This document shows positions 1 to 64,000 of a stretch of 64,000 bases of DNA, piece after piece. The position numbers and the translations under genes were made by a program. Source of the stretch: Kyrpidia spormannii (lineage in GTDB: Bacteria; Bacillota; Bacilli; Kyrpidiales; Kyrpidiaceae); contig NZ_CP024955.1 of NCBI RefSeq assembly GCF_002804065.1, forward strand, positions 558,001-622,000, in the 5' to 3' direction. The notes under the pieces were generated by a model. The model was not told where the DNA came from. It saw only the letters and a program-made list of their open reading frames with translations, and ran no database searches. Numbering within the stretch: position 1 is the first letter of the stretch; every line of letters begins with the position of its first letter.

Positions 1-2
1 TT

Positions 3-575
3 CTGTTAACCGGCGACAATCAGGCGACTGCCCGGGCGATCGGCCGGACCGTGGGTGTGGACGAGGTGCGAGCAGGGTTGCTTCCCGAGGACAAGATCCG
101 AGCCGTTTCCGAACTAAGGCAATGGTACGGTCGGGTGGGGATGGTGGGCGACGGGGTGAATGACGCCCCGGCCCTGGCTGCTGCCACCACCGGAATCGCC
201 ATGGGGACTTCGGGGACCGATCTCGCACTGGAGGCCGCAGATGTCGCTTTGATGAACGACGATCTGTCGAAAGTTCCCTTCGCCGTCCACTTGGGTCGAG
301 TCACCTTGCGGATCATTCAACAAAATATTTTCATCGCCCTTTTCATGAAGACTGCGGCTTTACTCCTCGCATTCCCCGGCTGGCTCACCTTGTGGCTCGC
401 CATCGTCGGCGACATGGGCGCCACCCTTTTGGTTACCGCCAACTCCCTGCGCCTGTTGCGGGTTCGACCCTCAAGATGCAGGAGTTTTATCACGATTAGA
501 CGGCGCAAACATATCAGTGCGAATCGTGTATCGCAGGGGCTCGCAACTGCTCACAAAAACATCAATAAAGATTGA
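3..575 (+). CDS. Heavy-metal translocating P-type ATPase (P1B), 3' end only
   Basis: The reading frame is open from the first in-frame codon at base 3, so the gene begins outside the window. The visible part starts with the P-domain motif [13 protein letters not shown], continues with [14 protein letters not shown] (the Mg-binding GDGxND hinge) and [14 protein letters not shown], and ends with two membrane segments and [16 protein letters not shown]. This is the usual C-terminus of CadA/ZntA-type Zn/Cd/Co exporters, which pump metal out across the cytoplasmic membrane using ATP. Family members normally stop within a few residues of the RLLR motif. Here about 35 further residues, rich in Arg, Ser and Lys, follow with no resemblance to the family. 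The stop lies just before a TnpB relic, so the tail may be read-through caused by a nearby rearrangement. Metal specificity cannot be read because the membrane CPx motif is outside the window. Confidence 0.9.
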
Positions 576-589
576 TCCAAAAAATTCGC

Positions 590-885
590 GCCGCAAACCT
601 CTTCCTTCGGGAAGAGGATAAGGCGCATCATTCGGACTTTTTCCTGCCGGATCAAAGACAGAGGAACGCTGCTTCTTTTGGCAAATATACGTTTGTTTTC
701 TTGGTAGATTGGGTGTATCATAGAAACGTGACAATTCTCACGGAGATCGACGTGCCGGAGCCGGTTCATCCATCCGGGTCGGCGATCGGCATCGACCGGG
801 GGATCGTGCATTTTGCGGGATTGTCGGACGGCACGTTTGTCGATGCGCCGGGGTGGTTCCGGCGGTACGAAACGAAATTGGCTTA
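590..885 (+). mobile_element. IS200/IS605-type TnpB relic 1
   Basis: This is a decayed insertion-sequence remnant. It opens with a perfect 8-bp hairpin at 598-617 (stem cctcttcc/ggaagagg, TTCG loop). A GTG codon at 729 follows in a context (tatcatagaaac) shared with relic 2. After only a few codons the frame jumps to an internal TnpB segment around 742-882 that contains HPSGSAIGIDRGI and FAGLSDGTFVDAPGWFRRYE, the RuvC-I region of TnpB. The N-terminal domain and everything after RuvC-I are missing, so no nuclease can be made. A second copy at about 53.05-53.63 kb shares the hairpin, the start context and the same internal segment. The outer limits given are approximate. Confidence 0.7.
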
Positions 886-938
886 GCGGAACGCTCCAAT
901 AGACCGTTCTGAGCTGACTGCAAGGGAGGTACCTGTTC

Positions 939-1313
939 GTGAATCCGTATGATTACGCACATGGGCTTGCGAGGGCGCTTCGGGAGAGTGAATGGTATCG
1001 GAACCTCAAAGAGGCCAAGGAACGATTGGAGGCCGATCCGGAAGCTTTGCGGATGGCCCATGATATCCGGCGCCGCACGTTAGAACTTCAACTCAAGTCG
1101 ATGGGCGGGCAAACGGTAACCACCGAAGAGCAGGAGCAGTTGCGCAAGCTCCAGGAGGTGGCTATGTTGCACTCCGTCGTTCGGGCGTATTTAGAGGCGG
1201 AGTCGAGATTATCTGTAGTCATGGACGATATTCAGCGGATTCTCGCTGAGGCGATTGCCCCTGTGGTTGACTTGCCCGGTAAAAGGGAGACAGAGACATC
1301 GGAGCATCGGTGA
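939..1313 (+). CDS. YheA/YlbF-like UPF0342 family protein
   Basis: This 124-residue soluble, helical and highly charged protein opens MNPYDYAHGLARALRESEWY, with the later motifs ADPEAL and AEAI, as in the UPF0342 (YheA) branch of the YlbF/YmcA superfamily. It has no membrane segment or signal peptide. YlbF and YmcA of Bacillus form a complex that influences RNase Y and developmental decisions. The YheA branch has no firmly established function, so I assign only the family. The GTG start at 939 is chosen because GGGAGG lies 9-14 bases upstream. The C-terminal tail of about 15 residues after the conserved AEAI is charged and variable. It stands alone between a TnpB relic and an IS607-type element, which suggests that mobile DNA has rearranged both sides. 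Confidence 0.8.
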   Translation: MNPYDYAHGLARALRESEWYRNLKEAKERLEADPEALRMAHDIRRRTLELQLKSMGGQTVTTEEQEQLRKLQEVAMLHSVVRAYLEAESRLSVVMDDIQRILAEAIAPVVDLPGKRETETSEHR

Positions 1314-1418
1314 CGGGTCGCATGGCGGACCGGTGATCTCGGCCGACCGCACGTTTTGTATTTCTCCTTTTCTCTGGCGGTGTCTTCCGTCTCAGACGGT
1401 TGCCCTGCTTCTCTTTAT

Positions 1419-1923
1419 TGTGGACGGCAATCTCCAGCGGCAACGGGAACGGCTGGAGCGGTACGCGGAAGAACGCGGGTACGATGTGGTCCGGGTGTTT
1501 TCCGAACAGGCGTCGGGGGTGGGCGAGAACCGGAAACAACTGGCGGCCCTGCTCAAACTCGCCGAAGACGGGGAGATCGACCGGGTACTGATTGAATACC
1601 CGGACAGGCTGGCGCGGTTCGGATACCGGTATCTGGAACGGTTTTTCGAGAGCCACGGGGTGACGGTCGAGTCCACTCACAAGACCGAGCCGAAGACATC
1701 CCAGCAGGAGCTGGTGGAGGATCTGTTGACGATCATCACCGTGTTTTCAGCCCGGATGTACGGCAAGCGGTCGCAGGAGTTCCGGAAAAAGATCGGGCAG
1801 GCCATGAAAGAGATGGGGGGTGAGGGCGCTGGCCGCGGTCATCAAGACGATCCGGATCGGGATTCACAGGGAGGTCCACCGGTGCAAGACGGAGGCGCTG
1901 GAGATGACCAAGGACATCTATAA
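1419..1923 (+). pseudogene. IS607-type serine recombinase (TnpA), 5'-truncated
   Basis: From about base 1419 the frame encodes the C-terminal two-thirds of an IS607-family serine recombinase: GNLQRQRERLERYAEERG, then FSEQASGVGENR, IEYPDRLARFGYRYLERFFE and a terminal helix rich in Lys and Arg. In intact relatives this is preceded by a MerR-type helix-turn-helix and a YxRVSS segment with the catalytic serine. Both are absent. The sequence upstream (1314-1418) reads as unrelated residues with no frameshifted remnant that I could find. The protein therefore lacks the nucleophile and should not catalyse transposition. The frame overlaps the start of tnpB, as is usual for IS607 elements. After about 1815 the reading frame runs through tnpB DNA and is probably not meaningful. 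Confidence 0.8.
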
Positions 1924-3325
1924 CCAGGTGATTGCGTTTTACATGGACTTTTTCACGGCCCATCTGAACGTGTTGGACGAGCCGGTTCAGGTTCGGAAGA
2001 AGGACGGGACGGTCAAAGAACGAACGCGCACCAACCAGGAACTGTTGACCTTCGCGGAGTTTCACACCCTGGCGACCAAAGCCCACCCGAACCCGGGGTG
2101 GCCGCTCGACGAACACGTTCCGGCGGCGGAGGGGATGCCGACGGAGTTGCGGCGGGCGGCGATCAACCAGGCTATCGGCAAGGTGCGGTCCTGGTGGAGC
2201 CACCTGAAAACTTGGGAGGAAACAGCACCGGACCAGCGCGGGCGGGAACCACGACCCGGCGCACCGAACGAACCGGTGACGTTTTATGCGGGGATGGTCG
2301 AGCACCCCGCGTATGACCTAAACCCGCAGAAGAAAAAGCGGCATACGTTCATTAGCCTGAAACTGCACACGGGGCAGAAGTGGGAAAAGGTGTCGCTGCC
2401 GGTGGTGGTTCATGCCCAGGCTGAAGGGCTTCTCGCCGGGTCCGCCCTGGAGAAAGAACGCATCGCTCGGGAAAGGAAACGTTCAAAGACGGGCCAGGCC
2501 GGTTCCGGCGAAGAAAAAGGGGGCTCCGGGGCTGGGACATGGGTGGCGAAATCCCTGACGGTGTACGGGAAGCGGGACAAACGATATCCAGGCGGGATGC
2601 GCTATGCGCTGCACATCCCGATGGAGAAATCCGTCGACAAACCCCGGAAGGCAGAGGAACAGCGCCGGGCAAACCCACAGATGCCGGTGGTCGCGGTGGA
2701 CCTGGGCGTGGGCAGGCTGGCGGTAATGGGAGCGTTCGTGGAAGGGCGGCTGGCGGCCACGAGGTTCGTGGACGGCAGGGCCTTGAACCATCGCCGGCAC
2801 CGGCTGTTGACCGTCATTCACCGCAAGCGGAAACAAAGCGGACGGCTCCAGCCGGGCGTCCAAGACAACGCGAACTTGTGGAACAAGATCCGGAACCTGG
2901 ACGAAAATGCGGCCAAGCAGACGGCCGTGGCCATTGTCCGATTCGCGAGGGAGCACGGCGCAAGGGTGATCGTGTTCGAGCACCTGCGCCGGTACCGGCC
3001 GCCGAAAGAGAAGATGAGCCGGAGCGATCGGAAGAACCACAAACGGGCGTATTGGTTGCGCGGACAGATCATGGAATGGGTCCGGGACTTGGCGTTTCGG
3101 GAAGGGATTCTGACGGTGGAGCGCAACCCGGCCTATACCTCCCAGGTCTGTCCGCACTGCAAGGTGCTCGGGGAACGCAACGGCTCACGGTTCACATGCA
3201 AGAACCCGAACCACCGGTACAACGCGGACGCGGATTTTGTGGGGATGATGAACCTGTACAGGAAATGGACGAAGACATTCGTGTATCCCCGCAAAGGGGA
3301 TGACCCAAAGCCAGAGGTTGCCTGA
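1820..3325 (+). CDS. tnpB: RNA-guided endonuclease TnpB (IS607-type OrfB)
   Basis: This 501-residue protein keeps all the expected catalytic features of TnpB. RuvC-I is VVAVDLGVGRLAV with D294, RuvC-II is RVIVFEHLRRYR with E387, and RuvC-III is NADADFVGMMNL with D472. A zinc-ribbon segment between the last two has CPHC (C444, C447), C460, and a histidine (H465) where the fourth cysteine is usual. The first 280 residues are the basic, helical recognition and wedge part. TnpB proteins are nucleases guided by an RNA (omega RNA) derived from the 3' end of their element; they cut DNA at vacated insertion sites and favour element retention. The GTG start at 1820 overlaps the broken tnpA frame. No internal stop or frameshift is visible, although the partner recombinase is truncated. 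Length is in the upper range for the family. Confidence 0.88.
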   Translation: MRALAAVIKTIRIGIHREVHRCKTEALEMTKDIYNQVIAFYMDFFTAHLNVLDEPVQVRKKDGTVKERTRTNQELLTFAEFHTLATKAHPNPGWPLDEHVPAAEGMPTELRRAAINQAIGKVRSWWSHLKTWEETAPDQRGREPRPGAPNEPVTFYAGMVEHPAYDLNPQKKKRHTFISLKLHTGQKWEKVSLPVVVHAQAEGLLAGSALEKERIARERKRSKTGQAGSGEEKGGSGAGTWVAKSLTVYGKRDKRYPGGMRYALHIPMEKSVDKPRKAEEQRRANPQMPVVAVDLGVGRLAVMGAFVEGRLAATRFVDGRALNHRRHRLLTVIHRKRKQSGRLQPGVQDNANLWNKIRNLDENAAKQTAVAIVRFAREHGARVIVFEHLRRYRPPKEKMSRSDRKNHKRAYWLRGQIMEWVRDLAFREGILTVERNPAYTSQVCPHCKVLGERNGSRFTCKNPNHRYNADADFVGMMNLYRKWTKTFVYPRKGDDPKPEVA

Positions 3326-3545
3326 GGGCAAAATACCCCTCTGGTCTCGCGGGAGGCTAACCGCCTGGACGGGACAGGGGCTCACGCCCCTGCCTTTCGC
3401 GAGTGCCCGTGTGGTACGGGATGGCTCTGAGCTTCTTTCCTTGGGGACCGGCTTGCCGATCCTGGCTTGCCGGACGCGGGAGGAAGCACATGCCGAGAAG
3501 CGCGCCCACCCCGGGGGCGGCTCCCTTCCGGATGGAAGGAGACAC
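3326..3545 (+). ncRNA. Candidate omega RNA / right end of the IS607-type element
   Basis: The 220 bases downstream of the tnpB stop carry no credible gene but several stable hairpins. Examples are aggggc-tcac-gcccct near 3375-3390, a GC-rich stem around 3508-3524, and ctcccttcc-ggat-ggaaggag near 3522-3542. TnpB guide RNAs are known to span the 3' end of tnpB and the right end of the element, with the guide being the flanking DNA. Position and structure fit this, but I cannot place the exact right end or guide, and the identity is inference. Confidence 0.4.
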
Positions 3546-3655
3546 AGGTCAGGCCGACAGCGGTTTGTTGGATAGATTTGATCAGACATTCCGGCAACTG
3601 TTGATACCACATCACCGGATTTTGACCGACCGCGGGAGCGAAAACTGATCACAAA

Positions 3656-3812
3656 GGAGAGATCCCTGTGAATGTGGCCGCACGGCAGAAAAGGCGGGCC
3701 TCCATGTGAGGCCGGAAGGTGCGGCGAAAGACTGTAAAGGTGAGCGAGTGAGGCTGAGATACGCCGGCCCACTCTGCCCGGGCCCTCGACGAGCGTCGTC
3801 GGGGGCTTTTTT
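3656..3812 (+). ncRNA. Structured leader RNA ahead of the ABC exporter operon (riboswitch-like)
   Basis: About 125 bases of dense potential structure end in an intrinsic terminator. A closing stem gccgcac/gtgcggc (about 3677-3683 and 3719-3725) encloses the hairpin ggcctc-catgt-gaggcc. This is followed by a GAAAGACTGTAAAGG segment, a gagtg/cactc stem, and the purine-rich string GAGGCTGAGATACGCCGGCC. The order AAAAGG, hairpin, ACTGTAA and a terminal GAGA-containing segment recalls the core of cobalamin riboswitches. The canonical CCCGCCACTG box is not present, so this is at most a variant. It lies about 125 bases upstream of the ABC ATPase gene, in the same orientation. Confidence 0.45.
3782..3812 (+). 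terminator. Intrinsic terminator closing the structured leader
   Basis: An 11-bp stem gccctcgacga/tcgtcgggggc with a GCG loop and one G-T pair is followed directly by six T residues (3807-3812). It lies between the structured RNA and the ABC operon, so it could serve as the expression platform of a riboswitch or simply end a small RNA. Confidence 0.85.
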
Positions 3813-3872
3813 AACGCCAGTCGCCTTCGGTGCCCGTCGTGGGCGATCATCCGTTTCATGAGGGCGCGATAA

Positions 3873-3927
3873 CCATCTGTCCCCCGGCTTCGTCATAGGG
3901 TTGGCGGGCCCGCCAAACGACAGATGG
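3873..3927 (+). promoter_or_regulatory. Nested inverted repeats covering the ribosome binding site of the ABC ATPase gene
   Basis: A perfect 9-bp inverted repeat, ccatctgtc (3873-3881) and gacagatgg (3919-3927), encloses a perfect 16-base palindrome ttggcgggcccgccaa (3901-3916). In the mRNA the 3' arm overlaps the first bases of the GGAGGAG ribosome binding site (3926-3932) and an alternative ATG at 3924. Folding would hide the translation start at 3939. Confidence 0.6.
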
Positions 3928-3938
3928 AGGAGATCCCC

Positions 3939-4814
3939 GTGATCGAGATTCGAGGGCTGTGCAAACGCTACCGACGCCACTGGGCGCTCCGGGATTTGGA
4001 GTTAACCGTGGAGACCGGCATGTTCGGGTTGCTCGGCCCAAACGGTGCCGGCAAGACCACGCTGATGCGCATCCTGGCGACCCTGCTTCGGCCCACGTCC
4101 GGAGAAGTGCGGATCGACGGGATTTCACTACGGCAAAATCCGGACGAAATCCGGAAACGAATCGGCTATCTTCCTCAGTTTTTTCAGATCTACCCGCAAA
4201 TGACCGCCTGGGAATTCCTGGATTACGTCGCGGTCCTGAAAGGGTGGACAGATGCCCGCAAGCGCCGGGAACAGGTGATGGAAGTTGTGGAGCAGGTTCA
4301 CCTCGCCGATCGGGTGTCGGACAAAGTGAAGACCTACTCCGGCGGGATGCGCCAGAGGCTGGGCATTGCCCAGGCTCTCCTCGGCGATCCCCAAGTGTTG
4401 ATTGTGGACGAACCCACGGCGGGGCTGGATCCCGAAGAGCGGGTGCGGTTCCGGAATCTGCTGGCCACCTTGGCGCTGCACAAGACGGTGATCCTGTCCA
4501 CCCACATTGTCGGCGACATCGAAAGTTCCTGCCGCCGGGTGGGCGTGCTCGATCAGGGGAGGTTGGTGTTGGCCGGCAGTCTTGGGGACCTACAGGCTTT
4601 TGCCGAGGGGAAGGTCTGGGAGGTCCGGGTGGGGGAAGAGCGGCTGCCGGAGTTGGCCCGGTGGCAGCTGATCTCCACCCGCCAGGAGGGCAGCGAGGTG
4701 GTGTGCCGGGTGATTGCCGACGAGCCTCCGCTCTCTGGAGCGAGGACGGTGGAGCCCACCTTGGAAGACGGGTACTTGGCTCTTCTCAGCCGCAGGGGAG
4801 GGGATCGCCGGTGA
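3939..4814 (+). CDS. ABC transporter ATP-binding protein
   Basis: This is a single-domain ATPase of an ABC-2 type exporter, about 291 residues. It has Walker A GPNGAGKTT (residues 33-41), Q-loop in YLPQFF, signature YSGGMRQRL (133-141), Walker B VLIVDEPTAGLDP and the H-switch STHIVGDI. A C-terminal extension of about 80 residues resembles those of DrrA/CcmA-like exporters. It would energise the two membrane proteins that follow. The GTG at 3939 is preferred because GGAGGAG lies 7-13 bases upstream; an in-frame ATG at 3924 has no ribosome binding site and falls inside a predicted RNA stem. The stop overlaps the next start (GTGA), which indicates translational coupling. Expression is probably controlled by the structured leader and the hairpin just upstream. 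The substrate is unknown. Confidence 0.92.
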   Translation: MIEIRGLCKRYRRHWALRDLELTVETGMFGLLGPNGAGKTTLMRILATLLRPTSGEVRIDGISLRQNPDEIRKRIGYLPQFFQIYPQMTAWEFLDYVAVLKGWTDARKRREQVMEVVEQVHLADRVSDKVKTYSGGMRQRLGIAQALLGDPQVLIVDEPTAGLDPEERVRFRNLLATLALHKTVILSTHIVGDIESSCRRVGVLDQGRLVLAGSLGDLQAFAEGKVWEVRVGEERLPELARWQLISTRQEGSEVVCRVIADEPPLSGARTVEPTLEDGYLALLSRRGGDRR

Positions 4815-6943
4815 AGTCCTGGCTGACGACGTGGAGAATCGAGAGCCGGCTGTTGTGGACAAACCCGGTTCTACTCTCGATCGCCCTGGGCTACGGTCTC
4901 TGGTTTGCCTTCATCCTGTCCCGGTTGGGCCCTCCCTCTTCCGAGGATATTTACCGGGCGGTGTACGGGTTTCACGAAATATGGCAAACCCTTAGTCTGG
5001 GGCTGGCGATGTGGCTCGGCATCTGGCTCATGCGGCGGGACGTGATGCGGCCGAGTTATGAGTGGCTCGGGGCTTTGCCCGTTTCCCGGGCCGGACTGAT
5101 CGGGGCCAAATACCTGGCGGGTTTCTTGTATCTGAGCTTGTTCACTGCCTTGGTTGTCGTGGTGTTCGCCTATTTCGGCCGGGTGCGGGAGTTGCCCTGG
5201 GACATTGTGTCGCGTCACCTCGGTTTTTTCGCAATCCAGGACGAGTGGTCGTACATGGTGACCTTGGCCCTGGCCATGTTCCTGGCAGTGGCTATCCCGG
5301 GGCGGCTGGTTTACTTGATCGGATTTTGCGCCTGGGTCTTCGGGACATTTTTCTTGGAGAAAATCGTTATCGGGACAAAAGATTGGTATTTTCTCAAGAC
5401 CTTTCATCTCAACCAGTGGTTTGGCAACGACTACATCGTCGGTTACGAGGCCTGGGGATATCCACTGATTTCCCGGGAAATCGCCCTGTCCCGGGTGTTT
5501 GTGGCGGTGTTCGCGCTCTGGTTGGTGGTTTCCGCGATGGTGCGGCTGGCCCACCGCTGGCCCTCCACCCGGCGGAAAATGGGGCTGGCGGCGGCTGCGG
5601 TGTTGTTTGGGGTGTCGGGGGTGGCCTACGTGCCTTATGGCTTGTGGTGGAAAGACCGATACGACACTCGAGGGACGATCCAACAGTGGACCCCGCAGGA
5701 GCAGGGGGCAACAGCAGTTCACACTTCCTTTCCCGTGCAGTCCTACTTGATATCGGTGGATCGGGCAGTGGATGACCGGTTGACTGTTGTCGCCGACCTG
5801 ACCCTTCGGCCACAGAACCTGGGGCCAGGACAAACCGTGACCTTCACCCTCAATCGTTTATTTCAGATCGACCGCGTGACGGTTGACGGCCAAGAGGTCG
5901 CCGTGAGCCGGGATGTTGATCATTTCAGCCTGCCGCGTGCCGCCTTCGGCCAGGGACCGGGGCCGGTGACGGTGCGGGTGCGCTACAGCGGCAAAGTCTA
6001 TGATTGGCTCACCTCGCCAGGGGAGCGGTTTGCGGCGTTCGTACGGGGGAACGACGTCTATCTGCCTTACACCCAAGGGTGGTATCCGCTCCCGGGGAAG
6101 GAGACGCTGAAAATCCGGGAACCGAGCTATATCCAACTCGGTTCCCCCAACGATCTGGAGTTGCAGCCCGCAGACTTCCGGGTGGTGCTTCGGGGCTTTG
6201 AGGCGCCGGTATTCGCCAACGTAGCTGGGCACCCAGGGCCCGGAGGAGAGATGGTTTTTTCGGGCGGCCACCTGGACGGTGTGTCATTGTTTGGTGGCAC
6301 GATTATTCAGGTTGAGGCGGCCCAAGGCGGGACATCAGTCATCTGTAGCCCTTCGAACAGCGTGGAGGCGCGGCGCTTTGCGGCGGAGCTGGACCGGGCG
6401 AGAAGCTACGTGCAGCCCTGGCTGAACCCGCCGACAGACCGGGTGCGCAGGGTGGTCTATCTTCCGGTCCCACCTTTGGGCGCGGTGGGGGATCTTCCTC
6501 TGTGGCCCGCAGTGCTGAGCGGGGACAGTTTTCTTACCGGAGAAACCCATTATCACAACCTTGACGAATACCGGTTGGCGGAGGTGGTGTCGGCCTGGCT
6601 ATACGGAATTCCGGACGTCCAGCATGGATTCTGGAGCGATCCGGCGGGGGAAGGGCCCGGGCGGGATTCCGTGACCCGGGACATTGGCCGGGCGTTGGTG
6701 TACGTCGTTTTACGAGAGGGGGTTGGGTTGCCCTCGGGGAAGTCGCTTGCCGCTGTGGGGGGGTTGAACGATGTCGTGCGGCAGCCCATCGATCAGGCCC
6801 TGGCTGCCGGGCAGAGCGAGAAGGTGCGCCAAGTGTTGAAGGGGTTCTATGACCGGGTGTTCCGGGGGGCGACTGCTCCTAACGCGAATCTGCCTGCGAT
6901 TTCCGTGCAGCAATGGCAGGAAGCCTGGAGGGGAACGCCATGA
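4811..6943 (+). CDS. ABC-2 type permease fused to a large peptidase-M1-like outer domain
   Basis: This 710-residue protein begins with six membrane segments (about residues 19-38, 57-75, 101-121, 147-180, 225-243 and 257-277), as in ABC-2 exporter permeases. Residues 281-710 form a long extracytoplasmic part. It opens with a beta-rich stretch containing LTLRPQNLGPGQTVTFTLN and PVTVRVRYSGKVYDW, which resembles the N-terminal domain of M1 aminopeptidases. Fusions of ABC-2 permeases with M1-like domains are known, but here I find no HExxH zinc motif in the C-terminal half, so hydrolysis looks unlikely; ligand binding or scaffolding is more plausible. The GTG start overlaps the ATPase stop and the stop overlaps the next ATG, so the three genes form one coupled operon. 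The same frame is open far upstream inside the ATPase gene, but that part is a shadow frame. Confidence 0.85.
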   Translation: MKSWLTTWRIESRLLWTNPVLLSIALGYGLWFAFILSRLGPPSSEDIYRAVYGFHEIWQTLSLGLAMWLGIWLMRRDVMRPSYEWLGALPVSRAGLIGAKYLAGFLYLSLFTALVVVVFAYFGRVRELPWDIVSRHLGFFAIQDEWSYMVTLALAMFLAVAIPGRLVYLIGFCAWVFGTFFLEKIVIGTKDWYFLKTFHLNQWFGNDYIVGYEAWGYPLISREIALSRVFVAVFALWLVVSAMVRLAHRWPSTRRKMGLAAAAVLFGVSGVAYVPYGLWWKDRYDTRGTIQQWTPQEQGATAVHTSFPVQSYLISVDRAVDDRLTVVADLTLRPQNLGPGQTVTFTLNRLFQIDRVTVDGQEVAVSRDVDHFSLPRAAFGQGPGPVTVRVRYSGKVYDWLTSPGERFAAFVRGNDVYLPYTQGWYPLPGKETLKIREPSYIQLGSPNDLELQPADFRVVLRGFEAPVFANVAGHPGPGGEMVFSGGHLDGVSLFGGTIIQVEAAQGGTSVICSPSNSVEARRFAAELDRARSYVQPWLNPPTDRVRRVVYLPVPPLGAVGDLPLWPAVLSGDSFLTGETHYHNLDEYRLAEVVSAWLYGIPDVQHGFWSDPAGEGPGRDSVTRDIGRALVYVVLREGVGLPSGKSLAAVGGLNDVVRQPIDQALAAGQSEKVRQVLKGFYDRVFRGATAPNANLPAISVQQWQEAWRGTP

Positions 6944-7632
6944 CTCTGTGGCTGCGGGAATGGCGGTCCCTGCGATCGGCCATGGCGGCGGCGATCGCGG
7001 GGTATGTGATGTTGGTGCTTCTGTCCTTGATCGTGGCGGACAGGCCGAGGAACGTATTCTACTATAATGAAATGGGATCCGTGCTCCTGGCGATCATGGC
7101 AAGTGGGACATTGTTCCAACGGGAACTGTCCGGCAGCCAAATGGAATTGTTCGCCGCCTATCCGGCCTCTTTGGCGGGGATGGTAGTGAGGAAGGGGGTT
7201 TGGGCCCTCGGAGTGGTCCTCGTGTTTCATCCCATGTGGACCCTTGTGTACCTTTGGAAATTCCAGGGGATGATTACATACGTATCCATTCCTTGGGCGG
7301 GAGTCGGGCCGGGGGCGCCGGTGTCGGAGATTGATCTGCTGGCCGTGGCTGTGCCGGGGTATCTGGCGGCCATTGGGATCACTATCGCGGTGATGGTGGC
7401 CGCCAAGCGGGTGCACATTGGGCTTCTGGCTGGTTTCGGTTTCTGGCTGTGGCAAAGCCTTCAAGGGCCCGGCCTAGGAAGCGTGAGTTTGTTCACGCCG
7501 TATCTGCCGCAAAATACTTCACTTTTGGCGAATCGGTTGGTTTGGGCGGGGATCGGGATGGTTTGCGTCGTTGTTGCGGCCGGCCTGGCGGAACGAAGAG
7601 AGCGGTGGATCGGCGTCGACTCGCCCGAATAG
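6940..7632 (+). CDS. ABC-2 type membrane protein, second permease subunit
   Basis: This 230-residue hydrophobic protein has about six membrane segments. It starts MTLWLREWRSLRSAMAAAI and has the cytoplasmic segment FQRELSGSQMELFAAYPAS, which is typical of ABC-2 permeases and often lies near the coupling helix. The ATG at 6940 overlaps the upstream TGA as ATGA, so translation should be coupled to the permease-M1 fusion gene. An in-frame ATG at 6913 lies inside the upstream gene and is less likely. With the ATPase and the fusion protein it probably forms a heteromeric exporter. The substrate cannot be inferred from sequence. The operon ends at a long inverted repeat before the convergent trans-sulfuration gene. 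Confidence 0.82.
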   Translation: MTLWLREWRSLRSAMAAAIAGYVMLVLLSLIVADRPRNVFYYNEMGSVLLAIMASGTLFQRELSGSQMELFAAYPASLAGMVVRKGVWALGVVLVFHPMWTLVYLWKFQGMITYVSIPWAGVGPGAPVSEIDLLAVAVPGYLAAIGITIAVMVAAKRVHIGLLAGFGFWLWQSLQGPGLGSVSLFTPYLPQNTSLLANRLVWAGIGMVCVVVAAGLAERRERWIGVDSPE

Positions 7633-7634
7633 GT

Positions 7635-7714
7635 CCTTGGAAGGGGCGGCCCCTAGGCCGCTTCCGCGCGGGAAGAGTGTCGGCATGCCCCCTATGGGCG
7701 CCTTCTTCCAAGGA
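7635..7714. repeat. Long inverted repeat between convergent genes
   Basis: A 9-bp repeat, ccttggaag (7635-7643) and cttccaagg (7706-7714), encloses a second hairpin, gcggcc-ccta-ggccgc. It lies between the 3' ends of the ABC operon and the trans-sulfuration gene. There is no T-run, so it may act as an RNA-stabilising or weak termination structure for both. Confidence 0.4.
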
Positions 7715-7723
7715 GGACCAGCG

Positions 7724-8905
7724 TTAGCACGTCACCTTGCGCGCACTTTCCTCCACCTGGGCGCTGGCCGCAAGCGCGAGGGCCTGGTCCAAATCCTGGA
7801 TCAGGTCATCAATGTGTTCAAGGCCTACAGACAGCCTCAGAAGAGAGTCCGTGACGCCGAGGCGCTGTCGTACATCTGGGGGAACGTCGGCATGGGTCTG
7901 GACCGCCGGGTAGGTGATCAGCGATTCGGTGCCGCCGAGGCTTTCTGCAAAGGTGATCACCCGCAGGTGCGCGAGGATCGGGGGCACCCACCTGTTGTTC
8001 GCCACTTCAAAGGCAATCATCCCACCCCACCCGCTGGCCTGTGCCCGATGCACGGCGTGGCCGGGATGGTCCGGGAGTCCGGGGTAATACACCCGGGATA
8101 CCCGGGGATGTGCCTTCAGCCACTCGGCCAGGGCTCGGGCATTGCTTTCATGCCGGTCCATGCGCACGTGGAGAGTTTTTACCCCCCGCAACAGCAGCCA
8201 AGCGTCCTGAGGACCTAACACCGCGCCAATGGAATTTTGAATAAAAGCCAGGGAATCCGCCAACGCCTCTGACTTTACGACTACTGTGCCGGCCAAGACA
8301 TCGTTGTGTCCGCCGAGATACTTGGTGGCCGACTCGACCACGATGTCCGCCCCCAGTTCCAGGGGCCGTTGCAGGTACGGAGTCATAAAGGTGTTGTCGA
8401 CAATGAGCCAGGCTCCGCGTTCGTGGGCAAGCCGTGCCAATCCCCGAAGGTCGGCGATTTTGAGGGTGGGATTGGTCGGCGTTTCCACGAACAGCGCCCG
8501 GGTATGGGGGCGGATTTGCTTGGCCACGGCCCGCAGGTCGGAGGTGTTTACATAGGTGGTTTCCAGACCCAGTGGGCGAAAGAGCCGTTCGAATAAACGG
8601 TAGGTGCCGCCGTATAGATCGTCCGAGAGCACGAGATGATCTCCTGGGCGAAACAGGCGGCCGATGGCGTCGATGGCCGCCATGCCGGAAGCGAAGGCAA
8701 ACCCCCGGCATCCCCCGTGCAAGGCGGCGATCGTTTCCTCCAAGGCCAGGCGGGTCGGATTCGAGGTTCGGGTATAGTCGAAACCGGTCGAAGAACCGAG
8801 GCCGGGATGAGCGTACGTGGTGGCGTGGTGGATGGGTAAAGAAATCGCTCCGGTGATGGGATCTCGGCGGGTTCCCGCCTGGGAACATCGCGTGTCAATG
8901 CGCAT
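7724..8905 (-). CDS. PLP-dependent trans-sulfuration enzyme (cystathionine gamma-synthase / beta-lyase family)
   Basis: This 393-residue Cys/Met-metabolism PLP enzyme has the substrate and cofactor motifs YTRTSNPTR, FASGMAAI, VETPTNPTLKIADL and VESATKYLGGHND, with the Schiff-base lysine at K195, and the C-terminal FAESLGGTESL. Family members make or split cystathionine, or use O-acetylhomoserine, on the route between cysteine and methionine. The exact reaction cannot be settled from sequence; SATKYLGGHNDV is close to the Bacillus MetI/MetC group. The ATG at 8905 is chosen because AGGAGGG lies just upstream and homology begins there, although the frame extends 52 codons further into the riboswitch. 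A SAM-I riboswitch and terminator in its leader place it in methionine supply, switched off when S-adenosylmethionine is plentiful. Confidence 0.9.
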   Translation of the reverse strand: MRIDTRCSQAGTRRDPITGAISLPIHHATTYAHPGLGSSTGFDYTRTSNPTRLALEETIAALHGGCRGFAFASGMAAIDAIGRLFRPGDHLVLSDDLYGGTYRLFERLFRPLGLETTYVNTSDLRAVAKQIRPHTRALFVETPTNPTLKIADLRGLARLAHERGAWLIVDNTFMTPYLQRPLELGADIVVESATKYLGGHNDVLAGTVVVKSEALADSLAFIQNSIGAVLGPQDAWLLLRGVKTLHVRMDRHESNARALAEWLKAHPRVSRVYYPGLPDHPGHAVHRAQASGWGGMIAFEVANNRWVPPILAHLRVITFAESLGGTESLITYPAVQTHADVPPDVRQRLGVTDSLLRLSVGLEHIDDLIQDLDQALALAASAQVEESARKVTC

Positions 8906-8950
8906 GCCTAACCCTCCTGCAATTCCGGTGGAAACCCGTTCCAGAATGGC

Positions 8951-8977
8951 AAAACCCACTCCTGAGGGGAGTGGGTT
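8951..8977 (-). terminator. Intrinsic terminator of the SAM riboswitch
   Basis: On the minus strand cccactcc and ggagtggg form an 8-bp stem with a short loop, followed by a TTTT run. It lies between the SAM aptamer and the gene start at 8905, where the riboswitch expression platform should be. Confidence 0.85.
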
Positions 8978-9004
8978 GTCAACAAAAGCCGATCCTCCGG
9001 CACT

Positions 9005-9116
9005 CCTCTCATCTCTCAGGTCGCTCACGCGGCCTGCAGGAATTGGCACCTCTCCGGACATTCCGGTGGTTGCCGGGCTTCATCGGGCCAGTCCCTCCGC
9101 CACTCTGGATAAGAGT
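9005..9116 (-). promoter_or_regulatory. SAM-I (S-box) riboswitch aptamer
   Basis: On the minus strand the aptamer reads CTCTTATCCAGAG, then GGCGGAGGGACTGGCCC, GATGAAGCCCGGCAACC and, after a variable stem, GAGAGATGAGAG, which pairs with the 5' CTCTTAT to close P1. These are the hallmark conserved blocks of the SAM-I class. It sits 100 bases upstream of the trans-sulfuration gene and ends in an intrinsic terminator, so SAM binding should cause premature termination. Confidence 0.95.
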
Positions 9117-9174
9117 TCACCGATTCGATTGTTGAGTACACCATATCATGGAACGATCTTTTTGTCGAGAGCGT

Positions 9175-10350
9175 TCAGCGCCGCAGGGCGGAGTTGTCAT
9201 ATTCAAAAATCGCCAGGCGGTTCAACAAGTCCTGCAAAGGATCGGCCGCAGGCCGCAGGGGTGACGCGTTCGGCCGGGAGGCTTCCCGGGCGGCGATGGT
9301 CGTCAGGGTGCCGGGCGGCTGATTCGTTTCAGAAGGTCCTGCCGGAGCGGGCAGGTGCAGGATATCTACCAGAATCGGTTGGAGGCGGTTCCAGCGGACG
9401 TAGCCGTTGTGGTCGGCGCTGACCTGAATGGTGGTCCCGCCGAAGGGATATTGTTGGGCCGGGGCGGGCACGGCGCCGTCATTGGCGGGATATCCCAAAG
9501 CCGACAGGGCGGCATAGCCCGCCCGGAGAAAAGGGCTGCTGATCGTATCGGCTGACGGGATGCTCCCTACCACAGACACCACCCGGAGAGCGCGAAGGGT
9601 GGGGTTCTCGCTATGTAAAGCGGTCACTTCCTGCCGCACCTTGGCCGGAGTAAGGCTGCGGTCCGCCGCCGCGCCGAATAACGTTGCGGGAATCGGCGAA
9701 TCCGGGGGCAACTGGACCACGCGGTTCAAAAGGTTTGCCAGAGGGCTCCCGCCCCAGGGGGTGCCGAGGCTGATCAGAGCCGCGGCGTCCAGCGGCCGGT
9801 AGTCGCCCAGGGCCACGTACGCATCAAGGCCCCCCATGCTGTGGCCGATGAGGACCAAGCGGCCATCGATGCCCGGGACTTGCTGGCGAAGAACGCTGAG
9901 TTGGCCCGCCAACAGATGGCCATTGGCAATAAAATCCGCATCAGGGTCCAACTTCACCGTGGCCACGTTATAACCCGCCGCATAGGCTTCACGGTATACG
10001 TCTGTAAATACCGACGCATCTTCATAAATCCCGTTGATAAACAGGAGAAATGGACGATTCTCATCGTGGATGTGGTAAAATACGGTGCCGATGGGATTCC
10101 GGCGGACCGCGTCCACCGTGAATTGATCGGGACTTACATCGATCAAGCGAATGTGGTGTGTGATCTTTGGTGTCAAAGAGCCGACCTCGCCCCCGACGGT
10201 AATCGGGACGCCGGGGTTCTCAGCGGCCAAGGGCTCCCCATTGGTGATCGCCGGATGGGTATAGGAATAAGCGAACGCTTGGCTCATCCCCATGGCGGCA
10301 AAAGCGACGGTCACGCTCAGGATCTGGCGAAGCTGTTTACGGGTGTCCAA
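9175..10350 (-). CDS. Secreted lipase-like alpha/beta hydrolase
   Basis: This 391-residue protein has a signal peptide (basic start MDTRKQLRQ, hydrophobic core to about residue 27, AFA cleavage motif). The mature part is an alpha/beta hydrolase with LVLIGHSMGGLDAY, giving the nucleophile elbow GHSMG with S171. Other family-like segments are FLLFINGIYE (oxyanion loop region), SLGTPWGGS and, near the end of the fold, VSADHNGYVRW, which may hold the catalytic histidine. It probably hydrolyses lipid or other esters outside the cell. The TTG start at 10350 gives a complete signal peptide and has GAGGGA upstream, but the spacing is long. It is monocistronic, with no regulatory motif seen. The Pro-rich last 60 residues look like a disordered tail. 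Confidence 0.8.
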   Translation of the reverse strand: MDTRKQLRQILSVTVAFAAMGMSQAFAYSYTHPAITNGEPLAAENPGVPITVGGEVGSLTPKITHHIRLIDVSPDQFTVDAVRRNPIGTVFYHIHDENRPFLLFINGIYEDASVFTDVYREAYAAGYNVATVKLDPDADFIANGHLLAGQLSVLRQQVPGIDGRLVLIGHSMGGLDAYVALGDYRPLDAAALISLGTPWGGSPLANLLNRVVQLPPDSPIPATLFGAAADRSLTPAKVRQEVTALHSENPTLRALRVVSVVGSIPSADTISSPFLRAGYAALSALGYPANDGAVPAPAQQYPFGGTTIQVSADHNGYVRWNRLQPILVDILHLPAPAGPSETNQPPGTLTTIAAREASRPNASPLRPAADPLQDLLNRLAIFEYDNSALRR

Positions 10351-10639
10351 CTCTTCGTCACTCCCTCGATCCGGAAGAATTCCGCGTTGTTGTGTCTCCG
10401 GAGAGCTTCGGCACAGCCGTGCGCGGAGATTCAGTGAACCGCCGGATCATGGGTTCCGGAGCATCTGCGCGAAGCCGAAGAGGGCATGGTCGATCGGCTG
10501 TTCATCGCTCGTGTCATGTCCATCCTATCACAGACCCCGGTGCTCATGAAACGGGGAGAAAAAATTTTGGCGCGGAAATATAGGGCCAAGGGCTTCCGCG
10601 GAGGGCCATTGATGTCAGTGGTGGTGGGCCAGGGAATAA

Positions 10640-10834
10640 ACCAACTTTGGGACTCAGGTCGACCGGGACTTTGTCATCGTCGAGTTGCACGCCGGGGATC
10701 ACGTGGGATACGGGGAGTGCACCGTCGCTACAAAGCCTTTGTACAATGAAGAGACGCCCGAAACGGCTCGGATCGACCAGGTTCCGTTGCGGACGGCTTT
10801 GGTGGCAGAAATGCTGAAGGTTTTGGCAGCGTAA
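10640..10834 (+). pseudogene. Fragment of an enolase-superfamily enzyme (o-succinylbenzoate synthase / N-acylamino acid racemase type)
   Basis: In one frame, without a start codon, about 64 codons read FGTQVDRDFVIVELHAGDHV, then GYGECTVATKPLYNEETPET, and end at TAA. This matches the conserved N-terminal capping domain of MenC/NAAAR enzymes (FGTxxxxxFVxVE, GWGE, YxEET). The true N-terminus and the whole catalytic barrel are missing, so it is a remnant. The rest of the 10351-11043 intergenic stretch shows no gene I can support. Confidence 0.5.
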
Positions 10835-11043
10835 TGAATAGATCCCAGCGGGCGGGAGTTTCCCCGCCGCTTTTGTCATGGGGTGGGTTGGAAAGATAAA
10901 GCGGACGTAAACCGTTTTGGAACACTTTTGTTATCGAACAAACACGGGTTCCGGAAGGATTTTTTCGGGCGGCGTCGTAAAATGTTTGTTGATGGAGCTA
11001 TTTTCTATATGAATACAAAATATACAGAATTGGGGGTCGACAG

Positions 11044-12759
11044 ATGGATTTGACGAATGCAGTACCCGGGCGACCGGACGGGCAACTCCAAGATTACGAG
11101 GCCGCCCGGCAGGTGTCATGGGACGAAGAAGCGAAACAGTTCACTTGGTGGAAGACTGGCCGGGTCAATGCCGCGTTTGAGGCGGTGGACAGGCACGTAG
11201 AAGAGGGACGCGGCGATGCGCCGGCGATTTTATATTACGATGGGGTCCGGGATGAAACCTGGAGTTTTCGCCGGTTGCGGGATGATGCGGCCCAATTCGG
11301 GGATGCACTGCGGCGACTTGGGATCGGTCGGGGAGACCGGGTGTTTTTGTTCATGCCCAAGGGTCCAGAACTGGCTGTTGCACTACTCGGAATTATCCGC
11401 ATCGGAGCGGTGGCCGGGCCGCTATTCGAAGCGTTCATGGAGACAGCGGTACAGGACCGGCTGGCAGACAGCGGTGCTGTTGCGGTGGTGACGACGCCGA
11501 CCTTGCGCCCCCGCATCCCGAGGGAACGGCTTCCCGAGCTGCGCCACGTGATCCTGGTGGGGGCAGAGGCGTCGGATGCTGAGGCGGGAGAATGGTCCTA
11601 TACCGAACTCATGAAGGGAGCCTCCGCCGACTCGCCTGTAGAATGGGTGGATCGGGAGTCGCCCATGCTTCTTCATTATACGTCCGGATCCACCGGTAAA
11701 CCCAAAGGGGTCGTCCATGTGCACAACCTGATGATTCACCAGTACCGGGTTGGGCGGTGGGTTTTGGATCTGCGCCCCGACGATATTTATTGGTGTACCG
11801 CGGACCCGGGGTGGATCACCGGAACGTCCGCTGGTCTGTTCGCGCCTTGGCTTCACGGTGTCCCGGTGGTCATTCGGGGCGGGCGATTCCAACAGGAGGG
11901 TTGGTACGAGACTGTCGAAAAATTCGGCGTCACGGTCTGGTTCAGTGCCCCCACGGCATTCCGCATGTTGATGGCCGGCGGCGATGAGTTGCCAAAACGC
12001 TATAACTTGTCATCGCTCCGGCACGTTCTCAGTGCCGGGGAGCCGTTAAATCCGGAAGTATTTCGCTGGGGACTGCGCGCCCTGGGAAATCGCATCCACG
12101 ACAACTGGTGGATGACGGAAACGGGTTGCACGATGATCACGAACTACCCCGCTCTGCCGATCAAGCCCGGTTCCATGGGCCGGCCCCTGCCGGGAATTGA
12201 GGCGGCCATTCTGGACGATCAAGGCCGGGTTCTCGGTCCAAACCAACTGGGGAACCTGGCCATCCGCGCCGGATGGCCGGGCATGATGCGGGCCATCTGG
12301 AATAATGAAGAGAAGTACAAGCAGTATTTTCCATTTGAGGGTTGGTACATCAGCGGGGATTCCGCCTATCGGGACGAAGATGGATACTTTTGGTTCCAGG
12401 GCCGGGTGGACGATGTCATCAACACCTCTGGGGAGCGGGTTGGCCCCTTTGAAGTGGAAAGCAAATTGGTGGAGCACCCGGCCGTAGCCGAGGCCGGGGT
12501 GATCGGCAAACCCGATCCGGTCCGAGGGGAGATCATCAAAGCCTTTATTTCCTTGAGGCAGGGCTACGCGCCCACGGAGGAACTCAAACAAGAGATCCAG
12601 CAGTTCGTGCGCAACGGCCTGGCGGCTTACGCCATGCCCCGGGAGATTGAATTCCGGGACAAACTGCCCAAAACTCGCAGTGGCAAAATCATGCGTCGGG
12701 TTTTGAAGGCGTGGGAATTGGGCCTGCCGACCGGGGATTTATCCACGATGGAGGATTAA
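11044..12759 (+). CDS. Acetyl-CoA synthetase-like acyl-CoA ligase (AcsA type)
   Basis: This 571-residue adenylate-forming enzyme activates a short carboxylic acid to its CoA thioester through an acyl-AMP. It has the P-loop YTSGSTGKPKG (about residues 212-222), TADPGWITGTS, which is typical of acetyl-CoA synthetases, the A5 motif NWWMTETG, WYISGDSAYRDEDGYFWFQGR around the hinge, and the C-terminal PKTRSGKIMRR with the catalytic, acetylation-sensitive lysine. The Trp pair in WWMTETG limits the acyl pocket to small acids, so acetate or propionate is likely. An ATG at 11044 is used; no strong ribosome binding site is visible just upstream. Single gene, followed by an intrinsic terminator. Confidence 0.9.
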   Translation: MDLTNAVPGRPDGQLQDYEAARQVSWDEEAKQFTWWKTGRVNAAFEAVDRHVEEGRGDAPAILYYDGVRDETWSFRRLRDDAAQFGDALRRLGIGRGDRVFLFMPKGPELAVALLGIIRIGAVAGPLFEAFMETAVQDRLADSGAVAVVTTPTLRPRIPRERLPELRHVILVGAEASDAEAGEWSYTELMKGASADSPVEWVDRESPMLLHYTSGSTGKPKGVVHVHNLMIHQYRVGRWVLDLRPDDIYWCTADPGWITGTSAGLFAPWLHGVPVVIRGGRFQQEGWYETVEKFGVTVWFSAPTAFRMLMAGGDELPKRYNLSSLRHVLSAGEPLNPEVFRWGLRALGNRIHDNWWMTETGCTMITNYPALPIKPGSMGRPLPGIEAAILDDQGRVLGPNQLGNLAIRAGWPGMMRAIWNNEEKYKQYFPFEGWYISGDSAYRDEDGYFWFQGRVDDVINTSGERVGPFEVESKLVEHPAVAEAGVIGKPDPVRGEIIKAFISLRQGYAPTEELKQEIQQFVRNGLAAYAMPREIEFRDKLPKTRSGKIMRRVLKAWELGLPTGDLSTMED

Positions 12760-12775
12760 GGCTCTCTGATGAACG

Positions 12776-12813
12776 AGCCGGGGTCCGGGTTTCACGGGCC
12801 CTGGCTATTTTTT
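12776..12813 (+). terminator. Intrinsic terminator after the acyl-CoA ligase
   Basis: An 11-bp stem agccggggtcc/gggccctggct (two G-T pairs) is followed by ATTTTTT. It lies 17 bases after the stop codon. Confidence 0.85.
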
Positions 12814-12891
12814 GCCTCCTGCCCGGTGGAGACCAACCGGCCATCCCGGGTGCACTCAGCCCTCGGCCCAGAATATCGAGGGCTTATTCAT

Positions 12892-12967
12892 TGATGCATA
12901 ACTCATGTTCAAATGCATGACACCCGTAGCCGGAAGGACGGAAAGCGCCCGGTTCTGGCCCGGGTGT
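12892..12967 (+). promoter_or_regulatory. Candidate upstream activator region of the APC permease promoter
   Basis: Two ATGCAT hexamers (12894-12899 and 12913-12918) lie about 55-75 bases upstream of a -24/-12 promoter. They are followed by an inverted repeat acacccg/cgggtgt (12920-12926 and 12961-12967). Sigma-54 promoters need an upstream site for an activator. A similar ATGCAT site occurs at the same distance upstream of the MHS transporter promoter near 62.3 kb. Confidence 0.35.
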
Positions 12968-12969
12968 TA

Positions 12970-12987
12970 TTGGCATCATTTTTGCTT
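12970..12987 (+). promoter_or_regulatory. Sigma-54 (-24/-12) promoter of the APC permease
   Basis: TTGGCATCATTTTTGCTT has GG at 12972-12973 and GC at 12984-12985, exactly the 12-base period of sigma-54 promoters (consensus TGGCACN5TTGCW). The nearest downstream gene is the permease at 13136, leaving a leader of about 140 bases. Confidence 0.75.
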
Positions 12988-13135
12988 ATTCCTTTTGCGG
13001 TGCGTCATGATATAGTTAGAAAATCTATCATATTGGGAGGGGAGAGCGACGTCTTCTGTGATAAAAACTGACCCGAAAACTAGGGATTTCGACATCAACG
13101 AAGCAACATGTGCGGGGAAAGGGCGGGATAGATGA

Positions 13136-14602
13136 ATGCCTGAAGAACATTTGGAACCTGGACAACTCAAACACAATGTCCTGAATCGATTCGATTCCGT
13201 ATTAATTGCCGTGGCGGGGTCGGCGCCCGCCTACAGTTTGTCGGCGTCGACAGTGGCTTTGGTGGCGGCGGTGGGATTGCTGGCACCGGGCGCCATTCTG
13301 TACGGCGCAATCCCTATGTTTGGGATCGCCCTGGCGTTTTTGTACCTCAACCAAGCGATGCCCAACTCCGGGGCCAGTTACGTGTGGGTGGGACGCATTC
13401 TCCACCCGTGGCTCGGGTTCCTGAGCGGATGGAGCTTGTTGGTCAGCGCGGTCTTGTTCATGATGGCTGGAGCGATTCCGGCGGGGACGGCGACTCTAGA
13501 GTTGTTAAGCCCGGATAAAACAGACAGCGTGGTCTGGGTGACCGTGGTTTCGGCGTTCTGGTTTCTGGTGATGAACGCCTTGGTCATGGTAGGAATTCAC
13601 ATTACCAACGTGGTTCAGCGGATTCTGACCAGTATTGAAGTGATTGGCCTCATCGTCCTGGCCGTGGGAGGGCTGATCCACGCTTCCCATCAGGTGGCCC
13701 ACCCCTTCTCCTGGAGCTGGTTTTCCCTCGGCGGTTACGGAAGTCTCTCGACGTTTTTGGGGGGACTGTTGATCACCTGTTTTTATTTTTGGGGCTGGGA
13801 CGTCAGCTTGAACCTGACGGAGGAAACCCGGGCAAAGCGAGTGGCTCCCGGCCTCGGCGGGGTGCTCGGGACATTGATCATCGTCGCTCTGTTTATCCTG
13901 TTGCAGGTGGTCATCCAGCTCAACCTCGGAGACAAGCCTTTGGCGGATGAAGCGGCGAATATTATTCCTCTTCTCGGGGAGACGATTCTTCCCAAGCCCT
14001 GGTCGTACATCGCCCTGATTGCGGTCATGATCAGTACTGTGGCCACCCTGGAGACCACGCTCATCCAGGCGACCCGGACTTTGTTCGCCATGGGCCGGGA
14101 CAAGACGGTCCATCCTCGGTTTGCCGTGCTTCACGCGAATTGGCAGACACCGGTGCTCAGCAACATCGTCATCGGCGTCCTCGGCATCATTCTATTCGTG
14201 GTTTCTAATCTGTCTGCCAGCGTGAGCGATCTTATGACCAGCGCGATCAGCGCCATCGGGCTTCAGATCGCCTTTTACTACGGGCTCACCGGTATCAGCT
14301 GTGCTTGGCATTACCGAAAATCTTTTGCCGAATCTTTCACCGCCGGGATCTTCCGGCTGGCCTGGCCTTTGGTGGGCGGGTTGGTGTTGCTCGCCATTTT
14401 CGTCATGAATGTATTTACGCTCTCGTTCCAAGAGACGGCCATCGGGCTGGGGCTGATCCTCGTCGGAATCATTCCTTTGTTGGTGGCCAAATTCAAATAC
14501 CACAGTCCGTATTTTGAGGGCCATGTGTTTGAACCGGATGCCGAAGAATGGTCCGGCACGAAGGAAGCTACAGTTGCCGCTGAAACTGTCAAGCGCGGTT
14601 GA
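13136..14602 (+). CDS. APC-family amino acid permease
   Basis: This 488-residue integral membrane protein has about 12 transmembrane segments. The first helix region, SVLIAVAGSAPAYSLSAS, resembles the unwound substrate-binding segment of amino acid/polyamine/organocation transporters. It would import an amino acid or amine by cation symport or exchange. The C-terminal 40 residues are hydrophilic and cytoplasmic. The ATG at 13136 follows a purine-rich stretch (GGGAAAGGGCGGG) that is only a moderate ribosome binding site. A clear -24/-12 promoter about 150 bases upstream implies sigma-54 control, as is common for amino acid catabolism in Firmicutes. No activator gene lies next to it. The substrate is not predictable. 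Confidence 0.88.
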   Translation: MPEEHLEPGQLKHNVLNRFDSVLIAVAGSAPAYSLSASTVALVAAVGLLAPGAILYGAIPMFGIALAFLYLNQAMPNSGASYVWVGRILHPWLGFLSGWSLLVSAVLFMMAGAIPAGTATLELLSPDKTDSVVWVTVVSAFWFLVMNALVMVGIHITNVVQRILTSIEVIGLIVLAVGGLIHASHQVAHPFSWSWFSLGGYGSLSTFLGGLLITCFYFWGWDVSLNLTEETRAKRVAPGLGGVLGTLIIVALFILLQVVIQLNLGDKPLADEAANIIPLLGETILPKPWSYIALIAVMISTVATLETTLIQATRTLFAMGRDKTVHPRFAVLHANWQTPVLSNIVIGVLGIILFVVSNLSASVSDLMTSAISAIGLQIAFYYGLTGISCAWHYRKSFAESFTAGIFRLAWPLVGGLVLLAIFVMNVFTLSFQETAIGLGLILVGIIPLLVAKFKYHSPYFEGHVFEPDAEEWSGTKEATVAAETVKRG

Positions 14603-14623
14603 TCCGATTCTGGCGTCGGGCGG

Positions 14624-14656
14624 GCCCCCGGGAGAAGTTCCTGGGGGCTTTTGTTG
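14624..14656 (+). terminator. Intrinsic terminator after the APC permease
   Basis: A 10-bp stem gcccccggga/tcctgggggc with a GAAG-type loop is followed by TTTTGTTGT. Confidence 0.8.
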
Positions 14657-14700
14657 TCCCTTCACGTTCCTTTATAATAAAAGAAAACGCGGGGGTTGCC

Positions 14701-15672
14701 ATGGATAATCAGCTGTACCGCTTACTCAAACTCATCACGCTGATTCAGGCATACCCGGGGATTCGGGCCAAGCGACTCGCCGCAGAATGCGAGGTCACCG
14801 AGCGGACGATCTACCGGGACATCGATCGGCTCGCCCAGATTACGACGATTTCGAAGGGGCGCCGCGGTGAAGGTTACCGCTTTGTGGGACAGTTCGCCCT
14901 GTATCCCCTGGATCTTACCGAAGAGGAAATCGCCGGGCTCCAGGCGGTGGCCGCCTGGGTGGAAACCGCCCACAGGCCGTTGCCGCCGGGGTGGAAAACA
15001 GCGTATCAGAAAGTCATGGCCGCTCACGCCAAGGAAAAGAAGGTCAACCAGGGATTCCTGGAGCGCGTCGGGGATGTGGTGCGGTTGGGGAACCCGGCCT
15101 GGGCGCCAGAAACGCCCAACGTTTTTCCCGAATTGCTCCAGGCGGTGATACACCGGCGACCGGTGAAAGCCCTGTATCATTCCCAGAGCCGGGACCAAAC
15201 CGGTTGGCGCCGGATCGATCCTTATTACCTCATCCCCCGGGAACACCGGTTTTATGTGATCGGCTATTGTCACACCCGCAAGGAATTTCGCACTTTCCGG
15301 GTCAGTCGGTTTCACGAGCTTCGGGTCTTGGATGGCGAGTATGAAAAAAGGCCTTTTGATTTAAATGAATATATGAAATATACCTGGTCGATTGAGCGGG
15401 GGGCTTCTCTTATCCGGTTTGTCGTGAAATTCTCCCCCAAGGTGGCGCGTTATGTCAAGGAGGAAGAGTTGTTCCTCCGCCCCCAGATCCGCGAACTTCC
15501 AGACGGATCACTCTGGTTTCAAGTCGTCGTGAACGGGGCGAGCGAATTTTTGCGCTGGTTGTGGACCTACGGCCCGGACGCTGAGATCCTTGAGCCGAAG
15601 CAGTATCGCGATCATATGGTCGGCATCTTACGGCAATGGCTGGAAAAGTATGAAAGGGCCCAGCAAGGCTAA
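14701..15672 (+). CDS. HTH and WYL domain transcriptional regulator
   Basis: This 323-residue regulator starts with a DeoR-type winged helix-turn-helix (RAKRLAAECEVTERTIYRDI, about residues 22-41). A spacer follows, and then a WYL domain around residues 150-235 with VKALYHSQSRDQ, RRIDPYYLIPREHRFYVIGY and FRVSRFHEL. The C-terminal WCX region is near residues 240-315. WYL proteins bind nucleic acids or nucleotides and act as repressors or activators in processes from DNA damage to defence. No defence or repair genes flank it, so its targets are unknown. The ATG at 14701 is preferred over the earlier frame opening at 14599, which lies in the upstream terminator. A DMT-family exporter follows in the same direction about 100 bases downstream. 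Confidence 0.85.
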   Translation: MDNQLYRLLKLITLIQAYPGIRAKRLAAECEVTERTIYRDIDRLAQITTISKGRRGEGYRFVGQFALYPLDLTEEEIAGLQAVAAWVETAHRPLPPGWKTAYQKVMAAHAKEKKVNQGFLERVGDVVRLGNPAWAPETPNVFPELLQAVIHRRPVKALYHSQSRDQTGWRRIDPYYLIPREHRFYVIGYCHTRKEFRTFRVSRFHELRVLDGEYEKRPFDLNEYMKYTWSIERGASLIRFVVKFSPKVARYVKEEELFLRPQIRELPDGSLWFQVVVNGASEFLRWLWTYGPDAEILEPKQYRDHMVGILRQWLEKYERAQQG

Positions 15673-15778
15673 ATCCATCGGGAGAGTCCGGCTCCCCCTT
15701 GCTGTGGCCCGGCAAGGCGGCTACAATACGGAAGTATCTTTTTTTAATGATCTATCCGTAGAAAAGAGGCGACCGGGA

Positions 15779-16726
15779 ATGCAGGGGGAGCGGGGGACGT
15801 TATGGTCCCTGTGGGCCGTGGCGGCCACGTGGGGGATTAACGTGGTGATGGTGAAGTATCTGACGGGGATGTTTTCTCCCGTGGCGCTGGTGGCATTGCG
15901 GATCACGATGGCCGCCGTTCTCCTTCTCGTATTGTGGCGATGGCGCTGGAGTGGCGGGGCGGGGTGGCCCAAGGACAGGAAAGCGTGGATCGGGATTTTT
16001 GCCGCCGGGTTCCTCAGTATTTATCTTCATCAGTTGTGTTTGGCCACCGGGGTGCGGTGGGCGTCGGCGGGGGTGGCATCGATCATTTTGGCCATGAATC
16101 CGCTCATTACCAGTGTTTCTGCTCACTGGTTGTTCGGGGAGTCCTTTGGATGGCGCCAAGCGATGGGGGTGTTGTTGGGCTTCGGGGGAGTATCCCTGGC
16201 GGTACTCCGGGGCGGAGAGGCGTGGATAGCGGGTCCCGAGGCGCTCCGGGGGGAGGCCTTGGTTTTCGTGGCCATGCTCGTTTACGTGGCCGGGGGACTG
16301 GTGATCCGGTGGATTGGCCCTCGGGCGGGGGCCATGGAAATCACCACGTTCTCCCACTTGTTTGCCTCGGTGTTGCTTTTGGGGACTGCGACGGGAACGG
16401 GGGTGTGGGGCGAAGATGCGGGGTGGCCCCTGGATGTTTGGCCTTGGATCGTGATGATCCTGTCAGGGTGGGGAGCGACGGCTCTTGGGACGATGTTTTG
16501 GAATGTCGGGATCCAGCGGATTGGCGCGACTCGAACCAGTATCTTCCTCAACACGACCCCCGCCGCCGGGGTGATCTTTGGCGGAATCTTTCTTCATGAA
16601 CACATCGGGATCCCGGAGGTGGCGGGGCTTTTGCTGGTGGTGGCGGGCGTGTACCTGGGTTCCCGAAAGAGTGCCGTGCGCCCCCCGAAGGGCGCCGCGC
16701 CTTCGACCGGGGCTATTTCTCGTTGA
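15779..16726 (+). CDS. EamA/DMT superfamily transporter
   Basis: This 315-residue protein has ten predicted membrane helices in two EamA repeats. The first begins WAVAATWGINVVMVKYL and ends near GGVSLAVLRGG; the second begins GEALVFVAMLVYVAGGLVIR and ends with LNTTPAAGVIFGGIFLHE and VAGVYLGSR. Family members export amino acids, nucleosides or other metabolites. The ATG at 15779 places the first helix directly after the start; the frame is open upstream into the preceding gene. It may be controlled by the WYL regulator just upstream, though a separate AT-rich segment before the start could hold its own promoter. Confidence 0.85.
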   Translation: MQGERGTLWSLWAVAATWGINVVMVKYLTGMFSPVALVALRITMAAVLLLVLWRWRWSGGAGWPKDRKAWIGIFAAGFLSIYLHQLCLATGVRWASAGVASIILAMNPLITSVSAHWLFGESFGWRQAMGVLLGFGGVSLAVLRGGEAWIAGPEALRGEALVFVAMLVYVAGGLVIRWIGPRAGAMEITTFSHLFASVLLLGTATGTGVWGEDAGWPLDVWPWIVMILSGWGATALGTMFWNVGIQRIGATRTSIFLNTTPAAGVIFGGIFLHEHIGIPEVAGLLLVVAGVYLGSRKSAVRPPKGAAPSTGAISR

Positions 16727-16957
16727 CAATGGGCCGGAGAGGGCCGGAACCGGAGGGCTCAAGGGGCCGGAGCCACTGTCGCGCACTGCCGATATAACGA
16801 TTTACCCCTCATCTTCGTCCTAAGGTACGGCCGGTCTGTCGAAAGAAGAGGACATCGACGGGGATGGCTGAGGCTCCTTTGGCCGACGACGGTGCGGGTG
16901 GAGCTTCTTTTTTTGTCCCTTTGCGAGCGAGTTCGGGGGCGGCTTGGAGGTGCTGGG

Positions 16958-17551
16958 ATGGAAAGTGACGAAGCGTTGGCCCGGGCTTTTGCAGAGGGTC
17001 ATACCGGATCCTTTGAAGTCCTTGTTTATCGATACCATCGCCCGATTCACGCTTATATCCAGCGCCTTCTGGGAAGAACGGAGCCGGCGGAGGATCTGGT
17101 GCAGGAGACGTTCTTTCGGTTCGTCCGGGAGGTACAACGGGGACGAGTGCCGGAGCGGGTTCGCCCGTGGCTCTACCGGGTGGCGACGAATTTGTGCCGG
17201 GATTACTGGAAAGCGGCGGAGCGGCGTTCGGAGCCCGGGCTGCCCGAGGACTGGAGCCCGGCGGTGCTGGAGAAACCCTCGGTGTCGGAGATCTATGAGC
17301 GCCTGGAAACCCGGCAGATGATCCGGGATGCCTTAGATGAACTTTCCGAGATCCAGAAGCGTATGGTCATCTTGCGATTTTATCAGGACCTGACGTACCG
17401 GGAGATCGCCGAGGTGTTGGAGGTGCCGGAGGGGACTGTCAAAGCATACCTGTTCAAGGCGCTGCGCCACCTTCGGGAGGTCTTTGAGCAGAGGGAGCCG
17501 ATGGGAAAAGGGGGCGAAGGGATTGCGGCCAGGGCAATATCCAGGCGATGA
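16958..17551 (+). CDS. ECF-type RNA polymerase sigma factor
   Basis: This 197-residue protein has sigma region 2 (residues 10-80: FEVLVYRYHRPIHAYIQRLL, then AEDLVQETFFRFV) and region 4 (about 115-170: RMVILRFYQDLTYREIAEVL and PEGTVKAYLFKALRHLRE). It lacks regions 1 and 3, as ECF sigmas do. It would direct RNA polymerase to a small regulon, perhaps including its own operon. The ATG at 16958 follows GGAGG at a good distance. Downstream lie a membrane protein and an ABC ATPase in the same direction. This order recalls the Bacillus sigY-yxl operon, in which the partner membrane proteins restrain the sigma factor. Confidence 0.9.
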   Translation: MESDEALARAFAEGHTGSFEVLVYRYHRPIHAYIQRLLGRTEPAEDLVQETFFRFVREVQRGRVPERVRPWLYRVATNLCRDYWKAAERRSEPGLPEDWSPAVLEKPSVSEIYERLETRQMIRDALDELSEIQKRMVILRFYQDLTYREIAEVLEVPEGTVKAYLFKALRHLREVFEQREPMGKGGEGIAARAISRR

Positions 17552-17570
17552 CAGGCTCGATTCGGAGTTG

Positions 17571-18380
17571 ATGGAGCTGGAGCGGATGATGCGCCCCCGT
17601 TTGGCGCCCTATCCGGTGAAAGAGCCCACCCCGGAGGAAAGCCGTCAATTGGTGCAGCACCTTCTGCAGCGCGCCGAGCGGCAGGACCCTCTGTCGGATC
17701 TGGAAACCCGGGGAGTAAGGCGGCGGATGCTCTCCTTGGGACAGTTCATCCGGCTTCAGATGGGGACTTACGGATGGGGATTCTGGGCGGTGAGCCTGGT
17801 GATTTTTGTGCTGCTCACCCTTTCTGCGACCCAGATGTCCCAGGGGCATGGAGAGTCGTCTCTGAATCTCTATGCCATGATTTTGCCAGGTTATGTGGTG
17901 GCAGCTGCGGTTTACGGTCGGGTATCCGGAGATCGGGGCATGCGGCTGGTGGAGAATACCGTGCCGTTCCCGCCGGCGCTGCTTTGGCTCATACGGGTTC
18001 TGGTGGTGACGGGGTTGAACATCGCCTTCGGGGTTCTGGGGACGGCGCTTTTGGCGTTTACCGTGCGTGGGATGGAGCCTTTTTTGTTCTTGGTCCACTG
18101 GCTGTCCGCGGTGTTTGCTACGGGTGGGCTCACGGCCTGGGTGCTTTTTCGCCGGGGGGTTCGCCCGGCCATAGCCACGGGCATCGAGGTCTGGGCGCTG
18201 GCCGCGGTGCTTCAGCAGCCGTCTTTTCTGGGAGATACCGCGGCCTCTTGGGGAAGCGTGCTCTTGCTCGTCGCCGGCTTGGCGGCGATGGTGCGGGCCG
18301 GACGAAGGGGGTACGCGATGTGGAAGGCCTGGGCTGGAGTTCCCGGCTTGGTCGGGTGGCCTCTACACCGCCGAGGGTAG
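17571..18380 (+). CDS. Multi-pass membrane protein with cytoplasmic N-terminus; likely sigma-factor partner or ABC membrane subunit
   Basis: About 269 residues. The first 80 are soluble and charged (KEPTPEESRQLVQHLLQRAE), followed by six or so hydrophobic helices from FWAVSLVIFVLLTL to WGSVLLLVAGLAAMV. Its place between an ECF sigma gene and an ABC ATPase, with a 19-base gap to the former, suggests one of two roles: anti-sigma factor (soluble N-terminus binding the sigma) or the membrane component used by the ATPase. Both would fit a SigY-like operon. I do not recognise a precise family. The ATG at 17571 is chosen because it falls just after the sigma gene; the frame is also open upstream to a TTG within that gene, so the start is uncertain. 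Confidence 0.7.
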   Translation: MELERMMRPRLAPYPVKEPTPEESRQLVQHLLQRAERQDPLSDLETRGVRRRMLSLGQFIRLQMGTYGWGFWAVSLVIFVLLTLSATQMSQGHGESSLNLYAMILPGYVVAAAVYGRVSGDRGMRLVENTVPFPPALLWLIRVLVVTGLNIAFGVLGTALLAFTVRGMEPFLFLVHWLSAVFATGGLTAWVLFRRGVRPAIATGIEVWALAAVLQQPSFLGDTAASWGSVLLLVAGLAAMVRAGRRGYAMWKAWAGVPGLVGWPLHRRG

Positions 18381-18405
18381 AAGGGCGGCCAGGAGGAGAA
18401 GCTGG

Positions 18406-19263
18406 ATGATTACCATGGTCGATGTTCACTTTTGCCGGGAGGGGTTTTGTTTGGCCATCCCCGGCCGCCTGACTTTGGGGCGGGGGCTGACCCTGCTGGT
18501 CGGGCCCAATGGAGCAGGAAAATCAACCCTTCTCGAAGTGCTCTCCACGGCGGCGATGCCCGACCAAGGGGAAATCTGGTATCGGGATCGGCGGGTTATC
18601 GAGGACCTGGCTGGCATCCGGGGGACGATCGGCTATCTTCCCGCCGATTTTCAACCTTATTCTCATATGACGCCGAGGCGATTTCTTCAGTACATGGCCG
18701 TCCTCAAAGGGGTGGATCCGGGCATTGAGGTAGAGGAAAGGCTGGCGCGAACCGATCTCGTTCCCGTTTGCGACGTCAGAATTTCTAAACTGTCTGAGGG
18801 TACGAAGCGGCGGTTGGGCATTGCCCAGGCTCTTCTCGGGTCCCCGGAGGTTCTATTGCTCGACGAACCACTTACCCACCTGGACGGAGTTGAGCGGCGT
18901 AAAATGATCGAGTTTTTGACTCGATACGCCAGAGGCCGCACGGTGGTAGCCGTCAGTCACGAACTGGATGAATGGGATCATGTGGATCAGATCGTGTGGC
19001 TCGAGCAGGGTCAGCCTGTTTTTTTCGGGCCACCGGCGCTATGGGTGACGGGGTTGGGGGAAAAAGTGTGGTCTAAGGTGCTCGATCCCGAAGAGCTCGA
19101 AGGGCTGGAGTCTCGTCGGATCCTCGCCTGGCGGTGGACAGGGGACCGCGTCCGGGTACGTTTGTTTGCCCGGATGGCGCCCGGGGACGGGTTTCGGGAA
19201 GAAACACCCACTCTCCAAGAGGCCTACGTGATTCGGCGGGAGGAGCGGCGGATCGGTCCCTAG
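18406..19263 (+). CDS. ABC transporter ATP-binding protein of the sigma-factor operon
   Basis: This 285-residue ATPase has Walker A VGPNGAGKSTLLE, Q-loop region IGYLPADFQPY, a divergent signature LSEGTKRRLGIAQ (Glu instead of Gly at the second position), Walker B LLLDEPLTHLDG and H-loop VSHELDEWDHV. The arrangement is that of ABC-2 exporters such as YxlF of the Bacillus sigY operon. The ATG at 18406 has AGGAGGAG upstream and lies 25 bases after the membrane protein gene. No separate permease follows, so the membrane protein upstream is the only candidate partner here. The modified Q-loop (LPADF, lacking Gln) and the modified signature suggest slower or regulatory ATP hydrolysis. Confidence 0.88.
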   Translation: MITMVDVHFCREGFCLAIPGRLTLGRGLTLLVGPNGAGKSTLLEVLSTAAMPDQGEIWYRDRRVIEDLAGIRGTIGYLPADFQPYSHMTPRRFLQYMAVLKGVDPGIEVEERLARTDLVPVCDVRISKLSEGTKRRLGIAQALLGSPEVLLLDEPLTHLDGVERRKMIEFLTRYARGRTVVAVSHELDEWDHVDQIVWLEQGQPVFFGPPALWVTGLGEKVWSKVLDPEELEGLESRRILAWRWTGDRVRVRLFARMAPGDGFREETPTLQEAYVIRREERRIGP

Positions 19264-19355
19264 GCTTGCGGCCTCCTGTCCTGGTCCGACTGGCGGTTGT
19301 CGAAGGTTGCGGAAAAAGGGTGAAGCAGGGTCGCAGTCGTTCTGTCGCATGCGTC

Positions 19356-19667
19356 TTACGCCCAAGTCGCGTCCTCCATCGGTGTGATGCCGTCAAGGAT
19401 ATAGCTCAATTCGTTGGCAAAATGAAGGGAAAGAGGTTCGGGGAGACGGCTCAGAGCCTCCCGGATCCCCAAGCGCTCCAAAGCGTCATCCAAAGATTCC
19501 GGCTTTTCGCTCATGACCTCAAAATATTGGCGCACTTCATCGACAAAATCGTAGAAGGCGGCACCAAAGCGGAGAGAGTCGTCCTCCAGAGATTCGAGAT
19601 CGGCGGTTTGTAAGCGATTCCACTGTTCCAACAGTTGACTCACACGATCCTTGACCACCTCTTCCAT
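19356..19667 (-). CDS. Small acidic helical protein of unknown function
   Basis: This 103-residue soluble protein begins MEEVVKDRVSQLLEQWNRLQ and is strongly acidic and helical throughout, with DFVDEVRQYFEVM and a C-terminal ILDGITPMEDATWA. It has no signal peptide, membrane helix or cysteine pair. I do not recognise a family. The ATG at 19667 is supported by AAGGAGGG just upstream; the frame extends 73 codons further but without a ribosome binding site and with an unrelated composition. It converges with the sigma/ABC operon and lies downstream of the antiporter in the same direction, separated by about 380 bases. Confidence 0.65.
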   Translation of the reverse strand: MEEVVKDRVSQLLEQWNRLQTADLESLEDDSLRFGAAFYDFVDEVRQYFEVMSEKPESLDDALERLGIREALSRLPEPLSLHFANELSYILDGITPMEDATWA

Positions 19668-20019
19668 CGTTGTTCCCTCCTTGGTTTCCCCGCAGTGGTG
19701 TTTCCTTGGGGGATTGTGAAAGGATTCACGAACCTCCGGCTCTACCCGGAAGTTTCGTATCTTTATTCTACACCCTCGGGGATCCCAGAAGATCGAAAAA
19801 ATCGTGAACTGTATGTCAAAACTTCGACATAATGAGTCTTGGTAGGCAACACCTTTGGATGAGGGGCTCCCCGCCAAAACCACCATAGGGTTCGGCGAGG
19901 AGGCCGTAGAAACTTTTGCCCCCCTTCACACCTCCGGAGGACGCCGGTCCGCCCGAGGACGGGTTTTCTCCAGTTGGGCGGCCAGGCGGCAGAGCGAATC
20001 TTCCTGGTCGGAAAGACAG

Positions 20020-20046
20020 AAAGCCCGGGCCAGACCCCGGGGCTTT
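20020..20046 (-). terminator. Intrinsic terminator after the antiporter gene
   Basis: The minus strand reads aaagccccgggg-tct-ggcccgggcttt, a long near-perfect stem starting a few bases after the antiporter stop, with TTT at its end. The remainder of 19668-20051 shows no gene that I can support. Confidence 0.75.
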
Positions 20047-20051
20047 GCAGG

Positions 20052-21377
20052 TTATTTCACGCTTGGCACAGCGTCCAAGGTCACCTCTTCCTGGGGTTTG
20101 ACTGCAGCTACTTTTTCGTCCCCGGGCATCAAGGGCCGGCCCGTTTTCACGACAAATCGGAGCCAACTGCCGGCCATCCAGGATGTGACCAGGGCCAACA
20201 TGACCAGTACGGCGAAAAAGGGTTCGCTGATGAGCCCCAGGGAGAAGGCCACCGTGGATAGCACGATCCCCGGTCCGCCCCGGGCGTTCATCGCCGCCGC
20301 GAGGTTCATACTGGTGAGCCGATCGAGATGGAGCAACCGACAGGTGAGGTACACCACGGTACCCTGTACCGCCGTTGCGAAAAGGAGATAGAGGAGGAAA
20401 AAACCCAGGGGGAATTGTCTCGCCAAATCGAGTTGCAGCCCCACCATGGCAAAATAAAGCGGGATGAAAAAGGAGAAAGAGATCTCGCGAATGCTGTTTT
20501 CCACGCGATCGAAGAGATGCTCCGGAAAGGCGAGTTTGACGGCGATGCCGGCGAGCAGCGCCCCAAACATCACGTCCACACCTAGGTAGCCGGCGAGGAG
20601 GGCCAGCATGAGCAGGATCGCCAAAATATAGCCGAGAAAAGAGGCCCGTACGAGAATGTTAAACCGGTTTCCATTGATCAGCCGAAGCACTCGGGGCAAA
20701 ACGAGTAAACAGACGGCGATCAGCCCGAAGGTAGCCCCTGTGCTCCGGAGGACGGTGGCGATTCCTTGATGGGACTCGGCGCCAGCGAGTCCCGCAGCCA
20801 GGGCCAGCCCCACCCACAAGAGAGTGTCATGGATTCCCGCCACAGCCACCACGAGCTTGGCAAATCGAGTGTGCATCACCCCGAGATCGAACAAGATTTT
20901 GGAGATGACCGGAATGGATGTTACGGCGATGGAGATGGCAACCACGATTTTAAAAGCGAGTAGGCTTTGGGCCGGACCCAGGAGATCGGCAGGATTCATG
21001 AATCCCGTGAACACCCATCCCCCTGCGAAAGGAATCAGCGTAGACCCGGCGAGAATCGCCAATCCAATGGACGTATCGCCCCGGTTAAACTTGGGTTGGA
21101 ATTTAAGGCCGGAATTAAACATGAGGAAGATCAACCCGAGTTGGTAAACCAAGCCGAGCAGCTTTCCTTGGGCCGGGAACCCCTGGTACAGCCACTGGAA
21201 GGTGTCCGGGGCAAAGTGTCCGAATACCGTCGGCCCGAGCACCAGTCCCCCGGCTACCTCGCCGATCACCCGGGGCACTGTGAACCGCTCCGCCAGGTAA
21301 CCAAGGACGTTCGCGGCGACCAGCAGGGTGAGCAGGCTGAGCAGAAACCGCGTCATCTCGATGCCCGTTAAGCCCAT
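20052..21377 (-). CDS. Cation:proton antiporter (CPA2/KefB-NapA type)
   Basis: This 441-residue membrane protein has about 12-13 helices. The second helix region, VIGEVAGGLVLGPT, and the later ARGGPGIVLSTVAF match the NapA/KefB branch of monovalent cation:proton antiporters. It would exchange Na+ or K+ for protons and so help pH and salt balance. No TrkA-N/RCK domain is fused at the C-terminus, so it lacks the nucleotide-gated control of KefB. The ATG at 21377 is chosen because AAGGAGGG precedes it; the frame extends 71 codons further upstream without membrane character. The divergent ThDP-enzyme gene starts 290 bases away, and the space between them probably holds both promoters. Confidence 0.88.
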   Translation of the reverse strand: MGLTGIEMTRFLLSLLTLLVAANVLGYLAERFTVPRVIGEVAGGLVLGPTVFGHFAPDTFQWLYQGFPAQGKLLGLVYQLGLIFLMFNSGLKFQPKFNRGDTSIGLAILAGSTLIPFAGGWVFTGFMNPADLLGPAQSLLAFKIVVAISIAVTSIPVISKILFDLGVMHTRFAKLVVAVAGIHDTLLWVGLALAAGLAGAESHQGIATVLRSTGATFGLIAVCLLVLPRVLRLINGNRFNILVRASFLGYILAILLMLALLAGYLGVDVMFGALLAGIAVKLAFPEHLFDRVENSIREISFSFFIPLYFAMVGLQLDLARQFPLGFFLLYLLFATAVQGTVVYLTCRLLHLDRLTSMNLAAAMNARGGPGIVLSTVAFSLGLISEPFFAVLVMLALVTSWMAGSWLRFVVKTGRPLMPGDEKVAAVKPQEEVTLDAVPSVK

Positions 21378-21667
21378 CGACGATCCCTCCTTAGACATTC
21401 TCCTTTTGGTGCCACCGATGTGGCGGTTCGTGCACTGTGCTTGACACCATATTCCAGGACAAGGGTCGCCGGACAGGGCGGACTGCCCCGGATGACCACA
21501 CATTTTCACGGGAGTATGTTTCCGAATCAAAGAGTTTGCGGGACTCTCGGACGTGGCAGGGAATCGAGATGGGAACGTCGAATATAGCAAACATTGGCAT
21601 AGGAAACCCTGGCAGTGGCACAGGCTTGTCGGCAGATTTTTTCAATTGACAGAAAGGAGGCATTGTT
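21378..21667. other. Divergent intergenic region
   Basis: These 290 bases separate the divergent antiporter and ThDP-enzyme genes. They hold the two ribosome binding sites and presumably both promoters. I looked for -24/-12 sequences on the plus strand (TTGGCATAGG, TGGCAGTGG and TGGCACAGG are present) but none has GC at the required spacing. I found no gene or repeat. Confidence 0.5.
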
Positions 21668-23299
21668 GTGAAGGCTGTTCGCGGAGTGGTGGATTATCTG
21701 GTGTCGGGGGGAGTGTCGTACATCTTTGGAATTCCAGCGGGGTCCGTGAATGCCTTTTTCGATGAGCTGTACGATGTGCCGGAGATCGAGCCTGTGGTGG
21801 CCAAGCACGAGGGTGCGGCGAGTTACATGGCTGCCGCCTATGCCCGGGCCACCGGACATTTGGGGGTCTGTATCGGATCCAGTGGCCCCGGGAGCACGAA
21901 TCTTTTGACGGGTGCCGCCAATGCGTCCCGGGAGCACCTGCCGGTCCTTTTTTTGACGGGCCATGTGCCCGTGGACGCCATTGGGCGCAATGCGTCCCAG
22001 GAGTTTGATAGTGAGGCCGTGTACAAGCCCTTTGTAAAATACAGTGTGACGGTGAGGAGGCCGGAAGATCTGGTCGATGAAGTGGCAAAGGCCGTGACGA
22101 TCGCCTTGTCTGGGGTGCCGGGGCCGGTACACGTGGCCATGCCCATCGACGTCCAATTGTCGGAGGCCGAAGAGCTGCCGCTTCCCGCCTTTCCCAGGCG
22201 CGAAAAGGTGTTGCCGGACCCCGAGGCGGTCCGCGAGGCCGCTGTCAGGCTGGCACAAACTCCGGGGGTGGTTTTCGTCGGTCAGGGAGCCCGCCGGGCG
22301 ATTCCGGAGGTCATCGAGACGGCAGAACTTTTGGGGTGGCCCATCGTGGTCACGCCCCAGGCCAAAGGGTTGATTCCAGAGAGTTACCCCGGGTACATAG
22401 GAGTGTATGGGTTTGCGGGACATGAGAAAGCCGCGGAGTGGGTGAACGATCACCCCGAGAGGGCGTTGTTGATCGTCGGCTCGAGCCTCGGAGAGACGGC
22501 GACAAGCAACTATAGCAAGCCCCTAGGGGAGAGGCAGCTGATTGTTCAGATCGATTTTGACAAGACGGTATTCGGCCGAACGTATCGATGTGACGTACCC
22601 CTCCGTGGCGATGCGGACGTGACCTTGCAATGGCTGAACCGGGAGTTGCGGGAGTTGGGGCTATGCCGCCACGCCCGGGGAACGCAACCCGTCGCCCTCG
22701 AATCCGTGCCGTCGGAATTCAAAACCCAGAATGTGCTCCTCGCCCTTCAGCGATATTTGCCCCAGAACACCCGCTATACCGTCGACATCGGTGAGCACAT
22801 GTCTTATGTCATTCATTACATGCGGGTCCTGGACTACGATTCCTATGAAATTAACGTGCACTTTGGCCCGATGGGGATCGCCATTGGGTCGGCCATCGGG
22901 TATGCCCTCGCCGATCCCACCCGTCCAGTGGTGTGCATCACAGGAGACGGGTGTTTCTTTATGCACGGTATGGAGGTCCTCACCGCAAAGGAGTATCGGT
23001 TGCCCATCCTGTTTATCGTGATCAACAACGCCCGGCTCGGGATGGTGCATCACGGACATCTTTTGCAATATCATCGCGCCCACCCCCGGTTTCAACAAGA
23101 TCCCGTGAACATCGCCGGCATGGCGGCCCACCTGGGTGTCCCCGCTTTACGGGTGGAGAGGTTTGAGGATCTTGCCGATCCCCGGGTGGAGAATCTGTTG
23201 CAGGCGGACGGACCCGTGGTTTTGGACGTCGCCTTGGTGGACGACCAGGTGCCTCCCATGGGGGATCGGGTTAAGTTTCTATCATCTTTTGGCCGTTGA
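21668..23299 (+). CDS. Thiamine-diphosphate-dependent enzyme (acetolactate synthase-like)
   Basis: This 543-residue enzyme has the three-domain layout of the POX/ALS family. The N-terminal Pyr domain has FGIPAGSVNAFFDELY and the catalytic glutamate E48 in AKHEGAA. A central FAD/nucleotide-fold domain follows. The C-terminal PP domain has the ThDP motif TGDGCFFMHG near residue 425, ending in NNARLGM. Such enzymes decarboxylate 2-oxo acids and transfer or release the aldehyde unit. The substrate is not clear; branched-chain acetolactate synthases are normally in ilv operons with a small subunit, and neither is present. The GTG start at 21668 has AAAGGAGG upstream. Its last 18 bases overlap the 3' end of the convergent histidine kinase gene. 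Confidence 0.85.
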   Translation: MKAVRGVVDYLVSGGVSYIFGIPAGSVNAFFDELYDVPEIEPVVAKHEGAASYMAAAYARATGHLGVCIGSSGPGSTNLLTGAANASREHLPVLFLTGHVPVDAIGRNASQEFDSEAVYKPFVKYSVTVRRPEDLVDEVAKAVTIALSGVPGPVHVAMPIDVQLSEAEELPLPAFPRREKVLPDPEAVREAAVRLAQTPGVVFVGQGARRAIPEVIETAELLGWPIVVTPQAKGLIPESYPGYIGVYGFAGHEKAAEWVNDHPERALLIVGSSLGETATSNYSKPLGERQLIVQIDFDKTVFGRTYRCDVPLRGDADVTLQWLNRELRELGLCRHARGTQPVALESVPSEFKTQNVLLALQRYLPQNTRYTVDIGEHMSYVIHYMRVLDYDSYEINVHFGPMGIAIGSAIGYALADPTRPVVCITGDGCFFMHGMEVLTAKEYRLPILFIVINNARLGMVHHGHLLQYHRAHPRFQQDPVNIAGMAAHLGVPALRVERFEDLADPRVENLLQADGPVVLDVALVDDQVPPMGDRVKFLSSFGR

Positions 23300-25540
23300 A
23301 CCCAGCAGCCCCTGTAATTTGGACTGGTAGGACACTTCGGCACCCACGGCGGTACAGTTGTCCGCGGCGCGGGGATCGATGGGGAGCAGAATCTTCACCG
23401 TGGTCCCCGCCCCCACCTCACTTTCAAAATGCATCTGTCCTCCGTGACTCTCGATGATCTGGTAACTCATGGTCAACCCCAAACCCACCCCTTTCTCTTT
23501 GGTGGTGAAAAAGGGCTCCCCCAGGCGGGGGAGGCTGTCCTCGGGGATCCCCGTCCCTTCATCGATGACCCGGATAAGAATGGTCCGATCGTCCTCTCGC
23601 CTGGCTTGTACCACGATCTGTCCGCCGCGGGGCATCGCCTCTATGGCGTTTTTTAATAAATTCACCAGCACCTGCTTGAGACGGTTTTCGTCGCAGAGAA
23701 CGGCGGGGAGGGCCGGATCACAGTCAGTGGTGATTTGGACGTTGCTCAAGATAGCCTGGGTACGCAAAAGAGCGACCACCGTCTCGATCAACACTTTGAG
23801 GTCGTGAAATTGAAACTGCACGTCCACGGGTTTCGCCAGGATCAGCAGTTCGTTGATGATCAACTCGATCCGGTCCAACTCGGAGAGCATGATGTTGAAA
23901 TATTCATCTTTTGTGTGGACATTGGATTGAAGCAACTGGACGAACCCCTTCAAAGCCGTGAGGGGGTTGCGGATCTCATGAGCTACCCCCGCCGCGAGCT
24001 GCCCCACGACCGACAGCTTTTCCGATTTAATCATCAGCTCCTCGGAGCGCTTCCGTTCGGTGACATCTTTAAAAACCACCACAGCCCCCTGGATCTTTCC
24101 ATCGTCCCTCATCGGTGTGCTCACATAATCCACGGGAAAGGTGGATCCGTCTTTGCGGCGGAACAATTCATCGGTGACCTGGCTCGGATGGCCGGTTTCG
24201 ATGGGAGACAGGATGGGGCACACAGCGAGGGTGCACCCTTTGTCTTCGCTTTTTCCGTGCCAGAAGACGTCGTGTTGCGGCAGGCCGATGATTTCCCCAG
24301 GCTCTCGCCCCACGAGACGGGCGGCAGCGGGATTGCAGAAGGTGACCCTTCCATTCTCGTCCAATCCGTAGATCCCTTCGGTGACGGAATCCAGGATCAA
24401 GGTTGTCCGGGTGGAGAGTTTGCGCAGTTCCTCCACCAGGTTTTCCAACATGCGGTTTTTCTCCTCGAGTTCGGTGGTCCGCTGGCGCACCATGGCCTCC
24501 AGTTGTTCAAAACGCATGGCGTTGGACAATGCCGTGGAGGTGGCGTCCACAATGGATTCGGCCAGGCGCATTTGGGTCTCGGTGTAGCTGCGTGGGACGC
24601 CAAGGCTGACCACTGCGACGACGCCGAGTACGTCCCCGGCCACCACGAGGGGGATCATGTACACACCGCGAATACCAAATCGCTCACAGGCCTCGCGGTT
24701 AGGCCGGGGGTCCTTCTCCACATCGGGCACCAAGGCGGAACGTTTGCTCCGAATGACGTCTTGGAATAGCAAGTCTTCTTCATAATTCAGTTGCAAATTT
24801 CGGTGGACGGCTTTCCAATCTTGTTCGGACCAGTCGGCGGTGTGGTTGAGCCGGACCGGCCGAAATCGCGCCCCGATGGCGTCGGCGATGTGAATGCCGA
24901 TGTTGGGATTGTCCACAGCGCAGCTGACAAAACGGAAACAGACATTGAGCACTTCTTCGATGGTTTTACACAGGGATAGGTGATGCAGCGCATCGATGAG
25001 CAACTGCTTTTCCGTCAACAGAGCGTTGGCGTGCTGAAATAGTTTGGCATTGCGCAGGGCCACGGCGGCCATGTTCACATAAGCGGTGATGGACTCTATT
25101 TCCTCCTGGCTCAGGTACATGGGCGAACCGTGGTTGAACAGAAAGACGAGTCCGAATAATTCGTTATCGAAAGAGATCGGCACAACCAAAAGGGATCTCA
25201 TCTGGAACCGCAGAATGACGTCGCGGTCTGGACGAGGGTCCAGGGCGGTGTCCGGTATGTAAATCATCTTTCTTTCCGATACCACTTGGGCGATGAGGGC
25301 ATCTTTTGCCGGGTCTGCCACCAGTTGATCCAGGGTGATTCCCGCGATCTGGTCGGGTTTTCCCACGAAACCCCGGAAGGTGCCGTCGGGCTCCGCCAAG
25401 TAGATTCCTGCAGCCGTGCAGTGGATGATCTCCTCGGAGATGGCAGTGACCACGTGTTCTAACACGGCTCGCAAATCAAAGTTCGAATTGATCAACTGGG
25501 TGATCTGGGCGAGTCGCAGGTATCGGGTTTGATCGGACAT
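23282..25540 (-). CDS. Soluble sensor histidine kinase, GAF-GAF-PAS-HisKA-HATPase
   Basis: About 752 residues without membrane helices. Two GAF domains (about 10-165 and 185-340) are followed by a coiled coil, a PAS domain (about 380-495, ending VVVFKDVTERKRSEEL), a HisKA dimerisation helix with the phospho-acceptor in GVAHEIRNPLTAL (H521), and an HATPase domain with NLLKNAIEAM, DEGTGIPED and GVGLGLTMSY. It resembles NtrB and the sporulation kinases of Bacilli. PAS residues C436, C441 and neighbours (KGCTLAVCPIL) could bind a metal or sense redox. No response regulator is adjacent, so the partner is unlinked. The ATG at 25540 is preferred to a GTG six bases upstream because of its spacing from AGGAG. 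It converges with and overlaps the ThDP-enzyme gene by 18 bases. Confidence 0.9.
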   Translation of the reverse strand: MSDQTRYLRLAQITQLINSNFDLRAVLEHVVTAISEEIIHCTAAGIYLAEPDGTFRGFVGKPDQIAGITLDQLVADPAKDALIAQVVSERKMIYIPDTALDPRPDRDVILRFQMRSLLVVPISFDNELFGLVFLFNHGSPMYLSQEEIESITAYVNMAAVALRNAKLFQHANALLTEKQLLIDALHHLSLCKTIEEVLNVCFRFVSCAVDNPNIGIHIADAIGARFRPVRLNHTADWSEQDWKAVHRNLQLNYEEDLLFQDVIRSKRSALVPDVEKDPRPNREACERFGIRGVYMIPLVVAGDVLGVVAVVSLGVPRSYTETQMRLAESIVDATSTALSNAMRFEQLEAMVRQRTTELEEKNRMLENLVEELRKLSTRTTLILDSVTEGIYGLDENGRVTFCNPAAARLVGREPGEIIGLPQHDVFWHGKSEDKGCTLAVCPILSPIETGHPSQVTDELFRRKDGSTFPVDYVSTPMRDDGKIQGAVVVFKDVTERKRSEELMIKSEKLSVVGQLAAGVAHEIRNPLTALKGFVQLLQSNVHTKDEYFNIMLSELDRIELIINELLILAKPVDVQFQFHDLKVLIETVVALLRTQAILSNVQITTDCDPALPAVLCDENRLKQVLVNLLKNAIEAMPRGGQIVVQARREDDRTILIRVIDEGTGIPEDSLPRLGEPFFTTKEKGVGLGLTMSYQIIESHGGQMHFESEVGAGTTVKILLPIDPRAADNCTAVGAEVSYQSKLQGLLGSTAKR

Positions 25541-25969
25541 GTCCACCCACTCCTGTCTACATTTGTATGAAAACTAGGAACGAAAACCCCCTGTTGTGAA
25601 CACAGATCAGATCAAACTATGAAGGCCATGCTTCGATCCGCCATGGACGCTATGGCGTAGATCTAACCGTGCTACAGTCTGACCATCTCTCTATGAGCAT
25701 ATCAAAATTGCCTTTGCTTGACATCCCGTTTTCTCAGAATTCTTCCGGGAAACCGTGTCTACAGTCCGGGTTGGATCCCACCCCTTCCCCGCAAACAGGT
25801 ATATTATTATAAAGAAGTGTTTGCGTCCTTCTCTGCGCCATGCCGCTGCAGGAAGCGCATGCATCTCTTATCAGAGATTTTATTCTTTGATAAACCTTCT
25901 CTACAAGCTGGACGGTGCGATTTTCTTAGGGCAAACTGTCTGCACCCATCACAAAGGGGGAAATGTTGG
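25541..25969. other. Divergent intergenic region, no gene seen
   Basis: About 430 bases separate the divergent histidine kinase and FAD-oxidase genes. The stretch is less GC-rich than its surroundings and carries a TTGACA hexamer at 25718-25723, but with no good -10 at 16-18 bases. The plus-strand frame of the oxidase stays open through it, yet the encoded residues do not resemble the family. Promoters for both genes are probably here. Confidence 0.5.
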
Positions 25970-27331
25970 TTGACGTGGATGGAGGAATTGAAGACTCGGC
26001 TGCCAAAGGACGCGGTCTCGGTCAATCCAACGATTCTGGAGCAGCACGGCCGAGACGAATCGTATCATGCCCCTCATAACCCGGACGCGGTGGTGTTTGC
26101 CAAAAGTCGGGACGATGTGGTGGAGGTGATGCGCATCGCCGCCAAGCACCGGGTTCCGGTGATCCCTTTTGCGATCGGATCCAGCGTCGAAGGGCACGTG
26201 ATCCCGGTCCAGGGAGGGATCAGCCTGGATGTCACGGCGATGAACCAAATTCTCGAAATTCGGCCCGAAGATTTTCTCGTTCGGGTTCAGCCCGGGGTAA
26301 CCCGGACGCAATTGAACCGGGCGCTAAAACCCTATGGGCTGTTCTTTCCCGTCGATCCCGGCGCTGACGCGTCCCTGGGGGGAATGGCGGCGACCAATGC
26401 CAGCGGCACAACGACGGTGCGCTACGGGACGATGCGCGATCAGGTACGGGACCTGGAAGTGGTGTTGCCCGGGGGTGAGGTGATCCACACCGGCTCCTTG
26501 GCGGCGAAATCGTCGTCGGGGTATCATTTGACCGGGTTGTTTGTCGGTTCCGAGGGGACCCTGGGGGTGTTTACCGAACTGTGGCTCAGGGTGTATGGCC
26601 TGCCCGAGCGGGTGATGGCCATCCGGGCGGAATTTCCCGATGTGAGCGGATGTGTCAAGACAGCGACGGCGGTCCTCGGGGCGGGAATCCCCGTGGCCCG
26701 AATGGAGTTGGTGGATGAGCGCATTATCGAAGCGGTCAATGCGTACAAAGGGACTTCGTACCCGAAGGTACCCACGCTGTTTCTGGAGTTTCACGGAAAT
26801 CCCGAGGGTCTGGAACGGGACGTGCAGACCGCCCGGGAGTTGGCCGAGGAGGAAGGGTGCTTGGGGTTTGCCTTCGATTCGGACGAGGAGTCCCGCCAGC
26901 AGTTGTGGGAGGCCCGGCATTCCGCAGCCCGGGCGTTCATGGCCCAGTATCCGGGTCGTGGCATGATGACGACCGATGTGTGCGTGCCGATTTCGAAGAT
27001 GGCCCAGGCGGTCACCGACGCCAGGGAACTGCTCGATCGGGAGGGGGTGTACGGCGCCGTCCTCGGCCACATCGGCGACGGGAACTATCACGCCCTCATT
27101 GCCGTGGATACGAAAGATCCCGAGGATGTCGCGAGGGCGGAGGCGATCAATGAGCAGTTGGTGGAGTATGCCCTGGCCTGCGGGGGGACCTGCACGGGTG
27201 AGCACGGCGTCGGTCTTGGCAAGCGCAAATACCAAGAAAAAGAGCATGGGCGGGCTTTACTGGTGATGAAGGCCATCCGATCGGCCCTGGATCCCTTGGG
27301 AATCATGAATCCGGGTAAACTGATCGATTGA
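25970..27331 (+). CDS. FAD-linked oxidase of the glycolate oxidase GlcD / D-lactate dehydrogenase family
   Basis: About 453 residues. The N-terminal half is a PCMH-type FAD-binding domain (AVVFAKSRDDVVEVM, GSSVEGHVIP, DPGADASLGGMAATNASGTTTV with the FAD-contacting loop, and GLFVGSEGTLGVFTE). The C-terminal half is the FAD-oxidase C domain with HIGDGNYHALI and GGTCTGEHGVGLGKRKY, which carry the metal and substrate histidines. It oxidises a 2-hydroxy acid such as D-lactate or glycolate to the 2-oxo acid. No GlcE or GlcF partner is adjacent, so a stand-alone D-lactate dehydrogenase is more likely than a three-subunit glycolate oxidase. The TTG at 25970 has AAAGGGGG upstream; ATG at 25979 is the alternative. 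Confidence 0.87.
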   Translation: MTWMEELKTRLPKDAVSVNPTILEQHGRDESYHAPHNPDAVVFAKSRDDVVEVMRIAAKHRVPVIPFAIGSSVEGHVIPVQGGISLDVTAMNQILEIRPEDFLVRVQPGVTRTQLNRALKPYGLFFPVDPGADASLGGMAATNASGTTTVRYGTMRDQVRDLEVVLPGGEVIHTGSLAAKSSSGYHLTGLFVGSEGTLGVFTELWLRVYGLPERVMAIRAEFPDVSGCVKTATAVLGAGIPVARMELVDERIIEAVNAYKGTSYPKVPTLFLEFHGNPEGLERDVQTARELAEEEGCLGFAFDSDEESRQQLWEARHSAARAFMAQYPGRGMMTTDVCVPISKMAQAVTDARELLDREGVYGAVLGHIGDGNYHALIAVDTKDPEDVARAEAINEQLVEYALACGGTCTGEHGVGLGKRKYQEKEHGRALLVMKAIRSALDPLGIMNPGKLID

Positions 27332-27387
27332 TCCGGCGGCGACAACTTTCCAGTGGCATCTGCGGCGAGCAATCCGGCACCGGGAGT

Positions 27388-28335
27388 TCAGTGCCGGGAC
27401 CAGTTCCGGTCTAGGGCAAACATATCCTCCTCATCGTGGGGGGATTCTGGACATTCGATCTGGACCGTGACGTGGCCGATGCCAAAGCGTTCTCCGGCAA
27501 GGATTTCCACTTCCTGGATCAAACGTTGCGTGTGGGCGACGGTGAGACAGCCGTCGACGACTACGTGAACGCTCATGGCGTGGCGATTGGACGAAAGACT
27601 CCAGATGTGCAAATCGTGGAGGCTACGGATGCCTGGGATGCTCTGGATGGCTTTGGCCACCTGACTGAACTCCACCGAAGGCGGCGTGGCCTCCATGAGA
27701 ACAAGGCAGGAGTCCCGGGTCACCCGCCATGCCCCGGCGGCGACGGTCAGGGCGATCAGGATGCTGATAATGGGGTCGACCAGGGTCCATCCCGTGGTCA
27801 TGATGATGAGACCGCCCAGGATGACCCCGCCTGAGGCCGCGGCGTCCCCGAGCACGTGCAACATGGCGCTGCGGATGTTTAGGTTGTGAGAGGCATTCCG
27901 CATGCCCCAGCCGATGTACAGGTTGATGATGACACCCATTGCTGCTGTGGCCAGAAGAATCGTGCTGTTGACGGGTTCTGGTTGGTTCAGCCGCCGATAG
28001 GCTTCGGTGCCGATCACCACGGCCACGACGATGAGGGTGACGGCGTTGAAGAGGGCGGCGAGGATGGCCGTGCGATGGTAACCGAAGGTCATGGCGCCGG
28101 TGGGCGGACTCTGGGATTTTCTCACGGCCCACCAAGCGATAAAGAGGGCGAACACGTCGGTGAGCATGTGCACGGCGTCGCTGAGCAACGCCAGGCTGTT
28201 TGACCACAGGCCTCCGATAACTTCTGCCAACAGCACGACAAATGCCAGAACCAAGGCTTGTTTGAGTTTGTCCTGGGCGACGTGAATCGAGTGGTCGTGG
28301 ACATGGCCCGATTCCGGGCCGTGGTGATGTTGCAT
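27388..28335 (-). CDS. Cation diffusion facilitator (CzcD-like metal exporter)
   Basis: This 315-residue transporter opens with a His-rich segment (MQHHHGPESGHVHDHSIH). Six membrane helices follow, with the metal-site motif SDAVHMLTDV in helix 2 (HxxxD) and HVLGDAAAS in helix 5 (HxxxD), and a C-terminal cytoplasmic ferredoxin-like domain (LHDLHIWSLSSNRHAMSVHV). These are the marks of Zn/Co/Cd-exporting CDF proteins that work by proton antiport. The ATG at 28335 has AAAGGAAG upstream; a second ATG six codons earlier lacks one. It converges with the FAD-oxidase gene and lies downstream of a response regulator in the same direction, about 70 bases apart, so it could be co-transcribed with it. 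Confidence 0.92.
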   Translation of the reverse strand: MQHHHGPESGHVHDHSIHVAQDKLKQALVLAFVVLLAEVIGGLWSNSLALLSDAVHMLTDVFALFIAWWAVRKSQSPPTGAMTFGYHRTAILAALFNAVTLIVVAVVIGTEAYRRLNQPEPVNSTILLATAAMGVIINLYIGWGMRNASHNLNIRSAMLHVLGDAAASGGVILGGLIIMTTGWTLVDPIISILIALTVAAGAWRVTRDSCLVLMEATPPSVEFSQVAKAIQSIPGIRSLHDLHIWSLSSNRHAMSVHVVVDGCLTVAHTQRLIQEVEILAGERFGIGHVTVQIECPESPHDEEDMFALDRNWSRH

Positions 28336-28407
28336 GGTTGTTCTTCCTTTCACAGGGCTGCAATGCTTCCCTTGAACCTTTCGCGGACATCCTCAAAGGC
28401 GACAATC

Positions 28408-29115
28408 TTACGGCGACCCCGGCGCAAATTTATAGCCGACCCCGAAGACCGTAAGGATATAGGTCGGGTTTTTCGGATCGGGTTCGATCTTCTGCCGCAA
28501 ATTCTTGATATGTTGGTCGATCGTACGCACATCCCCCTCGTAGTCGAATCCGCCCAGTTTGAGAATCAATTCTTCCCGGGTCAACGGGCGATCCGGGTGG
28601 CGGGCGAGAGTCAGGAGAAGGCGGTATTCGAAGGGGGTCAACGGGACAAGCTCCCCTTTGCGGTAGACTTTCTGGCGCCCGGCGTCGATCACCAGTTCCC
28701 CGTCGCGAAAGGTGACGGTGTCCGCCAACAGCTCTTCGGGGGACACCCGGCGGAGAATGGCTTGAATTCGGGCCACCAGTTCCCGGGGGCTGAAGGGTTT
28801 GGTCACATAATCGTCAGCCCCCAGGGACAAACCGCGTATGCGGTCCGTTTCCCCGGCTTTTGCCGTGAGCATGAGGATGGGCACTGCCGTGTGGGCGCGG
28901 ATCTTTTTGCACAATTCTTCACCGGGCATGTCTGGCAGCAGGAGATCCAGGATGACCAAATCTGCGGGCTCTTGTTGCAATAAGTCCCATGCCTCATCTG
29001 CCCTCGCCGCTTGAAGTGGGCGGTAACCGGCCTTCTCCAGGTAAGAAGCGATCACATCCCGCAGTTTCTGCTCATCTTCGACGATGAGAATGTTTCTCGG
29101 TTTTCGGTTCACCAT
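28408..29115 (-). CDS. OmpR-family response regulator
   Basis: This 235-residue regulator has an N-terminal receiver (ILIVEDEQKLRDV, phospho-acceptor aspartate in DLVILDLLLPDMPGEE, conserved Lys in YVTKPFSPREL) and a C-terminal winged helix (LTPFEYRLLLTLARHPDR, TREELILKL, RTIDQHIKNLRQKIE). It controls transcription in response to phosphorylation by a sensor kinase. The kinase encoded divergently from it, 85 bases away, is the obvious partner. The ATG at 29115 follows AAGGGGG. The CDF exporter gene lies downstream in the same direction, so metal or envelope stress is a possible signal, but this is inference. Confidence 0.93.
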   Translation of the reverse strand: MVNRKPRNILIVEDEQKLRDVIASYLEKAGYRPLQAARADEAWDLLQQEPADLVILDLLLPDMPGEELCKKIRAHTAVPILMLTAKAGETDRIRGLSLGADDYVTKPFSPRELVARIQAILRRVSPEELLADTVTFRDGELVIDAGRQKVYRKGELVPLTPFEYRLLLTLARHPDRPLTREELILKLGGFDYEGDVRTIDQHIKNLRQKIEPDPKNPTYILTVFGVGYKFAPGSP

Positions 29116-29200
29116 CCACGCCCCCTTCGTCGGCACCGCCCCAGCTTAAGTATATGGTACCATACGGATATTCAGCTTGCAGTGGGGAAGGTGAAGACCT

Positions 29201-30295
29201 GTGGTTCGTTTCGAAAGCCTCCGGACCCGATTGACCGCCCTTTTTCTCGCTGTGGCGGCGGGGAGTGCCCTGATGACCGGCCTCATCGTTCTCGTCGAGG
29301 CACATTTTCATTTTCAGATGTATGAGCGGCAGATCAAAGAGGGCGGTTACGCGGTGCATGTCCTGAATGTGCATCTTGAACAAGCCCTGCAGCAGTCGGT
29401 GGGGTGGACGTCCATCGGCATGGTCATTCTCGCCAGTGCGGTCAGCGTGTACGTGGCCAGGCGAATTGCCGGGCCCCTGGTGGAGATGACCCGAACTGCC
29501 GGGCGAATGGCGGCCGGAGAACTGGACGTTCGAGTCGCGGTGGCGGGGCGGGATGAGGTGGCGGAATTGGGGAGAGCCCTGAACCATCTGGCCGAGTCTC
29601 TCGCTTGCCAGGAGGATTCGCGGAAAACCATGACAGCGGACATTGCTCACGAATTGCGGACTCCACTGGCGACATTGAAAAGCCACCTTGAAGCCTTTTT
29701 GGATGGGGTGTGGGAGCCCGATGCAGTTCGTTTGCGCGGCTGCTATGAGGAGATTGAACGCCTGATTCGCCTGGTCCGGGATGTGGAGGCGCTGGCGGAG
29801 TTGGAGGCCCCCAGCTTTCGTCTGCAGCCGACCAGAGTGAATTTGTGTGAGGTCTTGGGCCGGGCGCTCGCCCTTTATCGCCCGAGTTATTTTCAAAAAG
29901 GTGTCGATCTTGAGTTGGAGTGCACCGAGCCGGTGTGGGCGGAAGCCGATCCCGAGCGATTGACTCAGGTTTTCACGAATCTTCTGTCCAATGCGCTCAA
30001 AGCGACGCCGCAAGGGGGAAAGGTTACGGTGAGTGCGGGGAATGCCGGGGTTTGGAGGGTGATCCGGGTTCGAGATACCGGGCGTGGCATGCCGCCCCAG
30101 GAGGTCACGAGAGTGTTTGAGCGATTTTATCAGGTGGGTCAAGGGCGTTCCCGGGACGGGGGGTCGGGGATCGGACTGACCATCGTGAAGCGGATCGTCG
30201 ATGCGCACGGCGGAAGGGTGCAGATTCACAGCGAGTTGGGAAAGGGAACGGTCGTTCGGGTGGATTTGCCTGGCTGCGGCCGGGATGATGAGTGA
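29201..30295 (+). CDS. Membrane sensor histidine kinase (HAMP-HisKA-HATPase)
   Basis: This 364-residue kinase has two membrane helices (about 12-33 and 65-86) around a very short outer loop of about 30 residues, and a HAMP domain (RRIAGPLVEMTRTAGRMAAG). HisKA has the phospho-histidine in TADIAHELRTPLATL, and HATPase has NLLSNALKA, VRDTGRGMPP and GSGIGLTIVKRIV. The tiny outer loop suggests sensing within or next to the membrane, as in BaeS- or CssS-like kinases. Uniquely for a cognate pair, it is transcribed away from its likely regulator, with an 85-base shared promoter region. The GTG at 29201 is the first start that includes the whole first helix. Confidence 0.92.
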   Translation: MVRFESLRTRLTALFLAVAAGSALMTGLIVLVEAHFHFQMYERQIKEGGYAVHVLNVHLEQALQQSVGWTSIGMVILASAVSVYVARRIAGPLVEMTRTAGRMAAGELDVRVAVAGRDEVAELGRALNHLAESLACQEDSRKTMTADIAHELRTPLATLKSHLEAFLDGVWEPDAVRLRGCYEEIERLIRLVRDVEALAELEAPSFRLQPTRVNLCEVLGRALALYRPSYFQKGVDLELECTEPVWAEADPERLTQVFTNLLSNALKATPQGGKVTVSAGNAGVWRVIRVRDTGRGMPPQEVTRVFERFYQVGQGRSRDGGSGIGLTIVKRIVDAHGGRVQIHSELGKGTVVRVDLPGCGRDDE

Positions 30296-30373
30296 TGTGG
30301 AGTACCAGGGTTACCACAGCCCGTATCCGGTGGGTAAAGCCAGGGCAGGTGAACAATCAAGGGAAATTAGACT

Positions 30374-30407
30374 GCAAAGGGTCCGGGATATCCCCGGGCC
30401 CTTTTGC
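30374..30407. terminator. Bidirectional terminator between the kinase and purU
   Basis: gcaaagggtccggg pairs with cccgggcccttttgc around an ATAT loop. The run of A on one side and of T on the other allow it to stop transcription from both convergent genes. Confidence 0.85.
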
Positions 30408-30413
30408 AGCTGT

Positions 30414-31331
30414 TTACACAAACACGACCGTCTTGTTTTTATACGTCAGAATCCGGTCTTCCAGGTGCCAGGCCACGGCCCGGGCCAAGACGACCCGCTC
30501 GATGTGCCGCCCGATCCGTTTGAGATCTTCGACGCTGTCCCGGTGATTCACCCGTTGCACATCCTGTTCGATGATCGGGCCTTCGTCCAGATTGGCCGTC
30601 ACATAGTGGGCCGTGGCACCGATCAGTTTGACCCCCCGCTCATAGGCTCGCTCGTAGGGATTGGCCCCGACAAAGGCCGGTAAGAACGAGTGATGGATGT
30701 TGATAATCCGATTGGGATATGCCGACACGAACTCTGTGGAAAGAATTTGCATGTACCTGGCGAGGACGACGAGATCCACCCGGTAGTTCTTAAGGATTTC
30801 GAGTTGGCGGCGTTCGGCCTCGGCTTTAGTCTCTCGGGTGACCGGCACGTGATAAAAGGGCAGGCCGAAGGTGGCGGCGACCTCCCTGAGGTCCGGATGG
30901 TTGCTGATGACCACCACCGGATCTCCGGATAGATCCCCGGCCTGCCATTGCCAGAGGAGCTCCCGGAGGCAATGGTCCATCTTGGAGACAAAAATCGCGA
31001 TTCGTTTTCTTTCCCGGGCGTAACGGATCTCCCCCTGCATGTCCAGGGGCCGGGCGGTCCGGGCGAATCCTTCCTCCAGTTCCCGGCGGCGGTCGGACAG
31101 GTGGGGCAGGTCGAATTCCACGCGCATGAACAGGCGGCCGCCGTCCGGGTCGGTAGAATACTGGTCCATACGAACGATGTTGGCATTCATGCCATACAGA
31201 AACTGGGAAATCGCCGCCACCACGCCCGGGCGATCGGGACAGGACACGAGGATTCTCGCCCGATCTGCCACCGCGGTGTCGGAAATGGCCGGGGCGTGGC
31301 CGGGGTCGACGGGTGTGCGGCCGTGGCTCAA
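30414..31331 (-). CDS. purU: Formyltetrahydrofolate deformylase
   Basis: This 305-residue enzyme hydrolyses 10-formyl-tetrahydrofolate to formate and tetrahydrofolate, balancing one-carbon pools and supplying formate to PurT-type purine synthesis. An N-terminal ACT domain (about 25-100: ILVSCPDRPGVVAAISQFLY) is followed by a formyl-transferase fold with NYRVDLVVLARYMQILS, IINIHHSFLPAFVGANPYE and the catalytic aspartate in RVNHRDSVEDL. The start is a TTG at 31331 with AAGGAG six bases upstream; no ATG fits. The gene is transcribed alone, with a bidirectional terminator 7 bases beyond its stop. Confidence 0.95.
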   Translation of the reverse strand: MSHGRTPVDPGHAPAISDTAVADRARILVSCPDRPGVVAAISQFLYGMNANIVRMDQYSTDPDGGRLFMRVEFDLPHLSDRRRELEEGFARTARPLDMQGEIRYARERKRIAIFVSKMDHCLRELLWQWQAGDLSGDPVVVISNHPDLREVAATFGLPFYHVPVTRETKAEAERRQLEILKNYRVDLVVLARYMQILSTEFVSAYPNRIINIHHSFLPAFVGANPYERAYERGVKLIGATAHYVTANLDEGPIIEQDVQRVNHRDSVEDLKRIGRHIERVVLARAVAWHLEDRILTYKNKTVVFV

Positions 31332-31421
31332 TGTGATTCTCCTTCCCCTGTGATGTTGCCGATTCTTTAATAGTAGATCATTCGCTGCGTTTTGGGTACC
31401 GCCTGTTGCAGGGATGGGGAA

Positions 31422-31457
31422 AAATAAAAGGATTGGCCCGCCCTGGAAGGGCGGACC
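31422..31457 (-). terminator. Intrinsic terminator after asnB
   Basis: On the minus strand ggtccgccc and gggcgggcc form a 9-bp stem with a TTCCA loop, followed a few bases later by TTTTATTT. Confidence 0.8.
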
Positions 31458-31467
31458 GGCTTTTGCG

Positions 31468-33309
31468 TCACAGGATCTGAACCCGGTATTCCCGAAGCCA
31501 CTGGTCCACTTGAACTAGGTAGGCGTAGAGCTGGGGGAGGCGCATCAGTTGCCCGAACCAGGGGATGTCGAATTCCCCTTCGGCCTGGAGCCATTTGTTC
31601 ACCGACTCCCGGTGGATGAGTGGCAACAGGGGGGATGTGGGATCGGCGAGCACCTCTTGAAGGGCGCTTCGGCAGGCCCGGGCGAAATCGGGGTGATGGG
31701 TTTTCGGGAACGGGCTTTTTTTTCGCCAGAGCGCATCTTCGGGCAGGAGCCCCTTCATGGCCACGCGCAACAAGCCCTTTTCCCGTCCGCCGGCCATTTT
31801 TATCGACCAAGGCACATTCCACATATACTCGACCAAGCGGTGATCGCAAAAAGGCACCCGGACTTCTAGGCCGACCGCCATACTCATCCGGTCTTTGCGA
31901 TCGAGGAGGACGGGCATCCAGTGAAAGAGATTCAAGTAAAACATTTCCCGAATCCGGGCATCCTGGGGATTCTCTCCCGGCAGCCTGGGCACCGCATCCA
32001 GGGCTTCGCGGTATCGCCGGCGCACGTATTGCTCAGGTTGCAAATGGTCCACGAGGTCCGGGTGGAGCACCGAGATTCTTTCCTGCATTTTCAATGACCA
32101 GGGAAACATATCTGCTTCAAGGGCCTCTTTTCGATGAAACCACGGATATCCGCCGAATACTTCATCGGCGCATTCGCCGGACAAAGCCACAGTGGCCTCT
32201 TTTTTGATCTCCCGGCAAAAGAGGAGCAGCGATGAGTCGACGTCTGTCATGCCTGGCAGATCCCTCGCCCGCACAGCCTCCCGCAGGGCGTCGGCCACGG
32301 CGCTGGGGGTCAGGGTGACGATCCTGCGATCAACCTGCAGAAAATCTGCCACTCGTTCTGCCCAAGGTCCGTCGGCGGTGGGTTGGAAGGCGTTGGGTTG
32401 GAAATACACGTTGTTATCCACATAATCAATAGAAAAGGTTCTCAGCGGCGGGCGGCCTTGCCGGCGAAAGGCCTGGGCGGCAAAAGCGGTGATGGCGCTG
32501 GAGTCCAGCCCCCCGGAAAGAAGTGCGCACACCGGCACGTCGGACATGAGCTGCCGCCCGACTGTGTCTTCGAGGAGATCCCGCACAGTAGCAATCGTAG
32601 TTTCCAGGTCGTCTTCGTGAGGACGGCTTTCCAGTTTCCAATACTGGCGGTGGTGGAGGCCCCTTCGATCAAAGAGCAAAGCCCATCCGGGCTTGACCTC
32701 ATAGACGTTGCGGAATACGCCGTGGCCCGGAGTGCGTCCGGGTCCCAGGGCAAAAATTTCCGCCAGCCCCTCATTATCCACCTCGGGGCGCACGGCCGGG
32801 TGGGCGAGAAGGCCTTTCAGTTCTGATGCAAACACGAGGCCGTTCTCAAGAGGGGCGTAAAAGAGCGGTTTGACGCCGAGCCTGTCCCGGGCCAGGAACA
32901 ATTCTTGTGCCTGTTCATCCCAAATTCCGATGGCATAGATCCCGTTGAACCGCTCGACACAGGCCGGGCCCCAGTGAGCGTAGGCGACGAGAACCACCTC
33001 GGTATCGCACCGCGTGGCGAAGGTGTAGCCCAGTCTTTCGAGTTGGCGCTGTAGTTCGGCCATGTTGTACAACTCCCCGTTGTACACGATGACCAAGGTG
33101 CGTTCTCCCTGACGCCGGATCATGGGCTGCGCCCCGCCCTCCGGGTCGATGATCGACAGCCTCCGGTGCGCCAATCCGGCCCGGTGGGACATCCAGATGC
33201 CTTCGGCGTCGGGGCCCCGCCAATATTGAACGTCGGCCATGGCTTTCAGCACCGGCCGCTGTCCGGTGATTTCCACATTCCAATCGATCCAACCGGCAAT
33301 CCCGCACAT
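31468..33309 (-). CDS. asnB: Asparagine synthetase (glutamine-hydrolysing)
   Basis: This 613-residue enzyme makes asparagine from aspartate, glutamine and ATP. The N-terminal glutaminase domain has the catalytic cysteine directly after Met (MCGIAGWIDW), RGPDAEGIW and VIVYNGELYN. The synthetase domain has the ATP pyrophosphatase loop LLSGGLDSSAI and ALSGECADEVFGGYPWFH. Length and motifs match the long Firmicutes AsnB type. The ATG codon is fixed by the required Cys2. A monocistronic unit with its own terminator; the space upstream (33310-33438) separates it from the VIT-family gene in the same direction. Confidence 0.96.
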   Translation of the reverse strand: MCGIAGWIDWNVEITGQRPVLKAMADVQYWRGPDAEGIWMSHRAGLAHRRLSIIDPEGGAQPMIRRQGERTLVIVYNGELYNMAELQRQLERLGYTFATRCDTEVVLVAYAHWGPACVERFNGIYAIGIWDEQAQELFLARDRLGVKPLFYAPLENGLVFASELKGLLAHPAVRPEVDNEGLAEIFALGPGRTPGHGVFRNVYEVKPGWALLFDRRGLHHRQYWKLESRPHEDDLETTIATVRDLLEDTVGRQLMSDVPVCALLSGGLDSSAITAFAAQAFRRQGRPPLRTFSIDYVDNNVYFQPNAFQPTADGPWAERVADFLQVDRRIVTLTPSAVADALREAVRARDLPGMTDVDSSLLLFCREIKKEATVALSGECADEVFGGYPWFHRKEALEADMFPWSLKMQERISVLHPDLVDHLQPEQYVRRRYREALDAVPRLPGENPQDARIREMFYLNLFHWMPVLLDRKDRMSMAVGLEVRVPFCDHRLVEYMWNVPWSIKMAGGREKGLLRVAMKGLLPEDALWRKKSPFPKTHHPDFARACRSALQEVLADPTSPLLPLIHRESVNKWLQAEGEFDIPWFGQLMRLPQLYAYLVQVDQWLREYRVQIL

Positions 33310-33438
33310 GTCGTCCCTACCCCCTTCGGGCGCCTGGCATCACCAGGGCGATCGCCCAGTCTGTGGTAGGGTATGCGGGGTCATATCGATGGGTGACTCC
33401 GGGGGTGACGCGGGAAACCTGTTGCCCAGCGGGCGGGG

Positions 33439-34146
33439 TCAGGCGATGAACTTTGCAACGAGAAAGGCTACGCCGGCGGCGAGACCGCCTACCACCGTGG
33501 TTTGCCAGGCGCTTTTCCAGGGCTTCACGCCGGTGAATTTACCCTTGACAAAGCCGAAGATAAAGAGAGCGATTAGCGTGACGACCACCGAGATTATCAG
33601 GGCAGTCACAGGATTGGCCATCAGCATGTAGGGTGCCAGGGGGATGATGCCGCCGGCGATGTACGAGAGGCCGATGGTGAGGGAACTGTTTCGGGCCCGT
33701 TTGGGCTCGGGTTCTTCGAGACCCAATTCGAACTTCATCATGAAGTCGACCCACCGGCGGGGGTCCCGGCTCAGGGCGCGGATCACCGGCTCCGCTTCTT
33801 GCTCATTCAGCCCCCACTGAGTGAGGATGTCCCGGACTTCTTGTTTTTCCCGGTCGGGCAGCTCCACGACTTCCGTTCGTTCTCGTTCCAATTCGGCAAA
33901 ATAATGTTCCCGGTCCGTTCGGGCCGCCAGGTAGCCCCCCAATCCCATGGCGATGGCTCCGGCGGCGATTTCTGCCACCCCTGCAGTCACGATCAACGTG
34001 GTGACAGAGACCGCTCCCGACAAGCCGGCCGCCAAGGCAAAGGGCACCGTGAGCCCGTCCGCCATGCCGATGACGATATCCCGAATGACGTCCGGAGCGG
34101 TAAAATGTTCTTCTACGTGCGCAGTTTGTTGGGCCGATTGCTCCAT
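33439..34146 (-). CDS. VIT1/CCC1-family metal transporter
   Basis: This 235-residue protein begins with the family signature DVIRDIVIGMADGLTVPFAL. It has two N-terminal membrane helices, a cytoplasmic helical segment rich in Glu (REHYFAELERERTEVVELPD, which may bind metal) and three C-terminal helices (SYIAGGIIPLAPYML onward). Eukaryotic and plant relatives move iron or manganese into vacuoles. Bacterial ones probably export Fe2+ or Mn2+ or store it in compartments. The ATG at 34146 follows GGAGGAG; an earlier start at 34200 adds an unrelated Cys-containing segment. It lies between trpB and asnB in the same direction but with clear gaps. Confidence 0.85.
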   Translation of the reverse strand: MEQSAQQTAHVEEHFTAPDVIRDIVIGMADGLTVPFALAAGLSGAVSVTTLIVTAGVAEIAAGAIAMGLGGYLAARTDREHYFAELERERTEVVELPDREKQEVRDILTQWGLNEQEAEPVIRALSRDPRRWVDFMMKFELGLEEPEPKRARNSSLTIGLSYIAGGIIPLAPYMLMANPVTALIISVVVTLIALFIFGFVKGKFTGVKPWKSAWQTTVVGGLAAGVAFLVAKFIA

Positions 34147-34277
34147 GGGGCGTTCTCCTCCGTCGCGATGCATGTATCCACATGATTCACATGGTGTCAT
34201 TGTACCACGCGCCCGCTTTCAAGACACGGTCGCCCAAGGGGTAACGGCTGCCAAACATCTTGTGAAGAAGATGTGAC

Positions 34278-34318
34278 AAAAAACCTTCCGGGGGCCGGTG
34301 ATGCCCGGGAAGGTTTTG
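34278..34318 (-). terminator. Intrinsic terminator after trpB
   Basis: The minus strand has aaaaccttcccgggcatcac followed by the complementary arm ending in ggaaggtttttt, an AT-framed stem with a T-run. It lies 31 bases past the trpB stop. Confidence 0.85.
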
Positions 34319-34349
34319 TCGAGGGCCGGAACAGGTTGTTTCTGTTCTT

Positions 34350-35564
34350 TTAGGCTTTTGCCGCTTGTTCGGGGGTGCGGCCCAACATTTCGGCGACCTG
34401 GGCGACGTCTTTGTCCCCCCGGCCGCTGAGGTTGACAATAATGATCTCGTCCTTTGGACGCTGGGCTGCCAGTTTGGTGGCATAGGCCACGGCGTGGCTC
34501 GACTCCAGGGCAGGAATAATCCCTTCGGTTTTGGATAAATTCAGGAAAGCATCCAGGGCCTCCTGATCGTTCACAGCGACGTACTGAGCCCGGCCAATGG
34601 CCTTGTAGTAGCTGTGCTCCGGTCCAACCCCGGGATAATCCAATCCGGCGCTGATCGACCAGCATTTTTCCGGGTCGGGCATGACATAGGAGCGGAATCC
34701 ATGCAGCACGTCGACTTCCCCGACATTGAGGGGGGCGGCGTGATACCCCGTATCCAGGCCCTTACCGGCCGGTTCGACTCCGATGATTTTGACGGAAAGG
34801 TCCTCCACAAAGGGATAAAAGAGACCGATGGCGTTAGACCCGCCCCCAACCGCCGCCACCACATAATCCGGGAGCCGGCCTTCTTTCTCCAGGATCTGGG
34901 CCCTGGCTTCCTGTCCGATGACAGACTGAAAATGGCGGACCATCAAGGGGTAGGGGTGGGGCCCCACCGCCGACCCGAGCAGGTAAAAGCTGTCGGGGTG
35001 CCCGGCGAAATACATGAGTGCTTCGTCCACCGCTTCTTTCAGGGTGCGGTTCCCGGATGTGGCGGGGATGACCTTGGCCCCGAGCAACTCCATGCGGAAG
35101 ACGTTGAGCGCCTGGCGCTTCATGTCCAGTTCGCCCATAAAAATCAAACATTCCAATCCCATGAGGGCCGCGGCGGTGGCGGTGGCCACCCCGTGCTGCC
35201 CGGCCCCGGTTTCGGCGATGATCCGCTTTTTCCCGAGGCGTTTCGCCAGCAGGATTTGGCCCAATGTGTTGTTGATCTTGTGGGCTCCGGTGTGGTTCAG
35301 GTCTTCCCGCTTGAGGTAGATCTTGGCTCCGCCCACCTGGTCCGACAGCCGCTTGGCGAAATACAGGGGGTTGGGCCGGCCCGCGTAGTCCTTGTAATAG
35401 GCCTGGAGCTCGGCGTTGAAGTCCGGGTCGTCTTTGTAACGGGCAAAGGCCTCGGCCACCTCGTCCAGCGCCTTTTGAAGCTCCGGCGGCACAAAGCTCC
35501 CCCCGAAAGTCTGATCCCCTTCACCAAAAATGCCAGTTTTCTCGTCCACTTTAAGAATGCTCAA
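34350..35564 (-). CDS. trpB: Tryptophan synthase beta chain, stand-alone
   Basis: This 404-residue PLP enzyme joins indole and serine to give tryptophan. It has the catalytic lysine in [16 protein letters not shown], the phosphate loop [25 protein letters not shown] and the monovalent-cation region near LSGRGDKD. The motifs are those of TrpB1, the form that normally pairs with TrpA. No trpA or other trp gene is nearby, so it either complements an unlinked trpA or works as an indole-salvage enzyme. The ATG at 35564 is used with a purine-rich AGGAGAGA upstream. A terminator follows it. Confidence 0.95.
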
Positions 35565-35739
35565 CGTCTCTCTCCTCCACTCTGCTCGCCTTTTCGCCGG
35601 GGCAAAAAGCGCCTCATGGTTCTATGGTATCAGATTGGCCCTGGGTTTGTCTGTGGTTTTGCGGTAACCTTTTATTGGTCGGGCGCGTCCTTCTGGTAAC
35701 AACGCTCCAAGGGCGGCCTCAGCGGGGAGGGCGGAACCT

Positions 35740-36297
35740 GTGGACGAGGAAGAGCGCCGGGAACAATTGGTCCGATGGATGCGGGAACACGGTGAAGCGG
35801 TGTTGCACCTGGCGTATTTTTACGTCCGAGACCGCCATATGGCGGAGGATGTGTTTCAAGACACGTTTCTGCGCGTGTATTCAGAGATGGATAAACTGCG
35901 GGATGAAGGGGCGGCCAAAACCTGGATCCTGCGGATCACCGCAAATCTGTGCCGAGACCGTTTTCGGTCCTGGGTGTATAAAAGGGTGCTTTTACCCGGC
36001 GACGAAAATCTGCCCCAGGGGATGGCCGCCTCTGCCGAGCAGGAGGCCGTGGCGTCTTTGGAGCGGCGCAGGCTGTTGGACCTTATGTTCCGTCTTCCCC
36101 TCATGGATCGCGAGGTGTTGATCTACCATTACTATTGCGAACTCAAAACGAACGAGATTGCCCAGGTTCTCCGCATTGATCCCGGTGCAGTGCGGGTGAG
36201 GTTGCACCGGGCCCGGCGGCGGTTGAAAGACATGTTGCGCGAGGAGGGATCGGCGGATGAACGACGATCTCACGCGGAAGCTGGAACAGATGGCTGA
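35740..36297 (+). CDS. ECF-type RNA polymerase sigma factor
   Basis: This 185-residue sigma factor has region 2 (EAVLHLAYFYVRDRHMAEDV, FQDTFLRVYSEMDKL) and region 4 (LPLMDREVLIYHYYCELKTN, EIAQVLRIDPGAVRVRLHRA) and no region 3. The GTG start at 35740 follows GGGAGGGCGG. The next gene begins 41 bases before its stop and encodes a single-pass membrane protein whose N-terminal 50 residues are cytoplasmic, the layout expected of a sigma/anti-sigma pair. The pair resembles the SigV/SigX/SigW group of envelope-stress regulators, but its signal is unknown. Confidence 0.9.
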   Translation: MDEEERREQLVRWMREHGEAVLHLAYFYVRDRHMAEDVFQDTFLRVYSEMDKLRDEGAAKTWILRITANLCRDRFRSWVYKRVLLPGDENLPQGMAASAEQEAVASLERRRLLDLMFRLPLMDREVLIYHYYCELKTNEIAQVLRIDPGAVRVRLHRARRRLKDMLREEGSADERRSHAEAGTDG

Positions 36298-37690
36298 GGA
36301 TGCCCGTAAAACGGTGTTTCGCGGGTGGGGAGTGTCTGAGGATCTCATCGAGCGGACGTTAGCCCGGGTAGAAGCGCGCAACAGACGGCGTTCGCGATGG
36401 GCGGCACGGTGGCTGTTGGGGGTGGCGAGCGTTTTGCTCGCACTCGCCGGGGTGGGGGCGGCGACGCTCTCTATGCTCAGACAGCCGTTCGGCCGAGATG
36501 TGGGCCAGCCGGCCATTGAGTCCGTAACAACTCCTCCGGCCGGGGCGGGGGGAGCCAACCAAACTGAGGAGCGGGTGAACAGTGAGCCGGCGGCGACCAC
36601 GGCAGCCGTGGATATCGCCCCTCCTCAGCCCCACGCGGCGATCGACCCGGCGGTTCTTCCGGTGGCCCGGGATGTGGTGAGCCGAAGCCTCGTCCCGGTG
36701 GTTCTTCCGGGAGTAGTGCCGAGACCCGCCGTCCCGGGATTGACCGGGAGCGAGGGGCGGGTGAAGGTGACGGACCAAATTCTTGGGAGCGGCTACTTGG
36801 TGGAGGCGGGGTGGTTAAACGGGGGGGAGCCGGATTCAACCCCCATTTCTGAAGCGAACCGGCTGGTGTCCTTTGGAGGCACGCGGCGGGATGCGGCCCC
36901 GACGACCTTTCTCGACACGGTGAGAGATCGGCTGGCCGCCGTGGATCCAGTGGTTTTGGATGGCGGTTTTCCGGCCCGGCGCTTGGTGTTGAAAGATACC
37001 GGAGGAGATGTCGTCACATGGAGCGCCGGAGGATGGACCTACGTAACGGCTGGTTTATTTCGGGGCCGCCCCGGGGATGTGGCGGTTACGGAGGCCAGCC
37101 GTTTGGCTAAAGATCTGGCCTCGGGGGCGCCGGTGGCGCCTGGCGCGGCCCAGGGCACGATTCAGGTGCTCGATTTGGGCAACCGGCCCACCGTAGAAGT
37201 GAATTGGACCTACGGCGGCAAGGTGTGGTACTCCGTATCCGGCACTTCGGTGGCGGAGGTCCTGAGCGTGGCCCGGTCGATGCGCCCGGTGCCCCCTGCG
37301 TCGGCACCCCGGATGAAGGTGCCGTTTGTCGAGGAGTGGAAGGATCTGTCCCGGCAGCCCGGGCCGCCGGCGCTCTTCTCTCCCCCGGCTCCCGCCGTTC
37401 GCCTGTCCCAAGGGGTGGCCGCCGACCGGCAGTGGTTGGCTTCCCACGGAGTTCACCTCGGAGCTTGGGCGCGGGAGGACCATACAGGCAGTCGACTTTA
37501 CGTGACGGGTGCGATGGTGGCGGATGTCACCTTTGAACGGGGAACGTTGGTGGTGGCTGTGACGAAAACCCCTCACGGTGAAGGAGCTGAAAGTGTCATC
37601 TGGAGCAACTACTGGGTGCCGGTTACACAATCGATCCGGGTGGTGGATGACGCGGGACGAGTGTTGGTGGAGATTCCTGTATCCCCATGA
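36257..37690 (+). CDS. Single-pass membrane protein with large outer domain; likely anti-sigma factor
   Basis: This 477-residue protein overlaps the sigma gene by 41 bases and is therefore translationally coupled. Residues 1-50 are cytoplasmic and charged (LEQMAEDARKTVFRGWGV). One membrane helix lies at about 52-72 (WLLGVASVLLALAGVGAATL). A Pro/Ala/Thr-rich linker follows to about 170, and then a beta-rich outer region of about 300 residues. Within it, two segments have a similar pattern (GDVVTWSAGGWTYVTAG and RPTVEVNWTYGGKVWYSV), hinting at repeated folds. No catalytic motif is recognisable. By position it probably holds the sigma factor at the membrane until an outside signal is detected. 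It ends at a terminator. Confidence 0.7.
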   Translation: MNDDLTRKLEQMAEDARKTVFRGWGVSEDLIERTLARVEARNRRRSRWAARWLLGVASVLLALAGVGAATLSMLRQPFGRDVGQPAIESVTTPPAGAGGANQTEERVNSEPAATTAAVDIAPPQPHAAIDPAVLPVARDVVSRSLVPVVLPGVVPRPAVPGLTGSEGRVKVTDQILGSGYLVEAGWLNGGEPDSTPISEANRLVSFGGTRRDAAPTTFLDTVRDRLAAVDPVVLDGGFPARRLVLKDTGGDVVTWSAGGWTYVTAGLFRGRPGDVAVTEASRLAKDLASGAPVAPGAAQGTIQVLDLGNRPTVEVNWTYGGKVWYSVSGTSVAEVLSVARSMRPVPPASAPRMKVPFVEEWKDLSRQPGPPALFSPPAPAVRLSQGVAADRQWLASHGVHLGAWAREDHTGSRLYVTGAMVADVTFERGTLVVAVTKTPHGEGAESVIWSNYWVPVTQSIRVVDDAGRVLVEIPVSP

Positions 37691-37757
37691 ATCCGGGACG
37701 GGGCGTTTACGCGCCGGACGTTCCGGTTGTGGATAGACGGTACAACCTCTCGGCAGG

Positions 37758-37784
37758 AAAAAAGGGGGCCTGGTGGCCCCCTTT
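37758..37784. terminator. Intrinsic terminator after the ECF operon
   Basis: AAAAAA, stem gggggcc-tggt-ggccccc, then TTT. It is symmetrical enough to work in both directions and isolates the sigma-54 activator gene that follows. Confidence 0.85.
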
Positions 37785-37801
37785 ACGCGAGGGACGGGTT
37801 C

Positions 37802-37843
37802 TTGTATGCTAGAAACAGTTGTACAATATGAACACATGTACAA
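37802..37843 (+). promoter_or_regulatory. Promoter/operator region of the CBS-PAS sigma-54 activator
   Basis: A 6-bp inverted repeat, ttgtac (37819-37824) and gtacaa (37838-37843), lies 31-55 bases before the start. The string cttgtatgctagaaacag next to it closely resembles ctcgtatgataaataaacaa upstream of the biotin carboxylase gene (41141 onward). Both are followed by TGTACA and, about 10 bases on, GAACA. A common operator or promoter is likely. Confidence 0.45.
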
Positions 37844-37873
37844 GATTCGGACGTTCCGCCGGGAGGTGAGCCT

Positions 37874-40009
37874 GTGAAGGTCGGCGATTGTTATACACCG
37901 GGTGCGGCAATTCTGGCCCCGGGTGACACCTTGGCGGACGTGATGAGAGCGTTTTTGCGTCACCGCCTGGATATCGCCTGTGTCCTGAACGATCGCGGCC
38001 ATCTGGACGGCATTGTCAGCAAGTACGCCCTTTATCGCGCTTTGCTAGCCGGCGCGGGCCTGGATTCACCGGTCGGGTCCTTGGTGCGTCGGGACGTGGT
38101 GGTCCTGCGCATGGAAGATTCCCTGGAGTCGGCCAAGGACACCCTTCTTCACAGCGGGGTGGGTCACGGCGTGGTGGTGGACCGGGAGGGGCAGGTCTGT
38201 GGGGTGATGGGCAAATCGGACATTATCCGCGGCTTTTTGCTTGACACGGAGATGCGCGCCCAGCAAGTGACGGTTCTGCTGGATCACTTGCAGGAAGCGG
38301 TGGTGTTCATCGACCGGGAACAGCGGGTTCAGGCGATGAACCAGGCGGCGGAAGCCCTTTTTCACGTGGACAAAGATGTGGTCTTGGGCACCCCGGTGGC
38401 CAAATGGTTGCCCGAGTTGGCGGGGGTGGTGGCGGACGCCGTGGAGCGCTCGATCGCCCTTCCGGCCGGACGGTTGGAAATTGGCGATACGGTCACTCTC
38501 ACGTCCGTGTCGCCCATCGGGGGGAGCCGGAATGCTGCGGGGGCAATGGCGGTAATTCGGGATATCACCACGTTGGAGGCCATTGCTGAGGAATTGGAAA
38601 CGACAAAAAATCTTCAGCACACCCTTCAGCACGCCGTGGCCTTGTCCTATGATGGAATTGCCGTGGTGGACCCGGAGGGCCGGATTACCGTGGCCAACGA
38701 CGCCCTGGCCGAGATTCTCGACGCCGACCGGGAGAGTTTGGTGGGGCGGCCGTGGGGGGAGGCGGTTCCCGATGTCTCCCTTCGACGAGTCCTGGAGGGG
38801 CGGGAAGTGGAAGGGCAGGTGTATACGCTCCGGGGCAGGCCATGTCTGATCACCCAAGAACCCATCGAACGCTCGGGTAAATGCGTCGGGGCGATCATCA
38901 AGGTGATCTGGCGCCGCCTGGACGAATGGCGGGATCTTTTCCGCAGGCTCGAACAGTTAGAGCGGGAGGTCAATTACTACCGGGGCGAGTGGCAGCGGTC
39001 CCATCGATCCTCCTCGGCTTTTGATGCCATTGTCGGCCGGGACACGGCTATGGAAGCGCTCAAACGCGAGGCCCGTCTCGCGGCCAGCACCACTTCCACC
39101 GTGCTGATCACCGGGGAGAGCGGAACCGGGAAAGAACTTTTTGCCCGGGCGATCCACCAGGAGTCGGGACGTCCCGGGGCTTTTGTGGCTGTCAATTGCG
39201 CCGCGGTGCCGGCGGAGTTGTTGGAGTCGGAATTCTTCGGTTATGTGGAAGGCGCATTCACCGGGGCGCGCCGGGGTGGAAAACCGGGAAAGTTTGAATT
39301 GGCCGACCGAGGGACCCTGTTCTTGGACGAGATCGGGGACATGCCCTTGGCCCTGCAGAGCAAGTTGCTGCGTTTCTTGCAGGAGCAGGTGTTTGAGCGG
39401 GTGGGGGATGTCCGCCCTCGACAGGTGGACGTCCGGATCATCGCCGCAACACATCAGGATCTGGAAGAGATGGTACGAAACGGGCTGTTTCGGGAGGATT
39501 TGTACTACCGCATTCATGTCGTTCATTTGAAGATTCCGCCGCTCCGAGACCGGCTGGGGGATCTGCCGCTTTTATGTCAAGCCCTGATTCAAAAATTGAA
39601 TGGCAAACTCAACCGGCAAGTGAAGGGCGTGTCCCCGGAGGCTTTTGAGCGGCTCCGGGCCTACTCCTGGCCGGGGAATGTCCGGCAGTTGGAAAATGTC
39701 CTGGAGCGGGCGATGAACCTCGGGGTGTCGGATATGATCGACGTGGCAGATCTCCCCAAGGAGATGCGGGGGGTAAATTCGCGAATTTCCCGTACTCCGG
39801 AACCGGCCGGGGCGGAAGGGCCGCCCAGGCCCCGGGGCCGCAGTCGCGAAGCGTGGGAGAAGGAATGGGTGCTTGGCGCCCTGGAAGAAGCAGGTGGAAA
39901 TCGCACCCGGGCCGCTCAAATCCTCGGAATCAGCCGGTCGACCTTGTATCATAAACTGCGAAAATACAGGATTGAAGAGGAAGTTCGTTTTCGCCTCGGC
40001 GCAACATGA
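37874..40009 (+). CDS. Sigma-54-dependent activator with CBS, two PAS, AAA+ and Fis-type HTH domains
   Basis: This 711-residue enhancer-binding protein has a pair of CBS domains (1-122) for an adenosine ligand and two PAS domains (about 130-235 and 250-345). The AAA+ domain has Walker A TGESGTGKE (413-421), the sigma-54 contact loop GAFTGA (460-465) and Walker B GTLFLDEIGDM. The C-terminal Fis-type helix-turn-helix is NRTRAAQILGISRSTLYHKL. It should drive -24/-12 promoters when its sensor part is relieved. A canonical sigma-54 promoter lies 1 kb downstream, ahead of the biotin carboxylase operon, which is its likely target. The GTG start at 37874 follows GGGAGG. Confidence 0.93.
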   Translation: MKVGDCYTPGAAILAPGDTLADVMRAFLRHRLDIACVLNDRGHLDGIVSKYALYRALLAGAGLDSPVGSLVRRDVVVLRMEDSLESAKDTLLHSGVGHGVVVDREGQVCGVMGKSDIIRGFLLDTEMRAQQVTVLLDHLQEAVVFIDREQRVQAMNQAAEALFHVDKDVVLGTPVAKWLPELAGVVADAVERSIALPAGRLEIGDTVTLTSVSPIGGSRNAAGAMAVIRDITTLEAIAEELETTKNLQHTLQHAVALSYDGIAVVDPEGRITVANDALAEILDADRESLVGRPWGEAVPDVSLRRVLEGREVEGQVYTLRGRPCLITQEPIERSGKCVGAIIKVIWRRLDEWRDLFRRLEQLEREVNYYRGEWQRSHRSSSAFDAIVGRDTAMEALKREARLAASTTSTVLITGESGTGKELFARAIHQESGRPGAFVAVNCAAVPAELLESEFFGYVEGAFTGARRGGKPGKFELADRGTLFLDEIGDMPLALQSKLLRFLQEQVFERVGDVRPRQVDVRIIAATHQDLEEMVRNGLFREDLYYRIHVVHLKIPPLRDRLGDLPLLCQALIQKLNGKLNRQVKGVSPEAFERLRAYSWPGNVRQLENVLERAMNLGVSDMIDVADLPKEMRGVNSRISRTPEPAGAEGPPRPRGRSREAWEKEWVLGALEEAGGNRTRAAQILGISRSTLYHKLRKYRIEEEVRFRLGAT

Positions 40010-40023
40010 TGGAGGGATGCGCG

Positions 40024-41019
40024 GTGAAACATGTGGTGAAAGGCTTTGAACACGTGCCGGGCGTTCATTGTGGGTCGACGGCTTTGGCCGATGTGCTGAG
40101 GTTTTATGGCCTCCCGTTGGACGAAGCCGCATGTTTTGGCCTCGGGTCGGGATTGGATTTTATCTATGTGGAATCGGACCAACTATCCCCGACCCGCTTT
40201 TTTAATGGACGGACGCCATCTTTGGAGCCTACGTTGTTTCAACATCTGGGACTTGATGTGGATTGGAATCGTTCGGAAACCTTTCCCTGGTCAGCCATCC
40301 GGCAGTACGTGGCCCGGGATATTCCGGTATTTGTGCTCACCGATTTGTATTATCTGGATTACTACAAGACCAAGACCCACTTTTCCCTCCACGGCGTGTT
40401 GGTGGTCGGATTTGACGACGAACGGGGGGTCTGCCTCACGGCGGATACGGACCGTGAAGGGATTCAAGAAACTTCCATCGAGTCGCTCCGTCTGGCCATG
40501 TCTTCCACCGAAGGGGCAGTCCCCCTTTCTTACCCGTGGTTCGCGGTGGAGGCGTTTCCGGAGGTCGACCTCTCCCGGGCGGCCCGCCGGGCCATCGCCC
40601 GGACTGCTTCCCGGATGGTCAGTCCGCCGGATGCAAGTACGGGGATTCCCGCCATGGAGCGGTTTGTGGAGGGCCTCCCTGACTGGGGGGAACTTGCCGA
40701 TTGGAAATGGGCGGCGCGGTTCGGATACCAGGTGATCGAGCGCCGGGGCACCGGGGGCGGTGCCTTCCGGGCGATGTACGCGCGGTTCCTCTCCGAGGCC
40801 CAGTCGCGGTTCGGCGTGGAGGAACTTCGGGAGCTCCAGGCGTCATGGCGAATGGAGCGCATCGCCGGCGGATGGCGGGAGTTGGGCAAGGAATTTCGCC
40901 GGATCAGCGAAGGTCAACAGCCGAAGTTCGCCGCTGCGGCGGTCTTGGCCCGGGAGCTGTTGGAGCAGGAGCGCCAGTTTTTCCAGGATCTGTATTGCCG
41001 TTTTGTCCCGGGGCCGTGA
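40024..41019 (+). CDS. BtrH N-terminal domain / DUF4872 family protein
   Basis: This 331-residue soluble protein begins VKHVVKGFEHVPGVHCGSTA, then LADVLRFYGLPLDEAACFGL, the pattern of BtrH_N proteins with the conserved Cys-Gly-Ser after a His. It continues with FVLTDLYYLDYYKTKTHFSL, HGVLVVGFDDE, matching the rest of the domain and a DUF4872-like C-terminus. In butirosin synthesis BtrH moves an acyl chain from a carrier protein to the antibiotic, using cysteine-type acyl chemistry. Here there is no antibiotic cluster; the neighbours are a sigma-54 activator and a carboxylase operon. An acyltransferase or amidase role is possible but unproven. The GTG at 40024 is chosen because GGAGGG lies just upstream; ATGs at 40006 and 40009 precede that site. 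It starts 14 bases after the activator gene. Confidence 0.8.
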   Translation: MKHVVKGFEHVPGVHCGSTALADVLRFYGLPLDEAACFGLGSGLDFIYVESDQLSPTRFFNGRTPSLEPTLFQHLGLDVDWNRSETFPWSAIRQYVARDIPVFVLTDLYYLDYYKTKTHFSLHGVLVVGFDDERGVCLTADTDREGIQETSIESLRLAMSSTEGAVPLSYPWFAVEAFPEVDLSRAARRAIARTASRMVSPPDASTGIPAMERFVEGLPDWGELADWKWAARFGYQVIERRGTGGGAFRAMYARFLSEAQSRFGVEELRELQASWRMERIAGGWRELGKEFRRISEGQQPKFAAAAVLARELLEQERQFFQDLYCRFVPGP

Positions 41020-41030
41020 TCGGGCTGAAT

Positions 41031-41048
41031 CGGCACGATTCTTGCTTA
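41031..41048 (+). promoter_or_regulatory. Sigma-54 (-24/-12) promoter of the biotin carboxylase operon
   Basis: CGGCACGATTCTTGCTTA has GG at 41032-41033 and GC at 41044-41045, matching the sigma-54 consensus except for the first T. It starts 11 bases after the BtrH-like gene and 165 bases before the biotin carboxylase start. Confidence 0.8.
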
Positions 41049-41213
41049 GGAATTCTCTCGGGCATGTCCAGAAGTCTCCAGCGAACCCCGGGGGTGAAGG
41101 CCGGGCCACCGGCGCCCGGCTGCGGTTGTTCAAAGGACGGCTCGTATGATAAATAAACAAGTGTACAGGATTTCGAACAGGTGATGCACGATCGAAGGAG
41201 GAGGTTTGGCACT

Positions 41214-42554
41214 GTGACCTTTCGTAAAATTCTCGTCGCGAACCGCGGGGAGATTGCTCGGCGGATCTTTAGAACCTGCAGGACCATGGGGATCCAGACG
41301 GTGGCCGTGTACTCCGAGGCGGACAAGGGTGCGGTTCACGTTCGAGAGGCCGATGAGGCCGTGTATATTGGCCCCCCTCCCGCCGCCCAGAGCTATCTCA
41401 ATATGGACGCCGTCATCCGGGCGGCCAAAGAAACCGGCGCGGAAGCTGTTCACCCCGGTTTTGGATTTTTATCGGAAAACGGGGATTTTGCAGAACGGTG
41501 CCAGAGGGAGGGACTGGTGTTTATTGGCCCGTCACCCGAAGTCATCCGGGCCATGGGCAGCAAAATCGAGGCCAGGCGGCGGATGCAGGCGGCGGGTGTT
41601 CCCGTGGTGCCAGGTACCGAACGTCCGGTAGACACTTTGGAAGAAGCGATGGAGGCTGCAGAAGGGATCGGATATCCGCTGATGGTCAAAGCCAGCGCCG
41701 GCGGGGGCGGGATCGGGATGAGCCGGGTGGAGACACCGGAAGAACTGAAAAAAACCTTTGAGTCCACCCGAGCCCGTGCGGTAAATTTTTTTGGGGATGG
41801 AGCGTTATTTCTGGAAAAGTGGGTGGAGGGGCCCAGGCATATTGAGGTTCAGGTGGCGGCCGACGCCCACGGGAACGCGGTTCACCTATTCGAACGGGAA
41901 TGTTCGGTTCAGCGCCGACACCAAAAAGTGGTGGAAGAAAGTCCGTCCCCCTTCTTGAACGACGCGATGCGGGAGCGCCTGACGGCGGCGGCCCTGCGGG
42001 GGGCCACGGCCATCGGCTATCGCAACTTGGGTACCATGGAATTCCTCTTTGATGCGAAAGGCAACTTCTATTTTTTGGAGATGAATACCCGGCTTCAAGT
42101 CGAACATCCGGTGACGGAGCTGATCACAGGGCTGGATTTGGTGGAGTGGCAGATCCGGATCGCCGCCGGAGAAAGGTTGCCTGTTCTGGAGACGCCCGCC
42201 CGGCTTGGGGCGGCGGTGGAGTGCCGGGTGTACGCGGAAGACCCCGTCCGTTTTCTGCCTTCACCAGGGACCATTACCGCCTTGGCGTGGCCCGAGGGGG
42301 TCAGGGTGGATACCGGGGTGGAGCAAGGGTCTGCTGTGACGCCGTTTTACGATCCGATGATCGCCAAGATCATCGCCCACGGGTCCACCCGGGAGGAGGC
42401 CCTGGCACGCATGGAACGAGCCTTGTCCGAAACCAGGATTGAAGGTATTAAAACGAATCTTCCATTCCTGTTGGAGGTGATGCGGAACCCTGAGTTTCGG
42501 CGGGGAAGCTATGATACGGGACTCGTCCAAAACATGCAAAACGGCAAGGCGTGA
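41214..42554 (+). CDS. accC: Biotin carboxylase subunit of an acyl-CoA carboxylase
   Basis: This 446-residue ATP-grasp enzyme carboxylates carrier-bound biotin using bicarbonate and ATP. It has an N-terminal domain (KILVANRGEIARRIFRTC), the ATP-grasp glycine loop KASAGGGGIGM, and catalytic segments FLEMNTRLQVEHPVTELI and LERECSVQRRHQK. Its length and ends match free-standing AccC or the biotin carboxylase half of acyl-CoA carboxylases. The GTG at 41214 has AAGGAGGAGG upstream. It starts an operon with a biotin carrier and an enoyl-CoA hydratase and is preceded by a sigma-54 promoter, so it looks like an inducible catabolic carboxylase (for example for 3-methylcrotonyl-CoA or propionyl-CoA) rather than the housekeeping enzyme. 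No carboxyltransferase is encoded nearby. Confidence 0.9.
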   Translation: MTFRKILVANRGEIARRIFRTCRTMGIQTVAVYSEADKGAVHVREADEAVYIGPPPAAQSYLNMDAVIRAAKETGAEAVHPGFGFLSENGDFAERCQREGLVFIGPSPEVIRAMGSKIEARRRMQAAGVPVVPGTERPVDTLEEAMEAAEGIGYPLMVKASAGGGGIGMSRVETPEELKKTFESTRARAVNFFGDGALFLEKWVEGPRHIEVQVAADAHGNAVHLFERECSVQRRHQKVVEESPSPFLNDAMRERLTAAALRGATAIGYRNLGTMEFLFDAKGNFYFLEMNTRLQVEHPVTELITGLDLVEWQIRIAAGERLPVLETPARLGAAVECRVYAEDPVRFLPSPGTITALAWPEGVRVDTGVEQGSAVTPFYDPMIAKIIAHGSTREEALARMERALSETRIEGIKTNLPFLLEVMRNPEFRRGSYDTGLVQNMQNGKA

Positions 42555-42618
42555 GGGGCTTTCATCTCGGTTGTTTCTGATCATTGCGCGCAGTCGAAAA
42601 AAGGGGGGCGAATCCAGT

Positions 42619-42834
42619 ATGGCTGAAGTGAAGGCGAGTATGGGCGGCACGGTGTGGAAGGTTTTGGTCAAACCCGGGGATGTGGTGGAAGCGGGTCAGG
42701 ACGTTGTAATTCTGGAATCGATGAAAATGGAAATTCCGGTCACGGCTGAATCCGGGGGCAAAGTGGTGGAAGTGTGCAAGGGCGAGGGCGAATTCGTGCA
42801 AGAAGAGGAAACCCTGGTTCGCCTGGAGCCGTAA
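42619..42834 (+). CDS. Biotin/lipoyl attachment protein (biotin carboxyl carrier)
   Basis: This 71-residue single domain has the biotinylation motif ESMKMEIP with K36. The preceding GDVVEAGQDVVILE and the following GGKVVEVCKGEGEFVQ form the barrel. It has no N-terminal extension such as that of the housekeeping AccB, which matches the short carriers found in catabolic carboxylases. The ATG at 42619 follows AAAAGGGGGG. It lies 64 bases after the biotin carboxylase gene and 64 bases before the hydratase gene, and should be expressed with both. Confidence 0.92.
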   Translation: MAEVKASMGGTVWKVLVKPGDVVEAGQDVVILESMKMEIPVTAESGGKVVEVCKGEGEFVQEEETLVRLEP

Positions 42835-42898
42835 CACTTAGCCCGCCACGGGCCAGGGGTCCGGCGGGAAGATGATCGGGAGTCGGGGGGAGACGGCG

Positions 42899-43696
42899 GT
42901 GGCAGAAGAGAATCGCGACAATGAAATCCGGGATCCGGTTTTGGTGGAGACCGACGGCCCGGTGGCGATGGTGATCTTGAATCGACCAGAGGCCATGAAC
43001 GCCCTGAATTTTGAAACCCTGGTTTATCTTGGCGATATCGTTGAAGATCTGCGGGGGCGGAGAGATATCCGGGCGGTGATCTTTACCGGAAGAGGGCGTG
43101 CCTTTTGCGTCGGGGCCGATCTTAAAGAGAGGCGTACCCTGGATGAGTGGCAGGTTCGGCGAAACGTTCGTAAAATCCGCGACGTGTTCACGGCAGTGGA
43201 GCGTTTGCCCCAGCCGACCATCGCGGCGATTCACGGCTATGCCTTTGGCGGAGGATTTGAATTGGCACTTGCGTGCGATTTCCGCTTTGCGTCAGAGGAG
43301 ACGGTCATGGGACTCACGGAGACGAGTCTGGCGATCATTCCCGGGGCCGGGGGCACTCAGCGGCTGCCGCGGTTGATCGGTCCCATGCGGGCCAAGGAAT
43401 TGATCTTTACGGCCAGGAGGATTCGGGCCCCAGAGGCCTACGATCTGGGGATTCTCACCGGGTTCGGGTCCGATCCGGTGGCCGAGGCCCGGCGACTGGC
43501 CAAAGAGATCGCCGAGAACGGGCCCTTAGCCGTTGCCCAGGCAAAATTCGCCATCGACCGCGGTCTGGATGCCAGTCTCGCGACTGGGCTGGAGATCGAG
43601 TCGTCGGCCTACGAGGTGCTGATCCCGACCCGGGACCGGGTGGAAGCGCTGGAGGCCTTTAAGGAGAAACGCCCACCCCGCTTCCGGGGGGAGTGA
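42899..43696 (+). CDS. Enoyl-CoA hydratase/isomerase family protein
   Basis: This 265-residue crotonase-fold enzyme has the oxyanion-hole segments GRAFCVGADLKER and IHGYAFGGGFELALACDFRFA and the catalytic-loop region LTETSLAIIPGAGGTQRLPR, with glutamates in the positions used for hydration. It would add water to a 2-enoyl-CoA. Beside a biotin-dependent carboxylase, methylglutaconyl-CoA hydratase of leucine breakdown is a reasonable guess, but short-chain enoyl-CoA hydratase is equally possible. The GTG at 42899 follows GGGGGGAG. It is the last gene of the operon and is followed by a terminator. Confidence 0.88.
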   Translation: MAEENRDNEIRDPVLVETDGPVAMVILNRPEAMNALNFETLVYLGDIVEDLRGRRDIRAVIFTGRGRAFCVGADLKERRTLDEWQVRRNVRKIRDVFTAVERLPQPTIAAIHGYAFGGGFELALACDFRFASEETVMGLTETSLAIIPGAGGTQRLPRLIGPMRAKELIFTARRIRAPEAYDLGILTGFGSDPVAEARRLAKEIAENGPLAVAQAKFAIDRGLDASLATGLEIESSAYEVLIPTRDRVEALEAFKEKRPPRFRGE

Positions 43697-43746
43697 GGAG
43701 ATGGCGTTGGTTTCAGCGGGCATGTCCACGAGAGGGAATCATGGAG

Positions 43747-43770
43747 ACCTCGGCCTAGCCGGGGTTTTTT
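43747..43770 (+). terminator. Intrinsic terminator of the carboxylase operon
   Basis: An 8-bp stem acctcggc/gccggggt with a three-base loop is followed by six T residues. Confidence 0.8.
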
Positions 43771-43963
43771 CGCGCCGGTTACAGTCCTGGCCGGGCCCGG
43801 GTTTGCGTTGCAGAGTGGGGAATCCAAACAGGGCAAGAGAAAACCCTTGACGAATCCTAGAAGGTGGAGAGAAAAAGCGACGCGGCCCGGTGGTCCATGC
43901 TGCGGGCATACGGCCCTGCGGGGCGTGAGGTTGCCCGGGACGACCGGGAATGGGGGATGGGTG

Positions 43964-45655
43964 ATGGCGATCGGGATTAAAGGCAAGGTGTTAGGGCTGT
44001 TCTCGTTGGTGATTATTCTGGGTACGGCGGCGATGGGTACATTTGCGTCGTGGATGATGTCCGCCGAGGTGGAGCAATCGTCAACCCAGAAACTGACGTC
44101 CGATTTGAAGATGGTCCGTGTTTTGATCGATGCTCGGCTCCCCGGCGAATGGTCAATACGAGATGGGCAATTGTATAAGGGTGAACGTCCGGTGGCGGGT
44201 GCCAGCACCGTGGTGGATCAGGTGGCCGGGGCGACGGGTGACGTCGTCACACTGTTTCAGGGCGATACCCGGGTTGTCACCAGTGCCAAATCCGCCGGGG
44301 GAGCTCCAGCAACCGGAACGAAGGCGGCTCCAGAGGTGGTGCAGGCTGTTCTTCAGGGCAACCAATCCTTCACGGGTTATGCGGACGTATTGGGACAGCG
44401 TCAGGCCACTGCTTATGAGCCGCTCAAAGACGCCCGGGGGCAAACGATTGGGATGCTTGGCGTGAGCCTTCCCATGGATCTTTACCGCCAGTTGGAGCGG
44501 GATTTTCAGCTGAAGGTGTTGCTTTTTGGAATTGCGGGACTGGCGGTGGCGATTGCGGTTTCATGGTGGGTGGCGGACCGCATGGCCAAGCCCCTGGTTC
44601 AAGCGACGGCGGTGGCCCGGCGGGTGGCGGAAGGCGATTTGGAGGTCGAGGAGATCAGCCACAGGTCGAAGGATGAGCTCGGGGTGTTGGTGGCAAGCCT
44701 GAATGGCATGGTGAGCAGTCTTCGGGCCCTGATCAAAAAAGTGAGCCACACCGCGGAACAGGTGGCGGCCGCCTCCCAGCAGCTTTTCGCCAGTTCCGAG
44801 CAGATGGTGGATCTCACCCATCACATTGCGGAAAAAATTCAGCAGGTGGCGGGCGGCTCCCAGACCCAGTTGAGACAATCGGAGGAGAGCGCCACGGCGG
44901 TGAGCGAAATGGCGGCGGGCACCCAGCGCATCGCGGAGTCGGCAACCCTCGTGTCGGAGTCCTCTTTGGAGACGGCATCCCGGTCCGAGGCGGGGAACGA
45001 GCGGGTACAGGGCGCCGTTCGGCAGATGGATGCCATCGGACGGTCGGTTCAGGAGTCGGCCAAGGCCATTGCATTGTTGAATGAACGGTCGAAACAGATT
45101 GGCCAAATTGTCGAAGTGATCTCAGGGATCGCGGCCCAAACCAATCTGTTGGCGCTCAACGCCGCCATTGAAGCGGCCCGGGCCGGGGAACACGGGCGGG
45201 GGTTTGTGGTGGTGGCGGACGAGGTCCGAAAATTGGCGGAGCAGTCAAAGGGCTCGGCGGACGAGATCGCCAGGCTCATTGAGTCGATTCAGGCGGACAC
45301 CGGTCATTCGGTGGAAGCTATGGACACGGTGACCCGGGAAGTTCGCTCGGGCATTGAAGCCGTTCAAGAGGCGGGGCGGGAATTCGAACACATCTTAACA
45401 GCGGTGCGGCGGGTGGCCGACCAAATTCAAGAGATCTCGGCCGCCACCGAGGAACTCTCCGCCGGTGCCCAAGAGATTTCCGCAACGGTCAGCCACATGG
45501 CCAAGATTGCCGAGGGGGCGATGGAGACAACTTCCCGGGCGGCGGAAGCCTCGGAGGAGCAATTGGCCGCGATGGAACAGGTTTCGAGCGCTGCCCAGTC
45601 TCTCAGTCGGACGGCCCAGGAATTGCAGGAGATGATTCATCGATTCAAGTTTTGA
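43964..45655 (+). CDS. Methyl-accepting chemotaxis protein
   Basis: This 563-residue chemoreceptor has a membrane helix at about 9-30, a single-Cache-like outer domain (about 31-184; [37 protein letters not shown]), a second helix (about 185-205), a HAMP domain, and a cytoplasmic signalling hairpin. The hairpin tip [40 protein letters not shown] is nearly invariant in the family. It senses a small outside ligand, often an organic acid, and controls CheA. No chemotaxis genes are adjacent. The ATG at 43964 (or the GTG one codon before) gives a normal N-terminus; the frame is open 51 codons further upstream into non-family sequence. Confidence 0.95.
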
Positions 45656-45760
45656 CCGGTTACGGGTGATCACGGGGACGCTGGGAGGATGGCGGGGCCG
45701 TGAGAGGGTCCGCAGCGGCCCTGATCCCGCCATGCTTCCCCGGTTGAGGCTGCACGGCGT

Positions 45761-45790
45761 TTGACGGAATTCTTTACGGACATTTATAAT
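45761..45790 (+). promoter_or_regulatory. SigA-type promoter of the CNNM/CorC gene
   Basis: TTGACG (45761-45766) and TATAAT (45785-45790) are separated by 18 bases, about 100 bases upstream of the TTG start at 45893. The region around it is AT-rich compared with its surroundings. Confidence 0.65.
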
Positions 45791-45892
45791 TAATTAGTAA
45801 GAAAACGGGTGTGCGAGCTCATGGGTTGTGAGAGCTCAGGGCGCCAAACTTTTTGATAGAGCGAGGTGGCCTCCCCAGGATGGGGATGATCA

Positions 45893-47215
45893 TTGGACAC
45901 ACCTGGTAGTTTGTTCATCAAGATTCTGGCAGTTTTCGGCCTGGTATTGGTGAACGCCTTCTTTGTGGCGGCGGAATTTGCACTGGTAAAAGTCCGCTCA
46001 ACGCGGTTGCAGCAGTTGGCGGCGGAGGGACACTTGCGGGCTCGTTTCGCCCAACGGGTGGTCTCCAAACTGGATGCGTATTTGTCGGCGACCCAGCTGG
46101 GGATTACGCTGGCGTCCCTGGGGCTCGGCTGGTTGGGTGAACCGGCGGTCGCGAGTTTGTTGCGTCCTTTGTTTGCTCTGACCGGATTGCCGGAGTCGAT
46201 CGTGCACACGGTCGCTTTCGCCGTCGCGTTTTCCCTCATCACCTTATTGCACATCGTGTTAGGAGAGTTGGCCCCCAAGTCCCTCGCCATACGACTTGCA
46301 GAGTCAACGGCGTTGTGGACGGCTCTTCCCCTTGCTTATTTTTACAAGATCATGTATCCCGCCATCTGGGTGCTCAATTCTTTTGCTAACCTACTCCTGC
46401 GCTGGATCGGGATCGAACCCGTCGTCTCCGGGCACCAGGCGGCGTACTCGGAGGAAGAGTTGTTGCTCTTGGTGTCGGAAAGCCATCGAAGCGGACTGAT
46501 CGACAGCACGGAGAAAGCTCTCATGGACAATATTTTCCATTTCTCCGATCGCGTGGCCCGGGAGATCATGGTGCCGAGGACGGATATGGTCTGCTTGTAC
46601 CTCGACCGTTCAGTGGAAGAGAATTTTGAAATCGCCCGGGAAAACCGGCACACTCGTTATCCTGTGGCGGTGGAAGACAAAGACCACATTGTGGGCTTTA
46701 TCCACGTCTCAGACCTGTACGTCCAGGGGCTGCAAGCGGGACAAAAGGACCTGCATGGTTTCATCCGCGAGGTGCTCCGGGTGCCGGAGTCGATGGAGAT
46801 CAGCCGAGTTCTGCGGCTGATGCAAAAACATCGCGGCCAGATCGCCGTGGTGGTGGATGAGTACGGAGGTACGGCGGGGTTGATTTCTTTGGAAGATATT
46901 TTGGAGGAGATCGTCGGAGAGATCCAGGACGAGTTTGATGAGGAGCGGCCTCCAGTGGAAACGGTGGGCGATGTGACCTACGTGGACGGCCGTGTGTTGG
47001 TGGAAGATATTAACGACATGTTCGGCCTGGAAATCGACGATTCCGAAGTGGATTCAATTGGAGGCTGGGTGGCCGCTCAGTTGGAAGGGAATCCCCAGGT
47101 AGGGAAATCGGTGACCGTAGACGAGTATGTGTTTGAGATAACGGAAGTCGACAACCTCCGGGTGAACCGCTTGCGGATTCAGCAAATTCCGGTTCAATCC
47201 CAAGTCGAAGGGTAG
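45893..47215 (+). CDS. CNNM/CorC-type transporter with CBS pair (hemolysin-C family)
   Basis: This 440-residue protein has an N-terminal DUF21/CNNM membrane domain of about four helices (VLVNAFFVAAEFALVKVRST, LGITLASLGLGWLGEPAVAS, HIVLGELAPKSLAIR) and two CBS domains (about 205-330, opening FSDRVAREIMVPRTDMVCLY). A CorC/HlyC C-terminal domain follows (VDGRVLVEDINDMFGLEIDD). Bacterial members export or take up Mg2+, with the CBS pair sensing Mg-ATP. Older annotation calls them hemolysins, which is misleading. The start is a TTG at 45893; nearby ATGs are out of frame. It is transcribed alone from the SigA-type promoter at 45761 and ends at a terminator. Confidence 0.92.
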   Translation: MDTPGSLFIKILAVFGLVLVNAFFVAAEFALVKVRSTRLQQLAAEGHLRARFAQRVVSKLDAYLSATQLGITLASLGLGWLGEPAVASLLRPLFALTGLPESIVHTVAFAVAFSLITLLHIVLGELAPKSLAIRLAESTALWTALPLAYFYKIMYPAIWVLNSFANLLLRWIGIEPVVSGHQAAYSEEELLLLVSESHRSGLIDSTEKALMDNIFHFSDRVAREIMVPRTDMVCLYLDRSVEENFEIARENRHTRYPVAVEDKDHIVGFIHVSDLYVQGLQAGQKDLHGFIREVLRVPESMEISRVLRLMQKHRGQIAVVVDEYGGTAGLISLEDILEEIVGEIQDEFDEERPPVETVGDVTYVDGRVLVEDINDMFGLEIDDSEVDSIGGWVAAQLEGNPQVGKSVTVDEYVFEITEVDNLRVNRLRIQQIPVQSQVEG

Positions 47216-47270
47216 GCAGAGAGCAGTTCAGCAAGAGCGGTTGGCGGTCTCTTCTGTCTTCGACGCGTGC

Positions 47271-47311
47271 ACCCCCGATTCCGCCGAACTTGAGGCAGCA
47301 TCGGGGGTTTT
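47271..47311 (+). terminator. Intrinsic terminator after the CNNM/CorC gene
   Basis: acccccgat and atcgggggt form a 9-bp stem with a long loop of about 20 bases, followed by TTTT. Confidence 0.7.
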
Positions 47312-47456
47312 GCCGTGATCTTGTGTCTGGACACAATTCTGTCGAAAGCCGGGGAGCGAAGGGCTGGTCCAGAGAACATCCTTCGCATTGTTTCTGTGAT
47401 AAAATATAACAGATGCGTCCCTGGGGGCGCGGACCGATCCCGGGGAGGTGTAGACT

Positions 47457-47825
47457 GTGAAGGTGATTTTCATTCAGTACGGGATGGGTGTGGATCTTCA
47501 CGGACAGGATGTCACCACGGCCTCCATTCGGGCGGTGCGGGATGCGATCCATCGGAATTCCATGCCTGGACTCCGGGGGGTGATTCCCTCCGGCGACCTC
47601 AAAGACATGATCGTTCGGGTGAAATTGGGTGTTCCGATTGATCCAGCTCAAGTAGATACGGAGCGGGTTCGAGCGGAATTCCCATATGGACGCGTTGAAA
47701 TCCAGGCGGTGCCCGGCGGGCTGGCGACGACGAGTGGTGTGATGTTGACCGAGCAGGGTGACCGCAATGATTTGGCCTATATTGTAGTGGCTGCAGTCGA
47801 GGTCGGCTTCGAGGAGGGAGTTTAA
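47457..47825 (+). CDS. Lin0512 family protein
   Basis: This 122-residue protein begins VKVIFIQYGMGVDLHGQDVT and matches the Lin0512 family of small proteins known from Firmicutes, Archaea and some plants. Conserved segments include AVRDAIHRNSMPGLRG and the Gly-rich end AVPGGLATTSGVML. There are no membrane helices. Its biochemical role is not established. The GTG start has GGGGAGG upstream. A glutaredoxin-like gene begins 3 bases after its stop, so the two should be made together, hinting at a redox-linked function. Confidence 0.85.
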   Translation: MKVIFIQYGMGVDLHGQDVTTASIRAVRDAIHRNSMPGLRGVIPSGDLKDMIVRVKLGVPIDPAQVDTERVRAEFPYGRVEIQAVPGGLATTSGVMLTEQGDRNDLAYIVVAAVEVGFEEGV

Positions 47826-47828
47826 AGA

Positions 47829-48119
47829 ATGTCTTACAGTGTTGCCGTGAAGGATGAACGGCCTCGGGTCACCTTGTATACCAGCAGTTTTTGCGGCAAA
47901 TGTCGATTTGCCCGGGAATTCCTGAATCGCCTCGGGATCCCTTTCGAAGAGGTTCCCGTGTACACGCCGGGGGTTGTGGAGGAGCTGTTGAGCCGAACCG
48001 GCATGATGGCCGCCCCGACGTTGCGCGTAGGACAGGATTACGTAACGGGCTATGATCCGGGACGTTTTACCTTGGCGCTCATCAAGAATGGTTGGATTGA
48101 GGACAAGGAGGACGACTGA
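47829..48119 (+). CDS. Glutaredoxin-like thioredoxin-fold protein
   Basis: This 96-residue protein has the thioredoxin fold of NrdH/glutaredoxin type. After VTLYTSSFCGKCRFAREFLN, with the CGKC active site, come IPFEEVPVYTP and APTLRVGQDYVTGYD, in which the cis-proline (A-P-T) and the glutathione-loop glycine lie in the usual places. It would reduce disulfides or transfer reducing power to a partner. The start lies 3 bases after the Lin0512 gene stop and AGGAGG overlaps that gene's end. The CxxC is of a rare CGKC type, so the electron donor (thioredoxin reductase or a low-molecular-weight thiol) is uncertain. Confidence 0.88.
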   Translation: MSYSVAVKDERPRVTLYTSSFCGKCRFAREFLNRLGIPFEEVPVYTPGVVEELLSRTGMMAAPTLRVGQDYVTGYDPGRFTLALIKNGWIEDKEDD

Positions 48120-48206
48120 CAGCATCCTGGCGGCTGATGGGGGCGTTACCCGAATGTAGGCCGGTCGCTGTAGGGGCAGGGGTGGGCCGGAGGGGGAGGG
48201 GTGCGG

Positions 48207-49952
48207 GTGAACAGAGAGAAAGAGACCTTCGAATTCGATTCGCGCCTGGAATTCGGCGAGGAGTTGCCCACATTATTGGCGGTGATTTGTCGATTAACCC
48301 AGGCCAAGAGAGGGTGGATTACCCTTCGGACGCCGGGCGGTATCTGTAAACGAGTGGCTGCGGTGGACATGCCTGAAAGCCAGAGGCCGGAAGACGGGGG
48401 TGCCGAGATGGAGCACGGCGGATGTCCGTGTTGTTCCGAAAGCGAAGCTCTGCCCCCCGCAACCGCCACCTTTATAACCTGCACGCAGCATCAAGATGAA
48501 AAAGGGAGGCCTTGGGTCCACGCTTGCATTCCTCTCTGGGTGGATGGGCATTACGCCGGGACGATGAATCTCCTTCTCGCCGACGGAGAACCTTCCTTCG
48601 GTCCGGACAGTGAGCTTTTGACCATGGTTCGCCGGCTCATTGAGAGTGTCCTGGAACGAAAGCGCCTCGAGGAGCGGTTGCGTCGCTCCGCGGATTATGA
48701 CTCATTGACCGGTGTATACAACCGCCGGCGATTTCAGGAAAAGCTGGCGGATATCCTGAATCGGACGGACCGGGGGACCTTACTCTTTATCGATTTTGAT
48801 AATTTTAAGGCGATCAATGACAACTTGGGACATCGAGCCGGAGACAAACTGTTGGGCGAATTGATCGGATCCCTGCGCGGGGTTGTGGAGGGGCGCGGGT
48901 TTTTAGGCCGAATCGGCGGCGATGAGTTCGCTTTGTTCCTGCCGGAAGCCACAATTGAAGAGGCCAAGGTGCTGGGAGCGGCCATTGAACGGGTCTTTCG
49001 CCGCCATCGGGTGCTGTTGGATGGACGGCGGGTGATCATGACGGCCAGCATCGGGATCGCCGAGTTTCCCACCTCCGGATCGACGGTGGAACAGTTGTTG
49101 GCCCGGGCGGACACAGCCATGTACACCGCAAAACGGACCGGCGCCCATGTGCATGTGTATGACCCCTTCCAGCTAGAAGAAGTGGCCACCACCCAAGAGC
49201 TCCTGTGGACGACGCGGATTCGGGAGGCGCTGGAAGGGGACGGGCTGTTGCTTTACGCCCAGCCGATCCGGGAACTCCGGTCCGGATCCGTTTCCCGATA
49301 CGAGTTGTTGCTCCGGATGCGGGGCGACAACGGGGAACTCATCAGCCCCAAAGCGTTTCTGGGCGTGGCGGAAAAAACGGATCTTATTCACCGCATCGAT
49401 CTATGGGTCGTGAAAGAAGCGATCCGGCTGTTGGAACAGATGTGCCCGTACCATTCTGACATTTGTTTTCACGTCAATCTATCTGCAAAAATTTTCACGG
49501 ATCCCTCATTTCCGACTTGGTTATCCGGACAACTCAGCCGCAGTCGGGTGGAGGCATCCCGGCTGCTTTTTGAAATCACGGAAACAGCGGCGATTGAGGA
49601 TTACGTCCGGGCGCGGGAGTTTATTCACAAAGTCCGGGCAATGGGATTTCGTTTCGCCTTGGATGATTTTGGAATCGGATTTTCGTCACTGTACTCGCTG
49701 AAATATCTTCCACTCGATGTGCTGAAGATCGACGGCGTGTTCATCCAGGATCTCGTTCATAGCCGGGTCGATCAATCCCTGGTGAAGGGGTTGACCATCT
49801 CCATGCGGGAATTGGGGATTCAAACGGTGGCGGAGTTCGTAGAAGATGAAGAGACGGTGGAGATCCTCCAAAAGTACGGTGTGACTTATGCCCAAGGTTT
49901 TCACATCGGCAGGCCGATGCCGATCCCGGAGATTCTCGATCAGCCGGCATGA
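48207..49952 (+). CDS. Cyclic-di-GMP protein with GAF-like, GGDEF and EAL domains
   Basis: About 581 residues, soluble. The N-terminal 155 residues look like a GAF domain with an inserted Cys-rich loop (HGGCPCCSES and, 20 residues on, TCTQH). The GGDEF domain follows (SADYDSLTGVYNRRRFQEKL, then FLGRIGGDEFALF) with an intact active site but no RxxD inhibitory site. The EAL domain has RYELLLRM, HVNLSAKIF, DDFGIGFSSLYSLKYLPLD and AEFVEDEET, which keep the metal-binding Glu/Asp set. It may both make and degrade c-di-GMP. The GTG at 48207 sits 8 bases from GGGGGAGG; a GTG six bases earlier is an alternative. Confidence 0.9.
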   Translation: MNREKETFEFDSRLEFGEELPTLLAVICRLTQAKRGWITLRTPGGICKRVAAVDMPESQRPEDGGAEMEHGGCPCCSESEALPPATATFITCTQHQDEKGRPWVHACIPLWVDGHYAGTMNLLLADGEPSFGPDSELLTMVRRLIESVLERKRLEERLRRSADYDSLTGVYNRRRFQEKLADILNRTDRGTLLFIDFDNFKAINDNLGHRAGDKLLGELIGSLRGVVEGRGFLGRIGGDEFALFLPEATIEEAKVLGAAIERVFRRHRVLLDGRRVIMTASIGIAEFPTSGSTVEQLLARADTAMYTAKRTGAHVHVYDPFQLEEVATTQELLWTTRIREALEGDGLLLYAQPIRELRSGSVSRYELLLRMRGDNGELISPKAFLGVAEKTDLIHRIDLWVVKEAIRLLEQMCPYHSDICFHVNLSAKIFTDPSFPTWLSGQLSRSRVEASRLLFEITETAAIEDYVRAREFIHKVRAMGFRFALDDFGIGFSSLYSLKYLPLDVLKIDGVFIQDLVHSRVDQSLVKGLTISMRELGIQTVAEFVEDEETVEILQKYGVTYAQGFHIGRPMPIPEILDQPA

Positions 49953-49960
49953 TCAGACCT

Positions 49961-49992
49961 GGTCCCGTCATTCTGCGACGGGGCCTTTTTTC
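49961..49992 (+). terminator. Intrinsic terminator after the GGDEF-EAL gene
   Basis: A 9-bp stem ggtcccgtc/gacggggcc with a seven-base loop is followed by seven T residues. Confidence 0.88.
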
Positions 49993-50161
49993 ATGATGTG
50001 ATGATCAACACGAGAATCCCGCGCGCCAGGACCCGCGAATCGATTTCCCCGCCTGTACCGCGTTGCCCAGGGATGTGCGCCAAATTTGAAACAGGTAGGA
50101 CCCTCGTCCACACTGTTCTCCTTTTTCCCCATAGGTTGTCGGGTAAAGGGGGGACAACAGG

Positions 50162-51451
50162 ATGCAATTGCTGAACTGGGTCCATCAGCACGCCGGGAAA
50201 CTGGACGTCCTCGCCCGCCGGCAGCTGATCCAGGCCCATCGGCCCTTGCGGAGGGTGCCCTGTTTTCTACAAAACCTGGCCCAAGGGTTACTGCACCGTT
50301 TGATCAAGGTACCGGTCATCGTCCAACTCAAGGAGATCCCCGAGGAAGGCCTGACCAATTCCGTCAGTCGGGTGGGCGGCATCGCCCGGCGGCGGATTCA
50401 TCGCGAATTGCCCATCTGCAACGGGGTGGCCGCCCGCCTTTCGATTGCAGACATCCGGCGGCTTTTAGAGCAGGAATCGGTGGCGCGCATCACCTACGAC
50501 CGCCCAGTCCGGGCGCTGCTCGACGTGGCCACGCCCGCCGTGGGGGCGGCCACAGGACAGCAGGTCGGATTCACCGGTCGGGGGGTCACCGTGGCGGTGC
50601 TCGACACTGGGATTTACCCGCACCCGGACCTCACCCAACCTGTGAATCGCATTGTCGGGTTCCGAGATTTTGTAAACGGTCGGACCGAACCGTACGACGA
50701 CAATGGCCATGGAACTCACTGTGCGGGGGATGTGGCGGCTAACGGCGGGCAGTCCGGGGGCCGCTATCGGGGCCCGGCACCGGAAGCCTCTTTGGTGGGG
50801 GTGAAGGTGCTCAACGCCCAGGGTGCCGGCAGTCTCTCCACCGTGATCCAGGGGATCGACTGGGTGGTGCAAAACCGGGACGCCTTCGACATTCGCGTAC
50901 TCTCGATGTCTCTCGGCAGCCCCCCGGCCGGACCGCCCTCCCAGGACCCGGTGGTCCAGGCGGTGGAGGCAGCCTGGAATAGCGGGATCGCCGTGGCGGT
51001 GGCGGCGGGAAACGAAGGGCCGGAGTCCGGAACCATCAGTTCGCCTGGGGACAGTCCCCGGGTGATTACCGTGGGCGCGGTGGATGATCGGCGAACCGTA
51101 CCACAAAACGATGATGTGGTGGCTTCCTTTTCCAGTCGCGGGCCAACGAGCGAGGGCGTGACGAAGCCTGACATCACCGCTCCGGGGGTTGGGATCATCT
51201 CCCTGCGGGCTCCCGGGTCTTTCCTCGATAAAATGATGAAAAGCGCCCGGGTGGGGGATTGGTACTTTCGCCTGTCGGGGACGAGTATGGCCACGCCGAT
51301 CGTGGCGGGTACCATCGCCCAGCTCTTGCAGATAAACCCGGCCATGACGCCGGACGAGGTTAAAGCGGCCCTGATGGATAACTCCTTTGACCTCGGCGAA
51401 GATCCCAATGCCCAGGGCAGGGGTGAAGTCCGGGTGGGCGGGTTGCTATAA
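50162..51451 (+). CDS. Subtilisin-like S8 serine protease, AprX type
   Basis: This 429-residue subtilase has a complete catalytic triad: D148 in VAVLDTGIYPHPDL, H183 in DDNGHGTHCAG and S375 in SGTSMATPIVAG, with the oxyanion asparagine N284 in AAGNEGPE. Residues 1-115 form a pro-domain-like part that includes an inhibitor-type segment. There is no signal peptide, as in Bacillus AprX, which suggests a cytoplasmic protease or non-classical export. The ATG at 50162 follows AAAGGGGGG. It is transcribed alone and converges on the DJ-1/PfpI gene, with a perfect palindromic terminator between them. Confidence 0.93.
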   Translation: MQLLNWVHQHAGKLDVLARRQLIQAHRPLRRVPCFLQNLAQGLLHRLIKVPVIVQLKEIPEEGLTNSVSRVGGIARRRIHRELPICNGVAARLSIADIRRLLEQESVARITYDRPVRALLDVATPAVGAATGQQVGFTGRGVTVAVLDTGIYPHPDLTQPVNRIVGFRDFVNGRTEPYDDNGHGTHCAGDVAANGGQSGGRYRGPAPEASLVGVKVLNAQGAGSLSTVIQGIDWVVQNRDAFDIRVLSMSLGSPPAGPPSQDPVVQAVEAAWNSGIAVAVAAGNEGPESGTISSPGDSPRVITVGAVDDRRTVPQNDDVVASFSSRGPTSEGVTKPDITAPGVGIISLRAPGSFLDKMMKSARVGDWYFRLSGTSMATPIVAGTIAQLLQINPAMTPDEVKAALMDNSFDLGEDPNAQGRGEVRVGGLL

Positions 51452-51461
51452 GGCGATGAAA

Positions 51462-51493
51462 CGAAAAATCGGGCGTCCGCGCCCGATTTTTCG
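51462..51493. terminator. Perfect bidirectional terminator
   Basis: cgaaaaatcgggcg and cgcccgatttttcg form a perfect 14-bp stem around TCCG. Its AT-rich base gives a T-run in both directions, which fits its place between two convergent genes. Confidence 0.92.
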
Positions 51494-51545
51494 TGAGCAA
51501 AAGCAGGGTGGCCAGCGTCAGCACTCCCCGAAAAGCCCGTCTGCG

Positions 51546-52097
51546 TTATCGACCGAGCAGTTTCAGAAACTCTCGCATAAAGCCCGGCAGGTCCGGCCAG
51601 GCATGCCCGGAAACCAAGTTTCCATCCACATGGAGGGTTTCCGTAACGTAGCGAGCCCCCATGGCCTCCACCGAAGGCCGGCAGGCGATGTACGCCGTCA
51701 TCGAACGGTTTTTAAGGAGGTCCGCAACGGTTTCCAGGACTTGAGCAGCGTGGCAGATCGCGCCGATTGGTTTGCCCGTTTCGAAGAAATGGCGAACGAT
51801 GCCCGGCAGTGCGGGATTGAGGCGGATGTACTCGGGAGCCCTCCCCCCGGGGATGATCAGGCCATCGTACTCTTCGGGCTTTACTTCGTCAAAGGACAGT
51901 TGGGCTTGGATTTGGTACCCAGGCTTTTCCGTGTAGGTTTCCCAGGTCTCAAAATCGTGCACCACAGTATGCAGGGTTTTGGCCGACGGTGCGGCGATCA
52001 CGGCCTCGATGTTCTCCTCGAGCAGCCGATAATACGGGTAATAAATCTCCAGAGCCTCTACCGCATCGCCGGCAGTGATCAATACCTTTTTTGCCAC
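51546..52097 (-). CDS. DJ-1/PfpI family protein
   Basis: This 183-residue protein has the glutamine-amidotransferase-like fold: KKVLITAGDAVEALEIYYPY at the start, the acid-loop DGLIIPGGRAPEYIRL, and the nucleophile elbow IGAICHAAQVL with Cys followed by His. The neighbouring motifs match the PfpI/YhbO branch, whose members include deglycases, chaperones and intracellular proteases. A GTG at 52097 is used because GAGGGGGG lies upstream, although ten codons before it are open to an ATG at 52127. It is divergent from the HAD-phosphatase gene. Confidence 0.9.
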   Translation of the reverse strand: MAKKVLITAGDAVEALEIYYPYYRLLEENIEAVIAAPSAKTLHTVVHDFETWETYTEKPGYQIQAQLSFDEVKPEEYDGLIIPGGRAPEYIRLNPALPGIVRHFFETGKPIGAICHAAQVLETVADLLKNRSMTAYIACRPSVEAMGARYVTETLHVDGNLVSGHAWPDLPGFMREFLKLLGR

Positions 52098-52234
52098 GGA
52101 TGACCCCCCTCTCCCATTTGGTTTCATTGTATCATGAGTTTGGGTGTGAACAGAAATCTGAGGAGTTCTTTACACACTTTTTGGATTGGATGCGCCGGCG
52201 GCCGGTACAATGGTGTCAGAGGAGGAGATGAGCA

Positions 52235-53035
52235 GTGCGCTTTCGGGCCGTGTTCTTCGATGTAGACGGAACTCTGCTGACCAGGGATATGCGGCTGCCG
52301 GAATCGGTCAAGTGGGCGGTCAATCGCCTCCGGGAGCAAGGGGTCGCGGTTGGGATTGCGACGGGGCGGTCCTATGCCCACACCGAGGCGGTGATGAAAC
52401 AACTGGGCATCGACATGGCGGTCTTGAACAACGGGGGCTTGGCGCTGCGGCAGGGCCGGATCCTAGCGCACCGCCCGATCCACCCCGAAAGGATCCTGCG
52501 CATCCTCGGCGATGTCGAGGATGCAGATCATGCTTTGGTGCTGCACGGGAAAGAGTTCACTGTGGTCAATAAACCGGAAGATGCGTATTTTCTCCGCGCG
52601 TATCACCACCTGCGCGTCCCCTTTCCCAGCTTGTTTCGGAACTACCAGGGGGAACCCGTGTATCAAATCAATCTGTTCTGTCCCGAAGACGAGGTTTGCC
52701 GGTATACCGAGGCGTACCCGGATCTGACTTTTCGCCGCTGGTTTCCGGGGTCTTACGATGTGAATGCGGCTGGCGTGCATAAAGCGGAAGGGATCGCGGC
52801 TCTGATCGGAGAGTTGGGCATGTCCTGGGACGAGGTGGTCACTTTCGGGGATGCGGATAATGATATCCAAATGTTGCGGGCGGCGGGGTTAGGCGTCGCG
52901 ATGGGCGGCGGCCTGCCCGCGGCCCAGGAAGTGGCGGACGTGGTGATCGGACGACCGGAGGAGGACGCCATCTGGAACTTCGTCCGGTCGAATCTGGCGC
53001 AGGAGCCTGCCAAAGCCTGGTCCCGGGCGGAATGA
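52235..53035 (+). CDS. Cof-type HAD superfamily phosphatase
   Basis: This 266-residue enzyme has the HAD motif I near its N-terminus (FFDVDGTLL, with the aspartate nucleophile), motif II in GIATGRSY, a C2-type cap domain (about 85-180) and motifs III and IV in AEGIAALIGELGM and VTFGDADNDIQML. Cof-type phosphatases act on small phosphorylated metabolites such as sugar phosphates or pyridoxal phosphate. The GTG start at 52235 follows GAGGAGGAG. It is not linked to any biosynthetic gene, so the substrate is open. The TnpB relic begins about 15 bases after its stop. Confidence 0.92.
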   Translation: MRFRAVFFDVDGTLLTRDMRLPESVKWAVNRLREQGVAVGIATGRSYAHTEAVMKQLGIDMAVLNNGGLALRQGRILAHRPIHPERILRILGDVEDADHALVLHGKEFTVVNKPEDAYFLRAYHHLRVPFPSLFRNYQGEPVYQINLFCPEDEVCRYTEAYPDLTFRRWFPGSYDVNAAGVHKAEGIAALIGELGMSWDEVVTFGDADNDIQMLRAAGLGVAMGGGLPAAQEVADVVIGRPEEDAIWNFVRSNLAQEPAKAWSRAE

Positions 53036-53049
53036 TCAGAAAAAAGCGT

Positions 53050-53630
53050 GCCTCATCTTCTTCCCTCAGGAAGAGGATAAGGCGCGTCATTCAGATCTCT
53101 GGCTCTGAACATATTGTCGGATAACGGATACGTGGAAATGGCCACCTTAGGCGGAGAGGTCACCAAAACGTGCACGCGGTCATCCTCTTCGAATCTCTCG
53201 TTTGACTTGGCCATAGGCCGAGAGTATCATAGAAACATGAAAATTCTCAAGTCCTTTCGATTTCGGCTGGAGCCCACAACTGAACAAACCGGGTGTCGGA
53301 CGGTTTGTCTGGAACAGGGCGCTGGCCTTGCAAAAGGGCGGCGGGAGGCCGGGTATCCTCTGTTGTTTTATGTGACCTGGCGCGACTCTTGAAGTTGTGG
53401 AGACATCGTGTGGAACGCGGGTTTTTAGCTCACGCCCCAGTCCACACCCCGCTTCCAGACCGAGATCGACGTGTCCGATCGTATTCATCCCTTTGGGTCG
53501 GCGATTGGCATCGACCGGGGGAGTGCGCACTTTGCCGGGTTGTTGTCGATGCGCCGGGGTGGGTCCGGCGGTACGAGGCGAAATTGATTTGGGAAATGCG
53601 GAAGTTGTCACGAAGTCGGCTCGGAAAGGA
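53050..53630 (+). mobile_element. IS200/IS605-type TnpB relic 2
   Basis: This decayed TnpB copy opens with an 8-bp hairpin at 53057-53076 (ctcttcc-like stem, CTCA loop) that is nearly identical to the one of relic 1. An ATG at 53237 starts MKILKSFRFRLEPTTEQ, the usual TnpB N-terminus; the frame then shifts, and the matching residues RFVWNRALALQKG appear in another frame. Later frames hold ERGFLAHAPVHT and, near 53480-53590, GSAIGIDRG and VDAPGWVRRYEAKL. Several frameshifts and a large deletion in the middle make it non-functional. It ends just before the CDGSH gene. Boundaries are approximate. Confidence 0.75.
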
Positions 53631-53638
53631 GGATGACG

Positions 53639-53839
53639 ATGGCGGAGGTGAGGATCCGTCTGCGGGATAACGGGCCTTTGGTGGTGACAGGTCCCGTGGA
53701 GTTGGTGGACGCACAAGGGCAAGCTTTCGTGGTGGAGGATTCCTTTGCTCTGTGCCGTTGTGGACAATCCGGGAAGAAACCCTTTTGTGACGGCACCCAT
53801 CGCACGGTGGAGTTCCAGGATCAAAGCCGGGCGAAGTGA
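53639..53839 (+). CDS. CDGSH iron-sulfur domain protein
   Basis: This 66-residue protein has the CDGSH signature CRCGQSGKKPFCDGTH with the CxCx8Cx3H ligand set that binds a redox-active 2Fe-2S cluster through three Cys and one His. Bacterial members may take part in electron transfer or cluster transfer. The second ATG of ATGACGATG (53639) is chosen because its distance from AAAGGAGG is right. It immediately follows a TnpB relic, so its promoter may have been altered by that insertion. A terminator lies 50 bases downstream. Confidence 0.93.
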   Translation: MAEVRIRLRDNGPLVVTGPVELVDAQGQAFVVEDSFALCRCGQSGKKPFCDGTHRTVEFQDQSRAK

Positions 53840-53888
53840 ACAGAGGGGGCCGAGTTGCTGGAAGGGTCAGGCAGTGAAAGGATAGAGG

Positions 53889-53930
53889 GCCGCGGGGAAA
53901 GGTGAAGATCTGCTTTCTCCGCGGCTTTTT
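53889..53930 (+). terminator. Intrinsic terminator after the CDGSH gene
   Basis: A 13-bp stem gccgcggggaaag/ctttctccgcggc (one G-T pair) is followed by five T residues. Confidence 0.9.
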
Positions 53931-55275
<1,345 letters not shown>

Positions 55276-55276
55276 T

Positions 55277-56257
55277 ATGGCACAGATGACAATGATCCAG
55301 GCGATCACCGATGCGATGCGGTTGGAGTTGGCCCGGGATCCAAAGGTTCTGGTGTTTGGCGAGGATGTCGGGGTTAACGGCGGTGTATTCCGGGCGACGG
55401 CAGGACTGCAGGAGCAGTTCGGGGAGCAGCGGGTCTTTGATACCCCCTTGGCGGAATCGGGGATCGGAGGGCTCGCGGTGGGCTTGGCCGTTCAAGGGTT
55501 TCGGCCTGTCGCGGAAATCCAGTTTTTCGGCTTCGTGTTTGAAGCTTTTGATGCGGTGGCTTCCCAGGCGGCCAGGCTTCGGTATCGGTCTGGCGGACGG
55601 TATCATGCGCCTATTGTGTTTCGCTCCCCCTTTGGCGGGGGCGTTAAGACGCCCGAGCTTCACGCCGACAGTCTCGAAGGGCTCTTCGCTCAGACTCCCG
55701 GTCTCAAGGTCGTCATTCCATCGAATCCTTACGACGCGAAGGGACTTCTGATCTCGGCCATTCGAGACGATGACCCGGTGATTTTTCTCGAGCACATGAA
55801 GTTGTATCGGTCTTTTCGCCAGGAGGTCCCGGAAGGGGATTATACGGTGCCCTTGGGGAAAGCGGCGGTGGTGCGTCCGGGGAAGGACGTCACCGTGATC
55901 ACTTACGGTGCCATGGTTCAGACCTCTCTAAAAGCGGCGGACAAAGTGGCAGAATCCCGGGGTGCCCAGGTGGAAGTGATCGATCTGCGGACCGTGAGCC
56001 CCATCGACATCGAGACTGTGGTGGAGTCGGTGAAGAAGACAAATCGCGCCGTGGTGGTGCAGGAGGCCCAGCGCAAGGCCGGGGTGGCCGCAGAAGTGGC
56101 GGCACAAATTAATGAACGGGCGATCTTGCATCTCGAGGCGCCGGTGATTCGGGTGACCTCCCCGGATACGGTGTACCCCTTTGCCGCGATCGAAGATCAG
56201 TGGTTGCCCACTGTGGGGCGGGTCGTGAAAGCCATCGAAGACGTGCTCGATTTTTAA
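55277..56257 (+). CDS. pdhB: Pyruvate dehydrogenase E1 component, beta subunit
   Basis: This 326-residue protein begins [20 protein letters not shown] and has the family segments [55 protein letters not shown] and [15 protein letters not shown]. It forms the ThDP pocket together with PdhA. GGGAGGG lies just upstream of the ATG at 55277, within the pdhA end. The gene lies 1 base from the stop of pdhA and 21 bases before pdhC, and should be co-translated. Confidence 0.95.
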
Positions 56258-56278
56258 GGCGAGGAGGAGGGGAAAACC

Positions 56279-57595
56279 GTGGCGGATTTTGTATTTCGTC
56301 TGCCGGACATCGGGGAAGGCATTCACGAGGGGGAGGTCGTCCGCTGGCTGGTCAATCCCGGCGATGAGGTCGATGAAGACCAGCCGCTGTGTGAGGTCCA
56401 AAACGACAAAGCCGTGGTGGAAATCCCCAGTCCGGTCAAAGGCAAGGTCAAAGAGGTGAAGGTCCAGGCGGGAACCACGGCGGTGGTGGGAGATCCCCTG
56501 GTGGTCCTGGAAACTGAAGGGGCCGTGCCTGAGGGGGCAACAGAAGCCGGCGGGTCTCAGGAGAATGAAGGGCCTTCGGCGGCGGGTGCGGCGGCATCGG
56601 CGCCCGGGAAGGGTTCAGAGGAGCGCGGTGAGGTCCGGCCCGCGGAGTTAGCCGGCGCGACCCCGGATGGTGCGGGGCCATCGGGAGCGGCGATGATCCT
56701 CGCCACGCCCGCCGTGCGGAAGTTTGCCCGGGAGAAGGGCGTGGATCTGGCCCAGGTGCGGGGTACGGGGAAGAATGGCCGCATCACCCGGGAGGATGTG
56801 CTGCGGGCGTCGGAGGGGCCCGAGGCGGAGAAAGCAGAAGGAATCGCCGAGCCAACCGCCCAGGAACGTGCCGTTCCCAGGGCCGAGGCTACTGGTTTGG
56901 AAGAGCGGGTTCCTTTGGCCGGCATCCGCAAGGTCATTGCCCAAGCCATGGTGAAATCGGCCTATACTGCCCCTCACGTCACGGTGATGGACGAGGTGGA
57001 TGTGACGCGGCTGGTGGCGCTTCGCGACAAAGCCAAACCTTTGGCAGCCGAGCGCGGAGTGAAACTCACCTACTTGCCTTTTATCGTCAAGGCGGCCATC
57101 GCAGGGTTGCGACTGCATCCGACCCTCAATGCGTCCATCGACGAGGAGAAAGGTGAAATTGTCTACAAGAAATATTATAATATCGGCATCGCCACCGATA
57201 CTGAGCGGGGACTGCTGGTGCCGGTGGTGAAAGAGGCCGATCGCAAGAACGTGTGGATGTTGGCGGCGGAGATCCGGGAGTTGGCCGAGAAGGCCAGGGC
57301 CGGGAAGTTGACATCTCCGGAGATGAAGGGGGGCACCTTCTCCATCACCAACATCGGGGTCGAGGGCGGCCTGTTCTTTACGCCGATCATTAACTATCCG
57401 GAGGTCGCCATCCTGGGGGTGGGGCGGATCACCGACAGGCCGGTGGTGCGAAACGGCCAGGTGGCTGTCGCTCCGGTCATGGCGCTGTCCCTCAGTTTTG
57501 ACCATCGCTTGGTGGACGGCGCCGAAGCCCAACGTTATGTCAACGATGTCAAACGGCTGCTGGAAGATCCCGATTTCTTAACCTTGGAGGTGTAA
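56279..57595 (+). CDS. pdhC: Dihydrolipoamide acetyltransferase (E2) of PDH
   Basis: This 438-residue protein has one N-terminal lipoyl domain ([10 protein letters not shown], lipoyl lysine K44), an Ala/Pro/Gly-rich linker (about 80-135), a peripheral-subunit-binding domain ([29 protein letters not shown]), a second linker, and a catalytic core from about residue 210 with the active-site histidine and aspartate in [15 protein letters not shown]. It forms the cubic or icosahedral core that binds E1 and E3. The GTG start at 56279 has GAGGAGGGG upstream. lpdA begins 1 base after its stop. Confidence 0.95.
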
Positions 57596-57596
57596 C

Positions 57597-59006
57597 ATGG
57601 TCGTCGGGGAATTTACCACCGAGGTGGACCTGTTGATCATTGGCGGCGGCCCGGGGGGATACGTCGCCGCCATTCGGGCCGCCCAGCTCGGGAAAAAGGT
57701 GACGCTCGTTGAACGGGACAAGCTGGGCGGGGTGTGCCTGAACGTCGGTTGTATTCCGTCCAAGGCGCTGATCGCCGCCGCCCACCGGTATGAGGATGCA
57801 AAGAAGCTGGGCGAGATCGGCATTGAGGCCGGGGACGTTCGGGTGGATTTTGCGAAAGTGCAGACCTGGAAGCAGGGCGTGGTCGACAAGCTCACCGGTG
57901 GCGTGGCGAGTTTGATGAAAGCCAACAAGGTGGAAGTCATCAAAGGAGAAGCTCTTTTTGCCAACGACCGGGAGGCACGGGTGATCAACGGCTATGAAGC
58001 CAATCGTTATCGCTTTAACCAATGCATCATCGCCACCGGATCCCGGCCCATCGAGCTCAAAGACCTGCCCTTCGGAGGCCGCGTGATTTCTTCCACGGAG
58101 GCACTGGCCTTGCAGGAGATTCCCAAGCGGCTTTTAGTCATTGGTGGAGGGTACATAGGGATCGAACTCGGCACTGTCTTTGCTAAATTTGGGACGCAGG
58201 TGACGGTGCTGGAGGGGACCGAATCGATCCTCCCGACCTTTGAGAAAGAGGTTCTGCGGCTGGTGGAACGCCGGCTCAAGAAACTGAATGTCACCGTGGT
58301 GACCTCCGCCATGGCCAAGGGTGTGGAGGAAACCGCTAACGGTGTGACGGTCACGGCTTCCGTGAAGGGTGAAGAGCAACGGTACGAGGCGGACTATGTA
58401 CTGGTCACTGTAGGCCGCCGGCCCAATACGGAAGATCTCGGGCTGGACATGGCTGGAGTACGCACAGAAAAAGGGCTGATTCAAGTCGACAAACAAGGGC
58501 GCACCAGCGTGGGGCACATCTTTGCCATCGGTGACGTGGTGCCGGGGCCGGCCTTGGCTCATAAAGCGTCTTATGAAGGCAAAGTGGCCGCCGAGGCGGC
58601 AGCCGGAGAGGCCAGTGAAGTGGATTACAGAGTCATTCCCGCCGTGGTCTTCTCCGATCCGGAGATCGCGGTGGTGGGGTTGAGTGAGTCCGAGGCAAAG
58701 GAGAAGGGGCTCGACGTGGTGACGGGGAGATTCCCCTTCGCGGCCAATGGGCGCGCCCTGTCCTTGGCGGATGCCGAGGGCTTCGTCAAACTGGTGGCGG
58801 ACAAATCCAGTGGAGAGTTGCTTGGCGCACAGATCGTCGGCCCGGAAGCTTCAGACCTTATCGCCGAAGCGGCCTTGGCGATCGAGATGGGTGCCACCCT
58901 GGAAGACGTCGCGCTTACAATCCACGCCCACCCGACTTTGGGCGAGGTGATGATGGAAGCGGCGGAGGTCGGCCTGGGCCGGCCAGTGCACATCGCCCCG
59001 CGCTAA
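57597..59006 (+). CDS. lpdA: Dihydrolipoyl dehydrogenase (E3)
   Basis: This 469-residue flavoenzyme has the FAD motif [20 protein letters not shown], the redox-active disulfide [15 protein letters not shown], the NAD motif [20 protein letters not shown] and the C-terminal active-site pair HAHPTLGE. It reoxidises the E2 lipoyl arm and reduces NAD+. It is the last gene of the four-gene PDH operon; the ATG at 57597 lies 1 base after pdhC. E3 may also serve other 2-oxo acid complexes or glycine cleavage. Confidence 0.96.
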
Positions 59007-59154
59007 GATTGTGGGCCCGCGAGGCAGCAGCGGTGAAGGGATAATGGCCATGACCGCCAGACCTCGGCATGTCTTCTTTATTGCTGCGCGCTAGCGAACA
59101 AGGCGCTGGCACGGCCGAACCCGGCGTTTCGGGCGGCCTGCGGCGCCTGTTTGC

Positions 59155-60726
59155 TCAAGGGTCCTCCTTGTACCATTGCCGAAGGATGTGCTTCTGAATC
59201 TTGCCCACGGAGGTGCGGGGAAGCTCCTCCACGAACAGGATCTCTTCGGGCACCTTGAACCGGGCCAGCCGCTGCCGACAGTACTCGATGAGATCTTCTG
59301 CCGGCGCATGCTCAGGCGATCGCGGGATCAGGTAGGCGACGATTTTTTCATCACGAATGGGGTCCGGCACTCCGATCACCGCTGCATCGGCGACATCCGG
59401 ATGCTGCAGCAGCACCGCCTCCACCTCTCCGGCGGCCACATTCTCCCCGGCCCGTTTCACCATGTCTTTGATCCGGTCGACGAAGTGAAAATACCCCTCC
59501 GCATCGATTTTTGCCACGTCCCCGGTGTACAGCCATCCTTCCCGGATCGTCTCCCGGGTAGCCTCCTCATTCTTGTAGTACCCTTTCATGATGCTCCGAC
59601 CCGGAGTACCTCTGACGATGATCTGCCCAGGGACGCCGATGGGGCAATCCCGCCCGGCATCGTCCACCACCCGCACTTCGTATCCGAGAGTGGGCAATCC
59701 GATCGTTTCGTTGCGCCGATCTCCATCCAGAGGATTCATGAGGGGGGTGCCCATCGTTTCGGTCATTCCGTACAGTTGCAGCAGGATGTCGCCATATCGT
59801 TCCGAGAAGAGGCGGAGTTCCTCCTGCGTGACGGACTGGGCGAACCACACGGCTCTCAGGGAATGGTTCCGGTCTTCAGGATCATAGGGTTGCCGGAGGA
59901 TCATGCGGATCGGGGCTGCGAACAAACTGCCAACCGTCGCCCTCAGTCGAATGGCTTGTTTAAAATACCGAGAGGCGCTAAATCTGGCCGTCAGCCCAAT
60001 GCTCGCCCCGACCACCAGGGCGGACATGGTGGAATAATACTGGGCATTGCCGTGAAACAGCGGCAACACGGCCAGTTGTCGATCGTCGGGGCCCAATCGC
60101 ACCCCTCGGGCCATCGTCTCCCCGGCGTAGATGTAGTTGGCGTGGGTGATGATCACGCCTTTTGGTTTCGATGTGGTGCCCGAGGTGTATAAAATGCCCG
60201 CCATCATCTCCGAATCTCCAATCTCGTGGATCCGGGCATCCGGGGCCCCGGCGAGCGAGGCGGACAGGGGCAGCATACGTTCTGACGGCAATGGCTCCTC
60301 GGGCTCGGCAGCGACGAGAATATGGTGCAAGTCCGGGCATGCTTCAGCAGCTTCCCCGATGGCCTCGGCGGAGTGCCGGTCGGTGATAGAAAGCACTGCG
60401 CCGCTGTGGCTGAGCAGGTACTTCAATTCGTCGACGCTGGACAATGGGTTTGTGCACAGCAAGGCAGCGCCGAGTCGAGCCGCTCCAAGCAAAGCCATAT
60501 AAAAAATTGGGGAATTGTTCATGTGGAGGTTGACGATGTTCCCCCGGCTCACGCCCAGTTCATGAAAGAGACCGGCCATTCGCGCGATCCGGGATTCCAT
60601 TTCTCCGTAAGTGAAGGTCTCCAATTCTTGACTCGGGTCTTCATACAACAGAAATGGCTTATCGGGTTGGCGATCCACCCAATGTGCCCATACGGTGTTC
60701 AACGTACGGTAACCAGCGATGTCCAT
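59155..60726 (-). CDS. Acyl-CoA synthetase (AMP-forming), CaiC-like
   Basis: This 523-residue adenylate-forming ligase has the P-loop YTSGTTSKPKGVI, the A5 motif LYGMTETMG, the hinge region WLYTGDVAKIDAEGYFHFVDR and, near the end, PRTSVGKIQKHIL with the catalytic lysine. It resembles the crotonobetaine/carnitine and medium-chain or aromatic acid CoA ligases. The exact acid is unknown. The ATG at 60726 has CGGAGGG upstream. A strong sigma-54 promoter at 60751-60769, only 25-43 bases upstream of the start codon, and the activator gene just beyond it imply inducible expression. The MHS transporter on the other side of the activator probably brings in the acid. Confidence 0.9.
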   Translation of the reverse strand: MDIAGYRTLNTVWAHWVDRQPDKPFLLYEDPSQELETFTYGEMESRIARMAGLFHELGVSRGNIVNLHMNNSPIFYMALLGAARLGAALLCTNPLSSVDELKYLLSHSGAVLSITDRHSAEAIGEAAEACPDLHHILVAAEPEEPLPSERMLPLSASLAGAPDARIHEIGDSEMMAGILYTSGTTSKPKGVIITHANYIYAGETMARGVRLGPDDRQLAVLPLFHGNAQYYSTMSALVVGASIGLTARFSASRYFKQAIRLRATVGSLFAAPIRMILRQPYDPEDRNHSLRAVWFAQSVTQEELRLFSERYGDILLQLYGMTETMGTPLMNPLDGDRRNETIGLPTLGYEVRVVDDAGRDCPIGVPGQIIVRGTPGRSIMKGYYKNEEATRETIREGWLYTGDVAKIDAEGYFHFVDRIKDMVKRAGENVAAGEVEAVLLQHPDVADAAVIGVPDPIRDEKIVAYLIPRSPEHAPAEDLIEYCRQRLARFKVPEEILFVEELPRTSVGKIQKHILRQWYKEDP

Positions 60727-60750
60727 GGTTGATCCCTCCGGGAAATCATT

Positions 60751-60769
60751 AAGCAATCTTCGTGCCAAT
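60751..60769 (-). promoter_or_regulatory. Sigma-54 (-24/-12) promoter of the acyl-CoA synthetase
   Basis: The minus strand reads ATTGGCACGAAGATTGCTT, a near-perfect sigma-54 promoter with GG (60766-60765) and GC (60754-60753) 12 bases apart. The predicted transcript starts near 60741, just before the CGGAGGG ribosome binding site of the ligase gene. Confidence 0.88.
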
Positions 60770-60778
60770 CCGGACGGA

Positions 60779-62197
60779 TCACAGCCCGTACCGTTTTTTC
60801 TTTCGCACAAGGGTGGCTACGTCAATCCCCACAGCCGTCGCACATTCCCGCAAGGTCCTGTGCTTTTTAAGTTGTTCTTGAAGATACCGCCTTTCGAACT
60901 GTGCAACCGCCTCTCGCAGCGTCAATCGGTCGTCTATGGGTGGGTGGAGCCGCTCTTGCACCTGGCCGGGAACCGAGGGGTCGCCACGGGTGATCTCGCC
61001 GGGCAGTGCCTCGACCCCAATCCGGTCGTCTTCGGAAAGTACCACCAATCGTTCCATGACGTTGCGGAGCTGACGGATGTTTCCCGGCCAGGAGTAATCG
61101 AGAAGAGCCTGCAAAGCCTCGGGGGCGAGATACCGGTTCAGACCGAACTTGCGATTGTACTCGCCGAGAAAATGGGCGATGAGCGCCGGGATATCTTCCC
61201 GCCGATCCCGCAGGGGAGGGACCGTGACGGTGAGTACGTTTAAACGGTAGAACAAATCCTGCCGAAATGCTTTTTTTGCCAACAGGTCTTTGATGTCGGC
61301 GTTCGTCGCGGTGATCACCCGCACATCCAAGGGCACGGGCCGGGTTGAACCGATCCGTTGCACCTGGCGATCCTGCAAAACCGCCAGGAGCTTAACCTGC
61401 AGGGCCAAGGGCATCTCGCCGATTTCATCGAGAAAGATCGTCCCCCGATTGGCAAGCTCAAACATGCCCGCTTTCCCCCGGCGATTCGCCCCGGTAAAAG
61501 CCCCTCCTTCATACCCAAAAAGTTCGGATTCGAGTAATTCCGCCGGGATCGCCCCACAGTTGATCTTGACGAAAGGGCGCTCCTGTCCGTTTTCCCCTTG
61601 GGCGTGGATGTATTTCGCCAGCACGTCTTTGCCGACCCCGGATTCGCCCAGAATCATCACCGGCGAATCGACGGTGGCCGCCCGGGCGGCGAAAGTGAGG
61701 ATTTTCTCCATCACCGCGCTGCGATACACCAGGGCTTCCTCGGCTTTATCACCGATCAGTTGCACCCGGAGGGGTGCCCGCAGTTCGGCTTGGGTGCGCA
61801 TCGCCTCCACCTCCCGGCGCAGGCGGTTGAGTTCAGTGATGTCCCGGACACTGGCCACCACGTACAGCAGGGCCCCTTCTGCGTCATAAACCGGAATACC
61901 GGTGACAATCGCCTCGATTCCACTGTAATAGTGGATGATCGTGTTGTGGGGTTGATTTCGACGGATGACCTCGGCCACACAGGAATTCGGAAGAAAATGT
62001 TGATCTAACAGTTCCCACACGGATAGACGCTGGGCGGCGTCGACAGGAATCCCAGAAATGCGAAGGAACGCTTCGTTAAAATAAAGCGGGTTGCCGATGT
62101 TGTCTGTAATATAGATTCCGTCGTAGGCGTTGTCGATCAATTGGTGCAACAGAAGCCCGGAATGGGCATCTAAAGTACGATGAACGGACGGGGCCAA
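60779..62197 (-). CDS. Sigma-54-dependent activator with one PAS domain
   Basis: This 472-residue enhancer-binding protein has an N-terminal PAS domain (about 15-130, with NAYDGIYITDNIGNPLYFNE), the AAA+ domain with Walker A LGESGVGKD (183-191), the sigma-54 contact loop GAFTGA (232-237), Walker B GTIFLDEIGEM and the R-finger region RIGSTRPV, and a short C-terminal HTH (LRECATAVGIDVATLVRKKK). The PAS part may bind the inducer, as in PrpR/AcoR-like regulators. The TTG start at 62197 is used because GAGGAGG lies upstream; no ATG is available. Sigma-54 promoters flank it on both sides, for the ligase and the transporter. Confidence 0.93.
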   Translation of the reverse strand: MAPSVHRTLDAHSGLLLHQLIDNAYDGIYITDNIGNPLYFNEAFLRISGIPVDAAQRLSVWELLDQHFLPNSCVAEVIRRNQPHNTIIHYYSGIEAIVTGIPVYDAEGALLYVVASVRDITELNRLRREVEAMRTQAELRAPLRVQLIGDKAEEALVYRSAVMEKILTFAARAATVDSPVMILGESGVGKDVLAKYIHAQGENGQERPFVKINCGAIPAELLESELFGYEGGAFTGANRRGKAGMFELANRGTIFLDEIGEMPLALQVKLLAVLQDRQVQRIGSTRPVPLDVRVITATNADIKDLLAKKAFRQDLFYRLNVLTVTVPPLRDRREDIPALIAHFLGEYNRKFGLNRYLAPEALQALLDYSWPGNIRQLRNVMERLVVLSEDDRIGVEALPGEITRGDPSVPGQVQERLHPPIDDRLTLREAVAQFERRYLQEQLKKHRTLRECATAVGIDVATLVRKKKRYGL

Positions 62198-62288
62198 AAG
62201 GGTGCCTCCTCATCAATGAAATCGCCGCGGGGGCGTGGGTGTAATGATCTGAATTATCACGAATTCTATCCATGATTGTAGCATTCCT

Positions 62289-62316
62289 GCGCATGATTGA
62301 CAAGAATGCATATGCA
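62289..62316 (+). promoter_or_regulatory. Candidate activator-binding region of the MHS transporter promoter
   Basis: The palindrome tgcatatgca (62307-62316), overlapping ATGCAT at 62306-62311, and a weaker GCGCAT (62289-62294) lie about 57 and 75 bases upstream of the -24 element. ATGCAT sites occur at the same distance before the APC permease promoter near 12.97 kb. Confidence 0.35.
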
Positions 62317-62366
62317 AAATTGCCTGTTCCAGCGAGCGGATTGTGCTGTGTTGGATGCCCAAAGGT

Positions 62367-62384
62367 TTGGCATGATCCTTGCGT
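62367..62384 (+). promoter_or_regulatory. Sigma-54 (-24/-12) promoter of the MHS transporter
   Basis: TTGGCATGATCCTTGCGT has GG at 62369-62370 and GC at 62381-62382, with the TTGC core of the -12 element. It lies about 100 bases upstream of the transporter start. Confidence 0.82.
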
Positions 62385-62485
62385 TCATAAGTTTCATTGG
62401 AAGGACGACAATTGCGGATCGGGGGAAAATTTCTGCTGCACTCAGTTGACTTCCAAATCACATTATCGGGGGGGATGAACGCCTC

Positions 62486-63772
62486 ATGAGCACAGCCCGG
62501 ATTCTTTTCGCGAGCCTCATCGGATCGGTCATCGAATGGTATGACTTTTATCTGTATGGTTCAGCCACAGCTCTGGTTTTTTCGACATTATATTTTCCCA
62601 CTCACGATCCCGCGGTTTCCATCATCCTGGCCTTTGCCACCTTTGGGGCGGGTTATGCCGCCCGCCCTCTGGGAAGTGTACTTTTTGGTCACTTCGGTGA
62701 TCGCCTTGGCCGTAAAGCCGCCTTGATGTTCACTTTGATGGGGATGGGAGGAAGTTCCACACTCATTGGCCTGCTGCCCACCTATCAGCATATCGGCCTG
62801 TGGGCCCCCGCCCTTTTGGTTCTCCTTCGCCTGATCCAAGGGGTCGCTCTGGGGGGCGAATGGGGAGGTGCGATCCTTCTCGCTACCGAAAATGCCCCCA
62901 AAGGAGTGCGCGGGCTATACGGGTCGATTCCGCAAATGGGGGTGCCCGTGGGTCTGGTGTTGGGGACGTTTGGCTTGGCGCTGATCAACCACTTTACAAC
63001 CAACGCACAGTTCATGGCCTGGGGATGGCGAATTCCATTTTTATTCAGCATTCTTCTCGTGGTGGTCGGCCTTTGGATTCGCGGCGGCGTGGACGAGACT
63101 CCAGTTTTTAAGGCCCAGAAACAAAGCGGGGATGTTGCCCGGGTTCCTCTCATTGACGCTCTGGTGCACGATTGGAAAAACGTTCTCCGGGCGATCGGAT
63201 TGAAGCTGGGAGACGGGTTTCTCAACGTGTTCACCATGTCCTACGTACTCACTTTTGCCACGATGTATCTGGGGTATTCCCGAGGTGACGCGTTGAACGC
63301 ATTGACCCTCGGTTGTGCCACGATGCTGATAGTCATGCCCATCATCGGATACTTTTCGGATTATATTGGAAGAAAGCGCATTTACATCTCCGGATTAGTT
63401 CTGCTACTGGTGTTGTCCATCCCTTATTTTGCCTTAATGGCCCAACATGTCGTCTGGCTATATCTCATGGAGGTCATCGTGTTGGGGATCGTGTGGGGGG
63501 CCATCTTCGCCACCCAGGGGACATTTTTCTCGGAGCTGTTTCCCGCAAAGGTCCGGTACACGGGATTGTCGGTGGGATACCAGGTGGCTGCGGCCATTGT
63601 CGGTTTTGGGCCTCTGGCATGGACGGCCATGGCAAAAAATTTTGGCCCGTCACCATGGGTATTCGGGGCGTTTTTTATCGGAGGGCTGATCATCTCCCTG
63701 GTTCTCAGTTTGTTCTCGCCGGAGACCAAGGAGATCGCCTATTCTCGAACAGAGCTCGGCGCCGAGAATTAA
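62486..63772 (+). CDS. MFS metabolite:proton symporter (MHS family)
   Basis: This 428-residue transporter has 12 predicted helices. The first helices, ASLIGSVIEWYDFYLYGSAT and GRKAALMFTLMG preceded by GHFGDRLGRK, and RLIQGVALGGEWGGAILLATE are the MHS-family signature (shikimate, KGT and proline/betaine-type transporters). It should take up a carboxylate or zwitterion with protons. The ATG at 62486 follows a GGGGGGG stretch and a suitable gap. Sigma-54 control and the flanking activator and acyl-CoA synthetase genes point to import of the same acid that the ligase activates. Confidence 0.92.
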   Translation: MSTARILFASLIGSVIEWYDFYLYGSATALVFSTLYFPTHDPAVSIILAFATFGAGYAARPLGSVLFGHFGDRLGRKAALMFTLMGMGGSSTLIGLLPTYQHIGLWAPALLVLLRLIQGVALGGEWGGAILLATENAPKGVRGLYGSIPQMGVPVGLVLGTFGLALINHFTTNAQFMAWGWRIPFLFSILLVVVGLWIRGGVDETPVFKAQKQSGDVARVPLIDALVHDWKNVLRAIGLKLGDGFLNVFTMSYVLTFATMYLGYSRGDALNALTLGCATMLIVMPIIGYFSDYIGRKRIYISGLVLLLVLSIPYFALMAQHVVWLYLMEVIVLGIVWGAIFATQGTFFSELFPAKVRYTGLSVGYQVAAAIVGFGPLAWTAMAKNFGPSPWVFGAFFIGGLIISLVLSLFSPETKEIAYSRTELGAEN

Positions 63773-64000
63773 GCCGGTTGCTGTTTAGCATATGAGCCAC
63801 CCGCCGCCCGCACCGTGGAAGTTCGCTGGCGGCGGGGTGAATCATCCCGCCGAGGTGGGCCACCTTGCAAAGGAGATCAATTCTGTGGTGAAGACGGGTG
63901 AAATCGGCGGAGTGGAAAATAAAACCACCTACTTACCTTGGAAATCGGACAGCCGGATCTGGCCCTGGGTGGGTGCCGGATGATGTTTCTACAAATCCAC
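63773..64000. other. Right-end stretch without a recognisable gene
   Basis: The last 228 bases contain a short open frame (63792-63983) that starts with an ATG, but it has no ribosome binding site, its residue pattern is low in helical or conserved motifs, and I recognise no family. No terminator with a T-run is obvious after the transporter. The stretch may be non-coding or the start of an element continuing past the window. Confidence 0.4.

Follow-up and report, generated by a model that had tools for sequence, protein, structure and literature searches.

The window analyzed here, a stretch of 64,000 nucleotides from Kyrpidia spormannii, encodes a predicted fusion (FUS) of an ABC-2-type permease with an M1-like outer domain, the zinc site of which appears to be lost, together with two ABC ATPases (ATP1 and ATP2), a second permease (PERM2), an ECF sigma factor (SIG) and a further membrane protein (TM3). 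We give a slightly better than even chance to the view that these six genes make up a transporter module that regulates itself: the M1-like pseudo-peptidase would bind a ligand outside the cell and transport activity would free SIG. The sequence-only reading of this DNA had recognized the M1-like fold without a zinc site, which stood, and had missed the ECF sigma factor, the second ABC half-transporter and the shared promoter. The features are listed below with their basis in parentheses.

3871-3897, + strand: candidate promoter of ECF type before the first half, AACCATCTGTCCCCCGGCTTCGTCATA, AAC-N17-CGT (pattern search)
3939-4814, + strand: ATP1, ABC ATPase with Walker A/B and Q-loop intact (Pfam, motif reading)
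4811-6943, + strand: FUS, predicted ABC-2-type permease with M1-like outer domain, 710 aa (ORF, hydropathy, fold match)
5660-6940, + strand: putative outer M1-like pseudo-peptidase domain, residues 284-710 of FUS (profiles, predicted fold, conservation)
6578-6592, + strand: putative HExxH-equivalent position, A590-E-V-V-S594, then AWLYG (element order, W-x-Y-G spacing)
6940-7632, + strand: PERM2, second ABC-2-like permease, start overlapping the FUS stop in ATGA, ORF open from 6913 (hydropathy, neighborhoods)
16796-16822, + strand: candidate ECF-type promoter before the second half, AACGATTTACCCCTCATCTTCGTCCTA, AAC-N17-CGT as in the first half (pattern search)
16958-17551, + strand: SIG, ECF sigma factor, regions 2 and 4 (Pfam, TIGR02937)
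17484-18380, + strand: TM3, membrane protein, 4-6 hydrophobic segments and a conserved head of ~95 residues (hydropathy, alignment)
18406-19263, + strand: ATP2, ABC ATPase whose Q-loop Gln is replaced, IGYLPA (motif reading, Pfam)

The FUS gene runs from a GTG codon at 4811 to a stop at 6943 on the forward strand and encodes 710 residues, at the coordinates first assigned to it. The start codon shares GTGA with the stop of ATP1 and the stop codon shares ATGA with the ATG of PERM2 at 6940, each a 4-base overlap. FUS is regarded as a real gene because its dN/dS is 0.19 against a genome of the same genus (G001) and relatives occur in other genomes, namely in 7 out of 61 genomes at E ≤ 4.3e-48 (its own counted) and in 20 out of 398 genomes of the class at E ≤ 1e-10. 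An eighth match among the 61 genomes (E 4e-4) resembles an ordinary permease of 265 aa, and no relatives were found in viral contigs or in plasmids. Hydropathy at a lower threshold identified seven segments within the first 283 residues (19-37, 56-74, 102-120, 142-160, 169-187, 229-247, and 257-275) instead of the six N-terminal helices counted previously. A basic loop (HRWPSTRRK) sits between the sixth and seventh segments and, because the seventh comes after this loop, the C-terminal 427 residues (284-710, previously put at about 430) are predicted to lie outside the cell. The ABC2_membrane models match FUS below threshold (17.9 bits against a curated cut-off of 25), and ABC2_membrane_5 matches 8 of the 21 FUS relatives at E ≤ 1. 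As in ABC-2 exporters, the permease has its own ATPase, ATP1; the dN/dS of the permease part is 0.16 against G001. The architecture proposed from the letters, an ABC permease with an M1-like outer part, thus holds as an ABC-2-type permease followed by an M1-like domain of ~427 residues.

The M1-like fold of the outer domain is supported by both a predicted structure and sequence profiles. Prediction of full-length FUS was poor (pLDDT 50), and the outer domain alone, built from five sequences, yielded a middling mean pLDDT of 63.7. M1 peptidases nevertheless account for all of the best 50 of 1182 Foldseek matches of this model in the PDB (E ≤ 1.3e-8, top 2.3e-10), and VIA aligned the N-domain with a best Z of 11.7 (145 residues at 3.1 Å). 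Longer VIA fits cover both M1 domains with an rmsd of ~15 Å in this middling-confidence model, so the arrangement of the domains in the model is unreliable; at that rmsd, and without a profile match, the Foldseek and VIA alignments pass through the gluzincin-type catalytic domain. In a profile-profile comparison of 21 FUS relatives with 11 Bacilli M1 peptidases, the outer domain reached Prob 96.2 and a score of 79.9, whereas the 61 decoys reached at best 19.4 (60 column-permuted) and 32.9 (one reversed). The signal resides in the N-terminal half of the domain (Prob 95.9), and the C-terminal half was not detected as M1 by this comparison (Prob 2.1). The N-domain fold of M1 peptidases is therefore found by profiles, Foldseek, and VIA alike, in agreement with the N-domain pattern noted from the sequence, and the prediction proved to be M1-like rather than an unrelated fold.

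One of the nearest known counterparts is a Deinococcus radiodurans M1 peptidase of two domains (PDB 6a8z, 6iff), the N-domain of which matches the FUS outer domain by profile; 6a8z was the top match of a PDB search with the profile of the 21 relatives (E 0.009). The same enzyme is in the Foldseek matches listed, covering most of the outer domain, although it carries no permease and is a zinc enzyme by title, while the FUS outer domain lacks HExxH. The profile of FUS relatives also recovers two soluble proteins with an intact HExxH, L095 (above the Pfam Peptidase_M1 cut-off) and L101 (just below it). Pfam searches with single proteins showed weak ABC2 matches and no M1 match for FUS and its relatives, and the outer domain is therefore easily overlooked; a single-protein PDB search gave no useful match. 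A KDA-type repeat was observed near the FUS C-terminus in a Paenibacillus record (L014, approximately 8120-8256).

The absence of HExxH, first remarked in FUS itself, extends to all 21 aligned relatives. Judging from how the elements follow one another and from the W-x-Y-G spacing, A590-S594 is the probable counterpart of the motif, as the window reads AEVVSAWLYG against, for example, HELAHQWWYG in Bacilli M1 enzymes. Among 15 close rows, Glu 591 is present in five and the second His in two at this position. Of the outer-domain columns, 40 are conserved at 85% or more in these rows and none of them is H, D, E or C, which leaves no candidate for a substitute zinc site built from other residues, the outcome that would have overturned the earlier claim. 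The third zinc-ligand Glu on the next helix is likewise missing, as H/D/E/C columns are unconserved in the 15 rows, and FUS contains no MEN string of the GxMEN motif. The outer domain is accordingly described as a putative pseudo-peptidase because it has neither HExxH nor conserved H, D, E or C, and the alignments support a loss of catalysis. Across 29 phylum-wide loci (L077-L105), HExxH strings occur in L095, L101, L097, and L105, of which L097 is a permease-type ORF with HEGDH and no M1-like context, and in L105 the string and the match are on opposite strands. The soluble M1 peptidase at L095 (2-2988, HExxH intact) is located directly downstream of a radical-SAM/SPASM gene, and the two are possibly a peptide-maturation pair.

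In Bacilli, the cassette has the gene order ATP1, FUS, PERM2, SIG, TM3, and ATP2. A search of 22 neighborhoods with the six window proteins identified all six genes together in 11 loci (L011, L012, L014, and L045-L052). Among these, ATP1 and FUS are each in two reading frames in L051 (G057, 8091-10975), through either decay or sequencing error, and in L052 a gap of 1.5 kb precedes ATP2. Five genes were identified in L013, the contig of which begins within FUS, and in L044 and L053, where PERM2 was not detected. The cassette is divergent in L054 and L057, and in L055, L056, L058, and L059 FUS adjoins an ATPase and no SIG match was present. In the window the six genes are split into two halves by 9.3 kb, and in G001 the locus (L043) holds the first half only, with a 98% identical sigma factor ~1.8 Mb away. 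At E ≤ 1e-25, SIG occurs in 8 out of 61 genomes, which are the seven FUS genomes and one weak extra. Tables of recurring neighbors, covering 7 of the 22 loci, contained beyond the six genes stretches common to Paenibacillus-like loci. Together, gene order and co-occurrence support the assignment of the six genes to one cassette.

Several other genes lie close to the cassette. A gene for a Cys/Met-metabolism PLP enzyme (window 7724-9061) adjoins the first half and recurs in five other cassette neighborhoods, which may reflect either synteny or chance with a common family. Directly upstream of the first half, an IS607-like element (1255-3325) consists of a serine-resolvase ORF and a TnpB-like ORF (Cas12f1-like TNB domain), and a resolvase-type ORF is also found near SIG in G001 (L072).

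The ATP1 reading frame is open from an ATG at 3924, although the GTG at 3939, after GGAGGAG, is the likelier start. ATP1 matches ABC_tran (E 3.6e-35), its dN/dS of 0.48 against G001 derives from very few changes, and the Q-loop Gln is kept in 14 out of 14 parsed sequences (of 16). In LanFEG-type ATPases, Glu replaces this Gln. ATP1 was thus rejected as a LanFEG-type lantibiotic immunity ATPase, as the Gln is kept and the score against the lantibiotic-protection ATPase model TIGR03740 (151.6 bits) is half of the cut-off (309.75). For PERM2 (dN/dS 0.18 against G001), the family evidence is that its L014 relative weakly matches ABC2_membrane_4. SIG is an ECF sigma factor by TIGR02937 (99.4 bits, cut-off 42.9), with a dN/dS of 0.10 against G001; SigY itself was rejected, as SIG scores 79.2 bits against an NCBIfam SigY cut-off of 194. 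The start of TM3 is uncertain (17484-17571). Before its first hydrophobic segment, most of 16 aligned sequences share a head with a consensus like ELExLExxLxxxLxxYxVKxPSxxxT, and a P-P-A-L stretch looks, by eye, like the coupling region found in ABC-2 permeases. TM3 has no family match in Pfam (E ≤ 0.1) or NCBIfam (E ≤ 1e-5), and it is therefore by a guess from position and conserved head that we suggest an anti-sigma role for this candidate anti-sigma/permease chimera. At the Q-loop Gln position of ATP2, A, S or T was found in 14 out of 14 parsed sequences (of 17).

A promoter shared by both halves is supported by the pattern AAC-N17-CGT, which occurs 40-170 bases upstream of ATP1 in 16 out of 17 cassettes compared to 3.0% of random stretches; the pattern was picked after inspection of the sequences, and the independent lineages are fewer than 17 because the cassettes include close pairs. 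Only L053 departs from the pattern, by a spacer that is one base short, and the pattern is absent from all four relatives that lack SIG. In the window and in G001, where SIG is separated from the first half, a second copy of the pattern belongs to SIG. SIG may thus read AAC-N17-CGT promoters. A scan of the own genome with a stricter pattern gave seven matches, two of which are the cassette promoters, against six for a reversed control, so the other five may be chance; none of the five is clearly in front of a gene. Promoter-like matches in ten other genomes were hardly commoner than in the control (24 versus 18). As the matches approximate the controls in both scans, no regulon target beyond the cassette is claimed. 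Just downstream of the first-half promoter, at 3901-3916, is a perfect 16-base palindrome, TTGGCGGGCCCGCCAA; palindromes with arms of at least 6 bases occur at this place in 6 out of 16 promoters compared to 5.5% of random stretches, a count inflated by related pairs.

In the self-regulated module that we favor, ATP1, FUS, and PERM2 would form an ABC-2-type transporter with FUS as the ligand-facing subunit. The outer domain would be a former M1 peptidase with its fold kept and, because the zinc site is lost, would bind or gate rather than cut. SIG, TM3, and the atypical ABC ATPase ATP2 would constitute the other half, in which the conserved head of TM3 probably holds SIG. Binding and handling of an outside compound, such as a peptide or envelope fragment, would change the state of TM3/ATP2 and free SIG, which would then transcribe both halves from the AAC-N17-CGT promoters. 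We infer the direction of export, the ligand class, TM3 as anti-sigma factor, and activation by transport.

The best of the alternatives, which we consider unlikely, is a plain resistance pump that removes a toxic compound, with the M1-like domain as a non-binding mechanical lid or assembly scaffold and the sigma factor using another sensor. This would suit an ABC-2-type transporter without conserved charged pocket residues and an outer domain that evolves faster in its C-terminal half (dN/dS 0.27 against G001) than in its N-terminal half (0.13). However, purifying selection acts on the outer domain, none of the 21 aligned relatives lacks it, and SIG co-occurs with FUS. That the transporter is dedicated to the export of a RiPP or bacteriocin made by the organism itself is improbable. 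Two observations point in this direction: ATP1 resembles the lantibiotic-protection ATPase model, though no more closely than at family level (half of the cut-off), and a radical-SAM/SPASM gene lies next to the soluble M1 relative L095. Yet the 4-base overlaps in the window leave no room for a precursor gene between ATP1, FUS, and PERM2. Moreover, the suggestion that RiPP or bacteriocin genes might accompany the exporter was not borne out, as none recurred near the cassettes (7 of 22 loci tabulated, ORFs of at least 90 aa). It is hardly credible that the domain is an active peptidase with a differently built metal site, since the Glu 591 and second His of a few close rows are set against H, D, E or C columns that never reach 85% in the 15 rows.

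The cassette can be set beside several known transporter and sigma factor systems. In Bce-type transporter/two-component modules, a large outer domain acts as sensor and signaling occurs by transport activity; by this description, the cassette would differ in having an ECF sigma factor in place of the two-component system and an M1-like outer domain. Permease-M1 fusions with intact HExxH exist in other bacteria and, like FUS, combine an ABC-2 permease with an M1 domain, whereas all 21 FUS relatives lack the motif. The self-regulated sigY operon of Bacillus subtilis has an ECF sigma gene, an ABC transporter, and a negative regulator, and to our knowledge no M1-like domain or second ATPase. It thus joins an ECF sigma factor to an ABC transporter as the cassette does, although SIG is below the SigY cut-off. 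This operon is mentioned in PMC3498285. No literature was found on permease-M1 fusions with sigma factors, or on the genus, in a search that covered few subscription papers and is not proof of absence in print.

The example of the ECF257 group of ECF sigma factors comes from Kurthia, a genus of Bacilli. A review lists the mechanism of this group as unknown and places ABC transporters as well as AAA ATPases near its genes (PMC8999054). On that description, SIG may be likened to ECF257, and the described neighborhood would fit the cassette because ATP1 and ATP2 both match Pfam AAA_21. More tentatively, and at rather less than even chances, sigma signaling may operate here with no anti-sigma factor of the classical kind: one ABC transporter would carry a dead M1 domain as receptor, and TM3/ATP2, with the TM3 permease head holding SIG and its partner ATP2 lacking the Q-loop Gln, would convert transport into sigma release, which could also be the mechanism of an ECF group that has conserved ABC transporters nearby, such as ECF257. 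Because the loci are split in Kyrpidia and a copy of one promoter stands before either half, two small constructs would be enough to put the circuit to the test. If these proposals hold, evolution would have made a transporter-borne receptor out of a peptidase fold, and a transporter, not a separate anti-sigma protein, would control an ECF sigma factor.
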